Shown here in pieces: positions 1-64,000 of a stretch of 64,000 bases of DNA. The stretch is from Arcobacter sp. (GTDB taxonomy: Bacteria > Campylobacterota > Campylobacteria > Campylobacterales > Arcobacteraceae), in the NCBI GenBank assembly GCA_002869535.1, contig PKUK01000004.1, forward strand, positions 1 through 64,000, written 5' to 3'. Position 1 is the stretch's first letter, and each line of letters starts with the position of its first letter. The notes beneath the pieces were generated by a model that was not told the DNA's origin, made no database searches, and was given only the letters and a program-made list of their open reading frames with translations. Both the position numbers and the translations under genes were made by a program.

Positions 1-30
1 GAAACGTAAGTCGTCGCCAACTCTTGAGTA
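1..30 (+). rRNA. rrf: 3' end of 5S rRNA (partial)
   Basis: The first bases, with the run GTAAGTCGTCGCCAACTC, look like the last helix of a bacterial 5S rRNA (compare the GTAGG...TGCCA end of other 5S genes). A strong factor-independent terminator follows at once. Only the 3' end is in the window, so secondary structure cannot be checked. The exact 3' boundary is uncertain. No coding alternative is apparent. Confidence 0.55.
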
Positions 31-35
31 TTTTT

Positions 36-87
36 AAGCCTTTATCCAACTACTAGTTTCTAGTATTTAGATAGAGGCTTTTTTTTA
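36..87 (+). terminator. Terminator, probably of the rRNA operon
   Basis: The arms AAGCCTTTATC (36-46) and GATAGAGGCTT (70-80) pair over 11 positions, and an inner TACTAG-TTT-CTAGTA hairpin sits between them. A run of T follows from 79. The single non-Watson-Crick position is a U.G wobble only if the plus strand is transcribed, which agrees with an rRNA transcript entering from the left. Confidence 0.75.
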
Positions 88-285
88 GCCCTTTTTTTAT
101 GTCTATATAATACTTCAAACAAATCTTCACAATTGTTAAAAATGAATGCAAAGCCATCAATTTTGTCTAAAATTGTTACTAATAAAGATGCTTATAAAAG
201 TGTTTAATAAATAAAGTTTATACAATAAGATTGATTTTTTTGATTTGTTGTAATATAATTTTAGTATTAATAAAAGGGGTATATT
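88..285. other. Gene-free stretch after the rRNA terminator
   Basis: About 200 AT-rich bases without a convincing ORF. The only visible signal is a TAATATAAT box near 251-259, a plausible -10 element for the short ORF at 286. Nothing else recognised. Confidence 0.4.
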
Positions 286-384
286 ATGTTTTTAGATAAA
301 ATTGCAATTATAGTGGGAATTGGGTTAGTTATATTTATGGTTTTGAGTTTTATAGTAAAACAGTTTATTCGGAATAAAGAGTAA
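286..384 (+). CDS. Very small single-span membrane protein (32 aa)
   Basis: An ORF of 32 codons is preceded by a good ribosome binding site (AAAAGGGG, 271-279) at proper spacing and a -10-like TAATATAAT. The product is one hydrophobic helix (about residues 5-25, rich in Ile, Val, Gly and Phe) followed by a basic tail ending KQFIRNKE, as in small inner-membrane proteins with the C-terminus in the cytoplasm. It converges on hisIE with 2 bases between the stops. Function unknown. Support rests on the binding site and the amphipathic layout only; a chance ORF cannot be excluded. Confidence 0.5.
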   Translation: MFLDKIAIIVGIGLVIFMVLSFIVKQFIRNKE

Positions 385-386
385 AA

Positions 387-1070
387 TTACTCTTCTATTC
401 TTGAATTTTTTTCATCAATTCCAGACATTCCAAATCTTCTAGCAAGTTCTTGTTTAATTCTATCAGGAGATATGTTTTTACTAGCAAGAGCAACCATACA
501 ATGGTAAACTAAGTCTGCACCCTCATAAACTATCTCTTCTGTATCATTGTCTTTAACAGCAAAGGTAAATTCACCTGCTTCTTCAACAATCTTTTTAAGC
601 ATAGAGTTCTCTTTCCCGTTTAAAAGCTTTGATGTATAAGATTTTTTTGGGTCATCATTTTTTCTGTCTTGGATAGTGTGATATAGATTATCTAATACTG
701 AATATGAATTTGTTGTATTAACTTCAACATCACTAACAATATCATTTGTTTCTAAGTTAGTAAAAAAGCATGATTTTCTACCTGTATGACAAGCTACACC
801 TTCTTGAATTACTTTTATCAATATAGTGTCATTGTCGCAGTCTAATAAAATCTCAACAATTTTTTGTGTGTGACCTGATTCTTCACCTTTTTTCCAAATT
901 CTTTGTTTGCTTCTTGAAAAGTAATGGGCATATTTAGTAGAGATTGTTAAATTTAAAGCTTCTTTATTCATATATGCAAGCATTAAAACTTCATTAGTAG
1001 TTGAATCTTGAGTGATTACTGGAATTAAACCATCCATCTTTTCCCATGCAATATTTTCTAATTTATTCAT
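387..1070 (-). CDS. hisIE: HisIE: phosphoribosyl-AMP cyclohydrolase / phosphoribosyl-ATP pyrophosphatase
   Basis: This bifunctional enzyme does steps 2 and 3 of histidine biosynthesis. Residues 1-115 are the HisI cyclohydrolase domain, with the metal-binding segments around LLDCDNDT and the [13 protein letters not shown] stretch. Residues about 130-227 are the HisE pyrophosphohydrolase domain, with KIVEEAGEF and [12 protein letters not shown], the all-alpha acidic motif. The length, 227 aa, is normal for the fusion. The start is ATG with AAGGTAAT upstream. The other his genes are not in the window. The gene follows a small secreted-protein gene by 9 bases and may be co-transcribed with it. 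Confidence 0.95.
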
Positions 1071-1079
1071 ATTATTACC

Positions 1080-1385
1080 TTAAAAATTTTTACCTAAATT
1101 TATTTTAACATTTTCTATTTCTTTTCTATCTTTATTGAAATCTACTGTACCATCAAAATCTACATCATTTTTATTTTTTGATTTTAAATATTCTTCTTTT
1201 TTTAAAGGTTCATTCAATAAGTTATCTTTCTTTTTATAATCTGCTTTTGTCTTTTGTTTTGATTCTAGTTCTAAATTTAGTGATTTGATATTACTTATAT
1301 CAATATCTTTTACCTTATTTTTGGCACTAAGAATAGTGGTATAACTTAACAAAATGATGATGAATATAAATAGGTTATTTAACAT
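1080..1385 (-). CDS. Small exported protein with an EF-hand-like loop
   Basis: The 101 aa product begins with a hydrophobic signal-type segment (residues 3-21, ending around LSAK) and continues as a Lys/Glu/Asn-rich, probably extended or coiled chain. Near the C-terminus lies DVDFDGTVDF (about residues 75-84), which has the D-x-D-x-D-G-x-x-D spacing of a calcium-binding EF-hand or dockerin loop, in a single copy. I do not recognise the family. It lies 9 bases upstream of hisIE on the same strand, and an envelope location is inferred. Confidence 0.6.
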   Translation of the reverse strand: MLNNLFIFIIILLSYTTILSAKNKVKDIDISNIKSLNLELESKQKTKADYKKKDNLLNEPLKKEEYLKSKNKNDVDFDGTVDFNKDRKEIENVKINLGKNF

Positions 1386-1428
1386 GTTGATTAAATATAT
1401 AAAGAGTAGAAAACTACTCTTTATAAAA

Positions 1429-2511
1429 TTATTTATTTATTGAAGAATCTCTAGATTTGTCTTTAGTATCTACCCAAATATTTGGAGTAGAACCACCAGG
1501 TGTTAAGAATATTTTTGCATCTTTATTTTCTCTAAGTGCATCATTAAACTTACCTTGAACTTCAATTTGTTGCATATGTAAAAGGTTTGTAGTTAAAGAT
1601 TTTGCAATTGCCATATTAGCTGCTGCTTGCGCTTTTGCTTCAATAGTTACAGCATCTGCTCTACCTTTTGCTTCAATTCTATTTGCTTCTGCATCACCAG
1701 TAGCTTTTGCAGCTCTTTTTTCAGCTTCTTGTTTAGTTCTTAAAACTTCGTATCTAACTCTTTCAGATTCTTGATTTGCAATTTGAACTCTTTCAATTTG
1801 CTCTTTAATCTTAGTAGGTAATACGATTTCTCTTAACTGAACTGATTGTAATATAACAGGCTGTCCTTCAAGTGAAACAACCTCTTTTTGAATTCCATCT
1901 TGAATTTTAACAGCAATTTCATTTCTTTTTGTTGGTAATTCTTCTGCTGTATATACACCTACAACATTTCTTACAATATCTCTAACAACAGGATTTATGA
2001 TTTTATCTTCCCATGAAAGTCCCCAGTTAGCTATTGTAGTTGGAGCACCATCTGCTGTTAATCTATATTGAACAGTTAATTCTATAGATACAGGTAATCC
2101 TCTAGCATCTAAAATATTAATTGCAGGATTTGCTCTTATACCTTCATCAAATCCACCACCCATTGTTTCAACTGAAGCATAGTTCATTAGTCTTACTTTC
2201 GTATCAACTAAGATAACCTTTTGGAATACTGGAATATAGAAGTGAAAACCTGGTCTTAATGGCTCTTCTGTATATTTACCTGTAGTAACTTTAATCCCTA
2301 CTTGTCCAGACTCTACAATTACAAATGGTTTAAAAACAAATATCATAACAACTACTATAATAGCTGCATAAATGAAACCTGCTTTTTTACCAAAGTTTTT
2401 GAAAAATTCAGGTGGCTCAAAAGGTGGTTGATAACCACCACCCCCATTTGAACCTCCACCATTGCTTTTGTTTTGTTGTCTATTTTTAAAATAATCATTA
2501 TCTATTGGCAT
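1429..2511 (-). CDS. Prohibitin-like SPFH/Band 7 membrane protein
   Basis: A Gly/Asn/Pro-rich N-terminal tail (residues 1-40) precedes one transmembrane helix (about 46-66) and then the SPFH/Band 7 domain, which starts at IVESGQVGIKVTTG and runs to about residue 250. An Ala/Glu-rich coiled coil (RTKQEAEKRAAKATGDAEANR and onward) follows, and then a short tail. This is the layout of prohibitins and HflK/HflC, which form large membrane rings; HflKC controls FtsH protease. There is one gene rather than an hflK-hflC pair, so the specific partner is unknown. Start: ATG with AAGGA upstream. Length 360 aa. Confidence 0.85.
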   Translation of the reverse strand: MPIDNDYFKNRQQNKSNGGGSNGGGGYQPPFEPPEFFKNFGKKAGFIYAAIIVVVMIFVFKPFVIVESGQVGIKVTTGKYTEEPLRPGFHFYIPVFQKVILVDTKVRLMNYASVETMGGGFDEGIRANPAINILDARGLPVSIELTVQYRLTADGAPTTIANWGLSWEDKIINPVVRDIVRNVVGVYTAEELPTKRNEIAVKIQDGIQKEVVSLEGQPVILQSVQLREIVLPTKIKEQIERVQIANQESERVRYEVLRTKQEAEKRAAKATGDAEANRIEAKGRADAVTIEAKAQAAANMAIAKSLTTNLLHMQQIEVQGKFNDALRENKDAKIFLTPGGSTPNIWVDTKDKSRDSSINK

Positions 2512-2617
2512 TAATATCCTTAAATATCTTTAAATTTTTGTGTTCCATTTTGTTGAAACACAAAAGATAAAATAATCTATTTTATCTTTTCTATTTCAAC
2601 TAAGTAGGAAAATCTAC

Positions 2618-3538
2618 TTAGTTAATATATGTTAAATGCTTAGCATATTTTTCATTTCTACCTTGAACAATATCAAAATAGCCACTTTGAAGTTTCTCTG
2701 TTATAGGACCTCTCTCGCCTGCACCAATAACTCTACAATCAACTTCTCTGATTGGAGTTACTTCAACAGCAGTTCCTGTAAAGAAAGCTTCATCAGCAAT
2801 ATATATCTCTTCTCTTGTAATTCTTCTTCTTTCTACAATATAACCTAAGTCTTTTGCTAAGTCAATAACTGTTGCTTGAGTAATAGATTCTAGTGAGTTA
2901 TCATTTGGAGGAGTTACAATCACGCCATCTCTAACGATGAAAAAACAAGCTCCAGATGCTTCTGCAATATAACCTTGATCATCTCTTAAAAGTGCTTCAT
3001 CATAGCCAGCTTCTACTGCTTCAAACTTTGCCATTTGAGAGTTTAGGTAGTTTGCAACTGCTTTTGCTTTTCCCATACCTGAGGTATTTGGTGTTCTTGT
3101 CATTGATGCAATTTTTACTCTTACACCTTTTTTCATACCCTCTTCACCTAGATATGCTCCCCATTCCCAAGCAGAAATTGAAACATTTACTGGTGCTTCT
3201 TTATGGTATAGCCCCATAACGCCATAACCTAAATAAACAAGAGGTCTAATATATGCACCCTCATTAAGCTCATTTTTTTGTAATAATTCTACTTGAGCAT
3301 CGCATAATTCTTTTTCTGTAAAAGGCACTTCTATAAGTGTCATTTTAGAAGAGTTTATTAATCTTTTTGTATGTTCTTTTAACTTGAAAATAGCACATCT
3401 TCCATCATGAGTTTTGTATGCTTTTGTACCTTCAATTGCACCATTTCCATAATGTAAAGTATGGCTTAATACATGAACTTTAGCATCATGCCAATCAACA
3501 AATTTACCATCCATCCAGATGAGTTTTGCTTCTGTCAT
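2618..3538 (-). CDS. ilvE: Branched-chain amino acid aminotransferase
   Basis: A PLP-dependent class IV aminotransferase that makes valine, isoleucine and leucine from their 2-oxo acids with glutamate. It opens with the family pattern KLIWMDGKFVDW...VLSHTLHYGNGAIEGTKAY. It carries the lysine-containing KAVANYLNSQMAK segment and the cofactor-binding EASGACFF and FFTGTAVEVTPIREVD motifs near the end. At 306 aa it is full length for bacterial IlvE. It is transcribed divergently from the methyltransferase gene at 3693 across 154 bases that must hold both promoters. D-amino acid aminotransferases share the fold but not this N-terminus. Confidence 0.95.
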   Translation of the reverse strand: MTEAKLIWMDGKFVDWHDAKVHVLSHTLHYGNGAIEGTKAYKTHDGRCAIFKLKEHTKRLINSSKMTLIEVPFTEKELCDAQVELLQKNELNEGAYIRPLVYLGYGVMGLYHKEAPVNVSISAWEWGAYLGEEGMKKGVRVKIASMTRTPNTSGMGKAKAVANYLNSQMAKFEAVEAGYDEALLRDDQGYIAEASGACFFIVRDGVIVTPPNDNSLESITQATVIDLAKDLGYIVERRRITREEIYIADEAFFTGTAVEVTPIREVDCRVIGAGERGPITEKLQSGYFDIVQGRNEKYAKHLTYIN

Positions 3539-3692
3539 CCTATTTTTCCTATTATAAATTTTTGATAAATAGTCTATCGAAGTTTTGATTAAAGAAAAGT
3601 GAATTGTTTATTATAAAAATTATCTATAATATTAAATAAGTTTAATTATGTTTAAATATGGTTTTTAAAATAAATTTTACTAAGAGAAAATA

Positions 3693-4295
3693 ATGAATCA
3701 ACAAGAATTCTGGAATAAAAAATTTTCAAGAGATGGATATCTATATGGAACTAAACCAAATCAATTTATAAAAAATAGCTACGATAACTTTAAAAAAAAT
3801 GAAAAGGTGTTGTGCCTAGGAGAAGGGGAAGGGCGAAATGCAATTTTTCTTGCAAAAGAAGGCTTTGATGTTGAAGCTATAGATGCCTCTGATGTGGGAC
3901 TAAATAAGCTTTTTGAACAAAGTATATTGGAAAATGTTAAAGTAAAAACGAACTGTATCGATATAAATAACTGGCAAGCTGACAAAAAATATGGAGCTAT
4001 TCTTTTTACTTTTATGCACTTACAAATTGAAGAGTTAAAAAGTTTATTAGAAAAAATAGAGACTGCTTTAAAAGATAAAGGATTTTTGATTGTAGAGGTT
4101 TTTGCTAAAAGTCAGATTGAAAAAAACAGTGGAGGGCCCAAAGACTTAGAGTTATTATATAGTATGAATGACTTTAGAGATAATATAAAAAGCCTAAAAA
4201 TACATAAACTAGAAGAAGTAACTGTGGAACTTGATGAAGGTAAAGGTCATCAAGGAGAGGCTAGTGTTATAAGGCTAATAGCTCAGAAAGTTTAA
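3693..4295 (+). CDS. SAM-dependent methyltransferase, TehB-like
   Basis: A class I Rossmann methyltransferase of 200 aa. Motif I is LCLGEGEGRNAIFLAKEG (residues about 40-57), the acidic end of strand 2 is VEAIDASDVG, and motif II lies around YGAILFTFMHL. The N-terminal FWNKKFSRDGYLYGTKPNQF resembles the TehB/thiopurine methyltransferase-like group, whose members act on small molecules including tellurite. The substrate cannot be told from sequence. The ATG follows an AAGAGAAAA site. The gene lies 80 bases before metH and could be co-transcribed with it. Confidence 0.8.
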   Translation: MNQQEFWNKKFSRDGYLYGTKPNQFIKNSYDNFKKNEKVLCLGEGEGRNAIFLAKEGFDVEAIDASDVGLNKLFEQSILENVKVKTNCIDINNWQADKKYGAILFTFMHLQIEELKSLLEKIETALKDKGFLIVEVFAKSQIEKNSGGPKDLELLYSMNDFRDNIKSLKIHKLEEVTVELDEGKGHQGEASVIRLIAQKV

Positions 4296-4375
4296 GCTTT
4301 AACGCACTTTTAACCACTTTTTTAGTAGACTCAGACTCAAAATATATAGAAATTAATTAAGAGATTATAAATATA

Positions 4376-7300
4376 ATGAAAAACAAAATAGATGAAATAA
4401 TAAAAAACAAAGTATTGATAATAGATGGTGCAATGGGTACTCAGTTGCAAAATGCAGATATAAAAGCTGAATCTTGGATATATGAAGAGCAAGATTTAGA
4501 AGGTTGTAATGAACTTCTAAATGAAACAGCACCAGAGATTTTAGAACATATTCATGATGCCTATGCAAAAGCTGGAGCTAATTTAATTTCAACAAATACT
4601 TTTGGAACAACGCCTTGGGTTTTAGATGAGTATGGAATCTCTTCTAAAGCTTATGAGTTATCAAAATTAGGTGCTCAACTTGTAAAAAAATCTTGTGAAA
4701 AATATGAAACAGCCGATGAACCTAGATTTTGTTTAGGTTCTATTGGACCAGGAACTAAACTTCCATCACTAGGTCATATTAGATATGATGAGATGTATGA
4801 AGGGTATAAAGAAGTTGCAAATGGACTTGCTGATGGTGGGTGTGATATATATTTACTTGAAACTTGTCAAGATCCACTTCAAATAAAAGCAGCACTACAT
4901 GCTTTAACAGATACTCATCCAGAAATTCCTGTGATGGTATCTGTAACTATTGAGTTATCTGGAACTATGTTAATTGGAACAGATGCTATGACAATAGCTG
5001 CTATTATGAGTCCTTTTAATATTTTATCTTTAGGATTTAACTGTGGTACTGGACCAAAACAAGTTCATAAACATGTAAAAACGTTAAGTGAAGTTTGTAA
5101 ATTCCCAATTTATGTTCATGCAAATGCAGGACTTCCTCAAAATAAAGGTGGAGTTTCATTTTATCCAATGGGACCAGATGAATTTACCCAACTACAAAAT
5201 AGCTTTTTAGATATAAATGGAGTAGCATTTTTAGGTGGTTGTTGTGGAACAACACCTGAGCATATTGAAGCTTTAGCTAATAAAGTACGAGATACAAAAC
5301 CAAAAGCACCAAGTGGCTTTTTAAAGGCTTCTTTAGCCTCACTATTTAATACAGTTCCTCTTAAACAGGACCCAGCACCCTTATTAATAGGGGAGAGAAG
5401 TAATGCAACTGGTTCAAAAGCTTTTAGGGAATTATTAAAAGATAATAATTATGAAGGAACACTCTCTGTTGGACAACAACAAGTGCGAGCAGGGGCACAT
5501 ATTATTGATGTAAGTGTTGGATTTGCAGGGCGAGATGAGACAGGAGATATGGATAAAGTTGTTGAACTTTATTCTCAAAAAGTTTCACTTCCTTTGATGC
5601 CAGATTCAACTCAAATAAAAGCCCTAGAAGCAGCACTTAAGCAAATCGGTGGAAGATGTATCATCAACTCTGTAAACCTTGAAGATGGGGAAGAGAAGTT
5701 TGATGCTGTGTGTAAACTTGCTAAGAAATTTGGGGCAGCACTTGTTTGTTTGGTTATTGATGAAGTTGGAATGGCTAAAACAAAAGAAGACAAAATAAGA
5801 ATTGCTGAACGTATTTATGATTTATGTGTAAATAGACATGGATTTAATCCAGAAGATTTAGTATTTGATATGCTTACCTTTACTATTGGTTCTGGAGATG
5901 ATGAATATAGAACTGCAGGAATTGAGACTATGGAAGCAATTAGAGAGTTTCAAATACTTCACCCCGAAGTAGGAACTACTTTAGGGCTTTCAAATATCTC
6001 ATTTGGACTTGACATAAAAGCTAGAGTTTATCTGAATTCTATCTATCTAGACCATTGTGTAAAAGCTGGACTTACTAGTGCCATTGTAAATGTAAAACAT
6101 ATCTTACCACTAAATAAAATCACAGAAGAAGACAGAAAAGCTTGTGATGATTTGATATTTAATAATCAAGAAGATGGTGACCCTTTATTTAAATTTATTG
6201 ATCACTTTTCAAATGTTGAAGCTCAAGAAGATCAAAGTGATGAAGAGTATTTAAAAATGGAGCCAATAGATAAAGTTAAAAAGCTTTTATTAGATGGTGA
6301 CAAAGATAGACTTATTCCTTTGGTTGATGAATTAAGACATAATATAAAACCTGAAACCATAGTAAATGAATGGCTAATTGATGTAATGAAAATCATCGGT
6401 GAACTTTTTGGTTCTGGTCAGATGCAGTTACCTTTCGTACTTCAAAGTGCGGAAACTATGAAAGCAACTGTTGATGCTCTTAATCCATATTTACCAAAAG
6501 AAGAAAAAGCTAGTGAAACAGTCCTAGTAATAGGAACAGTTAAAGGTGATGTTCATGATGTTGGTAAAAACTTGGTTGATATTATTTTAAGTAATAATGG
6601 ATTTAAAGTAATAAACATAGGTATCAAAGCAGATATCAATGACTTTATTATTGCAGTACAAAAACATAAAGCCCAAGCAATAGGTATGAGTGGATTACTT
6701 GTAAAATCAACTGCTGTGATGAAAGAAAATCTAGAAGAACTTAAAAGACAAGGTATAGATGTACCAGTACTTTTAGGAGGGGCAGCACTTACAAAATCTT
6801 TTGTAAATGAGTATTGTAGACCTTTATATGAAGGTCCTATTTTTTACTGTAGAGATGCCTTTGATGGAGTAATATCTATGCAAAGAATAGAATCAGGCGA
6901 CTCTTTCAATACAAAACTTGCAGCCGATTTGATAAAAGATGAAGATGATATTAAAAAAGAGAAAAAAGAGGTAATTATTCCTGCTTATGAAGAGATTGAA
7001 TTACCTCCAAAAGCTGAATTTACTTTTCCACCACTTTGGGGGAGAGTTACTCAAAATAAAACTTTATTAAATAAAGACTTGATTTTTTCTTGGATAAATC
7101 ATAGGGTACTATTTAGACAAAGATGGGGATATAAAAAAGGTGCTATGAAAGCTGATGAGTTTTTAGCCCATGAGGAAGATGTAGTAAAACCACTTTATGA
7201 GAAATATAAAGAAGAGTTTTTTGAAAAAGACATCTTTGACCCAATAGCTATTTATGGATATTACCCTTGTATTTCCCATGATAATAAACTTTATATCTTT

Positions 7301-7849
7301 GATAAAGAGTATACTTTCAATAGTTTAAAAGAGGCACAAAATGTTCCATCACTAGAAAAAGCAATAAAAGTCTTTGAATTTCCAAGACAAACAAAAGCAC
7401 CTCACAGATGTATAGCTGACTTTTTTGCAAATGATAGATTAGATGTGGTTGCTTTTACACTTGCTAGTTCAGGATTAAAAATAACTTCTTATGAGAGTGA
7501 ATTATATCAAAATAGTGAGTTCTCAAAATATCATCAAATTCATGGATTAGGTGTTGAACTTGCAGAAGCTTTAGCTGAGGTAATTCACAAACAAATTAGA
7601 CTAGACTTAGATATAGTACCAAAAGAGGGGCATACTTTATTTGATGTTCAAATGAAACAGTATGTTGGGTGTAGATACTCTCCTGGATATGCTGCGTGTC
7701 CTGATTTGGAGCAAAGTAGAGATATCTTTGATTTATTAAATCCTGAAGAGTTTGGAATAACACTAAGTGAGACTTTCCAAATAGATCCAGAGCAATCTAC
7801 ATGTGCCATAGTGGTGCCACACAATAAAGCATCATATTATAATATTTAA
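4376..7849 (+). CDS. metH: Cobalamin-dependent methionine synthase
   Basis: It transfers the methyl group of 5-methyltetrahydrofolate to homocysteine through enzyme-bound cobalamin. Domains in order: homocysteine-binding barrel (residues 1-310, zinc ligands in FNCGTG and LGGCCGTTPEH); pterin-binding barrel (about 330-600, LIGERSNATGSKAF); cobalamin module (about 630-870, with DVHDVGKNLVDI, the DxHxxG cobalt-ligand motif, and the GMSGLLVKST segment); C-terminal SAM-binding reactivation domain (about 880-1157, with RYSPGYAACPDL). The 1157 aa length is complete. No cobalamin or SAM riboswitch is visible in the 80-base leader. With luxS (14115) it forms part of the methyl cycle. Confidence 0.97.
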   Translation: MKNKIDEIIKNKVLIIDGAMGTQLQNADIKAESWIYEEQDLEGCNELLNETAPEILEHIHDAYAKAGANLISTNTFGTTPWVLDEYGISSKAYELSKLGAQLVKKSCEKYETADEPRFCLGSIGPGTKLPSLGHIRYDEMYEGYKEVANGLADGGCDIYLLETCQDPLQIKAALHALTDTHPEIPVMVSVTIELSGTMLIGTDAMTIAAIMSPFNILSLGFNCGTGPKQVHKHVKTLSEVCKFPIYVHANAGLPQNKGGVSFYPMGPDEFTQLQNSFLDINGVAFLGGCCGTTPEHIEALANKVRDTKPKAPSGFLKASLASLFNTVPLKQDPAPLLIGERSNATGSKAFRELLKDNNYEGTLSVGQQQVRAGAHIIDVSVGFAGRDETGDMDKVVELYSQKVSLPLMPDSTQIKALEAALKQIGGRCIINSVNLEDGEEKFDAVCKLAKKFGAALVCLVIDEVGMAKTKEDKIRIAERIYDLCVNRHGFNPEDLVFDMLTFTIGSGDDEYRTAGIETMEAIREFQILHPEVGTTLGLSNISFGLDIKARVYLNSIYLDHCVKAGLTSAIVNVKHILPLNKITEEDRKACDDLIFNNQEDGDPLFKFIDHFSNVEAQEDQSDEEYLKMEPIDKVKKLLLDGDKDRLIPLVDELRHNIKPETIVNEWLIDVMKIIGELFGSGQMQLPFVLQSAETMKATVDALNPYLPKEEKASETVLVIGTVKGDVHDVGKNLVDIILSNNGFKVINIGIKADINDFIIAVQKHKAQAIGMSGLLVKSTAVMKENLEELKRQGIDVPVLLGGAALTKSFVNEYCRPLYEGPIFYCRDAFDGVISMQRIESGDSFNTKLAADLIKDEDDIKKEKKEVIIPAYEEIELPPKAEFTFPPLWGRVTQNKTLLNKDLIFSWINHRVLFRQRWGYKKGAMKADEFLAHEEDVVKPLYEKYKEEFFEKDIFDPIAIYGYYPCISHDNKLYIFDKEYTFNSLKEAQNVPSLEKAIKVFEFPRQTKAPHRCIADFFANDRLDVVAFTLASSGLKITSYESELYQNSEFSKYHQIHGLGVELAEALAEVIHKQIRLDLDIVPKEGHTLFDVQMKQYVGCRYSPGYAACPDLEQSRDIFDLLNPEEFGITLSETFQIDPEQSTCAIVVPHNKASYYNI

Positions 7850-7870
7850 CTTTAAGTAGGAATAGCCACT

Positions 7871-7970
7871 TTTGGCTGATTTCTGCGTTGGAGCTGTAAA
7901 TTTATAAACTCACTTACTTCTAGTAAGCTCCTTTATAAATTTACAACTCCGCCTTGAACTAAACCAAAAT
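7871..7970. repeat. Intergenic palindrome, family copy 1 (probable bidirectional terminator)
   Basis: It lies between convergent metH and the zinc-ribbon membrane gene. The inner arms TGTAAATTTATAAA (7895-7908) and TTTATAAATTTACA (7932-7945) are perfectly complementary over 14 bases. The tip holds CTTACT-TCT-AGTAAG (7913-7927). Outside are CTGCGTTG (7883-7890) and CGCCTTG (7950-7956), then partly complementary TTTTGG and CCAAAA. The same arrangement with different arm sequences recurs at 27588-27682, so this is a repeat family. No coding content. Confidence 0.7.
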
Positions 7971-7986
7971 TTACTATTCTGTAAAT

Positions 7987-8403
7987 TCAATCAAAAAAAG
8001 GTTTAATTAAAAAAAAATAAATAGTGTATATACCAACAGATATTCCAATAGCATATAAGAAGAATAAATGTAGCATAGATTCCTTTTTTTCTTTTATTGG
8101 AAGGATAAAAGTAAATATTATTAATAATAAATAAAAGGAAATAAGAGTTAATAAAAAGCTTATTATTAAATTGAAATATATTGTAAAAAAATTAATAAAG
8201 ATTAAGAGAAGTAATAATTGAATTTCAAAGCTATAAATAAAAATAGTTAGTGGTATAAAATATAAAATTAAACTGAGTTCCCTTTTACAGCTTAAACACG
8301 ATAAATCACCAGAAAATATTGTACTAAATCTTATTTTTGCTTCTTTTTCTCTACAAAAAGGGCATTTTCTTTTAAACAAAATATATCCTATTTTTAAAGT
8401 CAA
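7987..8403 (-). CDS. Membrane protein with an N-terminal zinc ribbon
   Basis: 138 aa. An N-terminal CPFC...CLSC pair of CxxC knuckles (about residues 14-40) suggests a rubredoxin-like zinc ribbon. The rest is very hydrophobic, with three to four predicted membrane helices from residue 45 to the end. I do not recognise the family, and zinc binding is inferred only from the four cysteines. It converges with metH, and the intergenic palindrome separates them. It is the next gene after the glutamine synthetase gene on this strand, 41 bases downstream of that stop. Confidence 0.55.
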   Translation of the reverse strand: MTLKIGYILFKRKCPFCREKEAKIRFSTIFSGDLSCLSCKRELSLILYFIPLTIFIYSFEIQLLLLLIFINFFTIYFNLIISFLLTLISFYLLLIIFTFILPIKEKKESMLHLFFLYAIGISVGIYTIYFFLIKPFFD

Positions 8404-8444
8404 TATTAGTATATAATATTTAGACTTGTATTTTTAATTATTTA

Positions 8445-9455
8445 TTATAATTTCAAAGCCTCTTTAACAGTTTTAATAATAATCGCTGCTACATCATATG
8501 GATTTGCATTTGAAGCCGGTCTTCTATCTTCTAATCTACCTTTCCAACCATTTTGAACTGTTGCAATAGGGATTCTAATAGAGGCACCTCTATCTGATAC
8601 TCCATATGAAAAAGAGTTTATATCTTGAGTTTCATGTTTTCCTGTAAGTCTATCTTCATTGTGGTCACCATAAACTGCTATATGTTCTTTGTGTGTATGT
8701 TTGAAGCCTTCACATATTTTATCTATTATATTTTTGTCTCCAGATTCTCTTAATACACCATTTGAAAAGTTTGCATGCATTCCTGCGCCATTCCAATCCC
8801 CTTTGACTGGTTTTGGACCCAACTCAACTTTTACATTATATTGTTCGGTAATTCTTTCTAAAAAGTATCTTGATGCCCAAATTTGGTCACATGCTTCTGT
8901 GGCATTTTTTGAGAATATTTGGTATTCCCATTGTCCCATCATAACTTCTGAGTTTATTCCTTCTATATTTAATCCCGCTTCAATACATGTATCTAAGTGC
9001 TCTTCAATTATTTGTCGGCCAATTGCATTTGTTGCTCCAACTGAACAATAGTATTGACCTTGAGGTGCTGGGTAGCCATTTACTGGAAATCCTATTGGTC
9101 TATTTGTTTCTAAATCTATTAAGGTATATTCTTGTTCAAAGCCAAACCAAAAATCATTATCTTCATCTATAGTTGCTCTTTTATTTGAAGGATGTATTGT
9201 TTCATCGGAATTTAGAACTTCACATAAGACAATGTAAGCATCTATTCTACCTGGGTCTGGATAAAGAGCAATTGGCTTTAAAAGACAGTCAGAGTTATTT
9301 CCAATAGCTTGCTTAGTAGAAGAACCATCAAAGCTCCAAACTCCACAATCTTCTAGTTTGCCACTAAAATTGTTTACAATCATAGTTTTACTTCTAAGAC
9401 CTTGTGTTGGTTCATATCCGTCTAGCCAAATATATTCTAATTTAGTTTTATTCAT
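8445..9455 (-). CDS. Glutamine synthetase, type II (eukaryote-like, short form)
   Basis: ATP-dependent ligation of ammonia to glutamate. The length, about 336 aa, is that of the short GSII family rather than the roughly 470 aa GSI. Family motifs: WSFDGSSTKQA near the start, FWFGFEQEYTL (metal-binding Glu), KPVKGDWNGAGMHANFS, HNEDRLTGKHET, SYGVSDRGASIRIP and DRRPASNANPYDV at the end. The upstream ATG at 9486-9488 was rejected: the ATG at 9453-9455 has AGGAG seven bases before it, and that AGGAG lies inside the longer reading. GSII is patchily distributed in bacteria, so transfer is possible. The promoter region is shared with a divergent AraC gene. Confidence 0.88.
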   Translation of the reverse strand: MNKTKLEYIWLDGYEPTQGLRSKTMIVNNFSGKLEDCGVWSFDGSSTKQAIGNNSDCLLKPIALYPDPGRIDAYIVLCEVLNSDETIHPSNKRATIDEDNDFWFGFEQEYTLIDLETNRPIGFPVNGYPAPQGQYYCSVGATNAIGRQIIEEHLDTCIEAGLNIEGINSEVMMGQWEYQIFSKNATEACDQIWASRYFLERITEQYNVKVELGPKPVKGDWNGAGMHANFSNGVLRESGDKNIIDKICEGFKHTHKEHIAVYGDHNEDRLTGKHETQDINSFSYGVSDRGASIRIPIATVQNGWKGRLEDRRPASNANPYDVAAIIIKTVKEALKL

Positions 9456-9517
9456 CAAATTCTCCTGCATAGATTTTATTAAGTACAATAGTCTAATGAT
9501 TTATTGTTACGGTGAGA

Positions 9518-9534
9518 TTACATTTAGTATGTAA
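9518..9534. promoter_or_regulatory. Dyad in the divergent glutamine synthetase / araC promoter region
   Basis: TTACAT-TTAGT-ATGTAA is a perfect 6-base inverted repeat with a 5-base spacer in the 134-base gap between the two divergent starts. Its position fits an operator for a dimeric regulator. No binding protein is identified, and in AT-rich DNA short dyads arise by chance. Confidence 0.3.
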
Positions 9535-9589
9535 AATATTATATCACTTTAAATGTGCATTAACAAACTTTTGATAAAATCTTCAAACT

Positions 9590-10399
9590 ATGAAAAAAAC
9601 ATTTACTAAACTATTTAAAGATAAGAAACTTCCATATTTGCTACTTAGGTACTCCAATTCAAATAAGCATTATAAAAAACACTTTCATGATACTTTTTCC
9701 CTTGGTATAAATGAACAAGTAGTTAGTATTTATACTAACAATGATAAATCTTATACTTTAGATAAAAATATGCTTAGTGTTGTAAATCCACTTGCAGTAC
9801 ATTCGTGTAATTCATGTACAGATGTATTAAATATATATTATATGCTTTATTTAGATACTTCTTGGTGTAGAGATATACAAAAAAGTATTGATGATAGTAT
9901 CGTAGAGTTTGTAAATATTCCTGTTGATATTTTAGAAGATAAAAATCTTTATGATGAATATTTAGATTTATGTAAATTTCTTTTTTCTGATAATTATATT
10001 TTAGATAAAGAGGATATGATAATCGATTTTTTTGTAAAGTTTTTTTCCCTTTATTTAGATAAAAGTGAAGTTCCAACTGTAAGTAAAGAGTTTGATGAGA
10101 TAGTCTCTTATTTAAAAGATAATTACAAAGAAAATATTTCTATAGAAGAGTTATCAAAACTTTTTAATCTAAATATTTTTTATATAATCAGGCTTTTTAA
10201 ATCAAAGATAAATCTAACACCACATGCCTATATGTTAAATCTAAAAATAAATAAAGCAAAAGAGCTATTGCAAAATGGTTACTCAATAGTTGATACTGCT
10301 TTGGAGTGTGGATTTTTTGACCAAAGTCATTTCCATAAGAACTTCACAAAAATAGTTGCTACAACTCCCAAAGAGTACAGACTCAATTTTGTACAATAA
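9590..10399 (+). CDS. AraC-family transcriptional regulator
   Basis: 269 aa with an N-terminal sensing half (KKHFHDTFSLGINEQ, the cupin-like start typical of AraC sensor domains) and a C-terminal pair of helix-turn-helices (about residues 165-265). In the latter, ISIEELSKLFNLNIFYIIRLFKSKINLTPHAYMLNLKINKAKELL and DTALECGFFDQSHFHKNFTKIVATTPKEYR match the AraC DNA-binding signature. The LysE-type exporter gene follows 51 bases downstream, a common pairing in which the regulator controls the exporter; ligand unknown. Confidence 0.9.
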   Translation: MKKTFTKLFKDKKLPYLLLRYSNSNKHYKKHFHDTFSLGINEQVVSIYTNNDKSYTLDKNMLSVVNPLAVHSCNSCTDVLNIYYMLYLDTSWCRDIQKSIDDSIVEFVNIPVDILEDKNLYDEYLDLCKFLFSDNYILDKEDMIIDFFVKFFSLYLDKSEVPTVSKEFDEIVSYLKDNYKENISIEELSKLFNLNIFYIIRLFKSKINLTPHAYMLNLKINKAKELLQNGYSIVDTALECGFFDQSHFHKNFTKIVATTPKEYRLNFVQ

Positions 10400-10450
10400 A
10401 TTATTTTAAAAAACATATATACTTTTTCTAAATTTAATTTAGGAAAATAT

Positions 10451-11047
10451 ATGAGTTTTACAATTTTTTTGACAATGTTCTCTTTTGCTTTAGTGATGTC
10501 TATCTCTCCAGGTCCTGTAAATATGATGATAATAACTTCAAGTATAAACAATGGATTTGCAAAAACTTTTAGTTTTATATCAGGGGCTACAATTGGATTT
10601 ATACTTTTATTACTGTGTATTGGGCTTGGATTATCTAAAATCATAAATCTTTATCCAGATATTTTATTGTATGTAGAAATCTTTGGATTTTCATTTATTA
10701 TATATTTGGGGATAAAGATTCTAAGTTCAAAGGCAAGTTTGTCAATAAATACAAAAGATAAAGTAAATCTAAAATTTTATGAGGGTTTTTTGCTTCAGTG
10801 GTTAAATCCAAAGGCATGGATAGCTTGTATTTCTGTTATTTCTATGTATTCATCAGCAGAGTTATTTACTATATTTGTAATTATATATTTTATTGTTTGT
10901 TATATGTCCCTATCTTTTTGGGGAATTTTAGGAAGTAAAGTAACAAAATTTTTTGATACAGATTTAAAGTTGCAGGTATTTAATATGACTATGGGATTGG
11001 TACTTATTTTTTGTGCTATAGCAATGATTCTTGTAAATCTTTTTTAA
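10451..11047 (+). CDS. LysE/RhtB-family amino acid exporter
   Basis: 198 aa, six predicted membrane helices. The N-terminal ISPGPVNMMIITSSINNGFAKTF segment is the LysE/RhtB signature (SPGP followed by a Gly-rich amphipathic turn), and LQWLNPKAWIACISVI is the second conserved region. The family exports amino acids or related metabolites by proton antiport. The substrate cannot be assigned. The ATG is preceded by TTTAGGAAA. It is placed directly after the AraC gene. Confidence 0.88.
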   Translation: MSFTIFLTMFSFALVMSISPGPVNMMIITSSINNGFAKTFSFISGATIGFILLLLCIGLGLSKIINLYPDILLYVEIFGFSFIIYLGIKILSSKASLSINTKDKVNLKFYEGFLLQWLNPKAWIACISVISMYSSAELFTIFVIIYFIVCYMSLSFWGILGSKVTKFFDTDLKLQVFNMTMGLVLIFCAIAMILVNLF

Positions 11048-11121
11048 TAAGTGAGCAATTTAAATATGTATTAGTAAATTTTAGATAAAATCAACAGCAA
11101 ATATAATCATTAGGAAAGAAC

Positions 11122-11601
11122 TTGTTAGAAAAAATTTTAAATTTTTGTTTTAGTACTTCAAAACAACCGGTTTTATTAAAAGATTTATTAGTAGCAAATG
11201 TTCAACACAATGAAAAAATGCATGTAGATGCAGCAAAATTGGGATTTAGATTAAGTATTGGAAAGGCTTATATTGTATATATTATGCTTGTTTCTGTTTT
11301 TGTAATCCCTTTAGCTCTAGTGGCTCATGCACTTTTTGCAAAAATTGATGCACATGCTTCTATTGTAGTTTCTATTATCTTCACGGCAATAATTTTTATC
11401 TGGTTTAATTTTTTTAGAATTTGGATAAAAGATAAAATGGCAAATAGAGTTATCCGAAAAGCATGGATGATACATTTTCCATATTTTCCCTATGAAGAGT
11501 ATAGATATAAGATCGAAGAGATTTTTCATAAAGCAATGAAAGAAGAAATCCCTAAAAAAGATTTGGAAAGATATATCCTAGATAATTTAGTTAAAAACTA
11601 A
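11122..11601 (+). CDS. Unknown membrane protein, TTG start
   Basis: 159 aa. The start is TTG at 11122 with TAGGAAAG at good spacing; no ATG in frame fits better. Residues 1-45 are soluble, two membrane helices follow (about 50-73 and 80-101), and the C-terminal half is basic, amphipathic and ends EIPKKDLERYILDNLVKN. I do not recognise the family. It converges on the double hemerythrin gene with one base between the stops. Confidence 0.6.
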   Translation: MLEKILNFCFSTSKQPVLLKDLLVANVQHNEKMHVDAAKLGFRLSIGKAYIVYIMLVSVFVIPLALVAHALFAKIDAHASIVVSIIFTAIIFIWFNFFRIWIKDKMANRVIRKAWMIHFPYFPYEEYRYKIEEIFHKAMKEEIPKKDLERYILDNLVKN

Positions 11602-11602
11602 A

Positions 11603-12409
11603 TTATTTAGTACTTTTTTTAAAGTTTACAATTTTTCTATCTTCATATAAGATATGGCCGATTAGCCATATATCAATATATTCTATTAGTTTTCTTTCAA
11701 AATCAACAACTGCTAGTTTTGGTAACTCTTTTAAGAATAGATGCAAGCCTTTTATTATTCCTTGATGTATTTCTTTGTGCTCAGTAAGTTCTGGGTAAGC
11801 AATTTTTTCCATAAACTCTTCTTCATGTGTAAAATGCGTTTTCATATATTCGTATAGTTCTTTAATAGTTATTTTAATGTGAGAGTTAATATCTGTGTTG
11901 TTGTAATCTAAGGCTTTCAATGCAATATCAAAAAGTACTTTGTGCTCTTCATCAATAGCATTTTCATGTAGTTTATAATCAGAGTGCCATTTAAAACTTG
12001 CCTTTAACTCTTCTCTATTTTTTATTTTGTGATGAAATTTTTTATCTTCAATTAAAATATGTTGAACAATACTTTTATTAATAAGTGTATAGAGTTTAGC
12101 GATTATCTCTTCGATACTTAGCTTAGTCATCTCTTTTATAGTGTTATTTAGTGTTTTTACAATATCTTTATGGAGACTTTGGTGGTAATCAAAGTCATCA
12201 TATCCAATAGATTTCATAAATTTCTCTTCGTTGTTAAAGTGAAATTGTGTATATTCAGCAAGCTCTTTTATTATTTCAATAATTTTTCTTGAATCATTTT
12301 TATATTTTAAAAGTTTTGCTCCTATTTCAAAAAGCTTTTTGTGTTCAGCATCAATCTTTTCATGTCCAATTGTGTATGATTTTTCCCATTTTATTGCAAT
12401 CATTTCCAA
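11603..12409 (-). CDS. Tandem two-domain hemerythrin
   Basis: 268 aa made of two hemerythrin four-helix bundles. Domain 1 (residues 5-130) has GHEKIDAEHKKL, HFNNEEKFM, HQSLHKDI and HILIEDKKF. Domain 2 (about 138-262) has HENAIDEEHKVLF, HFTHEEEFM, HKEIHQG and HILYEDRKI. These supply the His/Glu/Asp set that binds a di-iron oxygen site in each. Bacterial hemerythrins bind O2 for delivery or sensing. The start is TTG at 12409, best spaced from AGGA, or ATG at 12403. A one-domain relative is at 22211. Confidence 0.9.
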   Translation of the reverse strand: MEMIAIKWEKSYTIGHEKIDAEHKKLFEIGAKLLKYKNDSRKIIEIIKELAEYTQFHFNNEEKFMKSIGYDDFDYHQSLHKDIVKTLNNTIKEMTKLSIEEIIAKLYTLINKSIVQHILIEDKKFHHKIKNREELKASFKWHSDYKLHENAIDEEHKVLFDIALKALDYNNTDINSHIKITIKELYEYMKTHFTHEEEFMEKIAYPELTEHKEIHQGIIKGLHLFLKELPKLAVVDFERKLIEYIDIWLIGHILYEDRKIVNFKKSTK

Positions 12410-12489
12410 AATAGTTCCTAGTAAATAAGTAATTTATTTGATTATAATTAAAAGATATTAAATAATCAACGTTTTTGTGTGAAATAAGC

Positions 12490-13347
12490 CTATTTCTCTA
12501 AATTGATGTCATAATGAGTCATCATAAACTCAATGATAGATTTTACAAGGTCTTTTGCAAACTTTTTTCTGTTTTCTTCTGTATCTCTAAATCCTACTCT
12601 TGGAAGTTCTATTTGAACACCATTAATATTGCCACCATAGTATGAACCATATCTTTTTGTATTGTAGGCTCCTTTAAAATATTTGTCATCTAAGGCATAA
12701 GGGATATTTTTACTAGGGATTGTTTTATATCCTTTTTTTGACATGATTCCTGATAGGCTATTTTTACCTTTTAACTGCTCTATAAATGACTCTTTAGAAA
12801 TATTTGATAAGTTTTTAATACTTGATACATCTTGATACTTTTTTATTTCACTATTGGGAAGTTTTAAAATATCATTGCTTAAGAGGTAACCAAATTCAAT
12901 ATAATTATTTGGATGGGAGTGACCATGTAGGTCGATATACAAACCTTGTTTGAATTTTTGATTAACTTCTTCAATAGAGTTTTGAATAGTAGAATGAAAG
13001 GTATTATAAATTTTTATTGCTTCTTGATTTTCTTGTGCTGCTTCTTTTATTTCTCTATTTGCATCAAGTTTTTTTCTTGCTAGCTCTAAAATTATGATGT
13101 ATGGGTATTTACCTGTTTGTTTATGAAACTCTAAGGCAATATCTTGTGCTAAAAGATTGGTATTTCTATCTCTTCCTTTTTTCCCATATGTTCTATTGGG
13201 AATATTATCAGGTTGGATTGTCCCACCATGTGGTGCTGAAATAATAATTGGTAAAGTTCCTTGTAAATATTTTACATAGTTAGAATTTGTATACTCAAGA
13301 CTTGCACTTAAAATAAAAGGAATAATAAGCAATAATAGTTTAATCAT
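12490..13347 (-). CDS. N-formylglutamate amidohydrolase-like exported protein
   Basis: About 285 aa. An N-terminal signal peptide (MIKLLLLIIPFILSAS) is present if the ATG at 13345-13347 is used; the longer reading adds 20 charged residues before it and hides the signal. ISAPHGGTIQPDNIPNRTYG, the NTNLLAQDIA segment and YIDLHGHSHP match the N-formylglutamate amidohydrolase/zinc hydrolase superfamily, with the His and Asp residues as likely metal ligands. Export argues against a role in histidine breakdown; a cell-wall or peptide substrate is possible. It overlaps the end of the interrupted mnmD by 8 bases. Confidence 0.7.
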   Translation of the reverse strand: MIKLLLLIIPFILSASLEYTNSNYVKYLQGTLPIIISAPHGGTIQPDNIPNRTYGKKGRDRNTNLLAQDIALEFHKQTGKYPYIIILELARKKLDANREIKEAAQENQEAIKIYNTFHSTIQNSIEEVNQKFKQGLYIDLHGHSHPNNYIEFGYLLSNDILKLPNSEIKKYQDVSSIKNLSNISKESFIEQLKGKNSLSGIMSKKGYKTIPSKNIPYALDDKYFKGAYNTKRYGSYYGGNINGVQIELPRVGFRDTEENRKKFAKDLVKSIIEFMMTHYDINLEK

Positions 13348-14071
13348 AAAATGCTTGTGCCTCTTTATTTCGAGATTTTTTAAGTTCCATGTAAATATAT
13401 TTTGCATCTATTGTTTTTTGACTTTTCAAAGCTATTGTTTGTTTTCTATTTCCACTTTGATTTATTTCATATATAAAAAAACCAGCTTCATACATAGAGA
13501 GTCTTACATTTGTAGAGATAGAATAGGTAGTCATAAGAGCATCACTTTTACAAAGTTTATAAATATCTTTAAAATATTCTACGCTCCAAAGTTCTTTGTT
13601 AACATCGCTTGAAAAAGCATCTTGATATACAATGTCTATATTGCTTAGTGTTTTTATATATTCTCTTGCATCACCTATAAAAACTTTTATTTTTATTTTT
13701 TCATCTTCATAAGAGAGTTTTTTTGCAATAGAATCAATTATATGTTTTATTTTTTCAAACTCTTTTGGGAATTTAAACTCACCTAAACTTCTTACTAACT
13801 ATTCATCTAACTCCGGGGAATAAATCTCTACAGAGATATCTAAATTATTTTCTAAAATATAATAAATAGTAGAAAAAGTGTTATACCCTATACCAAAACA
13901 GATATCTAAAATCCTCAATACTTTTGCATCTTTTTTTAATGTTATTGCAGGAATAACATGTTTATTTAAAGACTCTTTAATAGCACCTGTTTTTAAATCA
14001 TGAAAATGTTGATTATATTTATTTGAAAATAGAGTGTTTGATCCATCTATTGTTTGAATGGGATTATTCAT
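13340..14071 (-). pseudogene. mnmD: MnmD-type tRNA methyltransferase gene with an in-frame TAG
   Basis: The reading frame encodes 243 aa of the MnmC N-domain/MnmD (DUF752) family, which methylates the 5-aminomethyl group of wobble uridine in tRNA. It has RILDICFGIGYNTF (SAM motif I) and YQDAFSSDVNKELW, the conserved DAF...LW motif. Codon 91 (13799-13801) is TAG; the frame on both sides is open and family-like, so this is one nonsense substitution and not a frameshift. The start ATG has no recognisable Shine-Dalgarno site and lies directly after a 12-base hairpin at 14078-14105. It could be a true pseudogene or a sequencing or assembly error. Confidence 0.8.
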
Positions 14072-14077
14072 AGGAGT

Positions 14078-14105
14078 TTTAAGAGATATGAAAATATCTC
14101 TTAAA
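14078..14105. terminator. Hairpin between luxS and mnmD
   Basis: TTTAAGAGATAT-GAAA-ATATCTCTTAAA is a perfect 12-base inverted repeat starting 9 bases after the luxS stop and ending 6 bases before the mnmD ATG. The following T-run is weak, so termination is only probable. The stem would also reduce translation of mnmD from a read-through transcript. Confidence 0.55.
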
Positions 14106-14114
14106 TTTACTTTT

Positions 14115-14630
14115 TTAGTTTCCTAAAGATGCTAGTTTATCATCAGATAAATAAAGCTCTTCATTTGACATTACACCGATTTTATGTGATAAAATATCTT
14201 TTGCAATAGCTTTTGCTTCTTCTAGGGAATGCATACTACATGTACCACATTGGAAAATATTTAATTCTGGAATATCTTCTTGTTTTTCAACTTTTAAAAC
14301 ATCTTCCATAGCAGCTTTCCATGCAGAAGCAACTGTCTCTTCTTTTGGGCTTCCAAGAAGACTCATATAAAAACCAGTTCTACAACCCATAGGTGATACA
14401 TCAATAATTTCCACTGTGTCTGAATTTAAATGTTCTCTAATAAATCCTGCAAACAGGTGCTCTAAAGTATGAATTCCTTTTTCACTCATCATATCTTCAT
14501 TTGGAACATAAAATCTTAAATCAAATACAGAAATAATATCACCAGATGGTGACTTCATTGTTTTTGCAACTCTAACTGCTGGTGCTGGCATAATTGTATG
14601 GTCAACTTTAAAACTATCTAATAATGGCAT
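14115..14630 (-). CDS. luxS: S-ribosylhomocysteine lyase LuxS
   Basis: It cleaves S-ribosylhomocysteine to homocysteine and DPD, the precursor of autoinducer-2. The 171 aa chain has the iron-binding [10 protein letters not shown] motif (HxxEH, residues about 54-58), the third metal ligand Cys in [10 protein letters not shown], and the catalytic Cys in [10 protein letters not shown]. The length is normal. A divergent or upstream promoter lies in the 70-base AT-rich gap before it. With metH it completes homocysteine recycling in this window. Confidence 0.96.
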
Positions 14631-14702
14631 ATAATATCCTTCAATTTTGTAATAAAAAAGATTTTAGCTTAAAGTTAATAAATTGATGATTATAGATAAA
14701 AA

Positions 14703-15053
14703 TTAATAAATATTTTCTCTAACCATTTTTTTATAAGCTTTCATATGGACTTTAAGCATGTTTGGTATGATATCCTCTTTACAAGCATGAACAATATTTG
14801 CGAACTCTGGTTTAGAGTATATTGTTGTTCTATCCCGTGCAAGAAGAATTAATCTATTCATATCATCATCTAAAATAATATCTTCTCTATCTGTTATGGC
14901 ATCATACACATAAAAGAACATCATTCTCTCTTCACTTGACATTTGACATGAATCATCTAGCATCTTAAGTGCTAACTTTCCTGCATATTCTATCTCTATT
15001 GGTGTAAACTCATATGTATATGCCCAATCATAGGCTTTTTTAAGTATATCCAT
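14703..15053 (-). CDS. Unknown cytosolic protein (116 aa)
   Basis: A soluble, mostly helical acidic protein without signal peptide, membrane segment or metal-binding motif. It contains MSSEERMMFFYVYDAITDRED and a central DDDMNRLILLARDRTTIY. I do not recognise the family. It follows the unknown gene at 15063 by 9 bases and is presumably in one operon with it; that neighbour resembles the protein encoded at the end of the MoxR/VWA operon. Confidence 0.65.
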   Translation of the reverse strand: MDILKKAYDWAYTYEFTPIEIEYAGKLALKMLDDSCQMSSEERMMFFYVYDAITDREDIILDDDMNRLILLARDRTTIYSKPEFANIVHACKEDIIPNMLKVHMKAYKKMVRENIY

Positions 15054-15062
15054 TTTATCTCC

Positions 15063-15626
15063 TTAATCCATATATGGAATGTCTAAATTTGCATCCCTAT
15101 CATTTGCACTAAAATCAAAACTATCATCTACGATTAGTTTTGATAGGTTTTTTTCTATTACTTTTATTTTTAGTTTATGGTAGTTGTTATTTTCTATATT
15201 TCTTTCAATCTCATTTTTATAAAAGTTTAAAATTATAGGGTGTAGTTTGGTTTGATTATTCAGTAAATTGCTTAAAAATTTATTTAACAAAGAGATATCA
15301 AACTCATCTATTTTTTCTAGTTTTCTAACTAAGTTTCTTACAAACTGTTTTTGGTGGTAACCTTCACTTAGTTCCAAAAGTTTTGAAGCAGCAAAGATAT
15401 CAGCTTCTTGGGCTGAATAATTATATAAATATCTAAAATGATCACAAACTATTTCAATATACTTAGGATAATACTTTAAAACAAAAACCAACTCTTTTAA
15501 ATCTCCATCAATAAGAACTTGAAAAAGTGTTGCTGTTCTTTTTTCTATCTTATCCCAATGTGAGCCATGCTCTTTAAACTCACCTAAAAAATGTTCATAA
15601 TTTTCTATTTTATAATTTTCTTCCAT
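15063..15626 (-). CDS. Unknown helical protein, paralogue of the 19112-19813 product
   Basis: About 187 aa from the ATG at 15624-15626; a TTG five codons upstream is an alternative, and neither has a clear binding site. It is soluble and helical. From LFQVLIDGDL to the LSKLI segment it aligns without gaps over about 132 residues with the protein encoded at 19112-19813; by hand I count about 37 identities, including the shared IILN-Y-YK turn and the closing EK...KLI. The function is unknown. It is divergent from the Mla operon with about 140 bases between starts. Confidence 0.65.
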   Translation of the reverse strand: MEENYKIENYEHFLGEFKEHGSHWDKIEKRTATLFQVLIDGDLKELVFVLKYYPKYIEIVCDHFRYLYNYSAQEADIFAASKLLELSEGYHQKQFVRNLVRKLEKIDEFDISLLNKFLSNLLNNQTKLHPIILNFYKNEIERNIENNNYHKLKIKVIEKNLSKLIVDDSFDFSANDRDANLDIPYMD

Positions 15627-15766
15627 GGGTTTTATATGCAAGATTTATACCGTTATAATATTATATTTTTGGGAATAATTTAAATGTAATCATATAATTT
15701 CTTTTTTATATAAAATTTAAATATAATACATACTAGCTAGTATTAGCAAAGGAATAATTAGTTGTT

Positions 15767-16873
15767 ATGGAAGATTATAATTTTAAAATAAATAAAGCAG
15801 ATAATAATACTATTGAACTTTTATTAATAAATAGTTGGAAAAAAGAGACTCTTTTAAAAGATATACAAGCACTACAAAAAGCCAATATACCTAAAGACCA
15901 AGAGCTTATTGTAAACTTTGAAAGCTTAAAAGAGTGTGATTCTTGTTCTATTATTTATTTAATCTCATTTTTTAAAACTTTTAAAAATATAAATATAAAA
16001 AATCTAAACTCCTATGAAAAGATTTATAATTTTTACGAAAAACATTATCAAGACAATACCTTTAAATATGAAGAAAAAAATCAAACAATTAAAAATATTG
16101 GGAAAAAAGCTTATGAAATTTATCTATCTAGTATAAAGTTCACAGAGTTTGTGGGAAAAGTAGTTTATTTTTTTATCTACTCTTTAATGAACCCACGAAA
16201 AATGAGATTAAAGGCTATGTTTAAATACATAGATACCTCTGCTGTAAATGCTTTGTTTATAGTGGGAATCACCTCTTTTCTAATAGGAGTAGTTATTGCC
16301 TATCAAGGAGCTGTTCAGCTAGAAAAGTTTGGTGCAAATATTTTTATTGTGGAGATGATTTCTATAACTATGCTTAGGGAAATAGCTCCACTTGTAACAG
16401 CAATCGTAATTGCAGGAAGAAGTGCTAGTTCATATACAGCAGAAATAGGTGCCATGAAAATAACCGAAGAGATAGATGCCATGCATACTATGAATTTTGA
16501 GCCTACACTATTTTTAACTCTTCCTCGTATTTTTGCTCTTGTAATATCTTTGCCTCTTTTGGTATTTTTTGCAGATATTATAGGAATATTTGGTGGAATG
16601 GTTATTTCATATATTGATTTAAATATCTCTTTTTGGGAGTTTATTAATAGACTTGGACAAGAAATACCCTTAAAACATTTCTTAATAGGGATTTTTAAAT
16701 CAATATTTTTTGGAATAGCCATTGCTCTTATTGGCTGTTATAGAGGTTTTCAAGTTCAAAATAACACTACAAGTATAGGTAGATTTACTACTATTAGTGT
16801 TGTAAATGCTATATTTGTAGTGATTGCATTAAATGCTGTATTTTCAGTGATATTTACAGAGATTGGAATATAA
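15767..16873 (+). CDS. mlaE: Mla-type ABC permease with an N-terminal STAS domain
   Basis: 368 aa. The N-terminal part (1-100) resembles a STAS domain (LIVNFESLKECDSCSIIYLISFFKTF), like MlaB fused to its permease. The remainder is an MlaE permease with five to six membrane helices and the conserved FVVGITSF-like FIVGITSFLIGVVIAYQGAVQLEKFGA, the LREIAPLVTAIVIAGRSASSYTAEIGAMKITEEIDAM loop, and GCYRGFQV near the end. The complex moves phospholipid between the inner and outer membranes. Its stop overlaps the ATPase start at 16873. Confidence 0.93.
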   Translation: MEDYNFKINKADNNTIELLLINSWKKETLLKDIQALQKANIPKDQELIVNFESLKECDSCSIIYLISFFKTFKNINIKNLNSYEKIYNFYEKHYQDNTFKYEEKNQTIKNIGKKAYEIYLSSIKFTEFVGKVVYFFIYSLMNPRKMRLKAMFKYIDTSAVNALFIVGITSFLIGVVIAYQGAVQLEKFGANIFIVEMISITMLREIAPLVTAIVIAGRSASSYTAEIGAMKITEEIDAMHTMNFEPTLFLTLPRIFALVISLPLLVFFADIIGIFGGMVISYIDLNISFWEFINRLGQEIPLKHFLIGIFKSIFFGIAIALIGCYRGFQVQNNTTSIGRFTTISVVNAIFVVIALNAVFSVIFTEIGI

Positions 16874-17607
16874 TGGAAATAATTAAAGTAGATAACTTAT
16901 CAACACAGTTTGGAGATAATGTTGTTCATGACAATATTTCTTTTAAAGTAAATGAAAAAGAGATATTTGGAATAATAGGTGGAAGTGGTGCTGGAAAATC
17001 TGTACTTGTAAAACAAATAGTGATGCTAAATAGGATTCAAAAGGGAAGTATCAAGGTTCTTGGCAAAGAGATATCAAACATAAGTTTAGATGAGAGTCAG
17101 ATGATTAAACAGCAGTTTGCTTATCTTTTTCAATTTGGAGCTTTGTACTCTTTTTTAAATGTGATTGAAAATATTAGTGTGATGTTAAATGAGTATACAG
17201 ATTTACCTAAAGATTTAATTGAAAAGATTGCTTATACAAACTTAGAAATAGTAGGACTTCCAAAGAGTAGTGCCTTATTGTATCCTTCAGAACTTAGTGG
17301 TGGGATGAAAAAAAGAGTTGCCTTAGCAAGAGCTATTGCTATGCAACCTAAGATTTTATTTTTAGATGAACCAACAAGTGGTTTGGATCCATCAAGTACA
17401 GAAAAAATAAATGAGTTAATAAGATATTTAAAAGATATTTTAGACATGACAATTATAATAATAACACACGATTTAGGAACTATAAAAAGAGTTTTAGATA
17501 GATTTATAATACTTAAAAAAGAGATTATATTTGATGGAAACATAGAAGAAGCATTTAAGTCAAATAATGAATTTACAAAAGAATTTTTAAGAAGGAAAGG
17601 TGACTAA
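16873..17607 (+). CDS. mlaF: Mla-type ABC transporter ATPase
   Basis: 244 aa ABC ATPase with Walker A GGSGAGKSVL, Q-loop YLFQFGALYS, signature LSGGMKKRVALARAI, Walker B ILFLDEPTSGLDP and the switch His in IIITHDLG. FQFGALYSFLNVIENI is typical of MlaF. It overlaps the permease gene by 1 base and the MCE gene by 1 base, so translational coupling is likely. Confidence 0.95.
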   Translation: MEIIKVDNLSTQFGDNVVHDNISFKVNEKEIFGIIGGSGAGKSVLVKQIVMLNRIQKGSIKVLGKEISNISLDESQMIKQQFAYLFQFGALYSFLNVIENISVMLNEYTDLPKDLIEKIAYTNLEIVGLPKSSALLYPSELSGGMKKRVALARAIAMQPKILFLDEPTSGLDPSSTEKINELIRYLKDILDMTIIIITHDLGTIKRVLDRFIILKKEIIFDGNIEEAFKSNNEFTKEFLRRKGD

Positions 17608-18521
17608 TGGATACCAAAATTAATTTTTTTAAAATAGGGCTTTTTATTGTAGTTTCAACTGCACTTCTTTTAGGCGTAGTCTTTTGGCTAGGGAAATATG
17701 GTTTTGAAGATAAAAAGTTTGATAAATATGCAATATATTTTAAAGAGTCTATTTCTGGATTAAATGTTGGCTCAACTGTTAAGTATAGGGGTTTTGAAGT
17801 TGGAAGTGTAGAAGAGATAAAAATAAATCCTAACAATTCAGAAGAGATACAACTTGATATTATAATTAAAAAAGAAGTACCAATAAAAGCTGATATTTAT
17901 GCAGTATTGGGAAACCTTGGAATTACAGGATTAAAATATATTGAGTTAAAAGGTGGAAGTAATAGCTCAGAACTTTTAAAACCAAATGAATCAGGTCTAA
18001 GAGTTATCCCTTCCAAAACTTCAATGTTAGCCTCACTAGAGGAGTCAACTGCAGGTATTACAAGTGAATTGTTACTGGTTTTAGTACAAATTAAAAAAGC
18101 ACTAAATGATGAAAATATAAATAACTTCTATCAAACTATGGGAAATATAGAACAAATCTCTTCACATCTAAATGACAATCAAAAGATTTTTGATGAACTG
18201 TTTATAAATATGAATAAGTTTGTAAAAACAGGTAGTGAATCTTTTGAAACAATGAGTAGTTCAGCAACTACAGTAAAAGCATCGGCAGCTCAATTCCAAG
18301 AGTTATCGAAAAAACTTATGGATAATCTTGAAGATGGTTCTTTTGATATAAAACAGTTATCCCAAGAGAGTTTTGAAAAGTTAAATATTGTTTTGGATAG
18401 TTTGGAAAATACTATGGAAAAGAGTCAAAGATTAATTGATAATTTAAATCAAAGTCCAAGTGATATTATTTTTAAACAAAAAGATATTAAATATGGACCA
18501 GGAGAATCAAATGAGAAGTAA
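17607..18521 (+). CDS. mlaD: MlaD/MCE-domain periplasmic lipid-binding protein
   Basis: 304 aa. One N-terminal membrane anchor (about residues 8-29) precedes an MCE domain (about 38-120: IYFKESISGLNVGSTVKYRGFEVGSVEEI) and then a long helical tail (150-280) rich in Ser, Asn and Gln that may form the coiled tunnel seen in some MCE proteins. It is the substrate-binding subunit of the phospholipid transporter, anchored in the inner membrane. Its last codons overlap the lipoprotein gene by 11 bases. Confidence 0.93.
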   Translation: MDTKINFFKIGLFIVVSTALLLGVVFWLGKYGFEDKKFDKYAIYFKESISGLNVGSTVKYRGFEVGSVEEIKINPNNSEEIQLDIIIKKEVPIKADIYAVLGNLGITGLKYIELKGGSNSSELLKPNESGLRVIPSKTSMLASLEESTAGITSELLLVLVQIKKALNDENINNFYQTMGNIEQISSHLNDNQKIFDELFINMNKFVKTGSESFETMSSSATTVKASAAQFQELSKKLMDNLEDGSFDIKQLSQESFEKLNIVLDSLENTMEKSQRLIDNLNQSPSDIIFKQKDIKYGPGESNEK

Positions 18522-19104
18522 CATAAACTTTCTTTTTTTTATACTTATAGGAGTGTTATTTACAGCTTGTAGTTTTAAACAAAATAGTTTAGAGATAAAC
18601 CGTTATGCTATTGATTTTAAATCAACTGTGAATACTTTTGAAAATAGTTCAAAATCAATATATATCGAAACTCCTGATATGAATAAAAGTTTTAATACAA
18701 ATTCGATACTTTATACTCTAAAGCCTCATTTATTTGAAGAGTATGCAAAAAATAGATGGATAAATTTGCCAAGTAATATGATTCATAACTATTTAGTTGA
18801 AGCTGTGGAAAGTAGCAATATTTATAAAGTTGTTTTACAAAAAAGGTCAAACATTGCATATGACTATACCTTGAAAACAAATGTCCTTAATCTTTATCAT
18901 GATGTTGAAGATGTTAATTCATATGCAGTTTTAAAAATAAGATTTGATTTAGTATCAAATAAAGAACTTCTAAAAACTTACAGTTATGATAAAAGAGTTA
19001 AATGTGAAACTACCAATGCCTATGGTTTTGTAATGGCTATAAATAAAGCTTTGGATGAGGTTAGTTCTGATTTGTTAGTTCAACTTAATAAAGAGGTAAA
19101 ATAA
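18511..19104 (+). CDS. Outer-membrane lipoprotein of the Mla-type system (PqiC-like)
   Basis: About 197 aa. The start at 18511 has GGAG just upstream; a longer reading to 18460 lies inside mlaD and was rejected. The signal peptide ends in a lipobox (LFTAC, with Cys about residue 17). The remainder fits the ABC transport auxiliary lipoprotein family, with segments such as YTLKPHLFEEYAKNRWINLPSNMI. Such lipoproteins serve as outer-membrane partners of MCE systems. Family assignment is by context and general pattern. It converges on the gene at 19112 with 7 bases between. Confidence 0.8.
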   Translation: MRSNINFLFFILIGVLFTACSFKQNSLEINRYAIDFKSTVNTFENSSKSIYIETPDMNKSFNTNSILYTLKPHLFEEYAKNRWINLPSNMIHNYLVEAVESSNIYKVVLQKRSNIAYDYTLKTNVLNLYHDVEDVNSYAVLKIRFDLVSNKELLKTYSYDKRVKCETTNAYGFVMAINKALDEVSSDLLVQLNKEVK

Positions 19105-19111
19105 ACTTCTT

Positions 19112-19813
19112 TTAGATTAACTTATTGGCAAGTTTTTCTAAACCTTTTTTTTGCAAAATATGTAAACTTGAATTTTGTGTCCACTTGTAGGTTTGTTCTT
19201 TGTAGTAGTTTAGAATTATCTCATCTATCTCTACTTTTATCTTTATAGTATTTTCCAATAACTCTTTAATCTCACTACTATCAAGTTCTTCAAAGTTGAC
19301 AAGTTTTATATATAAGGCACTTAGAAGTTCTTCATCTAAAAACTCTTTTGCTTTTTGTATGAATTTTGTCACTTCTTTTTCACTAGCAATCATATCATTC
19401 CATTTTCTTCCATTTTTTAGCTGATCTATTGCCACAGGTAAATATACTGGAACTAAATCCAAGACTTTATTTAACTCTACAAAATCATCATCAACTAAAC
19501 TTCTAAAAAGCATCCTTGCTCTATTTCTTATTTTAACTCTTAGGTTCTCATTTTCTATAACATCAATATGCAAAAGTTGAAATCTTTTTAGTGCAGAAAG
19601 TTTTGAGTGATTAAAGGCCATAATAGATACTAAAGGATTCTTATCTGCAATTTGTTCAGCCCTTGAACCATTTGGTCTACAAAATGCCCAGTAAAGCCTA
19701 GCTTCCATATCTTCATGGTTTAGATATTTTTCATCACCTAAGCTTTCAAAGTCAGGTTCATCTTTTAGTATTTCTACTTCATCTTTATAGGTTAAATTGA
19801 ATAACTCTTCCAT
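19112..19813 (-). CDS. Unknown helical protein, last gene of the MoxR/VWA operon
   Basis: About 233 aa from the ATG at 19811-19813; a TTG three codons upstream is possible. It is acidic, helical and soluble. The first half contains ARLYWAFCRPNGSRAEQIADKNP. From LFRSLVDDDF to the C-terminus it aligns without gaps with the unknown protein encoded at 15063-15626. Its start overlaps the end of the VWA gene by about 29 bases, indicating coupling. It is probably an accessory or target of the ATPase/VWA pair; no known fold recognised. Confidence 0.65.
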   Translation of the reverse strand: MEELFNLTYKDEVEILKDEPDFESLGDEKYLNHEDMEARLYWAFCRPNGSRAEQIADKNPLVSIMAFNHSKLSALKRFQLLHIDVIENENLRVKIRNRARMLFRSLVDDDFVELNKVLDLVPVYLPVAIDQLKNGRKWNDMIASEKEVTKFIQKAKEFLDEELLSALYIKLVNFEELDSSEIKELLENTIKIKVEIDEIILNYYKEQTYKWTQNSSLHILQKKGLEKLANKLI

Positions 19814-21041
19814 ATCTCTCAAACTTCTTTATATTTTTTTTATCACTAATTATAAACATAGTATTACTAACTAAAGACTCACTTATATCAAACTCCCCAT
19901 CGCTTAGTACCATAAGTAAATTATCACTTCTTATTTCACTTGATTTTTTAAGATATCTTAACACTTCATCAAAATCAGTACCTCCATCACTTTTAGGAAT
20001 AAATAGTTCCTCTTGATTTAGTGGATTAAAACTATCAAACTTTATGATGTGTTCTTCTTTTACTTTTAAATCAAAGGGCAAGACGCTTACCTTGTATTCA
20101 TAAAAACCATCACATACCTCTTTTACTACACCCAAAAACTTTTTATACTCATCTAAACTTACACTTGAAGAGCTATCAAGGGCTATATATACTTCTATGA
20201 GTTCATCACTTTTTTTATTTCCAGGAAGATATAAACCACTATGGATAAATCGTCTATTTGGTCTATTGTAAGTGCTGGTTTTTTCAAAAAGTGAAGCTAT
20301 AAGATACTCTTTTAGGCTATCTTGCAGGGAAATCTCTGGTTTTATTAAGGTATCAATCTCAACTTGTAAACCAACATACTCTTTTGAAGTTTTTTTAGCG
20401 ATAGACAAAGCCTGGATAATAATACCATCAAGTTTTTCCCTATCCCCTTGATTGGTTTTGTCATCATTTACCTCTTCAATATCTAATTTTGAGTCATCAT
20501 AAATGTATGATTTAAGCTTACCTTTTTCATCTGGTTTTGTTTTTATCTCTTCATCTTCTTTTTTCTCTTGGTTGGAAGACTCACTATCTTTTTCTTGTTC
20601 TTCGTATAAAATCTCATAAACCTCTTCCACACACTTATTTTCTAAATCAAGGTCAAGAATCTCATTTTTTGGCATCTCTCCTACATTTGAAAACTTTGAC
20701 ATAACTAGATTGATAACTAAATCACAAGCTTGATTCCAAAGTCTTTTTTCTCTAGTTTTTTGGCGGTAAGGGTGTTTAAGAACTATATGTAAAAGGGTAT
20801 GAGTATAAAGATAAGTAATCTCTTCATCACTATAAATTGAGAGTTTTTCAAGGTCCACTCCTATTTTCATACCATTTGTTTGAAAGGCACTAAACTCATT
20901 TTGAGTATAGTTTGTAGGAATAGAAAGGGCTAAGACTGATAAAAAAGGGTGATTAAATAAAAAATTTATTCGTATTTTTTGAAAAGTCTCATCATATAAT
21001 GTATTGTCCATATTTCTCCATCCATGAATCAAAGGCTTCAA
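19785..21041 (-). CDS. VWA-like metallopeptidase-domain protein (DUF2201-type)
   Basis: 418 aa. The N-terminal half has HTLLHIVLKHPYRQKTREKRLWNQACDLVIN, a putative metallopeptidase-like HxxxH segment. A very acidic Lys/Glu/Asp linker occupies about residues 145-200. The C-terminal part is a von Willebrand A-type fold with IALDSSSSVSLDEYKKFL (MIDAS-like DxSxS), SDGGTDFDEVL and LSDGEFDIS. Such proteins are paired with MoxR ATPases. The gene overlaps the ATPase gene by 50 bases and the next gene by about 29. Confidence 0.85.
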   Translation of the reverse strand: MKPLIHGWRNMDNTLYDETFQKIRINFLFNHPFLSVLALSIPTNYTQNEFSAFQTNGMKIGVDLEKLSIYSDEEITYLYTHTLLHIVLKHPYRQKTREKRLWNQACDLVINLVMSKFSNVGEMPKNEILDLDLENKCVEEVYEILYEEQEKDSESSNQEKKEDEEIKTKPDEKGKLKSYIYDDSKLDIEEVNDDKTNQGDREKLDGIIIQALSIAKKTSKEYVGLQVEIDTLIKPEISLQDSLKEYLIASLFEKTSTYNRPNRRFIHSGLYLPGNKKSDELIEVYIALDSSSSVSLDEYKKFLGVVKEVCDGFYEYKVSVLPFDLKVKEEHIIKFDSFNPLNQEELFIPKSDGGTDFDEVLRYLKKSSEIRSDNLLMVLSDGEFDISESLVSNTMFIISDKKNIKKFERYGRVIQFNL

Positions 21042-21999
21042 GTTCAGCTATATCTTCATCTTTGATGATTAAATCTTTTATTAGCATAACATTAAATTCA
21101 ACTGGCAATTTACTACAATAAGTAAAAAGATTTGTAGCTTGAGCTGTCTCTTTGTATTTTTCAATGATAGCTGCACATAGGGCATATAAAGCACTTGGTT
21201 CTTCTGGCACAACATCAGATTCTCCTGCTAAAATCGCATCAATATCAGGCAAGGTTTTATAAACTTTTACAAAAGAGATAAACTCAATGCCAGCACCATA
21301 ACCAACACTTCCGTAAATGATTGGATTGATTGTTTTAATATCTTTACTTTTTTTTATGATATTTGATAACATATCCCACGCTCTTGGAGTACAAAAAGCA
21401 GGATTGGTTTCAGTTGAATCTGGCACTTCACTGCTAAGTAAATCTGGCCTAAATCCTAAAAAACCAATAATAAAAGGGTGGACTTCATTTTTAATAGCCC
21501 AAATTTTAAAATCCTCATATTTTGCTTCAAGTACGATATGTACCATTCTATTTATCAAAGGACTTGGAAGTTTAAAAACGATACCTTTATCATCTATTTT
21601 ATTACCAGCACAAACTATCCTCCAGCCTTTTGGCATGCTATATTCACCTATTTTTCTATCAAGAACAAGTTGATAAATAGCAGCTTGGACAGATAGTGGA
21701 GCAGAGTTTAACTCATCTAAAAAGAGTATTCCTTTAGAGTTCTCATCAGAAGGTAAAAATACAGGTGGCATCCACTTTGTTTGCTCATTTGAAATAGTTG
21801 GAATCCCTCTTAAATCTATGGCATCAAGTTGTGATAATCGTACATCAATAATCTCCAAATCATTTTGTTTTGCTATATCATTTACAATATATGATTTTCC
21901 AATACCTGGACTTCCATGGATAAATACAGGAATATCAGTATCAATCAAAGTTTGTAGTTGCTTGTATAATTCTTGGGTACCAATTGCAGGGGTTATCAT
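20992..21999 (-). CDS. MoxR-family AAA+ ATPase
   Basis: 335 aa with Walker A HGSPGIGKSYIVNDIA (about residues 29-40), Walker B GILFLDELNSAP, a sensor region CAGNKIDD and a C-terminal helical lid. The ELNSA variant of Walker B is usual for MoxR/CbbQ-type chaperone-like ATPases, which act with VWA proteins to remodel or activate other proteins. The start is ATG following AGGAATAAAA. It lies between a 62-codon gene upstream and the VWA gene downstream. Confidence 0.9.
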   Translation of the reverse strand: MITPAIGTQELYKQLQTLIDTDIPVFIHGSPGIGKSYIVNDIAKQNDLEIIDVRLSQLDAIDLRGIPTISNEQTKWMPPVFLPSDENSKGILFLDELNSAPLSVQAAIYQLVLDRKIGEYSMPKGWRIVCAGNKIDDKGIVFKLPSPLINRMVHIVLEAKYEDFKIWAIKNEVHPFIIGFLGFRPDLLSSEVPDSTETNPAFCTPRAWDMLSNIIKKSKDIKTINPIIYGSVGYGAGIEFISFVKVYKTLPDIDAILAGESDVVPEEPSALYALCAAIIEKYKETAQATNLFTYCSKLPVEFNVMLIKDLIIKDEDIAELEAFDSWMEKYGQYII

Positions 22000-22007
22000 T
22001 TTTATTC

Positions 22008-22196
22008 CTATGAGAGTTTTATATCTTTAATCAGTGTGTTTAAATCAGAGTTTAATGAAGATATCTTTTCTAAGATTTGTTGTTTTTGCTGGGCATTTAA
22101 CTTAAACTTATTATCAATAGTTTCATACATCTTTAGACTATCTGCAAAAATATTTTGCATGATTTCTTGTTTTATCGCATCTTCAAAAAGTCCCAT
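22008..22196 (-). CDS. Small helical protein heading the MoxR/VWA operon
   Basis: 62 aa, fully helical in appearance (Gln/Lys/Leu-rich, LNAQQKQQILEKISSLNSDLNTLI). It has an AAGGAT binding site before the ATG, and its stop is 8 bases before the ATPase ATG. I do not recognise it. The position as first gene of a tight four-gene operon suggests a small adaptor. Confidence 0.6.
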   Translation of the reverse strand: MGLFEDAIKQEIMQNIFADSLKMYETIDNKFKLNAQQKQQILEKISSLNSDLNTLIKDIKLS

Positions 22197-22210
22197 TATA
22201 TTATCCTTGT

Positions 22211-22612
22211 CTATTTTATAGAGTTATTTAGGTGATAGACTAAATCACTATCCATACTTGTCAAATGCAAATCAAACCATTCTGGTAGCTTCTCAACATA
22301 ATAAGCCTTTAACATTTTTTTTCCAAAGAGGGAGTGTGCATTTTTAATAAAATACTCCATTTCAGCAAGTACTTTATAGTGCTCATCTTTATGTTCTCTT
22401 ATTGTGGGATAGTTATACTTTTCCATTAAAGTCTCTTCTTCAAAAAAATGTTTTCTACTATGTTCAAGTAGCTCTTTTGACTTTGCAAGGATACTCTCCC
22501 CTGAGTTTGTATCTACACTATTATAAATATCTAAAAACTCTTTGTGTAAAGTGTCCATTTGAACAAAATTAAGTAAATGTTTTTCATCATCGAATACCAG
22601 AGTTTTTTGCAT
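22211..22612 (-). CDS. Single-domain bacteriohemerythrin
   Basis: 133 aa from the ATG at 22610-22612, with AAGAAG upstream; a longer reading up to 22762 adds a spurious hydrophobic segment and overlaps the divergent cytochrome gene. Ligand pattern: MDTLHKEFLDIYN, HSRKHFFEEETLME, REHKDEHYKVLAEM and HLTSMDSDLVYHL. Together these give the expected His/Glu/Asp set for a di-iron oxygen-binding four-helix bundle, slightly divergent from the two domains at 11603-12409. Confidence 0.8.
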   Translation of the reverse strand: MQKTLVFDDEKHLLNFVQMDTLHKEFLDIYNSVDTNSGESILAKSKELLEHSRKHFFEEETLMEKYNYPTIREHKDEHYKVLAEMEYFIKNAHSLFGKKMLKAYYVEKLPEWFDLHLTSMDSDLVYHLNNSIK

Positions 22613-22755
22613 GAATTCTTCTTTATTAAATATTATTATGACTATGCAAAATCTATACCCCGTAATTTTAGTAAAAATTTTTTTACCAAAAAGGCAAAAT
22701 GCCATACTAATGACAGATATAAATCCTAAAATTAGACTCTTTAAAAGGAGACGAT

Positions 22756-23646
22756 ATGTCAAGAATATTTTTTTTATTAGTAGCTATTTTTAGCTTGGAC
22801 TCATTTGCAACTGTTATAAGTGATGAAAATCAAGATCTTATTTACAATATTTTACATTATGGTAAAACAGGTTCATTAGGATTGGGATATATTTTTACGA
22901 AACTTCAATCTGAGTATTTTTCTAATTTATTTTTAGCAATTGTTGTTGCTGTGCCACTTGCTTTTTTTATTCATTATAAAATCATTGGACCAAAAATCTT
23001 TTCCCATGATAAGAAAAAACTCTATTTGTTTACTATTTTTAATAGAACTATTCATGCTATAGCTGCATTTTCATTTTTATTAATAATCCCAACTGGTCTT
23101 GTAATGATATTTGGGTCATTTTTTCATGGAGGAGCATTTGTTAGAATTTGTCAAGATATTCATGTGATTGTAACACCTCTGTTTCTTATAAGTGTTATAC
23201 CTATGTTTTTAATGTGGGCAAAAGATATGCTTTTTACAAATGATGATATCAAATGGATGAAGATATTAGGTGGTTACCTCTCAAAGGAGAAAAAACCTAT
23301 TCCAGCAGGAAAGTTTAACGCAGGACAAAAAATGTGGTTTTGGGTTTGTACTTTAGGTGGAATACTTATGATTATAACTGGAGCATTTTTATATTTTCAA
23401 GATGTACCAGTAGGATTGTTAGCTACTTTAGGGCTTACTAAAATAGCATTTTTAAGAATTTGCATAATAATGCACAATGTTTTAGGGATGATGGTGACAG
23501 CTCTTTTTATTACCCATGTTTATATGTCTATGTTTGCAATTAAAGGTGCCGTTCATAGTATTATAACTGGATATAAAGAAGAGGAAGAGCTTGAGATTTT
23601 ACATAGTTCATTTTATAAAGAATTAAAAGATAATAAAAAAATCTAA
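22756..23646 (+). CDS. Formate dehydrogenase-type cytochrome b subunit
   Basis: 296 aa with a cleavable signal-like N-terminus and four or more membrane helices. NRTIHAIAAFSFLLIIPTG, CQDIHVIVTPLF and MHNVLGMMVTALFITHVYMSMF carry the histidines that bind two b hemes in the FdhC/FdnI/cytochrome b561-type family. The C-terminal KGAVHSIITGYKEEEELEILHSSFY is typical of FDH gamma. It transfers electrons to quinone. No catalytic subunit is nearby, so its partner must be elsewhere. The start follows AAGGAGACGAT. Confidence 0.85.
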   Translation: MSRIFFLLVAIFSLDSFATVISDENQDLIYNILHYGKTGSLGLGYIFTKLQSEYFSNLFLAIVVAVPLAFFIHYKIIGPKIFSHDKKKLYLFTIFNRTIHAIAAFSFLLIIPTGLVMIFGSFFHGGAFVRICQDIHVIVTPLFLISVIPMFLMWAKDMLFTNDDIKWMKILGGYLSKEKKPIPAGKFNAGQKMWFWVCTLGGILMIITGAFLYFQDVPVGLLATLGLTKIAFLRICIIMHNVLGMMVTALFITHVYMSMFAIKGAVHSIITGYKEEEELEILHSSFYKELKDNKKI

Positions 23647-23707
23647 ATAAATAGTTTTAATCTTACTTCTGTATAATAATTTATAGCCAATAAATTTAGG
23701 AAGTAAG

Positions 23708-24394
23708 ATGAAATTCCCAGACTTAATACGTGGAAAACTAATAAAAAGATACAAAAGATTTTTAGCTGATATTATTTTAGAAAATGGTGAAGAGATAACT
23801 GCCCATGTGCCAAATAGTGGAGCGATGACCTCTTGTATAGAAGAGAACTGCCCTGTGTGGGTTAGTTTTCATGATAACCCAAAAAGAAAACTAAAATATA
23901 CTTTGGAATTAACCCAAATGGCTGACATCTTGATTTGTACAAATACAGGGGTGGCAAATAAAATAGCAATAGAAGCTATAGAAAATGCAACTATAAAAGA
24001 GCTTCAAGGTTACACTTCTTTAAAGCCTGAACAAAAGTATGGAGTAAATTCACGAATAGATATTTTATTAGAAAATGAAAATGAAAAATGTTATGTGGAA
24101 GTAAAAAGTGTAAGTTTAAAAATAGATGACACTTTGGCTTTTCCAGATGCGGTTACCACTAGAGGTAAAAAACACTTAGACGAACTAGTATCTATGGTGG
24201 AAGAAGGACATAGGGCAGTTATGCTGTATGTTATTCAAAGAAGTGATAATTTGCCATTTAGAATTGCAAAGGAGATAGATAAAATGTATGATGAAACATT
24301 AAAAGAGTCTATGAAAAAAGGTGTTGAAGTAATAGTATATCAATCAGATATATCCCATGAAGAGATAAGCATAAAAAACAAAGTGGAGTTTTAG
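23708..24394 (+). CDS. sfsA: SfsA homologue
   Basis: 228 aa, complete. Family motifs: RGKLIKRYKRFLADIIL, ITAHVPNSGAMTSCIEE, CYVEVKSVSLKIDDTLAFPDAVTTRGKKHLDEL (a PD-(D/E)xK nuclease-like core) and VMLYVIQRSDNLPF. SfsA is a DNA-binding protein first linked to maltose metabolism in E. coli; its core resembles nucleases and its real function is unsettled. The ATG is preceded by TTTAGGAAG. Confidence 0.93.
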   Translation: MKFPDLIRGKLIKRYKRFLADIILENGEEITAHVPNSGAMTSCIEENCPVWVSFHDNPKRKLKYTLELTQMADILICTNTGVANKIAIEAIENATIKELQGYTSLKPEQKYGVNSRIDILLENENEKCYVEVKSVSLKIDDTLAFPDAVTTRGKKHLDELVSMVEEGHRAVMLYVIQRSDNLPFRIAKEIDKMYDETLKESMKKGVEVIVYQSDISHEEISIKNKVEF

Positions 24395-24396
24395 AC

Positions 24397-24424
24397 AAAA
24401 AAGAGGCTAAGTTGCCTCTTTTTT
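24397..24424. terminator. Bidirectional terminator of sfsA and the ferritin-like gene
   Basis: AAAAAAGAGGC-TAAGTT-GCCTCTTTTTT lies between convergent genes, with an A-run on one side and a T-run on the other, so it can act in both directions. Confidence 0.9.
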
Positions 24425-24441
24425 AGAATATTAAATAATAA

Positions 24442-24909
24442 TTAGAACTCTGCGCTTGCAACCCAGTCAGCTGGCTCTTCTAAGAAAGTAACTATCTCTT
24501 CTAAAACCTTCTTATGTTTTACTTCTTCTGCTGCAATTTGTAAAAAGATTGACTTTTCAGTTACACTTTCTAGTTCTTCTGCTTTTTGTGCATAAAAGTT
24601 TTTAGAGTTCTCTTCTCTTGTTATCGCATCTTTATAGAATTGAACTTGTTCTTTGTCTAAATCAATATTGTCTTTTTCTTGAGTTAGTGTTTGAAAAATT
24701 GTTTTAGTATCAGTTATCAAATCTAATTTTTCTAAATCAATATCCTCTTTTTTCATCATATTTTTAAATATATTGTAATGTTTTACCTCTTCATCTGCCA
24801 ACATAGTAAAAATTCTTTTTAAACCTGGATTTTGAGCTTTTGATACCATCTCTCGATAATAAGCTTCACCTTCTTTTTCAACCTTCATCGCATATTCATA
24901 CACATTCAT
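24442..24909 (-). CDS. Rubrerythrin/ferritin-like di-iron protein
   Basis: 155 aa four-helix bundle with two EExxH iron motifs (DEEVKHYNIF about residues 39-48, and AEEVKHKKVLEEI about 127-139) and further Glu ligands in VEKEGEAYYREM and REENSKNFYAQ. It lacks the C-terminal rubredoxin domain of true rubrerythrins. A role in oxidative stress or iron handling is likely. The start follows AAGGGGCGAG. It lies downstream of the candidate small RNA pair on the same strand. Confidence 0.8.
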   Translation of the reverse strand: MNVYEYAMKVEKEGEAYYREMVSKAQNPGLKRIFTMLADEEVKHYNIFKNMMKKEDIDLEKLDLITDTKTIFQTLTQEKDNIDLDKEQVQFYKDAITREENSKNFYAQKAEELESVTEKSIFLQIAAEEVKHKKVLEEIVTFLEEPADWVASAEF

Positions 24910-25064
24910 ACTCGCCCCTTATAAATAAATATATCTTAAATAGTAACATAAGCATTTATAATTTGTTCTTATATTGAATTTGCATTTGACTTTTTAATTA
25001 AATGACTAATTATTTTGTTAAGAGTAAGGGTTATTTTGAGTTTTTATCTGATTTTTAATAGAGC

Positions 25065-25131
25065 AAAAAAAAAGAGGCTTCGCGGGCCTCTTTTTTAGGA
25101 GAACAAATGAAGACGTTCGTATTCGTCTTAT
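25065..25131 (-). ncRNA. Candidate small RNA A (tandem copy 1)
   Basis: On the minus strand a TGTTATAAT extended -10 (TATAAT at 25143-25138) is followed about 7 bases later by a predicted transcript of about 67 nt. It has a 5' hairpin AAGACG-AATACGAA-CGTCTT (25129-25110), a single-stranded segment with CUCCUAA, and a terminator GAGGC-CCGCGAA-GCCTC followed by nine T. The whole arrangement recurs at 25239-25312. The CUCCU stretch could pair with Shine-Dalgarno sites. The opposite strand reads AGGAG-AACAA-ATG and eight codons to a stop (25107-25133), so a plus-strand reading is possible but explains fewer features. Confidence 0.65.
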
Positions 25132-25137
25132 AAGAAA

Positions 25138-25164
25138 ATTATAACAGCTGATGATAAATGAATA
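25138..25164 (-). promoter_or_regulatory. Promoter of candidate small RNA A
   Basis: The minus strand reads TTTATCATCAGCTGTTATAA followed by T: an extended -10 box TGTTATAAT plus an upstream segment shared, with two differences near the box, with the promoter of copy B. The conservation extends past the -10 to a TTTAT..ATTTATCATCA stretch. Confidence 0.55.
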
Positions 25165-25238
25165 AACAACCAAAGGTTAACAAAAAGACAACCCGATAAG
25201 AAATTGATAAATTTATATAAAATGAGAGATTTTTAGGC

Positions 25239-25312
25239 AAAAAAAAAGAGGCTTCGCGGACCTCTTTCTTTTTAGGAGTAAATGAAAAAAAAGACGTTCG
25301 TATTCGCCTTGT
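25239..25312 (-). ncRNA. Candidate small RNA B (tandem copy 2)
   Basis: Same layout as copy A: TGTTATACT -10 (TATACT at 25324-25319), 5' hairpin AAGGCG-AATACGAA-CGTCTT (25310-25291), U-run, UUUACUCCUAAA segment, and terminator GAGGT-CCGCGAA-GCCTC followed by nine T. Compared with copy A, one base changes in each stem, and both changes give G.U pairs only in the minus-strand RNA (they would be A.C or C.A mismatches on the plus strand). Both loops are unchanged. This is good evidence of a structured minus-strand RNA. Length about 74 nt. The opposite strand has AGGAG-TAA-ATG and ten codons. Confidence 0.65.
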
Positions 25313-25318
25313 AAAGAA

Positions 25319-25345
25319 AGTATAACAAGTGATGATAAATGGATA
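25319..25345 (-). promoter_or_regulatory. Promoter of candidate small RNA B
   Basis: The minus strand carries TTTATCATCACTTGTTATAC followed by T: an extended -10 TGTTATACT with the same upstream segment as copy A. Confidence 0.55.
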
Positions 25346-25417
25346 AATAATCAATTGTTAATGGATGGATAACTGGTATATGAATCTTGCTCTTGAACAC
25401 CTAAAGGTTTCCGCTCT

Positions 25418-25445
25418 TTACTTTCTTTTGTTGAAAAGAAAGTAA
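25418..25445. repeat. Perfect hairpin of an intergenic repeat
   Basis: TTACTTTCTTTT-GTTG-AAAAGAAAGTAA is a perfect 12-base inverted repeat. It starts the palindrome cluster that continues to 25644. It resembles repeated intergenic sequences I recall from other proteobacteria; copy number in this genome cannot be seen here. Confidence 0.75.
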
Positions 25446-25459
25446 CAAAGAAAGCAACT

Positions 25460-25644
25460 GCCGAGTTGATGAAGGCGAAGCTTCCCTCGCTTATTGATTT
25501 ACTCTTTTCTGCCCTGTAAAACTCGCTAAAGAGTGCATTTAGCACTCTTCTTACGCTCAGACAGTTTCGGGCTTGTTTCGAAAAGAGTAAATCAAACGCT
25601 CGGCTTCATCAAAGGGAGAAGCAAAGTCTATAATATATATTATA
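25460..25644. repeat. Nested palindrome cluster upstream of the OLD-family gene
   Basis: The outer arms GATTTACTCTTTT (25496-25508) and AAAAGAGTAAATC (25581-25593) are perfectly complementary. Inside are GCCC/GGGC, CTGT/ACAG and GAGTGC-ATTTA-GCACTC (25531-25547). Outside, GATGAAGGCGAAGCTTCCC on the left and the complement of the right flank share rearranged modules (GATGAAG, GAAGC, CCGAG). The stretch ends with the 16-base palindrome TATAATATATATTATA (25629-25644). No ORF is convincing. It is an intergenic repeat and possibly an insertion boundary. Confidence 0.65.
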
Positions 25645-25727
25645 ATTTAGTGACACAAATATGTCTATAATTATTAGTTTTAAATTATTTTAATGTAATA
25701 TATAAAATAAAAGATTAAGGTGTTTAA

Positions 25728-27563
25728 ATGATAATCACATCAATAAAAATTCAAAATTATAGAGGAATAAATGATGAACAAATTATTCCTTTATCAAGTT
25801 TCTCTTCTATTATTGGGAAAAATGACTCTGGAAAATCTATTGTATTAAATGCAATAGCTAGTTTTTTAGATATTAAATCTTTTCAAATAACAAATTCTGA
25901 TTTTTATGACGAGTCAAAATCTATAAAATTTGAAATTGAATTTACAGATGATGACTTATATAGGAAGATAGAATCTAAAGTAAAAAAAAAGATTAAAAAA
26001 AATGATGGATTAGACTATTTTCTTAATGATATTATTCAAGATAATAAAATATGTATAAAAAAAGAAATAAAAAATGTTGGAAAGACATTTTCTAGTATAG
26101 AATTATTAGTGAATGATTATGAAGGAGATTTTTCTTTTTTATATGAAAAAATGGATGAAGAACTAAATCAAATTATTTCAAAACATTCAATTGAAATTCC
26201 AGTAGATGGCAAAGGTAGAAATTCAAAATTAGAAAAAATTGAATACATTAAGAAGTACTGTGAAAGTAATAACATTAAAAGAAAGTTAATTTATATTGAG
26301 GATATTTATAAAATTGATTCTCTTTTACCTGCAGTTGAATTGTTCGTATCAGATTATGGATTAGAAGCTGATACTAAATTTAAAACTAATTCTGTATCTG
26401 AAATAGAAGATTTTTTTGCTATTGAAACTGCAAGCAATGAAAGTAGATTGAAAAAAATAGAATTAGATATTCAAACAGAAATGAACAAAGAAGCTGAATC
26501 AATTAAAAGTTATATGTCTGATTATACTTCTAGTTTGAATAAAGTCCAAATTCAGCCTACTATTAGTTGGAAAGATTCTATTAAAAGTGTTGATGTTAGT
26601 TTTCAATTTGATGGAGATTCGAAACCAATTCCAATGTCTCACAAAGGAACGGGATATAGAAGACTTTTTATGGTTGCAAGGTTTAGATATTTAGCTGAAA
26701 AAAACAAAGGGCATGATGTAATTTATTTAATTGAAGAGCCAGAAACATTTTTACACCCGTCTGCTCAAGAAGATTTACTTTTATCTTTGTTAAATTTATC
26801 ATTAGAAAATCAAATAATAATAACTACACATTCTCCTGTCTTTGTAGGCCATACAGATGTTAGTTCTGTAATTTTATGTCAAAAAAATGACACTTCAACT
26901 TATTCCAGTTCTAATGTTTTTAAATCAAAAGAAGAAGAGTTTATAGTTAAGATTATAGAAGATATTGGTATTAAACCTTACTATAATCTTGTTGATAAAT
27001 TTGAAAAAATTGTTTTTGTAGAAGGTCCAGGAGATGCAAATTTTATTGATTCTTTATCTAGGGGACTATTTGGAAAAAAGTTAAAAGATAATGAAAAAAT
27101 ATTAATCTTACCTGGTGGTGGTACAAGTATTGAAAATTTTATAAATATAGATTACTTTAAAAAATCTAATAGGGAATTATATTTAATTTTAGATAGTGAT
27201 AAGCAAAACTCAAAAGCAAAAGAAGAAGAACAAAATGAAATAATAGAAAAATTTAAAGGTAGTGATAAGTGTTTTGCATATCTTTTGAATAAAAGATGTA
27301 TTGAAAATTATTATCATCCACGAACTATAGAAAGAATTTATGAAATAGAATCAGGAATTTTAGATTTTTTCGGTGAGGGAGATGATGTAAAAAAGATAAT
27401 TAATGACTTTAAAATATCATATAAAGAAAGTACTGGAAGACAATTACAATTTCCTACAAAAAATAATATGGATATTTTTAATAATATGAGAGAAGATGAG
27501 TGGAATGAGGTTATAGAAAATGATTTAGTTGATTTTATAAAGAAATTACATAACTTTAATTAG
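25728..27563 (+). CDS. OLD-family ATPase with TOPRIM nuclease domain
   Basis: 611 aa. An N-terminal ABC/SMC-type ATPase (residues 1-380) has IKIQNYRGINDE, Walker A IIGKNDSGKSIVL, a signature-like SHKGTGYRRLF, Walker B YLIEEPETFLHPSAQ and the H-loop TTHSPVF. A C-terminal TOPRIM domain (about 420-520) has FVEGPGDANFID and LILDSDK, metal ligands of OLD nucleases. Known relatives act in phage defence (P2 Old, GajA). No UvrD-like helicase or reverse transcriptase is adjacent, so this is a stand-alone OLD gene. It sits alone between repeat clusters, which suggests an acquired defence gene; target unknown. Confidence 0.88.
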   Translation: MIITSIKIQNYRGINDEQIIPLSSFSSIIGKNDSGKSIVLNAIASFLDIKSFQITNSDFYDESKSIKFEIEFTDDDLYRKIESKVKKKIKKNDGLDYFLNDIIQDNKICIKKEIKNVGKTFSSIELLVNDYEGDFSFLYEKMDEELNQIISKHSIEIPVDGKGRNSKLEKIEYIKKYCESNNIKRKLIYIEDIYKIDSLLPAVELFVSDYGLEADTKFKTNSVSEIEDFFAIETASNESRLKKIELDIQTEMNKEAESIKSYMSDYTSSLNKVQIQPTISWKDSIKSVDVSFQFDGDSKPIPMSHKGTGYRRLFMVARFRYLAEKNKGHDVIYLIEEPETFLHPSAQEDLLLSLLNLSLENQIIITTHSPVFVGHTDVSSVILCQKNDTSTYSSSNVFKSKEEEFIVKIIEDIGIKPYYNLVDKFEKIVFVEGPGDANFIDSLSRGLFGKKLKDNEKILILPGGGTSIENFINIDYFKKSNRELYLILDSDKQNSKAKEEEQNEIIEKFKGSDKCFAYLLNKRCIENYYHPRTIERIYEIESGILDFFGEGDDVKKIINDFKISYKESTGRQLQFPTKNNMDIFNNMREDEWNEVIENDLVDFIKKLHNFN

Positions 27564-27587
27564 AGGTTTTAGATTAAATAAGAAAAG

Positions 27588-27682
27588 CTAAAGTTTTGTT
27601 TTTAGGCAAGGCGAAGAGTGATTTTAAATTCAAGGAGCATAGTAAACTATGTGACTGATTTAAAATCGCTATTCAACGCAGT
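27588..27682. repeat. Intergenic palindrome, family copy 2
   Basis: It lies between the convergent OLD gene and porB. Read on the minus strand it has CTGCGTTG (27681-27674), arms GCGATTTTAAATCA and TGAATTTAAAATCAC, tip hairpin CATAGT-AA-ACTATG (27638-27651), CTCCTT, then CGCCTTG (27613-27607) and CTAAAAACAAAA. Copy 1 at 7871-7970 has the same fixed blocks in the same order but different arms. The far ends (AGCTAAAGTTTTG and CAAAAATTTTGCT) are also roughly complementary. Confidence 0.7.
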
Positions 27683-27709
27683 ATAAAAGCAAAAATTTTG
27701 CTTTTATAC
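27681..27709. terminator. Terminator of the por operon
   Basis: GTATAAAAGCAAAA-A-TTTTGCTTTTATAC is a perfect 14-base inverted repeat that includes the porB stop codon. Read from porB it ends in a T-rich tract merging with the outer arm of the palindrome family copy. Confidence 0.7.
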
Positions 27710-28660
27710 TCTGGCTTCTTCTCTTTTTTGTAGGTATAGCCATTTTTCGTCTACTCTTTTTTGCCATTCTTCTATGATATGCTCATTTTCTGGTTTAAAC
27801 AAGTGTTTAAATCTTGGTTGGAAACCTAAGTAATCTCTTACAGGCACTATATTTTTTGGTCTATATGTGATATTTAACTCTGTTCCATCTATGATTTCAT
27901 ATAGTGGGAAAACTAGTGAATCAACTGCTAAATCAGATGCTTCGATAGTTTCATGTGGTTGGAACTTCCACTCTGTTGTACATGCAGACATTGCATTGAT
28001 AAATACTGGTCCTTTTGTTGCAAATCCTGTTTGGATTTTTTTAACCATATCTTTCCATTTGTTTGGTGCCACTTGTGCTACATATGGAGAACCATGCGCT
28101 GCCATGATTGAAAGCATATCTTTTTTGTTTCTTTTTTCACCATATGAATCACTTCCTGCTGGTGCTGTTGTTGTAGATGAACCAATAGGAGTTGAAGATG
28201 ATCTTTGACCTCCTGTATTTGCATAAACTTCGTTGTCTAAACAAACATACATCATGTCATGACCTCTTTCAAAACATCCAGAAATCCATTGAAAACCAAT
28301 ATCATAAGTTGCACCATCTCCACCAAATGCTACAAATTTTGGTTCAGGAGTTGATGGGTCGATTCTTCCTTTTTTTCTTAACACTTTGTTCATAGTCTCA
28401 GCACCTGCGATTGCAGTTGAGGCATTTTCAAAGCCAATATGAATCCAAGAACAGTCCCATGACGTATGTGGATAAATAGCAGTACAAACTTCTAAACATC
28501 CTGTTGCTGCTGATACAACTAAGTTGTCATTTGTTGCATTTAATACTTCTCTTACAATAATTGAGTGTGCACAACCTGGACATAAAACGTGAGAACCCTC
28601 AAATCTTTCAGCCGCAGTTGAAAACGTTTTTAAGTTTTTGATTACTTTTTGATTACTCAT
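27704..28660 (-). CDS. porB: Pyruvate:acceptor oxidoreductase beta subunit
   Basis: 318 aa thiamine-diphosphate-binding subunit. It has HVLCPGCAHSI near the start (iron-sulfur Cys), VSAATGCLEVC, FVAFGGDGATYDIGFQWISG (TPP motif GDG...) and YVCLDNEVYANTGGQRSSSTP. It oxidatively decarboxylates pyruvate to acetyl-CoA and passes electrons to ferredoxin or flavodoxin. It is last of four genes in the order gamma-delta-alpha-beta, the order I know from Helicobacter pylori, separated by 9 bases from porA. Confidence 0.93.
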   Translation of the reverse strand: MSNQKVIKNLKTFSTAAERFEGSHVLCPGCAHSIIVREVLNATNDNLVVSAATGCLEVCTAIYPHTSWDCSWIHIGFENASTAIAGAETMNKVLRKKGRIDPSTPEPKFVAFGGDGATYDIGFQWISGCFERGHDMMYVCLDNEVYANTGGQRSSSTPIGSSTTTAPAGSDSYGEKRNKKDMLSIMAAHGSPYVAQVAPNKWKDMVKKIQTGFATKGPVFINAMSACTTEWKFQPHETIEASDLAVDSLVFPLYEIIDGTELNITYRPKNIVPVRDYLGFQPRFKHLFKPENEHIIEEWQKRVDEKWLYLQKREEARV

Positions 28661-28669
28661 ATTTTTTCC

Positions 28670-29899
28670 TTAGTGTTCATAAAAACTTAATTCAGGACCT
28701 CTAACACCATGAAGTGTTTGAATTTTCCCATTAAGTTTTCCATTTTTTGCTTCTTCATTTAAAGAAACGAAGATATCTTTTAATTCATTTACAATAATAT
28801 CTCTTCCACCTAAACCATAAACTAAGTTTTTAAGAACTGGTCTTGCTGGTGTATTAAACAAGGCTCCCGCAACTTCGTTGTATAAAGTTCCAACAGTTCC
28901 ACCAGGTGCACTTCTATCCATACATGCTATAGCTTTTACATTTTGTAATTTTGAAGCTAATTGAGTAAGTGGAAATGGTCTAAATAGTCTTGGTGCAATA
29001 ACACCAGCTTTTATACCAGTCTCTTCTCTAATTGCATCAACTGCAATCATAGCTGTCTCATAAGTTGTACCTAAACATACAATCACAACATCAGCATCGT
29101 CTACTTTATATGTTTCAACGATATTATATTTTCTACCACTTACTTTTTCAAACTCTGCAAAAACCTCTTCAACAACTGGAAGTGAACCCATAAGTGCTGC
29201 GTGTTGTTTTGCTTTATGTTCAAAGTGCCAGTCATGTTCAGTTTGTACACCATGAGTAACTGGTTTTGTAAAATCAAGCATGGCATTTACTTGTACATAA
29301 TCACCAACAAAATCATAAGCAACTTTATCTGATAAAGGTCTTACTGTTTGAGCTGTATGAGAAGTCAAAAATCCATCTTGGTTAGAGATAACTGGAAGTC
29401 TTACTTCTTTATGTTCTCCTATTCTAAAGGCACATAATGTTAAGTCATAAGCTTCTTGAGCATTAAATGAGTCTAACTGTATCCATCCACAGTCTCTTGT
29501 TAGATACATATCAGAGTGGTCACCATTTACATTTAGTGGTGCTGCTAAGGCTCTATTTACTAAACATAAAACAGCAGGAATTCTCATACCTGAACATTGG
29601 TATAAAACTTCAACCATAAGTGCACAACCTTGAGATGAAGTAGCAGTTGCAACTCTTCCTCCTGCAGCACCTGCACCTACACATCCTGACATAGCAGCAT
29701 GTTCTGATTCAACCATAATGATTTCACCATCAACATAACCATTTGAATGTAAGGCAGCATAGTTTTCAACAGTATTAGTTGAAGGTGTAATAGGATATGC
29801 AGCAACTACATCAACAGCAGCTTGTCTAAATGCTTGTGCGTTACATGTATTTCCATCCCAAACTTCTACTTTGTTTAGTTCCATTTGTTTGCTATTCAT
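28670..29899 (-). CDS. porA: Pyruvate:acceptor oxidoreductase alpha subunit
   Basis: 409 aa with the pyrimidine-binding domain of 2-oxoacid oxidoreductases: AAVDVVAAYPITPSTNTVENYA (the conserved YPITPS), VESEHAAMSGCVGAGAAGGRVATATSSQG and FNAQEAYDLTLCAFRIGE. A transketolase C-like domain follows (about 240-350), with VDDADVVIVCLGTTYETA. The ATG overlaps the porD stop by 1-3 bases. Confidence 0.93.
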   Translation of the reverse strand: MNSKQMELNKVEVWDGNTCNAQAFRQAAVDVVAAYPITPSTNTVENYAALHSNGYVDGEIIMVESEHAAMSGCVGAGAAGGRVATATSSQGCALMVEVLYQCSGMRIPAVLCLVNRALAAPLNVNGDHSDMYLTRDCGWIQLDSFNAQEAYDLTLCAFRIGEHKEVRLPVISNQDGFLTSHTAQTVRPLSDKVAYDFVGDYVQVNAMLDFTKPVTHGVQTEHDWHFEHKAKQHAALMGSLPVVEEVFAEFEKVSGRKYNIVETYKVDDADVVIVCLGTTYETAMIAVDAIREETGIKAGVIAPRLFRPFPLTQLASKLQNVKAIACMDRSAPGGTVGTLYNEVAGALFNTPARPVLKNLVYGLGGRDIIVNELKDIFVSLNEEAKNGKLNGKIQTLHGVRGPELSFYEH

Positions 29900-30312
29900 T
29901 ATTTCTCACCTTTTTCTTTTTTCTCTGGCCACTTTGTGAGTGCGATTTCATTTTTTTCTGTTTCATTAAACATAAGCAATGACTTTGGATTTGTTGGACA
30001 TACTTCAACACAAATCCCACAACCTTTACAGTGGTCATAATCAACACCCTTCATCTCTTTATCTCGTGAGATAATAGCAGTATCAGGACAATACAACCAA
30101 CAGTTTTGACAGTCAATACATAGTTCTGTATTCCATACAGGCTTGATCACTCTCCAGTCACCTACATAAGCATTTTTAGAGTTTGTCTCTGCATATGTTC
30201 TATCTTCTGGTTGTACTTCAGCAATCATTCCATCAACTGTTTGGTCAAATGAAAATAGTGCCGCCCCAGGTACTAATTCATCCCATCCCATATCTTTAAT
30301 TGATTTACTCAT
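29899..30312 (-). CDS. porD: Pyruvate:acceptor oxidoreductase delta subunit (ferredoxin-like)
   Basis: About 137 aa with two 4Fe-4S motifs, CIDCQNCWLYCP and CKGCGICVEVCP. The start at 30310-30312 has GGAG eight bases upstream; the longer reading to 30357 lies inside porG and was rejected. It relays electrons from the catalytic subunits to ferredoxin or flavodoxin. It starts 10 bases after porG. Confidence 0.92.
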   Translation of the reverse strand: MSKSIKDMGWDELVPGAALFSFDQTVDGMIAEVQPEDRTYAETNSKNAYVGDWRVIKPVWNTELCIDCQNCWLYCPDTAIISRDKEMKGVDYDHCKGCGICVEVCPTNPKSLLMFNETEKNEIALTKWPEKKEKGEK

Positions 30313-30322
30313 TCTTTGCTCC

Positions 30323-30886
30323 TTAATGTACTTCGTTATATGCTCTCTCAATAGCAATCATATTTGCATCGACTACTTTTTGAGGAAGTTTTTTTAGTAC
30401 TGATTTCATTGCATTTTGAAAATAGTCTAATTCAAACATACCACTTATTTTCATAAATGCACCAAGCATTGGAGTATTTGGAATAGGTCTTCCAATAGTC
30501 TCTTGAGAAATTTGTAAACAGTCTAATATAAATGTTCGCTCTTCTCTACCATGTAAAGCTGGAACTGATTCTATTAGTTCATCTTTATTTAGGTGTGTTG
30601 TAATTATGTATTTAGTATCTTCAGTTTCATTAGCTGTAAAGTCATCAGTAAATACTAATGCTGGGTCTAAAATAAATACAAAATTAGGTCTCATAAATTT
30701 TTCGTGATTTATGATTTGTTGATCATCAATTCTGTTATATGCTGTCATTGATGCACCTCTTTTTGCAGATCCATAAAATGCAAAAGCTTGTACTTCTTTT
30801 CCTGTTTCAGCTACAACAGAACCTAAACCTTTTGCCCCGGTTACTGCCCCTTGTCCCGCTCGGCTGTGCCATCTAATTTCTAGCAT
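30323..30886 (-). CDS. porG: Pyruvate:acceptor oxidoreductase gamma subunit
   Basis: 187 aa, first gene of the operon. It has the gamma-domain opening LEIRWHSRAGQGAVTGAKGLG, AFAFYGSAKRGASMTAYNRI, and the C-terminal PIPNTPMLGAFMKISG. It is required for assembly and CoA binding in the enzyme. The ATG follows AGGAGCTAAAAC, a good site. Confidence 0.92.
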   Translation of the reverse strand: MLEIRWHSRAGQGAVTGAKGLGSVVAETGKEVQAFAFYGSAKRGASMTAYNRIDDQQIINHEKFMRPNFVFILDPALVFTDDFTANETEDTKYIITTHLNKDELIESVPALHGREERTFILDCLQISQETIGRPIPNTPMLGAFMKISGMFELDYFQNAMKSVLKKLPQKVVDANMIAIERAYNEVH

Positions 30887-31449
30887 GTTTTAGCTCCTAA
30901 TTATTAACTATACTTATATTTCATAAATGATATTTTTTCAATATCATTAAAATCACGAACATTCTAGCTGTATAAATCTTAGGTGAATTTTAAAGTAAAA
31001 ATAGTAATCTTATAACTTTATTTTATATTAAGAATAGTATGGTTTAAGCTATGATTTTGTAGCTTTTCAAAAGGAGCAAATGACCATTAAGTGATAAATA
31101 AGATTATATTAATGTAAAAAACATAGCAAATCTGAATAAACATTTTAGCAAATCCCCTAAAAATCGTCTTTTTTTATAATAAAAAGTTGATTATTTACAA
31201 ATTTTGAAAAAAAATTGATTTGAAAATAAAATTAAGCTTAAATTGACTCGATTTTTATAATATGCTATGTTTATGCTATGATAATTTAAAGAAATTAGCA
31301 CCTTCAGACTACTTTAAATGTGATTTTTGTAAGAATTTCCTATAATTTTTTGATAAAAATGAAGAATAAATGAGTTATGTTTAGTAAATAAAGAAGATAT
31401 AAAATTTAAGTTTTTGATAAGTTATATTAGTGGGAAATCCCACTAATAT
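30887..31449. other. Intergenic region between porG and nifJ (563 bases)
   Basis: No convincing gene. A perfect dyad ATGATATT-TTTTC-AATATCAT (30927-30947) lies about 40 bases before porG and could be an operator or leader hairpin. A hairpin next to the nifJ stop is listed separately. The middle (30960-31420) is AT-rich with several TATAAT-like boxes that I cannot assign; an AAGGAG followed by a four-codon ORF at 31070-31093 is probably chance. Confidence 0.45.
31424..31449 (-). terminator. Hairpin directly after nifJ
   Basis: ATATTAGTGGGA-AA-TCCCACTAATAT, a perfect 12-base inverted repeat abutting the nifJ stop at 31450. The T-run downstream is weak, so it is a probable rather than certain terminator. 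Confidence 0.6.
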
Positions 31450-34400
31450 TTATACTAATTCATCTGAATAATCAGCTGCTGCGAATCTTGTTAATTGTCT
31501 ATATCTATATTGTGCATCAGATTTATTTTTAGCTAATAATTCATCTGCAAATTTAGGGTTTAATTTCTTTAACGAGATATATCTATTCTCTTGCATTAAG
31601 AATTGCTCATATTTTTCCCAGTCTGGTTTTTTACCAGAAATTTTGATTGGGTTTTTACCTTCATCAATTTTTCTAGGGTCAAATGTATAGATTGGCCAGT
31701 AACCACAATCAGTAGCTAATTGTCCTTGGTCAACTGATTTCATCAATCCACCTTTAATACCATGTGCAATACAAGGAGAGTAGGCAATCACTAAAGAAGG
31801 ACCATTATACTCTTCAGCCTCTTTCATAGCTTGTGCTGTCTGTTTTTGACTAGCTCTTGAGTTGATTTGTGCAACATAGATATTTCCATATGTCATAGAG
31901 ATATATCCTAAATCTTTTTTAGCACTTGGTTTTCCATCATTTGTAAAGTCTGCAATAGAACCAGCACGAGCTGATTTTGAAGATTGTCCACCAGTATTTG
32001 AGTAAACTTCTGTATCAACTACAAGTACGTTTACATTTTCACCAGTTGCAAGTACATGGTCAAGTCCACCATATCCAATATCATATGCCCAACCATCTCC
32101 ACCGATGATCCATTGTGATTTTCTTACAATATATTTTTTAAGAGATAATAAGTCAGCAACACCAGGAGCGTCAGGATTTTGTTCTAATTGAGGAACTAGT
32201 TTGTCTCTTATCTCTTGAGTTTTTTTACCATCATTTCTATTTTCAATCCACTCTTTATATAGAACTTTCAATGGATTAGAAACTTCTTCCATAGTATCTT
32301 CCATAATTCTTTGCATTCTATTTCTAATAGCTTCATTTGCATGGTGCATACCATATCCAAACTCAGCAGTATCTTCAAAAAGTGAGTTTGCCCATGCTGG
32401 ACCTTCACCTTTTTCATTTTTAGTATATGGAGTTGATGGAGCAGAAGCAGAATAGATTGATGTACATCCTGTAGCATTTGCAATCATCATTCTATCCCCA
32501 AACATTTGAGTAGCTAGTTTGATATATGGAGTCTCACCACATCCTGGACATGCTGAATGGAACTCAAATAGAGGTTTAGCAAACTGCGAACCTTTTAATG
32601 AATCTTTAGATACTAAATAATCTTTGTATGTAACATCATTAAATAAATAATCTGCATTTTCTTGTTCTCCATCATCTGCTTCTTGATTAAATGGAACCAT
32701 TTTAAGAGATTTTTCTGCAGTTGGACAAATATCAACACAAACATTACATCCTGTACAATCTAGAATAGATACTTGGATTTTGTATTTTAAGTCTTGGTCT
32801 TTTAAACCTTTACCTGTCGCATCAATTGAGTATTTTTTAACACCTTCAGGAGCATTTTCAAACTCATTTTCATCCATTAAGAATGGACGAATAACAGCAT
32901 GTGGACACTCAAATGCACATTGGTTACACTGGATACAGGTCTCTTCGTTCCACTCAGGAACCATTGTAGCAATTCCTCTTTTTTCGTATTTAGTAGAACC
33001 ATTTTCAAAAGTACCATCTTCTCTATTTGTGAAGATTGAAACAGGGAGAGTATCACCTTTTGCTGCATTTACAACTTTTGCAAAGTTTTCAACAAAATCT
33101 GAACCTTTATAATTAGAGTTAAGAACAAGTGGTCCTGCTTCAATAGATGACCAAGATGGATCAACAACAACTTCTTCAATTCCACCTTCTCCTGCGTCAA
33201 TTGCTGCATAGTTCATCTTAACGATTTCTTCACCTTTGTTTCCATAGGCTTTTTCAGCATACTCTTTCATATACTCTTTTGCAGTTTCATAATCAATAAC
33301 TTTTGCAAGTTTAAAGAATGCAGCTTGCATAATTGTATTTGTTCTATTTCCTAGTCCAATATCTCTTGCTAATTTAGTAGCATTGATTACATAGAATTTA
33401 ACTTTTTTATCAGCTAATATTTTTTTAACTCTATCAGGTATTTTAGCAACTATATCTTTTGCACTATTGATTGAGTTAAGTAAGAATATTCCACCTTCTC
33501 TAATGTTGTCAATTACTTCATACTGCTCTAAATAAACCTCTTTTGAACAGGCAATAAATCCAGGTGTTGTTACAAGATATGTAGATCTAATAGGAGTTTT
33601 GCTAAATCTTAAATGTGATCTTGTGTATCCACCAGATTTTTTTGAATCATAGGCAAAATATGCTTGTGCATATAAATCAGTTTTATCACCAATAATTTTC
33701 ACAGAGTTTTTATTTGCCCCAACTGTACCATCTGCACCTAATCCATAGAATAGACACTCATTTACATCTTCAACTACAGCAACATTTTTACCTACTTCAA
33801 TAGATGTAAAAGTAACATCGTCATTAATCCCAACAGTGAAGTTATCTTTAGGATTTTGTGATGCCAAGTTATCATACAGTGCAATAATTTGTGCAGGATG
33901 AACATCTTTAGAAGATAATCCATATCTTCCACCAATAATTTTTGGTTGTTTTTTCTCATTATAGAATACTGATTTAATATCTAAAAACAGTGGCTCACCT
34001 AAACTTCCTGGCTCTTTTGTTCTATCAATAACACAAATTCTTTCAACTGATTTTGGTAACACATTCATAAAATATTTAGTTGAGAATGGTCTATATAAAT
34101 GAACTGTTAATAAACCAACTTTTCTTCCTTGTGTTGTTAAGTAATCAATAGTCTCTTTAATAGTCTCTGTAACAGAACCCATTGCAATAATAATATCAGT
34201 AGCATCATTAGCACCATAGTAAGTAAATGGAGCATAATCTCTTCCAGTAACTTTTGAGATTTCTTGCATATATTCATTTACAATATCTGGAACTTCATTG
34301 TAAAATTTATTTGATGCTTCTCTTCCTTGGAAGTAGATATCATCATTTTGTGCAGTACCTCTTGTAATTGGAGATTCTGGATTTAAAGAAGTGTCTCTAA

Positions 34401-35007
34401 ATCTTTGAACTGCTTTTTTATCTAAAAGTTTGTCAAATACACTATAATCCATAACTTCAACTTTGTTGATTTCATGTGATGTTCTAAATCCATCAAAAAA
34501 GTGTAAAAATGGAACTCTTCCTTTAATTGCAGCTAAATGAGCAACTCCCCCTATATCCATAACTTCTTGAACTGAACCAGTTGCTAGCATAGCAAAACCA
34601 GTTGCTCTTGCACTCATAACATCTTGATGATCTCCAAATATTGAAAGCGCATGCGCTGCTAATGCTCTAGCACTTACATGAATAACACCTGGTAATAGTT
34701 GACCAGCAACTTTATACATATTTGGAATTTTTAATAATAAACCTTGTGATGCAGTATATGTAGTTGTTAATGCACCTGCTTGTAATGAACCATGAAATGT
34801 ACCCGCTGCCCCCGCTTCACTTTGCATTTCAATTACTTTTGGAATTCCCCCAAATAAGTTCTTTTTACCTTGAGTCGCCCACTTCTCAGTATTATCCCCC
34901 ATTTGAGAAGAAGGTGTAATTGGATAAACTCCAGCTACTTCAGTAAAAGCATATGATACATATGCTGCTGCTTCATTCCCATCCATCGTAGAAAATTTTT
35001 TTGACAT
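31450..35007 (-). CDS. nifJ: Single-chain pyruvate:ferredoxin (flavodoxin) oxidoreductase
   Basis: 1185 aa, full length for the fused enzyme. Domains in order: pyrimidine-binding (FTEVAGVYPITPSSQMGD, near residue 20), transketolase C-like (about 270-400), gamma domain (about 420-620, with GRYGLSSKDV and GLGADGTVGANKNS), two 4Fe-4S clusters (CIQCNQCAFECP, CTGCNVCVDICP, about 690-760), and the TPP domain (CPGCGETPY, GGDGWAYDIGYGGLDHVL, VDTEVYSNTGGQ). It converts pyruvate to acetyl-CoA with ferredoxin or flavodoxin. It is isofunctional with the four-subunit enzyme just downstream, an unusual duplication of activity. Confidence 0.96.
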   Translation of the reverse strand: MSKKFSTMDGNEAAAYVSYAFTEVAGVYPITPSSQMGDNTEKWATQGKKNLFGGIPKVIEMQSEAGAAGTFHGSLQAGALTTTYTASQGLLLKIPNMYKVAGQLLPGVIHVSARALAAHALSIFGDHQDVMSARATGFAMLATGSVQEVMDIGGVAHLAAIKGRVPFLHFFDGFRTSHEINKVEVMDYSVFDKLLDKKAVQRFRDTSLNPESPITRGTAQNDDIYFQGREASNKFYNEVPDIVNEYMQEISKVTGRDYAPFTYYGANDATDIIIAMGSVTETIKETIDYLTTQGRKVGLLTVHLYRPFSTKYFMNVLPKSVERICVIDRTKEPGSLGEPLFLDIKSVFYNEKKQPKIIGGRYGLSSKDVHPAQIIALYDNLASQNPKDNFTVGINDDVTFTSIEVGKNVAVVEDVNECLFYGLGADGTVGANKNSVKIIGDKTDLYAQAYFAYDSKKSGGYTRSHLRFSKTPIRSTYLVTTPGFIACSKEVYLEQYEVIDNIREGGIFLLNSINSAKDIVAKIPDRVKKILADKKVKFYVINATKLARDIGLGNRTNTIMQAAFFKLAKVIDYETAKEYMKEYAEKAYGNKGEEIVKMNYAAIDAGEGGIEEVVVDPSWSSIEAGPLVLNSNYKGSDFVENFAKVVNAAKGDTLPVSIFTNREDGTFENGSTKYEKRGIATMVPEWNEETCIQCNQCAFECPHAVIRPFLMDENEFENAPEGVKKYSIDATGKGLKDQDLKYKIQVSILDCTGCNVCVDICPTAEKSLKMVPFNQEADDGEQENADYLFNDVTYKDYLVSKDSLKGSQFAKPLFEFHSACPGCGETPYIKLATQMFGDRMMIANATGCTSIYSASAPSTPYTKNEKGEGPAWANSLFEDTAEFGYGMHHANEAIRNRMQRIMEDTMEEVSNPLKVLYKEWIENRNDGKKTQEIRDKLVPQLEQNPDAPGVADLLSLKKYIVRKSQWIIGGDGWAYDIGYGGLDHVLATGENVNVLVVDTEVYSNTGGQSSKSARAGSIADFTNDGKPSAKKDLGYISMTYGNIYVAQINSRASQKQTAQAMKEAEEYNGPSLVIAYSPCIAHGIKGGLMKSVDQGQLATDCGYWPIYTFDPRKIDEGKNPIKISGKKPDWEKYEQFLMQENRYISLKKLNPKFADELLAKNKSDAQYRYRQLTRFAAADYSDELV

Positions 35008-35131
35008 TCAAACCCCTTAGTCTTTTTTATCATATTATCAATCTAAATTTAGATAATTATAAGCATAATTAATAATTATAACTAATTTATAGATATTAAT
35101 TTATTTTAAGATTAAAGAATTTAAAACTATA

Positions 35132-35797
35132 TTAATTGTGAAAGTTGTTTGCAGATACTTCTTCAATTAATTTTACTGCTTCTAGTGAGTTTTTTGATAT
35201 AAAACTAGTAAGTTCTTTCAGGTCTTCTTCTTTGCCATAACCGCAGAGAACGGCCACAGAGTTGACACCTGCACTATTTGCACATAAGATATCTAAGTGA
35301 GTGTCACCTATCATCCAAATATTTGAGGTTTTACTTAAATTCATCTGCTCCAAAGTTTTTAAAATTGGTTCTGGGTGTGGTTTGGGATTTTCCACATGTT
35401 CTCGTCCTGTAACAATTTAAAAGTATTTAAGTATGCCAAAGTGTTCTAATAAAGGAATAGTATATTTACCAGTTTTTGTAGTAACAATAGATAATCTTGC
35501 AAATTTACTTGCAACTTCTAAAGCCTCTATTGCATTTTCTAATAATAAAGTTTTTGTTGTAGATATTGTTTTATATCTTTGCTTATAAGTATCAACAAAA
35601 TCCCAAGCAAGTTCTTGTTCAACACCTAGTTCCATAAACATGATTTCTAAGGGATATCCAATAAGTGATTTTATATCCTCATCATTTCCTTGAAAATCAA
35701 AATTCATTTTTTCAAATGAGTGATGAAAAGTTGATACAATTGCATCTGTTGAGTCTATAAGTGTACCATCCAAATCAAATAGTATTATGTTCTCCAA
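35132..35797 (-). pseudogene. HAD-superfamily phosphatase gene with an in-frame TAA
   Basis: The frame encodes a 221 aa phosphoglycolate phosphatase/pyrophosphatase-like HAD enzyme. Motif I is LFDLDGTLIDS, motif II SIVTTKTGKYT, the Lys motif NPKPHPEP and motif III IGDTHLDILCANSAG. Codon 127 (35417-35419) is TAA where the family has an ordinary residue just before the VTGREHVENPKPHP block. Reading continues in the same frame on both sides, so this is a nonsense change. The upstream product would lack the Lys and motif III and should be inactive. A sequencing error must be excluded. Confidence 0.8.
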
Positions 35798-35809
35798 TAT
35801 TTTTCCTTT

Positions 35810-37327
35810 TTAATCATCTTCTTTTATCCAATCATTTTGATTATGCATAATACCCAAAAATGATGGTTCTATATTTTGTATTTTTTTACTAACTGATGTA
35901 ATTGAGTTAGGAATATATAAAAATAGATATGGAGTATCATTTGCTATGATATTAAATATTTTTCTATATATTTTACCCAATTCTTCTTTGTCAACTGTTG
36001 TTGAACCTTTAACAATAAGTTCATCAACTTCTTTATTTGAATAGCCTACTAAATTAAAAGCACCAGTTTTTCTAGAGTCGCTGTGCCATAGAGGATAAGC
36101 ATCTGGCATAACTGCTAAATTCCAACCTAAAACAATGGCTTCAAAGTTTCTTGGATGAACAACAGTATTTAAAAAAGCTTGCCACTCCATAACTCGTATT
36201 TTCATTTTTACACCAATTTTTGCAAGCTGATATTGAATGATTTGAGTAGCATTTAGTCTAGTTTCATTTCCTGTATTTGTTATAACTTCAAAACTTAAAG
36301 GATTGTTCTCATCATATCCTGCAAGTTTGAGTAGACGTTTTGCCTGCTTTAAATCTTGTTTTATAACTTTTATATCTTTATCATAAGCAAAAGTTCCTGG
36401 TAAGAATGGACCATTACAAACTTGCCCATGTCCAAAGAATAAGATATCAACAATCTCTTTTCTGTTTATGGCTAAAGAGAGAGCTTTTCTTACATTTAAA
36501 TCTTTAAACTTTTTATTGTTTAAATTAAATCCAAGATATGCATAAGCAAAAGCAGGGCGTTCTATTAATTGGAAGTCATCTAAGAACTCTTTATCTATTT
36601 GTCTATCAACTTGCAGGGGAGTTAATCCTCCCACATCAAGTCTGTTTTGTTTTAAAAACAAAAATGAAGTCGTGGGGTCTGGCAAAAACTTATAATTTAT
36701 CTCATCAATTTTAGGTCTGCCTTCAAAGTACTTGTCAAAAGCAAATAGCCTAATATCACTTCCAACTTTAAAACTATCTAGTTTATATGCACCAGTTCCA
36801 ATTGGCTGCTTATTAAAATCACTTTTCATCAAATCTTCTTCATCTTTTAATAGATGTTTTGGCAATATTCCTGTCATCCATATCTCTAATGCTTTAAAGT
36901 ATGGTTTTTTATAAATAATTTCTAAAGTAAAATCATTAATTTTTGAGATACTTTCTACCTCTTTATAATTGGATTTAATAGCAGTGAAAACTTTTGGGTC
37001 ATGGATTTTGTTATATGTAAAAATAACATCATCTGCACTGAATTTTTCTCCATCATGCCATAATACATCATCTCTTAGATTTATGATTAGATGAGTTTTT
37101 GAAATAAACTTATATGAAGAGGCTAGTTCAGGGACTATATTTCCATTTTTATCATATTTGAAAAGTCCATTAAAAAGCCATTGAGTTATCTCACTACTTG
37201 CACTATCACTTGCTAAAATTGGATTTATTCTACTTGGACTTGATGAAATTGATAAGTTTAGTGTACTTGCATTTAAACAAGTGAATAATGAACAGTGAAT
37301 AATGAATAATAGAAGAAATTTTTTCAT
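35810..37327 (-). CDS. Family 5 extracellular solute-binding protein (peptide/nickel type)
   Basis: 505 aa with a signal peptide (MKKFLLLFIIHCSLFTCLNAS). Family pattern: SSEITQWLFNGLFKYDKNGNIVPELASSY, VLWHDGEKFSADDVIFTYNKI and the later NVRKALSLAINRKEIVDILFFGHG. It binds peptides or similar ligands in the periplasm for an ABC importer. No permease or ATPase genes are adjacent, so it is an orphan here. It lies 12 bases upstream of the interrupted phosphatase on the same strand. Confidence 0.88.
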   Translation of the reverse strand: MKKFLLLFIIHCSLFTCLNASTLNLSISSSPSRINPILASDSASSEITQWLFNGLFKYDKNGNIVPELASSYKFISKTHLIINLRDDVLWHDGEKFSADDVIFTYNKIHDPKVFTAIKSNYKEVESISKINDFTLEIIYKKPYFKALEIWMTGILPKHLLKDEEDLMKSDFNKQPIGTGAYKLDSFKVGSDIRLFAFDKYFEGRPKIDEINYKFLPDPTTSFLFLKQNRLDVGGLTPLQVDRQIDKEFLDDFQLIERPAFAYAYLGFNLNNKKFKDLNVRKALSLAINRKEIVDILFFGHGQVCNGPFLPGTFAYDKDIKVIKQDLKQAKRLLKLAGYDENNPLSFEVITNTGNETRLNATQIIQYQLAKIGVKMKIRVMEWQAFLNTVVHPRNFEAIVLGWNLAVMPDAYPLWHSDSRKTGAFNLVGYSNKEVDELIVKGSTTVDKEELGKIYRKIFNIIANDTPYLFLYIPNSITSVSKKIQNIEPSFLGIMHNQNDWIKEDD

Positions 37328-37362
37328 TGAGTATTGTAATATTTTTTTATAAAAAAGTGCAT

Positions 37363-37392
37363 AAAAAAAGGAGCAACAAAAGTCGCTCCTTT
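37363..37392 (-). terminator. Terminator of the rplM-rpsI operon
   Basis: On the minus strand AAAGGAGCGAC-TTTT-GTTGCTCCTTT is followed by a T-run. The one non-Watson-Crick position is a G.U pair only on the minus strand, in line with the operon direction. Confidence 0.85.
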
Positions 37393-37412
37393 GAATATAG
37401 TAAAAATACCAA

Positions 37413-37802
37413 TTATCTTTTCGAGAATTGAGTAGATTTTCTTGCTTTTTTCTTTCCGTATTTTTTTCTCTCTACAGATCTTGCATCTCTAGTTAGTAAT
37501 CCATAAGGTTTTAAAACAGCTCTGAATTGCTCATCAAAAGCAACTAAAGCTCTTGAAATACCATGTTTTGCAGCGTCAGCTTGTGCAGAGTAACCTCCAC
37601 CTAAAGTTTTAACGATAACATTTACAGAAGTTTCTTGTTTTGATACTTCTAAAGGTCTCATTACTCTTTTTTTAATAGCTTCGTGTCCACCTAACCATGC
37701 ATCTAAAGATTGACCATTAATAATAAGTTGCCCGTTACCAGCTTCTAACCATACTTTTGCGATAGAAGATTTTCTTCTTCCAGTTGCGTATACTTTTGCC
37801 AT
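37413..37802 (-). CDS. rpsI: 30S ribosomal protein S9
   Basis: 129 aa, normal length, with [15 protein letters not shown] at the start and the basic C-terminal tail [19 protein letters not shown], whose last Arg contacts P-site tRNA. It is co-transcribed with rplM, 5 bases apart, the usual pair. Confidence 0.98.
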
Positions 37803-37807
37803 TAGTC

Positions 37808-38227
37808 TTATCCTTTAATTTGCGCAGTGTGAGGGTGTTCGCTACCTGCGTATACTTTTAATTTTTTTAACATTGATTTACCAAGTTTTGTTTTTGGTAA
37901 CATACCTCTTGTAGCCAATTTGTATAGCTTCTCAGGGTTTTGTTCAAACATATCAGACATTTTGTGAGTTTTTGTACTACCAAAATAACCTGAGTGTGTA
38001 TAGTAATTTTTAGTTTCTAGTTTAGTACCAGAAAATTTTGCTTTTGTTGCATTTATGATAATTACGTTATCTCCACAGTCAACATGAGGAGTATAATTAG
38101 TATTATTTTTACCTCTTAAGATTGTAGCAACTTCAGTAATGATTCTACCAAATACTTTATCAGTTGCATCTATAATAACCCAATCTCTTTCGATTTCATT
38201 GGCTTTTGCCATTTGAGTGAATTTCAT
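37808..38227 (-). CDS. rplM: 50S ribosomal protein L13
   Basis: 139 aa with [46 protein letters not shown] and the [25 protein letters not shown] end block. The start ATG has GGAGA upstream; an internal Met six codons in is less well placed. It is first of the rplM-rpsI pair. Confidence 0.98.
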
Positions 38228-38303
38228 CTACGTTCTCCGATTTAATTAATGAGCTGGAATAATAGTGTAGTAATACTTATGTATAGCTTAAATTAAGTAT
38301 TTT

Positions 38304-39680
38304 TTAATATTTAATGATAAATTCAGAACCTTTACCATAAATAGAGCTTATTTGAAGTTTGAAATTATGAAGATTTAGAATAGAGTTTACTATAAATAAT
38401 CCTAGTCCCAATGAATTGTTCCAGCCATTTTGTGATACTCTATAAAACTTTCTTGTGATTTTTAAAAGGTCAGTCTCACTTATACCAATACCTGTATCTA
38501 TAACTTTTAAGTATTCCTGTGAAATTTCAACTCTTACTACACCTTCTGAGTATTTTAAAGCATTTTCAATTAGATTTGATATTGCCATACTTATTAAAGT
38601 ATCATCCCCTTGAATACTCTTATTCTCTCCACTTATTTCTATGGTTCTATTTGGATATTTATCTTTTAAATCTATTGCTATAATTTCACATAAACTTTTT
38701 AAATCCAACTCTCTTTTTTCAATATTTTCTCTACCCTCTTCAAGCTTTAGTGCAAGTCTTAGTTTATCAATTATTTGAGTCATCTTGTTTGCATTTGAAT
38801 CAATTTTTGTAAGAAATTTATCTCTCATTTGTATTGGTAAATCTTTATCATTTTGTAAAGTTTGTACATATCCTGTAATAATAGCAATAGGGTTTTTAAA
38901 TTCATGGGAAATGGCACTTATAATTTCATCTTTTTGTTTATTTGCAAGCTTTAGTTTTGCAGTATGTTTAGCTTTTGATTTCTCTTTCTTTTGAAGTTTT
39001 ATTGCTACTTTATTTAGTAGTTTATTTATTGTAAAAAACTCTTGGGTATAAAATGACGACATATTTGTAGGTTCTTTTTTCTTTGTTAAATTAATTAAAA
39101 AGTTCAATATATTATCAGTCTCATGACGAATTTTATCAGAGATATAATATGAAACAATAAATGCTAAAAGTAAAAATATAGAAAATATCCCTATAAGTTG
39201 TAGGGTTAATTTTATAAAATACTCTTTTATTGTAGTTATTTCACTTGACATTCTAATATAGTAGACTTTATCATCAATAGTAACTTCTTTTGCAATATAT
39301 AAAAGGTCTTTATTTAAGGTATCTGAGTGTCTAGCTATCTCTCCATAGGTTTTATATTTTGCTGCAATAATCTCTTCTCTATTTCCATGGTTTTCCATTA
39401 AACTTTTATCTTCATCACTCTCTGCAACAACTACACCATCTGTATCTATTATGGTAACCCTTAGATTAGTAGCTCTTTTTATCTCTAATACTTTTTGGTC
39501 TATATTTTTTAAATTTGGTAGGGAAATGGAAAGAGTATCTATGTTTGATAAAATATTTTTTTCAATTTGATCAAGATATATTGATTTTGACCAAAAATAG
39601 ACTACTATAGAGATAAGTAAAAGTATTGATAAAAAGATAAATATAAAACTTCGAAGAAAAAGCTGATGGATTTTTAACAA
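38304..39680 (-). CDS. Sensor histidine kinase of the phosphate locus (PhoR-like)
   Basis: 458 aa. Two membrane helices (about 10-30 and 157-178) enclose a periplasmic sensor of about 125 residues. A cytoplasmic part with Lys-rich linker leads to the kinase: H-box ISHEFKNPIAIITGY, N-box NLIENALKYSEG, G1 VIDTGIGIS and G2 LGLGLFIVNSIL. It shares a 7-base overlap with the response-regulator gene. Location at the end of the pst cluster suggests control of phosphate genes; the periplasmic sensor differs from the PAS-only layout of E. coli PhoR. Confidence 0.9.
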   Translation of the reverse strand: MLKIHQLFLRSFIFIFLSILLLISIVVYFWSKSIYLDQIEKNILSNIDTLSISLPNLKNIDQKVLEIKRATNLRVTIIDTDGVVVAESDEDKSLMENHGNREEIIAAKYKTYGEIARHSDTLNKDLLYIAKEVTIDDKVYYIRMSSEITTIKEYFIKLTLQLIGIFSIFLLLAFIVSYYISDKIRHETDNILNFLINLTKKKEPTNMSSFYTQEFFTINKLLNKVAIKLQKKEKSKAKHTAKLKLANKQKDEIISAISHEFKNPIAIITGYVQTLQNDKDLPIQMRDKFLTKIDSNANKMTQIIDKLRLALKLEEGRENIEKRELDLKSLCEIIAIDLKDKYPNRTIEISGENKSIQGDDTLISMAISNLIENALKYSEGVVRVEISQEYLKVIDTGIGISETDLLKITRKFYRVSQNGWNNSLGLGLFIVNSILNLHNFKLQISSIYGKGSEFIIKY

Positions 39681-40348
39681 AACATGTAACCTTCACCACG
39701 TACAGATTTTATATATTTTTTATCTCCTTTAGAGTCTATTTTACTCTTTAATCTTTTCACTGCAACATTAACAGTTTTTAATTTTTTTTCAAAAGAGTCT
39801 TCCCATACAGTGTTTAGTAGATGTTCTCTACTTAAAAGGATATCTTTATTTTTGAAAAACTCTAAAAGTAAATCGTGTTCTAAAGTTGTAAGTTCAATTT
39901 TGCAATCTTCTATATAAAAACTTTTACTAGATCTTTTATATGTAATATCTTTTATTTTTTCTACTTCTACATCTTTTTTAGTTCTTTTTATAACTGCTTT
40001 TACCCTTGCGGTTAACTCTTTTAGATTAAAGGGTTTAGTTATATAATCATCTGCATGTTTATCAAAGCCTTCTAAGATATCTTCATCTTTATCTTTTGCA
40101 CTAACATAAATCACAGGTATAGTGTAACCTTTTGATTTTATATCATTGATAAAAGTTGTACCTTCCATTCCTGGCAAGTTTCTATCCATAAGTATTAAAT
40201 CTATCTCTTCTTCATCTAAAACTTCATAGGCTTTTTTTGATACAGTTAAAAAGCCAATAGTCTCAAATCCCTCTTTTTGTAAGGTATATTCTAAAAGTTC
40301 TAGAATATCAACTTCATCTTCAATTATTAGTAGGGTATGATTATTCAC
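39674..40348 (-). CDS. OmpR/PhoB-family response regulator
   Basis: 224 aa. The receiver domain has the acidic pocket IIEDEVD, phospho-acceptor Asp in LILMDRNLPG and switch Lys in YITKPFNLKEL. The C-terminal winged helix (about 130-224) has IELTTLEHDLLLEFFKNKDILLSREHLLNTVWED and the closing KYIKSVRGEGYMF. It is the expected DNA-binding partner of the direct-repeat boxes before pstS and pstC. It overlaps the genes on both sides by 7-8 bases. Confidence 0.93.
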   Translation of the reverse strand: MNNHTLLIIEDEVDILELLEYTLQKEGFETIGFLTVSKKAYEVLDEEEIDLILMDRNLPGMEGTTFINDIKSKGYTIPVIYVSAKDKDEDILEGFDKHADDYITKPFNLKELTARVKAVIKRTKKDVEVEKIKDITYKRSSKSFYIEDCKIELTTLEHDLLLEFFKNKDILLSREHLLNTVWEDSFEKKLKTVNVAVKRLKSKIDSKGDKKYIKSVRGEGYMFC

Positions 40349-40736
40349 TTGAATTATTACCTTTGTCTTTTAATTTACTACTTCCTGGAGAGTATTTTAT
40401 TGACATTATCCTAAAAATAAAAAATACAAATATAACAATTAGTAAAAATGATATGTCAAAATAGTCTATATTTTTGTGTGAAGCTTGAATAATAACATCT
40501 CGAATAAGAAATATAATAAAGATATCAATAACAAATCGAAGTCTTAACTTCTCTTTTTTTATAAAGTCAGAAATCATTTTTACAACTTCCATAATAACTA
40601 TAAACTCAAGCATGTAGATTATGGCTTTGAAGAATTCTAAACCTGAAATAATAATAGCAATGAATAGAACCATTGCTATTAGAACCTCATAATTGTATTC
40701 GAAGTATTTTCGTATTTTAAGTAGGGCTTTTCTCAT
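40341..40736 (-). CDS. PsiE-like phosphate-starvation membrane protein
   Basis: 131 aa with four predicted membrane helices and a charged cytoplasmic end (YSPGSSKLKDKGNNSSE). The pattern MLEFIVIMEVVKMISDFIKKEKLRLRFVIDIFIIFLIRDVII fits the PsiE family, known from phosphate starvation in E. coli; biochemical role unknown. It lies between phoU and the response regulator, overlapping the latter by 8 bases. Confidence 0.8.
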   Translation of the reverse strand: MRKALLKIRKYFEYNYEVLIAMVLFIAIIISGLEFFKAIIYMLEFIVIMEVVKMISDFIKKEKLRLRFVIDIFIIFLIRDVIIQASHKNIDYFDISFLLIVIFVFFIFRIMSIKYSPGSSKLKDKGNNSSE

Positions 40737-40759
40737 AAGTTAAATTATATCATAAAGAG

Positions 40760-41428
40760 TTATTTTCTCTCTAATTCTCCGCCTTTATCTGCAAAAAGTA
40801 GTAAATGTGCAATAGCAACTGATCTATCTGATATTTTTTCTAATTTTCTCAATGAAGTTAAAATATTAAAATACTCTTTTGATAAGTCTAAGTTTTTAGA
40901 GATAAGTTTTAAAATATTTTTTTCAATCATTGCATATAAATCATCAGTTTTACTCTCTTCTACTACAACTCTTTGGTATTTCTCTTCAACATGCTGTGAA
41001 TTATCATCTTTTATTATAGATATTGCAGTTTGAAGAGAAAGAATAGTTGATTTTAATAAAGGAATTGCAAATTCTAATATTGTTTTTGTATTTAAATCAT
41101 CAGTATATGAAGTTCTAAAAATTTTAATAAAATCCTTTGTATTTCCCCCAGCTCTTACTAACTCATTTGTAATTTTTAAATAAGATACCAATTCTCTTAA
41201 GTCTTTTGCTTCTGGCTGATATAAAGCAAGGGCAGTTACAATAGAGTTATCAATATCATTTGACTTACTTGTAAGTTTTTTTAGTGATAAATCTGCATCT
41301 TTAAGTGATTTAATATCATCATCTTTTAACGCTTTTAAAGAAGCATTTAATGATTCAACTACAACATCTCCTATTTCTAATAATTCATTTTGAATTAATT
41401 CTCTTTTTGTATCGTATACTTTTAACAT
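40760..41428 (-). CDS. phoU: PhoU-family phosphate regulator
   Basis: 222 aa, two three-helix repeats typical of PhoU, with VVESLNASLKALKDDD and a C-terminal YFNILTSLRKLEKISDRSVAIAHLLLF that matches the conserved ERIGD-type helix in degenerate form (EKISDRS). PhoU couples the Pst transporter to the sensor kinase and represses the regulon when phosphate is plentiful. It shares 1 base with pstB. Confidence 0.88.
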   Translation of the reverse strand: MLKVYDTKRELIQNELLEIGDVVVESLNASLKALKDDDIKSLKDADLSLKKLTSKSNDIDNSIVTALALYQPEAKDLRELVSYLKITNELVRAGGNTKDFIKIFRTSYTDDLNTKTILEFAIPLLKSTILSLQTAISIIKDDNSQHVEEKYQRVVVEESKTDDLYAMIEKNILKLISKNLDLSKEYFNILTSLRKLEKISDRSVAIAHLLLFADKGGELERK

Positions 41429-42201
41429 TAACCAAACCTTCCTGTAATATAATCTTCTGTTTTTTTGTTACCTGGATTTACAAATATGATATCTGTTTTA
41501 TCATATTCTATTAGCTTTCCAAGGTGAAAGAATGCCGTATAGTCAGCAACTCTTGCTGCTTGTTGCATATTGTGTGTTACTGTTACAATTGTATAATCAT
41601 TTTTAAGTTCTAGCATTAAAGCTTCGATTTTTTCTGTACTAATAGGATCAAGGGCACTTGTTGGCTCATCCATTAAAATAACTTCAGGTTTAATAGCGAT
41701 GGTTCTTGCAATACATAATCTTTGTTGTTGTCCCCCTGAAAGTGATGTCCCTGGCTGTCCCAATTTATCTTTTACTTCATCCCATAGACCAGCTTTAATT
41801 AGTGAAGACTCTACTAACTCATTACACTCTTTACCTTTTTTTGTTATACCATGTTTTAGTGGGGCATAAGCAACATTATCATAAATAGTTTTTGGAAAAG
41901 GGTTTGGTTGTTGAAATACCATTCCTACTCTTTTTCTAACACTCACTTCATCAACATCTTTGTCATAAATATTTTTATTATCAATAATTATTTCACCGTC
42001 AATTCTTACAGAGTTAATTAGGTCATTCATTCTATTTACACATCTTAAAAATGTAGATTTTCCACAACCAGAAGGTCCTATTAGGGCTGTAATTTTATTT
42101 TCAAATAAATCAACACTTATATTATGTAAGGCATGATTGTCCCCATACAAAAGGTTAAGGTCTTCAACTTTTACTTTTGTTTTATTTTCTGTATTACTCA
42201 T
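41428..42201 (-). CDS. pstB: Phosphate ABC transporter ATPase
   Basis: 257 aa with Walker [15 protein letters not shown]-loop [15 protein letters not shown] (PstB-specific), signature [16 protein letters not shown], Walker [14 protein letters not shown] and H-loop [11 protein letters not shown]. It powers high-affinity phosphate uptake. The order pstC-pstA-pstB-phoU is conserved. Confidence 0.97.
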
Positions 42202-42215
42202 AATTTTCCTTGTTA

Positions 42216-43403
42216 CTATTTAACTTCGAATTTTTTTCTTAAATAAATTGCTATAGCATTTAGTGAAATAAGTACTGAAAGTAGTACCATAATACCAGCA
42301 GCAGTCTTTTCAATATACATTCTCTCTGGCATTCCAGCCCATGTAAAAAGTTGTGCAGGCATAACTGTTGCTGCATCTGTTACCATAGATGGTGCATCTG
42401 GAATAAATGCAATCATCCCTATAATAATTAAAGGTGCTGTTTCCCCCATAGCTTGTGCTAGTCCAATAATAGAACCTGTTAAAACACCTGGGAATGCCAA
42501 TGGTAAAACGTGGTCTTTTGTTACTTCAATTTTATTTAAACCCAAACCATATGCCGCTTGTCTAATTGTATCTGGTACTGCTCTTAATGCTGCTCTTGAA
42601 CTAACAATAATAATTGGCAAGGTCATAAGTGCTAAAGTTAAACCACCAACTAGGGGTGAAGAACGAGGAAGTCCAAAAAGATTAATAAATATAGATAGAC
42701 CTAAAAGCCCAAATAGGATTGAAGGAATAGCTGCAAGGTTGTTAATATTTACTTCAATAAATCTTGTAAATTTGTTATCATCTGCAAACTCTTCAAGATA
42801 AATTGCTGTCATAACACCAATTGGAAATGCTACAAGCATAGTAACAATTAGAGTTAAAATTGAACCAATTATTGCTGAATAAATACCTGCATACTCTGGG
42901 ATTTTTGAGTCACCATTTGTAAAAAATATTGTATTAAATTTCATCTCTATTTTATTTTGTGCGATTAATTCATCTACTAAATGTCTATCTTTTCTTTTTA
43001 ACTTATAGTGATGTTCTTTCATATACTGATCAACTTGATCATCTGCTAAAACCCATTGAGTTTGTGTTGTATTCATAAGTGCAGGATTTTCTCTAACTAG
43101 ATTTGGGATATCTCTTAACCATGCTCTTGATACAATTCCTTTATACTCTCTTGGAACAGCTTTTCTAGAATCCCTAATTGTTTGTTCATTATATACTACT
43201 TCTGTTTGTACATAAGCAACTTTAAATGCTGGAAGTCCTTTTAAAGTAATATCAACTAAAAAGAATGCCAAAAATGCAATTGAAAATATCAAAGATGTTA
43301 GTGTAAATCTTTTAAATCTTCTTGAACTTGCATGTCTTTTAGTAAGTGTTGGATCATAAAAAGGATTGTGTTTTTTTTCTTTTTTTCTTTTTCTCATAAT
43401 CAT
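42216..43403 (-). CDS. pstA: Phosphate ABC transporter permease PstA
   Basis: 395 aa, longer than E. coli PstA (about 296) because of an N-terminal basic segment and a periplasmic insert of about 115 residues between the first helix and the conserved transmembrane domain. The latter begins at [38 protein letters not shown] and carries the EAA loop [33 protein letters not shown]. It overlaps pstC by 4 bases. Confidence 0.94.
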
Positions 43404-44329
43404 AATGTATTCACTTTATATTTTTCTTTGAATTTTCTAATTAAACTTAATGAAATCATATTTAAAATCAATGTGATAACAAAAAGAACTAAACCTAAGG
43501 CAAATGCAGAAAGTGTTTCCGGAGAGTTAAACTCAAAATCACCTACTAAAGAGTTTACGATGGTAACTGTAACAGTTGTCATATCTTCTAGTGGATTCCA
43601 TGATAAGTTTGGACGAAGCCCTGCAGCCATAACAACAATCATTGTCTCTCCCAAAGCTTTTGAAAGTCCCAAAAGAGATGCTGAAATGATACCTGGCAGG
43701 GCAGATGGTAAAACAATATTTTTAATAATCTCACCATGAGTCATACCAAGTCCAAATGCAGCTTTTCTTTGAGAATCAGGAACTGCTCGAATAACATCAT
43801 CTGAAAGTGATGAAATTACAGGAATAATCATTATCCCCATAACAACACCTGAAGCAAGAGCTGAGTTAAAAGTAGCTTCTAAGCCAACAGCATCTGCCAT
43901 CTTTACAATAAGTGGAGCTACTGTAATTGCAGCAAAGAAACCATAAACAACAGTTGGAATACCTGCAAGTATTTCTAACATAGGTTTTAGATAATCTCTT
44001 AATTTTGGACTGGCATACTCACTCATATAAACAGCACTACCTAATCCAATAGGAATAGCTACTGCTAGTGCTATAAGCGTGATAACAAAAGTCCCTGAGA
44101 AAATTGGTAAAGCACCAAATTTACTTCCAATTACACCAGGTGACCATACTGTTCCTGTTAAAAAATACCAAAAACTTCTTAGCTTGAAAAATTCTATTGA
44201 TTCAAATAGTATTGAAAATAGGATTCCAAATGTTGTAAGAATAGAAATTGTTGCAGCTAAAATCAATAAAAATTTAATTAATTTTTCTATTAATAAAGCT
44301 TTTTTACTTTTAGATTCAAATGTATTCAA
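43400..44329 (-). CDS. pstC: Phosphate ABC transporter permease PstC
   Basis: 309 aa, six helices, with the VWSPGVIGSKFGALPIFSGTFVITLIALAVAIPIGLGSAVYMSEYA block, the EAA loop DSQRKAAFGLGMTHGEIIKNIVLPSALPGI and KALGETMIVVMAAG. It starts a transcript of its own: a PhoB-like box and a TATAAT lie 28-60 bases upstream. Confidence 0.96.
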   Translation of the reverse strand: MNTFESKSKKALLIEKLIKFLLILAATISILTTFGILFSILFESIEFFKLRSFWYFLTGTVWSPGVIGSKFGALPIFSGTFVITLIALAVAIPIGLGSAVYMSEYASPKLRDYLKPMLEILAGIPTVVYGFFAAITVAPLIVKMADAVGLEATFNSALASGVVMGIMIIPVISSLSDDVIRAVPDSQRKAAFGLGMTHGEIIKNIVLPSALPGIISASLLGLSKALGETMIVVMAAGLRPNLSWNPLEDMTTVTVTIVNSLVGDFEFNSPETLSAFALGLVLFVITLILNMISLSLIRKFKEKYKVNTL

Positions 44330-44356
44330 ATTTAACCTTCCTATTTTTTATTGGGA

Positions 44357-44362
44357 ATTATA
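44357..44362 (-). promoter_or_regulatory. -10 box of pstC
   Basis: TATAAT on the minus strand, 9 bases after the direct-repeat box and 28 bases before the pstC ATG. Confidence 0.7.
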
Positions 44363-44371
44363 TGTAAGAAA

Positions 44372-44389
44372 AATTACAAGATGATTACA
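44372..44389 (-). promoter_or_regulatory. PhoB-like box upstream of pstC
   Basis: TGTAATC-atct-TGTAATT on the minus strand: two half-sites with an 11-base period, ending 9 bases before a TATAAT. The layout copies the E. coli pho box, which replaces the -35 element. The same geometry recurs before pstS. Confidence 0.7.
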
Positions 44390-44393
44390 TAAT

Positions 44394-46124
44394 TTAAAAA
44401 GAGGCACAAATGGGTACTTCTAAATCTTTAGAGTATTTTTTCATGATGTTTAGAGTGTGGTCAAAATTAGATTTTTTTGAGTTTGAAGATATCTCAATAA
44501 TTGCACAAGAGCATGAGAGTAATTTAAATACTCTTTCTTCTCCAAATCTATCTTTTCCTTCAATATAACCATTTTGTTTATCTTCTTCTTTGTAAAGATT
44601 TTTTGCAGACTCTTTAAATTCACATAAGGCTTCATTTGTTATGTCATAAACTTTTTCAATATAACTATTTTTTATTCCAATAAAAAAGTCATCTCCTCCA
44701 ATATGTGCTACAAAAGAGTCATTTGGATATTTTTTTTGTAATAATTCAGAGAAAAGCAGTATTGCTCTATCCCCCTGTCTAAAGCCATAGTGATCATTAA
44801 ATGGTTTAAAGTTATCAAAATCAAAATATAAAATATGAGAGGTATATTTCTCTCTGTTTTTAAGACTTTTATAAATAAACAGTTCAATTTGTTTATTTCC
44901 TGGAAGTCTTGTAAGTGGGTTTTGATTCTCTGCAATCTCCAAATTTCTTTTGTGAGAGAGTTGTAAAAGTGAACGAAGGTCAATAAAACCGGCATATTTA
45001 TTCGCTTTTGTAATAAAAATACCTGATGAGTTGGGATCATGATTAAATATTTCTAAGGCTTTATCAATACCCCAAGATGATTCTACTGAAATAACTGGTT
45101 TTACGTATTTGCTTATTTTTGAGTTGTATGATTTATTTTGTGCTAAAGATAATCCATATTGTGAATATGAAATTTGTTTGATATCAACTTCATAAATTAC
45201 ACCCATAAAATTATCATAATCATCAACAATTGGGACAAAGTTATTATGTCTGTAATCTTTAAAATATAAAAATAAAGAGTGAAGTGAAGACTTAATATTT
45301 AAAGGAATAATATCTTGAATAAATTCTTGTTCTATTGGAGTTGCATCATCAGCTCTTTTTTCATTGATAAGGTTTTTAACAATATCTTTATAAATATGTT
45401 TAAGTTCTTGTACCTTTATTGTAGGTTTTTGAACAAAATAACCTTGTATAAAATCTGCACCAATATTTTTGCAAGTATAAAACTCATTTAAGGTTTCAAC
45501 TCCTTCTGCTACTACTTTCATCCCCATTATATGAGCCATGTTTATAATTGAAGAACAAAAAAGTCTTTTTTTAGAGTCGCTATCTATACTATCTATAAAA
45601 AATCTATCTATTTTAATTATATTTGCTTGTGAAAAATATAAAAGTTTTAGTCCTGAAACTCCTACCCCAAAATCATCAATGGCAATACAGTAATCACTGT
45701 TCTTATAAGTTTTAATCATTTCAACTAAGGCATTTTGTTCAATTAGAGTGCCTCTTTCACTCAATTCATAACAAATAACATTTTTATCAAAATTATATTT
45801 ACTTAAGATTTTTTTTGTATTACCTTTTGAGTAATTTTTTGTATGAATTATTCTGTTATCTAAGTTATAAAAAAGCTGAAGATTTTCAATATCTATTTGG
45901 GCAAATTTTTCAATTGCTTTATCTCGTAAAAGCAAGTCTAGTTGATATAGATAATCTTCTTTATATGCTAAATCAAATAAATCATGAATTTGTTCTAGAT
46001 TAGGTATTTTTTCTACATTTCTTATTAGTGCTTCAACTGCAAAAATCTTACCTGAATGTGAGTGTATAATAGGCTGAAAAGCGTAATCGAGTTTTTCAAC
46101 TATAGAGAGCCATTTTATTTTCAT
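44394..46124 (-). CDS. EAL-CBS-GGDEF cyclic di-GMP protein
   Basis: 576 aa. The EAL domain (residues 1-245) has FQPIIHSHSGKIFAVEALIRN, DDFGVGVSG, KVVAEGVET and DFIQGYFVQKP, so the main catalytic residues are present. CBS pair about 260-400. The GGDEF domain (about 405-570) has LTRLPGNKQIE and IGGDDFFIG, a GGDDF active-site variant. It may make or break c-di-GMP in response to a CBS ligand. It lies between pstS and pstC on the same strand but is bounded by the pstS terminator and the pstC promoter. A 15-base stem lies directly before its binding site. Confidence 0.88.
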   Translation of the reverse strand: MKIKWLSIVEKLDYAFQPIIHSHSGKIFAVEALIRNVEKIPNLEQIHDLFDLAYKEDYLYQLDLLLRDKAIEKFAQIDIENLQLFYNLDNRIIHTKNYSKGNTKKILSKYNFDKNVICYELSERGTLIEQNALVEMIKTYKNSDYCIAIDDFGVGVSGLKLLYFSQANIIKIDRFFIDSIDSDSKKRLFCSSIINMAHIMGMKVVAEGVETLNEFYTCKNIGADFIQGYFVQKPTIKVQELKHIYKDIVKNLINEKRADDATPIEQEFIQDIIPLNIKSSLHSLFLYFKDYRHNNFVPIVDDYDNFMGVIYEVDIKQISYSQYGLSLAQNKSYNSKISKYVKPVISVESSWGIDKALEIFNHDPNSSGIFITKANKYAGFIDLRSLLQLSHKRNLEIAENQNPLTRLPGNKQIELFIYKSLKNREKYTSHILYFDFDNFKPFNDHYGFRQGDRAILLFSELLQKKYPNDSFVAHIGGDDFFIGIKNSYIEKVYDITNEALCEFKESAKNLYKEEDKQNGYIEGKDRFGEERVFKLLSCSCAIIEISSNSKKSNFDHTLNIMKKYSKDLEVPICASF

Positions 46125-46137
46125 ATTTAATCCTATT

Positions 46138-46184
46138 TATAGCCCTTTATCTCTTCGTTCGCGTACAACAGATAAAGAGCTATA
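46138..46184 (-). promoter_or_regulatory. Leader hairpin before the EAL-CBS-GGDEF gene
   Basis: On the minus strand TATAGCTCTTTATCT (46184-46170) pairs with AGATAAAGGGCTATA (46152-46138) over 15 positions with a 17-base loop GTTGTACGCGAACGAAG. One pair is U.G on the minus strand but C.A on the plus strand, pointing to a minus-strand RNA. The stem ends just before the AGGA site of the downstream gene. No T-run follows. Confidence 0.6.
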
Positions 46185-46193
46185 ACTAGAATC

Positions 46194-46216
46194 AAAAAGA
46201 GGAATAACCTCTTTTT
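46194..46216. terminator. Terminator of pstS
   Basis: AAAAAGAGG-AATAA-CCTCTTTTT begins 3 bases after the pstS stop. The A-run and T-run allow action in both directions. Confidence 0.9.
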
Positions 46217-46219
46217 AAT

Positions 46220-47275
46220 TTAGTGTTTTTTACTTAATTCTGCTAAAGTGATTTTAGTTCTTTTAGCAACACTTGATCTGATTGCATTTCTATCAGCATC
46301 TGGAAGTGGAATTAATCCAATTTCACCTAATATACTATCTTTACCAATCATTTTTTCACTCATGAATAATTCAACATATTTACTTATAGCTGGAACTTCT
46401 TTTGAATGAGAGTTTTTGATATAGAAGAATAATGATCTAGATACTGGATATTTCCCTGAAGAAATTGTATCTGGAGTTGGTTCAACTTTGTTGATTGTAG
46501 CACCTTGGATTACATCATCATTTTCAACTAAGAAAGAGAATCCAAATACACCAAATGCATCTGTATTTTTAGTTAATTTTTGAACGATTAAGTTATCATT
46601 TTCACCTGATTCTACATAAACACCATCTGTTCTAATTACAGAATATTTTTTATATTTTTTGTTAGCTTTTTTGTCAGCTTTGTAAAGATTTGTATATAGA
46701 TCCATTTTTTTGAAAGTAGATTGCATAACTAATTCTTCAAAAGCATCTCTTGTACCTGAAGATTTTGGTGGTCCGTAAACAATGATTTCTCTATTTGGTA
46801 AAGATGCATCAATGTCTGACCATTTTTTATATGGGTTAGCAATTAGTGATTTACCATCTTTTGAAGGAACTTCTTTAGCAACTGCTAAAGCTAAGTGTTC
46901 TTTTGAAATATCAAATTTAGCGTTTGATTTTGCTTGTGCAAATGCAATACCATCATAACCAATTACAGCTTCAGTGATATCAGTAACACCATTTTTTTCA
47001 CATAGTTTAAACTCTTTAGTTTTCATTCTTCTTGAAGCATTTGTGATATCTGGAGTATTCATATCATTTCCAGCACAGAATAATTTCATTCCACCACCTG
47101 AACCAGTTGATTCAACAACAGGAGTTGGGAATTTAGTTGTAGCTCCTAATTCTTCAGCAACAGAAGATGAGAAAGGATAAACAGTAGAAGAACCAACTAT
47201 TTTGATTTGGTCTCTAGCACTTAGTGTAACAGTTAAAGCAGCAGATGCTAATAACGCGATTGCAGTTTTTTTCAT
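46220..47275 (-). CDS. pstS: Phosphate-binding protein PstS
   Basis: 351 aa with signal peptide (MKKTAIALLASAALTVTLSA). Substrate-binding motifs: IKIVGSSTVYPFSSSVAEEL, VESTGSGGGMKLFCAGN, DITNASRRMK and YGPPKSSGTRDAFEEL, the Ser/Thr/Arg/Asp set that holds phosphate. It is the periplasmic receptor for PstCAB, encoded separately with its own promoter and terminator, as befits high expression. Confidence 0.96.
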   Translation of the reverse strand: MKKTAIALLASAALTVTLSARDQIKIVGSSTVYPFSSSVAEELGATTKFPTPVVESTGSGGGMKLFCAGNDMNTPDITNASRRMKTKEFKLCEKNGVTDITEAVIGYDGIAFAQAKSNAKFDISKEHLALAVAKEVPSKDGKSLIANPYKKWSDIDASLPNREIIVYGPPKSSGTRDAFEELVMQSTFKKMDLYTNLYKADKKANKKYKKYSVIRTDGVYVESGENDNLIVQKLTKNTDAFGVFGFSFLVENDDVIQGATINKVEPTPDTISSGKYPVSRSLFFYIKNSHSKEVPAISKYVELFMSEKMIGKDSILGEIGLIPLPDADRNAIRSSVAKRTKITLAELSKKH

Positions 47276-47308
47276 ATTTTTTTCTCCAATATTTTTTTTG
47301 ACGAAGAA

Positions 47309-47314
47309 ATTATA
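47309..47314 (-). promoter_or_regulatory. -10 box of pstS
   Basis: TATAAT on the minus strand, 9 bases after the direct-repeat box and 33 bases before the pstS ATG. Confidence 0.7.
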
Positions 47315-47323
47315 ATTGCAAAC

Positions 47324-47341
47324 GATTACATTTTGGTTACT
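47324..47341 (-). promoter_or_regulatory. PhoB-like box upstream of pstS
   Basis: AGTAACC-aaaa-TGTAATC on the minus strand: two half-sites with an 11-base period, ending 9 bases before a TATAAT. Same layout as the box before pstC. Confidence 0.7.
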
Positions 47342-47364
47342 AATGTGAGTTAATGTAGAGTAAA

Positions 47365-47388
47365 GCTAATGGATTATAATCCATTAGC
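47365..47388. terminator. Palindrome over the prfA stop codon
   Basis: GCTAATGGATTA-TAATCCATTAGC is a perfect 24-base palindrome that includes the prfA stop codon. It may protect or end the prfA transcript before the pstS promoter; the T-run is poor. Confidence 0.45.
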
Positions 47389-48441
47389 CTCAATTGCTTT
47401 TGATTGAGCATCAGCGATTAATGGGTCAATGATTTCATCAAAAACACCATCATTCATTACTGCTTCAAGTCTGTATAATGTAAGGTTAATTCTATGGTCA
47501 CTTATTCGACCTTGTGGATAATTATATGTTCTAATTCTTCCACTTCGATCTCCAGTTCCAACTTGTTCTTTTCTGCTGGCACCTTCTGAGTCCATTTTTT
47601 CTTGCATCTGAATGTCATAAAGTCTAGCTTTTAAAACTTTCATTGCTTTATCTTTATTTTTATGTTGAGACTTTTGGTCTTGGTTTGTTACAACAAGCCC
47701 TGAAGGAATATGTGTAATCCTAACTGCAGAGTCAGTAGTATTTACTGATTGTCCACCATTTCCACTAGCTCTCATAACATCAATTTTTAAATCACCCGGA
47801 TCGATTTCAACTTCTACATCATCAACTTCTGGCATAACTGCAACAGTAATAGCTGATGTATGAACTCTCCCTTGTGATTCAGTCGCTGGAACTCTTTGAA
47901 CCCTGTGTGTTCCGCTTTCATATTTTAGTCTTGAATAAACCTGTTCACCTTTAAATAAAGCAACGATCTCTTTGTATCCGCCTGCTTCATTCTCATTTTG
48001 GTTCATTATCTCAACTTTCCACCCTTTTTGTTCCGCATATCTTAAATATGCCCTAAATAGGTTTCCTACAAATATTCCTGCTTCATCACCACCTGCACCA
48101 GCTCTTAGTTCTATAAATATATTTTTATCATCATTAGGATCTTTAGGAATCATAAGAACTTTTATCTCTTCTTCAATAGCAGGTTTTCTAACCTCTAAAT
48201 CTTTAAGTTCATCTTTTGCCAGTTCACCTAAATCTGGATCGTCAAGTAACATTTTGTTATCTTGAATATCATTTAATACACTTATATATTCTTTAGCTTT
48301 ATTTACGATTGGTTCAATCGATGACTGCTCTTTTGAAAGTGTAGTCATTCTTTTTATGTCTGAAGAGATATCTGGAGAAGCTAATAATCCATTAATCTCC
48401 TCATATCTATCAATAAATAGTTGTAATTTATCTTGTAACAT
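47374..48441 (-). CDS. prfA: Peptide chain release factor 1
   Basis: 355 aa. Contains the GGQ hydrolysis motif in [25 protein letters not shown] and the codon-reading loop near [23 protein letters not shown]. It releases peptides at UAA and UAG. It follows rpsT by about 70 bases on the same strand. Confidence 0.98.
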
Positions 48442-48510
48442 ATTTTGTAGTATTTATAAGCAAATAAATAAAATTAACTACCATATTATTGATATGATAG
48501 TAAATTTTAA

Positions 48511-48771
48511 TTATAGAGCGTTAACTTTTACTTGTAGTCTACTAACTTTTCTAGCTGCAGTTCCTTTTTTAAGGATACCTTTTGCAATACAGTGGTGCAC
48601 GTATTTATTTGCAGTTTTCATTGCAGCAGCTGCTTTTTCTTTATCATTAGCTTCAACTGCTGATAATACATCTTTCGTTACGTTCTTAATTCTTGTTTTG
48701 TAAAATCTGTTTCTCTCAGTTTTTACTATCGTTTGTTTAGCTCTTTTAGCCGAAGATTTATGGTTTGCCAT
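48511..48771 (-). CDS. rpsT: 30S ribosomal protein S20
   Basis: 86 aa, basic and helical: MANHKSSAKRAKQTIVKTERN and ANKYVHHCIAKGILKKGTAARKVSRL are the family blocks. The start follows AGGTTAAAA. It precedes prfA on the minus strand, as in other Campylobacterota, and is divergent from glmM. Confidence 0.97.
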   Translation of the reverse strand: MANHKSSAKRAKQTIVKTERNRFYKTRIKNVTKDVLSAVEANDKEKAAAAMKTANKYVHHCIAKGILKKGTAARKVSRLQVKVNAL

Positions 48772-48862
48772 TTTTAACCTCTTTATAATTTTTTTAAGGC
48801 TAGAATACTAGCCAATTAACTTTAAAGTAAGTTTAAATTAAGTTTAATTTTAGGATTTTTCA

Positions 48863-50197
48863 ATGAAACTATTTGGTACAGATGGTGTAAGAGGTCAAGC
48901 TGGCTCATTTTTAGACGCTATGACGGTGATGAAGCTAGCAATGGCTGCAGGAATTTATTTTAGAAAACATTCATATACAAACAAGATTTTAGTAGGAAAA
49001 GATACTAGAAGAAGTGGATATATGATTGAAAATGCATTAGTTTCAGGATTGACTGCTGTTGGATATGATGTTATTCAAATAGGTCCAATGCCAACTCCTG
49101 CTATTGCATTTTTAACTGAATCAATGAGATGTGATGCTGGAATTATGATATCAGCTTCTCATAATCCTTTTGAAGATAATGGAATAAAATTCTTTGATCA
49201 ACATGGAAATAAATTGGGAAGTGATTGTGAAAAAGCAATAGAAGAACTCTTTTTTGATGAAGAGGCTAGAACAAATGGACAAAAAACTGGCAAAGAGATA
49301 GGTTCATCAAAAAGAATAGATGATGTTATTGGAAGATATATTGTATCAATCAAGAGCTCTTTTCCAAAAGAATTAACACTAAATGGGCTTAGGATTGTAC
49401 TTGATTGTGCAAATGGTGCTGCTTATAAAGTTGCTCCAACAATCCTTGAAGAACTTGGTGCTGAAGTATTTACAATAAATGCAAAACCAAATGGATTTAA
49501 TATCAATGAAAACAGTGGAGCAATGCATCCTGAAAATGTTGCTAAAGTAGTAAGAGAAGTAAGAGCAGATATTGGACTAGCTCTTGATGGAGATGCTGAT
49601 AGACTTGTAGTAATAGATGAAAATGGTGATACTGTAGATGGAGATAAACTTTTAGGTGCCTTATGCGTATACTTAAGTGAGAAGGGCATATTAAAAGGTG
49701 AGGCTTGTGTTGCTACAGTTATGAGTAATAAAGCCTTAGAGGACTATCTAGACTCTTTTGATTTAAAGTTAAATCGAACTGATGTTGGTGATAAGCATGT
49801 TTTAGAAAATATGAAGAGTAACAATATAAACTTTGGAGGAGAACAAAGTGGACATGTTATCTTCTCTGATGTTTCAAAAACAGGAGATGGACTTGCAACT
49901 GCCTTACAAGTCTTATCTTATTTAATAGAGAGTGGTAAAAAAGCAAGTAAAGCTTTAAATGGTTTTGAACTCTATCCACAAGTTTTAAAAAATATAAAAG
50001 TAAGTGAAAAAATTCCACTTGATGAAATTGAAGGATTAAAAGAGCTTCAAGAAGAGATTAAATCTAAAGGTATGAGAGATTTAATTAGATATTCTGGAAC
50101 AGAAAATAAGCTAAGAGTATTGATTGAAGGTCGTGATAAAAAATTAGTAAATGAGTACATGGACAGATTAGTAGAGTTTTTAACAAAAACACTATGA
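48863..50197 (+). CDS. glmM: Phosphoglucosamine mutase
   Basis: 444 aa. Active-site Ser in [13 protein letters not shown], metal loop [11 protein letters not shown], sugar loop [12 protein letters not shown] and phosphate loop [13 protein letters not shown]. It converts glucosamine 6-phosphate to the 1-phosphate for peptidoglycan and LPS synthesis. Its stop overlaps the lspA start (ATGA-type, 4 bases). Confidence 0.97.
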
Positions 50198-50655
50198 ACC
50201 AAAAATTAACTATTTCAGTAGTACTATTTTTATTGCTAGTTATTATTGACCAGTATATAAAATATGGTTTTGTATTTTTAAAGTATGGTTTTGAAAGTGA
50301 CTGTATTTCTTTAGTTCTTGCATATAATTATGGTGTTGCCTTTTCTATGTTAGAATTTTTAAAAGAGTATTTAAAGTTTATACAATTAGCATTAATAGTA
50401 GCTATTTTTGTATATTTATATTTTAATAAAGAGGTCTTTTTAAAATATTATATCCCAATTTCTATGCTTCTAGCAGGTGGATTGTCTAATATTTTGGATA
50501 GATTTACTTATGGGGCAGTCGTTGATTATGTCTATTGGCATTGTGGATTTGATTTTGCTATATTCAATTTTGCGGATGTAATTATTGATATATCAATTGT
50601 ACTAATTCTTTATATGCAATATAAACAATATAAAGAGGATAAAAAAAGAGTCTAG
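50194..50655 (+). CDS. lspA: Signal peptidase II
   Basis: 153 aa, four membrane helices. Catalytic Asp pair in [15 protein letters not shown] and [15 protein letters not shown]. It cleaves prolipoprotein signal peptides; a substrate is encoded in the window (the Mla lipoprotein). Translation is coupled to glmM. Confidence 0.96.
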
Positions 50656-50664
50656 ACTCTTTTT
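50643..50664. terminator. Terminator after lspA
   Basis: AAAAAGAGT-CTAG-ACTCTTTTT; the lspA stop codon sits in the loop, and a T-run ends the hairpin. Confidence 0.85.
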
Positions 50665-50732
50665 GAAAGCTAAACAGATTTTAGCTATAATCGGGCAAAT
50701 TAAAAAAGATAAGTTAAATAAAGAGAGAAAAT

Positions 50733-52013
50733 ATGGGTCAAACTATTACAGAAAAAATTTTTAGTGAACATGTAGGAAGAGAAGTTTACGCAGGTGAGAT
50801 TGTAAGAAGTCCAATAGATATGGTTATTGGAAATGATATTACAACTCCTATTTCAATTAGAGCATTTGAAGAGGGTGGTTTTGAAAAACTTGCAAATCCT
50901 GAAGGTTTTGCAATTGTACTTGATCACTTTATTCCTGCAAAAGATATTGCATCTGCTAACCAAGCAAAAATCTCAAGAGATTTTGCAGCAAAACATGACT
51001 TAAAATACTTTTTTGATGAAAAAGATATGGGAATTGAGCATGCACTTTTACCAGAAAAAGGTTTAGTATTACCAGGTGATGTTATTATAGGTGCAGATTC
51101 ACATACCTGTACTCATGGCTGATTAGGTGCATTTTCTACTGGTATGGGTTCAACAGATATCTCATTTGGTATGATTACTGGTGGAAACTGGTTTAAAGTT
51201 CCTGAAGCTATTAAAGTTGTATTCAAAGGTAAACCAGCATATCAAATCACTGGTAAAGATTTAATTCTTGAAATCATTAGAATTTTAGGTGTTGATGGTG
51301 CTTTATATAAAACTTTAGAGTTTACTGGTGAAGCAATTCAATACTTATCTATGGATGATAGATTCTCTTTATGTAATATGGCTATTGAAGCGGGTGCTAA
51401 AAATGGTATTGTTGCTTATGATGATGTTACAAAAGAGTTCTTAGAGCAAACAGCAGAATTAAATGGTGGATTAAGAGCAGAACCAAAAATTCATTATTCA
51501 GATGATGATGCTGTTTATACTCAAGTAATTGAAATTGATACAGATAAATTAGAGCCTGTAATTGCATATCCTTTTTTACCATCAAATGGTCATAGTGTTT
51601 CTCAAGCAGTTGAAGATAATATAAAAGTTGACCAAATATTTATTGGTTCTTGTACAAATGGAAGATTATCTGATTTTAAAGTAGCTGCTGAAATTTTAGA
51701 AGGTAAAAAAGTTGCACGTCATGCAAGACTTATTTTAACTCCTGGAACACAAAAAATATTAAGAGATGCTACAAAAGCAGGATATATTGATATCTTAGTT
51801 GATGCAGGTGCAGTTGTTTCAAATCCAACTTGTGGAGCATGTCTAGGTGGATATATGGGGATTTTAGGTGATGGAGAGGTTTGTATCTCTACAACTAATA
51901 GAAACTTTGTAGGACGAATGGGTTCAAGAAGCTCGAAAATTTATTTAGCTAATAGTGCAGTAGCAGCTGCTAGTGCAATTAGTGGATATATTACGGATCC
52001 AAGAAGCCTGTAA
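50733..52013 (+). pseudogene. leuC: 3-isopropylmalate dehydratase large subunit with an in-frame TGA
   Basis: The frame spans 426 aa of LeuC, an aconitase-family enzyme that isomerises isopropylmalate in leucine synthesis. It has GADSHTCTHG, LGAFSTGMGSTD, FIGSCTNGRLSDF and VSNPTCGACLGGYMG (three Fe-S cysteines). Codon 130 (51120-51122) is TGA between THG and LGAF, where the family has Ala. The frame is open on both sides. A truncated product would lack the cluster ligands. leuD is not adjacent. A real loss would cause leucine auxotrophy unless another leuC exists. Ala GCN to TGA needs two changes, so error or an unusual residue should be considered. Confidence 0.85.
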
Positions 52014-52613
52014 ATGCTCAAGCCACAATTTGATATACCTTGTGTAATCCTTTGTGGTGGCAAAAGCTCACGAATGGGAGAAGATAAAGCTCTTCTTCCA
52101 TTTTCTAACTATAACTCCCTTGCACAATACCAATATGAAAGATTGAAACCTTACTTTAAAGAAATCTATTTATCTTCAAAAACAAACAAATTTGATTTTC
52201 TCAAAGAGAGTGAGAATCAAAAGAATGCAAATATTATTTATGACAATATTAATGATGAAAGCTCACCTTTAATTGCGTTAAAAAGTATCCTTGAATCTAT
52301 TAACTTAAATAAAGCTTTTATTATAACAGTAGATACTCCTTTTGTAAAAATACCCACTATTGAGAAATTAATAATAAACTCAAATATAAGTAATATTACT
52401 ATTGCAACTACAGCAAGAGAACATAATTTGTGTGGAGTATATGATAAGTCTTGCTTATCTTTAATAGATAAAATGATATCAGATAATAACCATAAAATAG
52501 GATTTTTAATTAATAATATGACTTCTAATAAAATCAAATTTTATGATGAAAATGAATTTTTAAATTTGAACAAAATTGAAGATTATAAAAAAGCACTTTC
52601 TATTATAAGTTAA
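52014..52613 (+). CDS. mobA: Molybdenum cofactor guanylyltransferase
   Basis: 199 aa. Nucleotide-binding start ILCGGKSSRMGEDKALLPF and ITVDTPFVKIPTI (metal-binding D-x-P). It attaches GMP to molybdopterin to give the bis-MGD cofactor used by formate dehydrogenase and nitrate reductase, in line with the FDH-type cytochrome b at 22756. The ATG directly follows the leuC stop codon. Confidence 0.92.
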   Translation: MLKPQFDIPCVILCGGKSSRMGEDKALLPFSNYNSLAQYQYERLKPYFKEIYLSSKTNKFDFLKESENQKNANIIYDNINDESSPLIALKSILESINLNKAFIITVDTPFVKIPTIEKLIINSNISNITIATTAREHNLCGVYDKSCLSLIDKMISDNNHKIGFLINNMTSNKIKFYDENEFLNLNKIEDYKKALSIIS

Positions 52614-52710
52614 ACTAATATTTATTATAAAATAATTTAAGTTATATTTAAGTTTTATATTACTTCAACTTTGATATTCTTCATGAAAGAAAATTTGAAA
52701 AGGTAATTTT

Positions 52711-54168
52711 ATGAATGAAGAATTAAAAAATTCTCTTGAAGTTTTAGATAGAGAATTAAAGAAACAAGGTCTTTCAAGAAGAGATGCACTTAAATTAGCA
52801 GGTCTAAGTTCTGCTGCATTTTTAATGAATCCAAGTGAAGCTGATGCTGCAACAACTGTGAATGCAAGTGAAGCAAAGGGTAAAATTGTAATAGTGGGTG
52901 GAGGATTAGCAGGTATGTCAACTGCTGCAAGACTTACTAACTCTTTATCAAATCCTGATATTACAGTAATCGAACCTAACTCTGTTTCAGTTTCATATCA
53001 ACCAGGACAAACTTTAGTTGCGTCTGGTATTTGGGAAAAAGAAGATATTGTTTACAATACAGAAGATTTTTTACCAAAAGGTGTAAAATTAATCAATGAT
53101 AAGGTAGTTGAATTTGACCCTGATAATAATAAAGTAGTAACTAAAGGTGGAGAAACTATTTCTTATGATTTCTTAGTTATTGCAGCTGGACTTGCTCTTA
53201 ATTATGGTGCAATAAAAGGATTAGAGGGAGTAGGGTATTCATCAGAGGCTAATTCTGAAGTATCAAATAAAATTGGTAAAAATGGTACTCACTCTATATA
53301 TTATGCTGATGGTGCAGTTAATACTTGGAAAGGTATGCAAGAGCTAATTTCAGAAGCTAAAAGTGGTAAAAAGTTAAAGGCTTTGTTTACACATCCGAAC
53401 ACTTCTATTAAATGTGGTGGAGCTCCTAAAAAAATCATGTATCTTACTAATGCTAGATTAAAAGAAGCAGGAGTTAGAGATAATGTTGAGATGACTTTCT
53501 ATCCAAATGGTGGAGCTATGTTTGGAGTTAAAGAGTACCATGATGCAATTGTTAAGCAGTTTGAAGCTAGAGATATGAAATGGGAATACCGTAATAATCT
53601 AGTTGAAATTGATGTAGATGCAAAAAAAGCTACATTTGAAAATTCATGGGAAGAAAAAGGTCCTTGGGATGCTGATTTAGAAGAGTATTCAGTTGTTAAA
53701 AAAAGTAAAATGATAGAAAGAGATTATGATTTTATTCATATCACTCCTCCTATGAAAGCACCTGATGAAATTGGAAATTCTGCTGTTGGGTCTGAAAAAG
53801 GTTGGGTTCCAGTTAATAAAGAGACTTTACAACATGTAAAATATGCAAACATTTTCTCTTTGGGTGATATTGCTGCTGTTCCTATGGGAAAAACAGGTGG
53901 AAGTGCAAGAAAACAATATAAAGTAGTAGTTGATAATATAATTGCTGCAATGGAAGGTAAAGAACTAACTTCTAAATATGCAGGGTATACTGTTTGTCCT
54001 TTGATTACTGATATTGGAAAAGTAATGCTTGCAGAATTTAACTGGAGTAAAAAGCCAACACCATCATTTCCTTTAGATCCAACACAAGAGAGATATGTAT
54101 GGTGGTTACTTAAAGTATATCTACTTAAACCTATGACAATGTATGGAATGCTATCTGGAAAAGCATAA
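52711..54168 (+). CDS. Tat-exported FAD oxidoreductase, sulfide dehydrogenase/SQR-like (copy 1)
   Basis: 485 aa. A twin-arginine signal (SRRDALKLAGLSSAAF, residues 22-37) sends the folded flavoprotein to the periplasm. FAD-binding motif KIVIVGGGLAGMSTAARL, second dinucleotide region about 150-170 (YDFLVIAAGLAL), Cys in SIKCGGAPKKIMYL and YTVCPLITDIGK, and the FSLGDIAAVPMGKTGGSARKQ FAD segment. The family (FccB/SQR) oxidises sulfide. A paralogue with the same length is 378 bases downstream. The ATG follows AAGGTAATTTT. Confidence 0.88.
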   Translation: MNEELKNSLEVLDRELKKQGLSRRDALKLAGLSSAAFLMNPSEADAATTVNASEAKGKIVIVGGGLAGMSTAARLTNSLSNPDITVIEPNSVSVSYQPGQTLVASGIWEKEDIVYNTEDFLPKGVKLINDKVVEFDPDNNKVVTKGGETISYDFLVIAAGLALNYGAIKGLEGVGYSSEANSEVSNKIGKNGTHSIYYADGAVNTWKGMQELISEAKSGKKLKALFTHPNTSIKCGGAPKKIMYLTNARLKEAGVRDNVEMTFYPNGGAMFGVKEYHDAIVKQFEARDMKWEYRNNLVEIDVDAKKATFENSWEEKGPWDADLEEYSVVKKSKMIERDYDFIHITPPMKAPDEIGNSAVGSEKGWVPVNKETLQHVKYANIFSLGDIAAVPMGKTGGSARKQYKVVVDNIIAAMEGKELTSKYAGYTVCPLITDIGKVMLAEFNWSKKPTPSFPLDPTQERYVWWLLKVYLLKPMTMYGMLSGKA

Positions 54169-54171
54169 TTT

Positions 54172-54200
54172 AAAATCTAAGCACTTAGCTTAGATTTTTT
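54172..54200 (+). terminator. Terminator after flavoprotein copy 1
   Basis: AAAATCTAAGC-ACTTA-GCTTAGATTTT with six T. It lies 3 bases after the stop and before the small membrane gene, whose AGGAAAAG site follows at once; read-through may be partial. Confidence 0.8.
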
Positions 54201-54210
54201 AGGAAAAGAA

Positions 54211-54432
54211 ATGAAAAAAGAACTAATCATATTTTTATTTATACTAATAATACTTTCATTATTTTCACATTTTGATAAATTTATTACTCATCCAATTTCA
54301 CATATTCAATCCTTACCTCAAAGTACTGCATATGGTCTTGGTTTTTTACACCCCATACTTATAACTTTGGTAGTATATTTACTGCTTTATCTTCCAAGAT
54401 TTATTATAAAATTTATAAAAAACAAATCATAA
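54211..54432 (+). CDS. Small membrane protein between the two flavoproteins (73 aa)
   Basis: Two hydrophobic helices (residues 5-20 and about 46-64) separated by a loop with FDKFITHPISHIQSLPQSTAYGLG, then a basic tail. AGGAAAAG lies well placed before the ATG. I do not recognise the family. Its position suggests a link with the sulfide-oxidation flavoproteins, perhaps as a membrane anchor; inference only. Confidence 0.6.
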   Translation: MKKELIIFLFILIILSLFSHFDKFITHPISHIQSLPQSTAYGLGFLHPILITLVVYLLLYLPRFIIKFIKNKS

Positions 54433-54546
54433 TAACTTATATACATACTAAGTAATATATTATTATTTTATAATATTTATTCATTGAATATTATAGTTAA
54501 TTGTTATATACTTTAAATAAGAGATAGACTATTAAAGGAGACTCTT

Positions 54547-56004
54547 ATGTATGATGATATGATAAATGAGATGGAAAAAGAGCTAAAAAAAAGCGGAATA
54601 TCTAGAAGGGATGCTTTAAAACTTTTAGGTGTTGGGGGAGCGTTTTTTTTAACAAAAGATGAGTTAAATGCTGCTAGTAAATTACAAGCTAGTGATGTTA
54701 AAGCAAAGATTGTGATTGTCGGGGGTGGACTAGCAGGAATCTCTACTGCTGCAAGACTTACAAGTAGCTTGTCAAGTCCAGACATTACTATAATAGAACC
54801 AAATTCAAAATCTGTAACTTATCAACCAGGTAATACTTTTATTGGTGCTGGTATTTACTCTAAAGAGGATGTTATATATGAAACTAAGAATTTTATTCCT
54901 AGTGGGGTAAATTTTATAGCTGACAAAGCAGTAGATTTTGATCCAATAAATAACAACTTAACTATATCAAGTGGCGAAAAAATATCTTATGATTATTTGA
55001 TTGTAACTGCAGGTGTTGTTTTAGACTTTGCAAAAATAAAGGGCTTGGAAGAAATAGGGGATATTTATACAGCTAAAGATAGTGCAAAGTTAAATCAAAT
55101 ATTTAAAAATAGTGGAGCAAGTTCAATTTATAATGTCGATGGGGCAGTTATTACTTGGGAAAATATGCAAAAAACAATGGAAAATGCAAAAAATGGCCAA
55201 AAACAAAATGCAATATTCTCTCATCCAGATACTGCTATAAAATGTGGAGGAGCTCCAAAAAAAATTATGTATTTAATGAATGCAAGATTAAATGAAGTTT
55301 CAAAAAAAGCTAGAGAAAATGTAGATATGACATTTTATGCAAACAGTTCAAAAATGTTTTCTGTTAAAGAGTATGAAGAGGCAATTATAAAACAATATAA
55401 AGAAAGAAATATGAATTATAATTTAAATCATAATCTAATAGAAGTAAATTTGAAAGAAAAAACTGCTACTTTTGATAAATTTTGGGATGTAAAAGGTGAG
55501 TATGACCCTGATATCGAAGAGTATACTATGATAAAAAAACATAAATTTGTAGAAGTTCCTTATGATTTTTTACATATATCTCCTCCTATGAAAGCGGCAC
55601 CTGAAATTGGAGATTCAGAAATTGGATCAGCAAGGGGTTGGGTTCCTGTAAATAAAGAGACTCTGCAACATGTTAAATATCCAAATATCTTCTCTCTTGG
55701 AGATATTGCAGCTGTTCCTCTTGGCAAAACAGGCGGAAGTGTAAGAAAACAGTATAAAGTTGTTGTAGAAAATATTATTTCACTTATGGAAGGAAAAGAG
55801 TTAGAGGCAAAATATGGGGGATATACAGTTTGTCCAATAATTACAGATATAGGAAAAGTAATGTTGGCAGAGTTTGATTACACAATGAAACCAACGCCAT
55901 CTTTTCCATTAGATCCTACACAAGAGAGATATATTTGGTGGCTTTTAAAATACTATATTTTAAAACCAATGACCCAGTACGGTATGTTGTCTGGTAAAGC
56001 TTAA
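54547..56004 (+). CDS. Tat-exported FAD oxidoreductase, sulfide dehydrogenase/SQR-like (copy 2)
   Basis: 485 aa, clearly paralogous to copy 1. Twin-arginine signal SRRDALKLLGVGGAFFL, FAD motif KIVIVGGGLAGISTAARL, Cys in AIKCGGAPKKIMYL and YTVCPIITDIGK, and FSLGDIAAVPLGKTGGSVRKQ, with a nearly identical C-terminal half ending QYGMLSGKA. The N-terminal and middle parts are more diverged. The ATG follows AAGGAGACTCTT. The triple rhodanese follows after 16 bases, so both are probably one transcript. Confidence 0.88.
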   Translation: MYDDMINEMEKELKKSGISRRDALKLLGVGGAFFLTKDELNAASKLQASDVKAKIVIVGGGLAGISTAARLTSSLSSPDITIIEPNSKSVTYQPGNTFIGAGIYSKEDVIYETKNFIPSGVNFIADKAVDFDPINNNLTISSGEKISYDYLIVTAGVVLDFAKIKGLEEIGDIYTAKDSAKLNQIFKNSGASSIYNVDGAVITWENMQKTMENAKNGQKQNAIFSHPDTAIKCGGAPKKIMYLMNARLNEVSKKARENVDMTFYANSSKMFSVKEYEEAIIKQYKERNMNYNLNHNLIEVNLKEKTATFDKFWDVKGEYDPDIEEYTMIKKHKFVEVPYDFLHISPPMKAAPEIGDSEIGSARGWVPVNKETLQHVKYPNIFSLGDIAAVPLGKTGGSVRKQYKVVVENIISLMEGKELEAKYGGYTVCPIITDIGKVMLAEFDYTMKPTPSFPLDPTQERYIWWLLKYYILKPMTQYGMLSGKA

Positions 56005-56020
56005 TAAAAAAGGAAAAAAA

Positions 56021-57205
56021 ATGAATAAAAAAACTTTAATCTCAATTATAATTACAGGTTCAATGCTATTTAGTGTTAATTCATATGCCCAAGAAAACTT
56101 AACGAAACCAAGTGCAAAAGTTCAATCAATGATTGATAAGTATAAGTTGGAAATAGTTGATTATAACTATGCAAAATCAAAAGTAGCAAAAGGGACTAGA
56201 AATGGTGCAAAAGCACTCTTTATTGATGCAAGACCAAACAAAAAATATAAAGCAGGAACTATTCCTTCTTCATTAAATATTCCAGATACAGAGTATTCAC
56301 AATATATTGGACAATTAAAAGATGTAGCAAAAGATAAAGAGATAATTGTATTTTGTGGTGGATGGAAATGTGGAAAATCTCCAAAAGTTGCAAATATGCT
56401 TAAAAAAGATGGTTTTACAAATGTAAAACTTTATCAAGCAGGTGAGCCTGAGTGGACAAAGTATAACTATAGTGAAGTTGATATTGCAGTTGTAAAAGGT
56501 GCACAAGCTAAAAATGCAGCATTTATCATAGATGCACGACCATATAAAATGTATTTAAAAGAGACTATTCCTGGAGCCATTTCAATTCCTGATACGCAAA
56601 TGAGTGAATTAAAAGGTAGGTTTCCAGTACATCAAGGTGAAAAAATCATCACTTTTTGTGGGGGGTATAAATGTGGAAAATCACATAAACTTGCAAAAAA
56701 ACTTGTAGCTTTAGGATATAGAAATGTTTCTGTATTTGCAGCTGGTATGCCAGAATGGGTTGATGCAGGATTAGCAACAACAAAAAGTGCTTCAAAAGTT
56801 ATTGTTCCTGTAGCAAAAAAACAAACTATGAGTAAAAATGGTGCTAAATTAGGAAGTGATGAAGGTAGTATTGATGGTGAGTGGTTAAATGCCTTTATTA
56901 AAAAAGATAATGTACCTTCATTTATCCAAATTGTTGATGTAACAGCTCCAGATGAGTATAAATTAGGACACATTAAAGGTGCTATAAATATTGAAGCTGA
57001 AAAATTAAGTGCAAAAGAGTTATATTCAAAACTACCAAAAGATAAAACAGTAGTATTTAATTGTACTGCAGGAGGAAGATCTATTGAAGCGTGGGCAAAA
57101 TTAAAAGATGCAGGTATAGATATATCTGAAATATTCTATTTTGATGCAAATGTAGATTGTAAAGGGACTGATTGTAAAATAGAGGTTAATGAGCCTATTG
57201 AGTAG
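56021..57205 (+). CDS. Exported triple-domain rhodanese
   Basis: 394 aa with signal peptide (MNKKTLISIIITGSMLFSVNSYAQ). Three rhodanese domains: first (about 40-145) with IVFCGGWKCGKSPK, second (about 150-250) with ITFCGGYKCGKSHK, third (about 285-385) with VVFNCTAGGRSIEAW. Each supplies a sulfur-accepting Cys loop. Domains 1 and 2 share the unusual CGGxKCGKS loop with two Cys. Rhodaneses carry sulfane sulfur; placed after two sulfide-oxidising flavoproteins it probably takes over sulfur or polysulfide in the periplasm. The ATG follows AAAGGAAAAAAA. Confidence 0.9.
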   Translation: MNKKTLISIIITGSMLFSVNSYAQENLTKPSAKVQSMIDKYKLEIVDYNYAKSKVAKGTRNGAKALFIDARPNKKYKAGTIPSSLNIPDTEYSQYIGQLKDVAKDKEIIVFCGGWKCGKSPKVANMLKKDGFTNVKLYQAGEPEWTKYNYSEVDIAVVKGAQAKNAAFIIDARPYKMYLKETIPGAISIPDTQMSELKGRFPVHQGEKIITFCGGYKCGKSHKLAKKLVALGYRNVSVFAAGMPEWVDAGLATTKSASKVIVPVAKKQTMSKNGAKLGSDEGSIDGEWLNAFIKKDNVPSFIQIVDVTAPDEYKLGHIKGAINIEAEKLSAKELYSKLPKDKTVVFNCTAGGRSIEAWAKLKDAGIDISEIFYFDANVDCKGTDCKIEVNEPIE

Positions 57206-57224
57206 GATATTATAATAAGTTCAT

Positions 57225-57262
57225 AAAAAAAGGGGTTTGAAATTAATCAAACCCCTTTTTTA
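57225..57262. terminator. Bidirectional terminator, rhodanese / rplT
   Basis: AAAAAAAGGGGTTTGA, AATTAA loop, TCAAACCCCTTTTTTA between convergent genes; a strong stem with A-run and T-run for both directions. Confidence 0.92.
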
Positions 57263-57277
57263 TTTGCAAATTTAAAA

Positions 57278-57637
57278 TTACTTTGCTAATGCTGCTTTAG
57301 CTGCTGTTACAACTGAAGTAAATGCTGCTGCATCATTCATTGCCATATCAGCTAATATTTTTCTATCTAGTTCAATTCCAGCTAATTTTACACCGTTCAT
57401 GAATCTTGAATAGTTGATATCATTTAATCTACAAGCTGCATTAATTCTGATAATCCATAGCTTTATAATATCTCTTTTTTTCTGTCTTCTATCTCTGTAT
57501 GCGTATACTAAAGATCTTTCTAATTGTTCTTTTGCTTTTCTAAAGTGTTTGCTTCTACCTGCGAAGAAACCTCTAGCGGCTTTTAAGACCTTTTTATGTC
57601 TTCTTCTTCTAACTATACCAGTTTTAACTCTAGGCAT
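57278..57637 (-). CDS. rplT: 50S ribosomal protein L20
   Basis: 119 aa: [24 protein letters not shown] at the start, then [41 protein letters not shown]. It is last of thrS-infC-rpmI-rplT. The 101-base leader before it contains three hairpins (see 57679-57741). Confidence 0.98.
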
Positions 57638-57678
57638 TTTATTCCTTTCTTAACCATATATTTGTTTAAATATTGGTG

Positions 57679-57741
57679 TCGGCTATTGCCGAACTTGTCC
57701 ACATATTTGTGGAGGGACTTGTAATTAAATTTCTTTAATTA
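57679..57741 (-). promoter_or_regulatory. Structured rpmI-rplT spacer: possible ribosomal protein leader
   Basis: Read on the minus strand there are three successive hairpins: TAATTAAA-GAAA-TTTAATTA over the rpmI stop (57741-57722), TCCACA-AATA-TGTGGA (57713-57698) and TCGGC-AATA-GCCGA (57692-57679). Two share the AATA loop. None has a T-run. L20 is a known autoregulator through leader RNA in other bacteria, so a regulatory role is plausible but unproven. Confidence 0.5.
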
Positions 57742-57936
57742 CGCTTTACACAACATTCTTTTAACTCTTGTAGCATCAGTGCTATCAACAGTTTGAGGTC
57801 CTCTTAATGCCACTTTTCTTTTTCTTGACATTTTTGTTAAGATGTGACTTCTAAATGCAGAACCACATTTAATTGAACCATTCTTTTTCACTTTAAATCT
57901 CTTTAAAGCTCCACTTACTGATTTCATTTTAGGCAT
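57739..57936 (-). CDS. rpmI: 50S ribosomal protein L35
   Basis: 65 aa, very basic: [40 protein letters not shown] and a C-terminal RVKRMLCKA. The start has AGGAGAAATCC. It lies between infC and rplT, as usual. Confidence 0.97.
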
Positions 57937-58073
57937 GGATTTCTCCTTTCTTAAATTTGCATTCTTCTTCGATATTAGAAAAAGTCTGTGATTATATTTA
58001 AAAAAAGCTTTGAATAAGTTTAAGTTGTTTTAAAGTAAAAGAGAATAACTCTTTTACTTAAGTGTAGTGTAGG

Positions 58074-58601
58074 TTAGTCTTTTTTAGGAAGAACCATCAT
58101 GTTTACAAATCTTCCTTCTAGTTTAGGTTCAGCATCTCTTTCTCCATACTCTTCAAGCATTGGCCAAACTCTTTCTAAAACAGCAGCTCCAGCTTCTGGA
58201 TGTGCCATTTCTCTACCTTTTAGGAAAACTCTACATTTAACATGATAACCTTTTTCAAGGAATTCAATTGCATGTTTTACTTTATAGTTAATATCATTAT
58301 CAGCAATTTTAACAGAAAATTTAACTTCTTTTAGAACAATCACTTTTTGATTTTTTCTAGCTTCTTTTTTCTTTTTTTCTTGTTGATACTTGAATTTACT
58401 ATAATCCATGATTTTTGCAACAGGTGGTTTACCATCTGGCGCAATAAGAACTAAGTCTAAACCTTGTTCATCTGCAGTTTTTAAAGCATCTGCTGTTGAG
58501 ATGATACCATAGTTAGTACCATCATCACCCATACATCTAACTTCTCTAGCTGTGATGTCTTCATTCATTATTACGTCGTCTTTTTTATTACCTCGACTCA
58601 A
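58074..58601 (-). CDS. infC: Translation initiation factor IF-3 with a TTG start
   Basis: 175 aa: N-domain with [49 protein letters not shown], linker of Lys/Glu, C-domain [39 protein letters not shown]. The best start is TTG at 58599-58601 with AGGAAG upstream, overlapping the thrS stop (TTGA). IF-3 genes often use a rare start (AUU in E. coli) that lets the factor repress itself. An internal Met 11 codons in lacks a comparable site. Confidence 0.93.
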
Positions 58602-60406
58602 ATTTCACTTCCTTTTTTGATTTCGTTTAACATTTGGATAAATTCATCTTTACCCATATTTGATTGTTCTCTATTTCTTCTATCTCTTAATGCTACAGTT
58701 TTATTTGCAACTTCTTCATCTCCAATTACTACAATCATTGGAACTCTTTGTTTCTCTGCCATTCTAATTCTTTTATTTAAACTCTCGTTCATATTAAAAA
58801 TTTTAGAATCCATTTCATTTTGTAAAAGTTCTTTTTGTAACTCTTTTGCATACTCATTGTGAGTATCTGCAATAGGTACTAAAATAACTTGTGTTGGTGC
58901 AATTGCAAATGGAAACTCACCAGCACAGTGTTCTGTTAATATACCAATAAATCTCTCAAATGAACCTAAAATAGCTCTATGAATCATAACTGGCTGTTCT
59001 TTTTCACCTTTTTCATTGATAAATTCTGCATTAAATCTAGAAGGTAAGTTCATATCAACTTGTACAGTTCCACATTGCCATTTTCTTCCAATAGCATCTA
59101 GAATTTTAATATCAATTTTTGGACCATAAAAAGCTCCACCACCTTCATCAATACCATAAGAGATATTGTTTTCATCAAGTGCATCCATGATACCTTTTGT
59201 TGTTTTTTCCCAAAACTCATCATCCCCAATTGCTTTTTCTGGTTTTGTAGAAACTTCGATTTCATATTTAAAATCAAATAGTTTTAATAGAGCTTCAACA
59301 AATTCTAAAACCTCAAAGATCACTTCTTTTATTTGATTTTGTGTACAGAAAATATGTGCATCATCTTGAGTAAACTCTCTAACTCTAAACAAGCCATGCA
59401 TAGCTCCACTCATTTCATGTCTATGAACAACACCATATTCAAAAAGTTTTTTTGGTAAATCTTTGTATGAAACCATTGAACTTTTAAATATTTGAATATG
59501 TCCAACACAGTTCATAGGTTTGATACCATACTCTTGTTCATCAATTGTTGTAAAGTACATATTCTCTTTATAGTTAGCATAATGACCAGAAATTTTCCAC
59601 ATTTCAGATTTTAAGATTTCTGGACCACGAACTGGCTCATAACCTCTTATTCTATGTGCTTTGTATAAAATATGCTCTAATTTTGATCTAAGTCTTGCTC
59701 CATTTGGAAGCCACATAGGAAGTCCTGCTCCTAAATCATCACTAAAAGTAAATAGTTCTAATTCAGTTCCAAGTTTTCTGTGATCTCTTTTTTTAGCCTC
59801 TTCAATCATTCTAACATAGTCAAAAAGTTCTTGTTTATCAAAAAATGCGATACCATAAATTCTAGTAATCATCTCATTTTTTTCATCCCCACCAAGATAA
59901 GCTCCTGCCACACGTGTGAGTTTATAACTTCTGATCATTCTAGTGTTTGGTAAGTGAGGACCTCTACATAAATCTTCAAAATCACCTTGTTTGTAGATAG
60001 TTAAAGTATCATCTGTAATTCTTGATAAAACGGCTTGTTTTAACTCATCATCTTTAAATTTATTTAGAATCTCTTCTCTTGAGGTTTCATATCTTTCAAT
60101 AGGAAGTTTAGCATTAGCTAACTCTTTCATTTTCTTTTCAATTTTAGGTAAGTCTTCATCTGTAATTTTTGATTCAACTTTGAAGTCATAATAAAAACCT
60201 TCACTTACTACAGGTCCTACAAAAAATTTAGCTTCTGGATATAACTCTTTGATAGCTTGTGCCATAAGATGTGCACATGAGTGTCGTAAAATCTCTAAAG
60301 ATTCTTTAGAGTTATCGGCTTTTATCACCTCTCCTTGAATATTTAAAGCTTCTGCAGTTTGAAGGTCGAAAATCTGACCGTCCATAAATACACCAATTGG
60401 TTCCAA
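58598..60406 (-). CDS. thrS: Threonyl-tRNA synthetase
   Basis: 602 aa. Editing domain with [16 protein letters not shown] and the later Cys/His site ([11 protein letters not shown]), class II catalytic motifs (motif 2 region [25 protein letters not shown], motif 3 region around [17 protein letters not shown]), and anticodon-binding domain from about 505. The N-terminal TGS domain appears shortened compared with E. coli ThrS (642 aa). No T-box-like leader is visible in the 108 bases upstream. Confidence 0.97.
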
Positions 60407-60514
60407 TAATTTCCTTTTTCTGGGTTTTTTATAAAAATTTGTATATTTTAACTTAATTAGACTTAAAAAACTTTAGAGTTATGCTTATTTAGAATTGTTT
60501 GGATAAAATTAGTC

Positions 60515-61027
60515 ATGATTATAAACCTATCTAAAATAAATACTGAAGCCTTATTACTTTTATGTAAAGATCTTATTTCATCATATGAAAATAGTGAAGA
60601 TATAGATTTTTCAATAGATAAAAATATAAAAGATTATATAGATGAAATCTCAAAAGATATTTTAAAAGAGTTAAAAAAAGTAACAAGAGATAATGACTTT
60701 TATATAAAAAATAAAAGCTCTTCTAGGATTAAGTCAATACTTAAGGCATACAATTTTATAAATAAAGAGTTGTCTCTTGAGTTTCAAGATAGTGTAGAGT
60801 TTAATCCTTCTATGCTTTATATCTCACTACTTGCTATGTGGTTTAAAGAGTTAGAAAAAGAGTCCAAATCAAAAGAGTATATTTATTTTTTGATTTACCC
60901 TTACTCAAATGTTTATGATAAATTACTTCTCAATATTAAAGATGAAAAGTTTAGAAATTTGAATATTAAGATGATAGATATAGCTGAAAGAGTAATTTTA
61001 AAATATGATAAATATTTATTAAAATAA
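60515..61027 (+). CDS. Unknown helical protein (170 aa)
   Basis: Soluble, Lys/Asp/Ile-rich and mostly helical, without signal or metal motifs. Notable segments are LLLLCKDLISSYENSEDIDFSIDKNIKDYIDE and SLLAMWFKELEKESKSKEYIYFLIYPYSNVYD. No clear binding site precedes the ATG. Divergent from thrS, convergent with the porin gene. Family not recognised. Confidence 0.6.
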   Translation: MIINLSKINTEALLLLCKDLISSYENSEDIDFSIDKNIKDYIDEISKDILKELKKVTRDNDFYIKNKSSSRIKSILKAYNFINKELSLEFQDSVEFNPSMLYISLLAMWFKELEKESKSKEYIYFLIYPYSNVYDKLLLNIKDEKFRNLNIKMIDIAERVILKYDKYLLK

Positions 61028-61050
61028 AAAGAGGAGTTTTTCCTCTTTTT
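61026..61050. terminator. Bidirectional terminator before the porin end
   Basis: AAAAAGAGGA-GTTTT-TCCTCTTTTT between convergent genes, 3 bases from the porin stop. Confidence 0.9.
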
Positions 61051-61052
61051 AT

Positions 61053-62567
61053 TTAGAATCTATATCTTATATTTGCTGTTATATTTTGAGCTTGGGTTAC
61101 ATATGGAGTTACTGAACCTAAATTAGGGTTCCCATCATATCCAAAGAAACCATTACTTCCATAATAATCATAATTGATTTTTGTATATCTCAAAGACCAA
61201 CTCAATGCATTATTAATTTTAGAATTTCTATAAACTTCCCAAGCAGTACCACGTGTTGCTATTTTAGAGCCAACCATAGTATCTTCTCCATAGGTCATAG
61301 ATCTCCAATATTTACTACCTTTATTCCACTCGATTCCAATTCTTGAATCTTCTGTATCAATAGGACATGGAGCATTAACTCCTAACCAAATAGAACTACC
61401 AGTTTTAGATTCAGTTGAACCTAACATTCCTAAAGAGTTTGGATGTGTTTTAGATGCTGCAAAAGAAGCAAAGGCTATAGTATTATCAAGATAGTCAGAA
61501 ATCTCTTCTCCAATACCATCTGCTTTAAACATGATTGTTGCAAGTTCTAAATCACCAAAATCTTTAAAGGTATTATTTGAATTATTTCCATCAAACATAT
61601 CAGTTTGCGTAAATCCAATCATATTCCATGCTTTTGCATAGTTTGTGTGAATTGAGTATTGTCCATTATCATATGGAACAAAAATAAATCCTGCCATATC
61701 TATGTTTGGATTTTTTGTATCATCATTTGCATAATCAAGTCCATCTGAACTAAATCTTGGTTTTGCATTAGTTAGACCACGACCTGCACAAAATTTCCAC
61801 CACATACCTTGAACACCTGTGATTTTATCTAAATCAAATTTTGCAGAAAGACCATCAAACTCTACATTAACAGTATGAGAAAGTGCAGATTTTCTTGCTT
61901 GGTCAACTCTTAGGTTTATACCTAAACCATCAGTTGATGGACGACGTCCTACTGAAACTGCCCATGGTAAATCTTTATTACCCATAAATGAGTCGTCTTT
62001 ATATAACCAGTACGCTTCTTTTACTTTTAAAGTATTATCATTTGCATTTTCATTTGTAACCCAGTCAAAGTTTGCATATCCAGGACTTGTATTAGCTTGA
62101 GAGTGATTTGCAGAATCTCCATATGCTTTGTTGTAAGCTAGTGTACCTTTAAATATAGTATTGTCATTTGGCATATAAGCCATACCTAGCCACAACCTAT
62201 TTGTCATAAGTGCACTATTTTTAGCTTTTGTACCATTTGATAATTTATAGTTGATATTATCAACTTGTGTTCTAAAGTCAATATCCCATTTGATATTGTC
62301 ATTAGCATCATGAGTTTTAACATCATTGATTTTTGTATAGTTTTTTGCTACTTTTTTCTCAACTGTTGATAATCTTTTTTCTGTATCAGCAGGGAGTTTT
62401 AACTCTGTAGTTTTTTTTGTAGCTTCATTTACTTTTGCTTCAAGTAAAGAAAGTTGTGCTTTTAAAGCTTCAATTTGTGCTTGAAGTTCATCATTAGTTA
62501 GTTTTGCCCCAAATGATGATGTACTTAAAGCTACTACTAAAGATAAAGCAATACTTGTTTTCTTCAT
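61053..62567 (-). CDS. Outer-membrane porin of the Campylobacterota DUF3373 type
   Basis: 504 aa. Signal peptide MKKTSIALSLVVALSTSSFGA, then a coiled coil (about 24-80, ELQAQIEALKAQLSLLEAKVNEA) as in trimeric porins with a periplasmic tether, followed by a long series of amphipathic strands and a C-terminal aromatic end (ANIRYRF). Internal blocks such as SVGRRPSTDGLGINLR and GIEWNKGSKYWRSMTYGED fit the DUF3373 outer-membrane family as I remember it. It probably forms a general or major pore. The start has AAGGAGAACTT. Confidence 0.82.
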   Translation of the reverse strand: MKKTSIALSLVVALSTSSFGAKLTNDELQAQIEALKAQLSLLEAKVNEATKKTTELKLPADTEKRLSTVEKKVAKNYTKINDVKTHDANDNIKWDIDFRTQVDNINYKLSNGTKAKNSALMTNRLWLGMAYMPNDNTIFKGTLAYNKAYGDSANHSQANTSPGYANFDWVTNENANDNTLKVKEAYWLYKDDSFMGNKDLPWAVSVGRRPSTDGLGINLRVDQARKSALSHTVNVEFDGLSAKFDLDKITGVQGMWWKFCAGRGLTNAKPRFSSDGLDYANDDTKNPNIDMAGFIFVPYDNGQYSIHTNYAKAWNMIGFTQTDMFDGNNSNNTFKDFGDLELATIMFKADGIGEEISDYLDNTIAFASFAASKTHPNSLGMLGSTESKTGSSIWLGVNAPCPIDTEDSRIGIEWNKGSKYWRSMTYGEDTMVGSKIATRGTAWEVYRNSKINNALSWSLRYTKINYDYYGSNGFFGYDGNPNLGSVTPYVTQAQNITANIRYRF

Positions 62568-62695
62568 TAAGTTCTCCTTATAATTATTGTCTCCACAATT
62601 GGATGAAGTTTACACTTTAAAGGGTTAATAGATACTTAATGTAATATAATTTTTTCTTATGATTAGTTGGGCTAAAAGTAATATATAAAGGGAGT

Positions 62696-62723
62696 AGTAA
62701 AGAGGAAGGCTCTCCTCTTTACT
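62696..62723. terminator. Terminator after the small periplasmic protein gene
   Basis: AGTAAAGAGGA-AGGCTC-TCCTCTTTACT, a perfect 11-base stem starting 7 bases after the stop; T-run weak. Confidence 0.65.
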
Positions 62724-62729
62724 TAAAAA

Positions 62730-63053
62730 TTAACAAGATGGAACATTTCCTGAATCACTTGCATATTCATGAGAGAAATCATAAATATGTTCTATCCAAG
62801 AATCTTTTATTTTACTAAGATCTGCATTTGGACAGATTTTTCCAATCTCTTCTTTAAACATTCCATTTCCATTTATTTTTGCCCACTCATCTTGAGTATG
62901 TTTTTTAGCAAACTCTGCACCATTAAAACCACAATCATTTTTTAACTTTTTAATAAAAAGTTTTTGCCCTTTTACTGGGTCTGCAGATACGCTTGTTGAC
63001 GCAACACCTAACACTAAAGCAGAAGCTAAAGCAATTTTTAGTAATTTATTCAT
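62730..63053 (-). CDS. Small periplasmic cysteine-containing protein
   Basis: 107 aa with signal peptide (MNKLLKIALASALVLGVASTSVSA). The mature part KGQKLFIKKLKNDCGFNG...ICPNADLSKIKDSWIEHIYDFSHEYASDSGNVPSC resembles small proteins annotated as cytochrome c-like in Campylobacterota, but there is no CxxCH heme motif. Three Cys (about residues 41, 74, 107) could form one disulfide or bind a ligand. Function unknown. The start has AAGGAGACATAT. Confidence 0.7.
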   Translation of the reverse strand: MNKLLKIALASALVLGVASTSVSADPVKGQKLFIKKLKNDCGFNGAEFAKKHTQDEWAKINGNGMFKEEIGKICPNADLSKIKDSWIEHIYDFSHEYASDSGNVPSC

Positions 63054-63176
63054 TATATGTCTCCTTAAATTTAATACAATTATAACTTATAAAATTAAAA
63101 ACTTTATTAAAATAGTAATAGATTGTATGATGAAAATAGAAAATATAGTATAAAAAAAACTTATAATTGGAAAAAG

Positions 63177-64000
63177 ATGAAATATTATGCAATAAAAAAT
63201 ATTGTTAACTATCTAAATGAAAATTGTCATACCATTAGAAATATAAAAAGAGTAGAAAATAATACGATATTTATGGAGTTTAATGAAAGAAATGTTATCT
63301 ATTTTGATATGTCAAAAAGTAATAGCCTTATTTATAAAAAAGAGGAGAAAGCTTCTTTAAAAAAAGATTTTATTGCACCCTTTGACACCATATTACAAAA
63401 AAGATTTAATAATTCAAAAATAAAAAATATAACAATGCACAATGACGATAAGATTATAAGATTTTATGTTAATTCTAAATCTTCATATAAAGAATTAACC
63501 ACAATTTTGCAATTAGAGTTTACAGGAAAGCATACAAATATCATAATCTTGGATGAAAAAGAGATAATTTTAGAAGCATTAAGACATGTGGATGAATTTA
63601 GTTCCTCTAGAGTTGTAAAGGTTGGTGAAAAATTAGATGAAATTCCAAAACAGACTTTTATTCCCAAAATGGAAGAGATATCTGACACAGAAATTTTCTT
63701 ATTGAACAACTATCTTCAAAAAGAAGAGAGCCTATTAGCAAGCATAAAAAAACAAAAAATCTCACAAATAGAAAAAAATCGTAATAAATTAATAAAGGTA
63801 TTAAAAAGCTTACCACAAAAAGATGACTTAGAAAAAGAGTCAATTATTTTATATGAAAAAGCAAATTTGATTTTAAGTAATTTACATCTAATCAAGCCAT
63901 ATGATAAAAGTGCAAAATTAACAAACTATGACGGAACAGTTATTGATATAGATTTAAGCGAGTGTAGCAGTCCCTCTATTTATGCCAATGAACTTTTTAA
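63177..64000 (+). CDS. rqcH: RqcH/NFACT-family protein (5' part, runs off the window)
   Basis: The first 274 codons of a frame that stays open to the window end. It has the NFACT-N pattern: KNIVNYLNENC at the start, the LEFTGKHTNIIILDEKEIILEALRHVDEFSSSRVVKVGEKL block (residues about 110-150), and the start of the helical middle (KKQKISQIEKNRNKLIKVLKSL). RqcH binds 50S subunits carrying stalled nascent chains and directs alanine tailing; Gram-positive relatives were named fibronectin-binding proteins. The start ATG is preceded by GGAAAAAG. The C-terminal NFACT-R part is not visible. Confidence 0.85.
   Translation, partial: MKYYAIKNIVNYLNENCHTIRNIKRVENNTIFMEFNERNVIYFDMSKSNSLIYKKEEKASLKKDFIAPFDTILQKRFNNSKIKNITMHNDDKIIRFYVNSKSSYKELTTILQLEFTGKHTNIIILDEKEIILEALRHVDEFSSSRVVKVGEKLDEIPKQTFIPKMEEISDTEIFLLNNYLQKEESLLASIKKQKISQIEKNRNKLIKVLKSLPQKDDLEKESIILYEKANLILSNLHLIKPYDKSAKLTNYDGTVIDIDLSECSSPSIYANELF

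Follow-up and report, generated by a model that had tools for sequence, protein, structure and literature searches.

Two tandem small RNA (sRNA) genes are predicted on the minus strand inside positions 25065-25345 of the window, the 64,000-nucleotide stretch of Arcobacter DNA analyzed here as a whole. Copy A would yield a transcript of about 66 nt (25066-25131) and copy B one of about 73 nt (25240-25312); their starts lie about 181 bases apart, and the two share 82% identity. Their neighbors, named by reading, are a rubrerythrin-like gene (24442-24909, minus strand) and an OLD-type ATPase gene (25728-27563, plus strand). Each copy is preceded on its own strand by an extended -10, TGTTATAAT for copy A (25138-25146), in which GTTATA is invariant across relatives, and TGTTATACT for copy B (25319-25327), called from the sequence. 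Upstream of these, at a position fixed in the family described below, copy A has an activator-type box, TTGTC-N6-TTAAC...TTTATCATC (25147-25191), a degenerate version of the family direct repeat TTAAC-N6-TTAAC, and copy B has the conserved box TTATC-N6-TTAAC-AATTGATT... (25328-25372). Within the predicted transcripts, stem-loop 1 is AAGACG-AATACGAA-CGTCTT in copy A (25110-25129) and AAGGCG-AATACGAA-CGTCTT in copy B (25291-25310), both supported by covariation. A single-stranded seed follows, CATTTGTTCTCCTAAA in copy A (25094-25109) and CATTTACTCCTAAA in copy B (25273-25286), and an intrinsic terminator with the loop CCGCGAA closes each copy (25065-25097 and 25239-25270; for copy B on fold and covariation). 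The minus-strand details of the preliminary description, namely the extended -10s, 5' hairpin, CTCCTAA, CCGCGAA-loop terminator and nine T, are all present in both copies. A dispersed repeat element lies upstream of copy B (25380-25640); the 740-kb contig C5 of the same genome holds four partial copies at 78-89% identity, and similar sequence is found upstream of the tandem pair in genomes G001 and G002.

The two copies are predicted to fold alike, with a stem-loop at the 5' end, then an open linker and finally a terminator, and their predicted folds have z-scores of -3.4 and -2.3. Between them, an A-U pair of stem 1 becomes G.U and a C-G pair of the terminator becomes U.G, changes that had been taken as a sign of selection for a minus-strand RNA structure. 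While two G.U changes are weak evidence alone, that conclusion is upheld by the relatives, whose stems, far from being unconserved as would have refuted it, are maintained through compensation. Among one-hairpin members, two-sided changes are seen in 8 of 18 pairs, with 98.6% of cells paired, and among two-hairpin members in 29 of 33; in neither set do any of 500 shuffles equal this, and the signal is lost in both when partner columns are slid. The alignments were fitted to the covariance models, which biases them towards structure, but the contrast is nonetheless large. G.U pairs are common on the minus strand. As relatives in other genera both match the models and carry compensatory changes, the structure of the pair is not a chance arrangement.

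To define these relatives, we combined sequence, pattern and covariance-model searches. By DNA search, pairs of copies turn up in two congeneric species, and one copy apiece in two other genera. A covariance model (R1) built from three copies, copy B included, matches at 73-116 bits in G001, G002, G011 and G027 and scores copy A at 88.8 bits; borderline R1 matches, read individually, include relatives with other stems on the same plan. Weak R1 matches of about 30 bits, at nine loci, lie inside genes or are plain terminators and were set aside. A promoter-plus-loop pattern finds 14 sites in 104 genomes of the family, 13 of which are such RNAs, against a control in which the reversed pattern gives a handful of matches. 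A second model (R2) was made for two-hairpin members and excludes sequence upstream of the -10; in a search of 399 genomes of the order its matches are confined to the bacterial family of the window apart from one weak and implausible exception (G130, 37 bits), rejected as it looks coding. We read more than 40 copies; a genome can have as many as four, often arranged in tandem, with a spacing of about 190-196 bp in G033, G014 and G116 and of about 1 kb in G020 and G107. The hallmarks of the family, which the window pair meets, are one or more RCGAA stem-loops, a single-stranded anti-start seed, an intrinsic terminator and an upstream TTAAC-type box. Rfam 15 gives no gathering match in the window and, over 12 homologous loci, no sRNA-family match near the gathering score, so the earlier remark that the family was not recognized was justified. 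On this comparative sequence evidence, the two RNAs are members of a real and apparently undescribed sRNA family of Arcobacteraceae type.

The upstream repeat is kept at a fixed distance from the -10. In 31 of 41 copies, TTAA[CT]-N6-TTAA[CT] starts exactly 45 bases upstream of the R2 model start; of the 1606 TATAAT sites in contig C5, by comparison, only 12 carry such a repeat at any position within the corresponding 75 bases. Most of the ten copies that lack the full repeat come from the clade of the window, in which a form with a degenerate first half (TTATC or TTGTC-N6-TTAAC) occupies the equivalent position. OmpR/PhoB-family response regulators bind sites of this form, 11-bp direct repeats that extend to the -35 region, and we infer from its shape alone that TTAAC-N6-TTAAC may be an activator site of that type. 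Response-regulator genes do not consistently adjoin the sRNAs. In G061 a gene for a secreted-looking protein (MRKFSKLLSLSVLLSVSLFASDD...) likewise has an activator-like box, TTAACTTTTGATTAA, in front of it and is a possible further regulon member.

The CUCCUAA segment lies within a linker, CAUUUGUUCUCCUAAA, that is the reverse complement of a complete translation start region; the copy A seed thus mirrors a Shine-Dalgarno site, spacer and AUG (TTTAGGAGAACAAATG). In the whole genome of origin, exact AGGAGNNCAAATGA occurs at three sites only: sRNA A itself, the start of cytochrome c553 and the start of the major porin. The c553 and porin sites recur in two sister species with at most 2 mismatches to the 18-base complement. 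The porin start of the window's own genome has two differences from the seed: it reads AGGAGAUC where AGGAGAAC would match, and it has C for U before AGGAG. When 836 heuristically called starts, drawn from contig C5 and the window only, are ranked by predicted pairing with the copy A seed, the top five are c553, a Haem_bd-domain protein, a DUF3373 outer-membrane protein, Campylo_MOMP and HP_OMP_2, with NapB 12th. The third of these is a candidate target in the window itself (61053-62567, minus strand; start region TAAGGAGAACTTAATGAAG), its 5' end being at 62567 and its lower end calculated from 504 aa. Signal-peptide-like genes make up 6 of the top 10; with other SD..ATGAA starts as the source of 80 control seeds the figure is 2.4, and 2 of these seeds reach 6. 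The enrichment stems in part from MKK starts. The copy B seed, whose predicted pairing is weaker, does far less well, as 36 of 80 controls match it for the top 10 and 4 of 80 for the top 20. With targeting by copy B so much weaker, the two copies may have diverged in their targets.

Pairing of outer-membrane protein starts with the sRNA seeds is a computational prediction. Action in trans on Shine-Dalgarno sites, as first proposed, gains comparative support in the absence of transcript data, and the proposed CUCCU pairing was, if anything, understated, as complementarity also takes in the spacer, AUG and following codons. Target prediction with the seed points to porin, cytochrome and TonB-receptor starts as likely targets; these, together with the activator-type repeat in the promoter, the many copies and the two seed classes, had escaped the preliminary description.

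Changes in the porin gene are matched by changes in the RNAs. In most genera the Campylo_MOMP start reads UUUAGGAGAACAAAUGAAAAAAUUCGC, which fits the class 1 seed, and the loop of stem-loop 1 is complementary to porin codons 4-6 and changes together with them: UACGAA faces UUCGUA in the genome of the window (copy A), UGCGAA faces UUCGCA in G011 and UGCGAU faces AUCGCA in G007. In G033 the loop region of the sRNA has an 11-base match with the porin. The independent events are few, and the test takes no account of phylogeny. The porin of G060 comes no higher than 6th of 376, and that genome has no other evident envelope enrichment. The porin leader also has a conserved GUUCGCGC, which complements the terminator loop CGCGAA(C), the copy A loop CCGCGAA being complementary to its UUCGCG; in contig C5 (740 kb) GTTCGCG is found once on each strand, on the plus strand within this porin leader. 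Co-folding of copy A with the porin predicts a joint seed and loop duplex.

A sister class of seeds, GUUUCCUUGUGUG (class 2), matches ACACAAGGA-type starts, those of TonB-dependent receptors. For the G014 seed, UUUUAUGUUUCCUUGUGUG, the TonB-dependent receptors, six in 400 kb, take ranks 1, 2, 3, 4, 6.5 and 9.5 of 392, which is equalled by none of 200 shuffles and none of 200 other-start seeds. The set was first noticed in the ranking and afterwards checked with the Pfam Plug model. Genome-wide, 8 of 10 Plug-domain genes of G014 pair at -13 kcal/mol or better, and its second porin also pairs with the class 2 seed (rank 3 or 14 in two rankings). In the class 1 genomes G000 and G060, Plug genes fail to pair with the seeds of their own genome, and in G033 only one of five pairs. 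Near-complements of the class 2 seed in the g19 genomes have mostly chance-level counts. A class 2 pattern run over genome contigs gave five named records, from Arcobacter, Halarcobacter or uncultured Campylobacteraceae; an exact-pattern scan of genome contigs with the window-type core gave no match. Class 2 loci keep one neighbor, a UvrD/PcrA-like helicase gene, in three genera, which indicates vertical inheritance. At ten loci the sRNA genes lie directly upstream of this helicase gene, and MsrP/MsrQ-like genes sometimes adjoin. In genus g13 (six loci) the first hairpin loop is AAUACGGAC or AAGCGGAC and not RCGAA, a change in sequence that suggests that class 2 lost the porin-codon contact there.

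These comparisons bear on other ways in which the RNAs could act. CUCCU, which the seed shares with the 16S rRNA 3' end, might make them general anti-Shine-Dalgarno decoys or a global translation brake rather than regulators of chosen envelope mRNAs, and moderate pairing with many starts would fit. We think this unlikely, as complementarity runs on through the spacer, AUG and codons, the conserved class 2 seed selects the G014 TonB receptors far above other start-derived seeds, and loop and porin codons co-vary. Still harder to credit is a decoy for protein, in which the RCGAA loops, strongly conserved and repeated, or the stems would titrate an RNA-binding protein in the manner of a CsrA sponge: the loop changes track the porin codons, as base-pairing explains, and both predicted transcripts lack the GGA motif, hence also the repeated GGA loops of CsrB/CsrC, and so are not CsrA sponges of known type. 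A functional plus strand, with a bidirectional terminator followed by a Shine-Dalgarno site and a very short ORF for a leader or signal peptide, is barely tenable, for although AGGAGAACAAATG is present with ideal spacing and ATG AAG ACG TTC GTA TTC GTC TTA TAA encodes MKTFVFVL, the peptides are unconserved, neither frame nor length being constant from copy to copy (MKTFVFVL, MKKKTFVFAL, MKKDVRIRLIKKL, MKNRRS), conservation on the minus strand extends upstream as far as the activator box, and the G.U pairs suit the minus strand.

Most likely, then, the RNAs are envelope sRNAs that block translation of porin and cytochrome, expression and repression being inferred. Put more fully, we regard it as probable that they are tandem, activator-driven, trans-acting sRNAs that work without Hfq and block envelope-protein translation. 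Family, structure, promoter box, complementarity and co-variation with the porin are there in the sequences; transcription, the identity of the activator, pairing in vivo and repression are inferences from them. The promoter would be weak by itself, and an OmpR/PhoB-type activator bound to the tandem TTAAC-type repeats immediately before it would turn the genes on, probably in response to envelope or nutrient stress. Every RNA would consist of one or two 5' stem-loops, the single-stranded anti-start seed and the intrinsic terminator. Its seed would pair with the Shine-Dalgarno site, spacer and AUG of Campylo_MOMP mRNA, and with the mRNAs of some cytochromes c and of other outer-membrane proteins, while the RCGAA loops would add contacts at porin codons 4-6 (UUCGYA) and at GUUCGCG in the leader. 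Ribosome binding would be blocked and less envelope protein made.

Hfq (PF17209) was not detected in 10 genomes, control genomes being positive. Campylobacterota are not known to have Hfq, and RepG and CjNC110/140/180/190 are trans-acting sRNAs of Helicobacter and Campylobacter; they have other sequences and other targets than the present family. How sRNAs control many mRNAs without Hfq is an open question in this phylum, which this family would allow to be put to the test, as it comes with predicted targets, a predicted promoter site and naturally occurring compensatory changes between RNA loop and porin codons. A wider reading, of a multi-copy, Hfq-free envelope regulon across the family with one activator, seed classes for each group of outer-membrane proteins and loop contacts in place of chaperone annealing, is a tentative one that we would stop short of calling probable. 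Were it true, the class split would set porin and cytochrome against TonB receptors and second porin, and the second and third contacts, through the loops, would be porin codons 4-6 and the leader GUUCGCG.

Among known systems, MicF/MicA-type sRNAs are antisense to the ribosome-binding site of the major porin mRNA and depend on Hfq; the Arcobacter-type RNAs resemble them in the predicted porin site and differ in bacteria, structure, promoter and Hfq dependence. OmrA/OmrB of Enterobacterales are twin sRNAs, activated by an OmpR-family regulator, that repress outer-membrane proteins, siderophore receptors included, by pairing near the start (PMC12692685). Twin genes and predicted pairing at outer-membrane protein mRNA starts are common to both, but Rfam scans reveal no sequence or covariance-model relation, OmrA/OmrB are Hfq-dependent whereas our genomes have no detected Hfq, their seed is at the 5' end and not between hairpins with extra loop contacts, and the activator is here inferred from the DNA site only. 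The best reading, by analogy and with repression inferred, is that the Arcobacter family works like OmrA/OmrB yet is not a member; if so, the enterobacterial circuit of activator, twin sRNA and outer-membrane protein would have evolved a second time, independently. The literature searched held no sRNA-porin system of this kind in Helicobacter or Campylobacter and no Arcobacter porin sRNA. Intergenic motifs of Arcobacter sp. L, the same bacterial group, were reported by Stav et al. 2019 (PMC6429828), who left Arcobacter-confined ones unnamed; the main text has a single sRNA, which is not the present family.

The porin mRNA leader is itself conserved, with an element AACGG..(Y)CGGA..GUUCGCGC..UCCGR..ACUG at nine loci within the 150 bases before the start. 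This element has no Rfam match, and RNAalifold finds no supported helix in the leader, the alignment having gaps. By eye, its stem CCGGA/UCCGG shows compensatory changes, for example to AAUUGGA/UCCAAUU in G107 and UGUCGGA/UCCGACA in G007.
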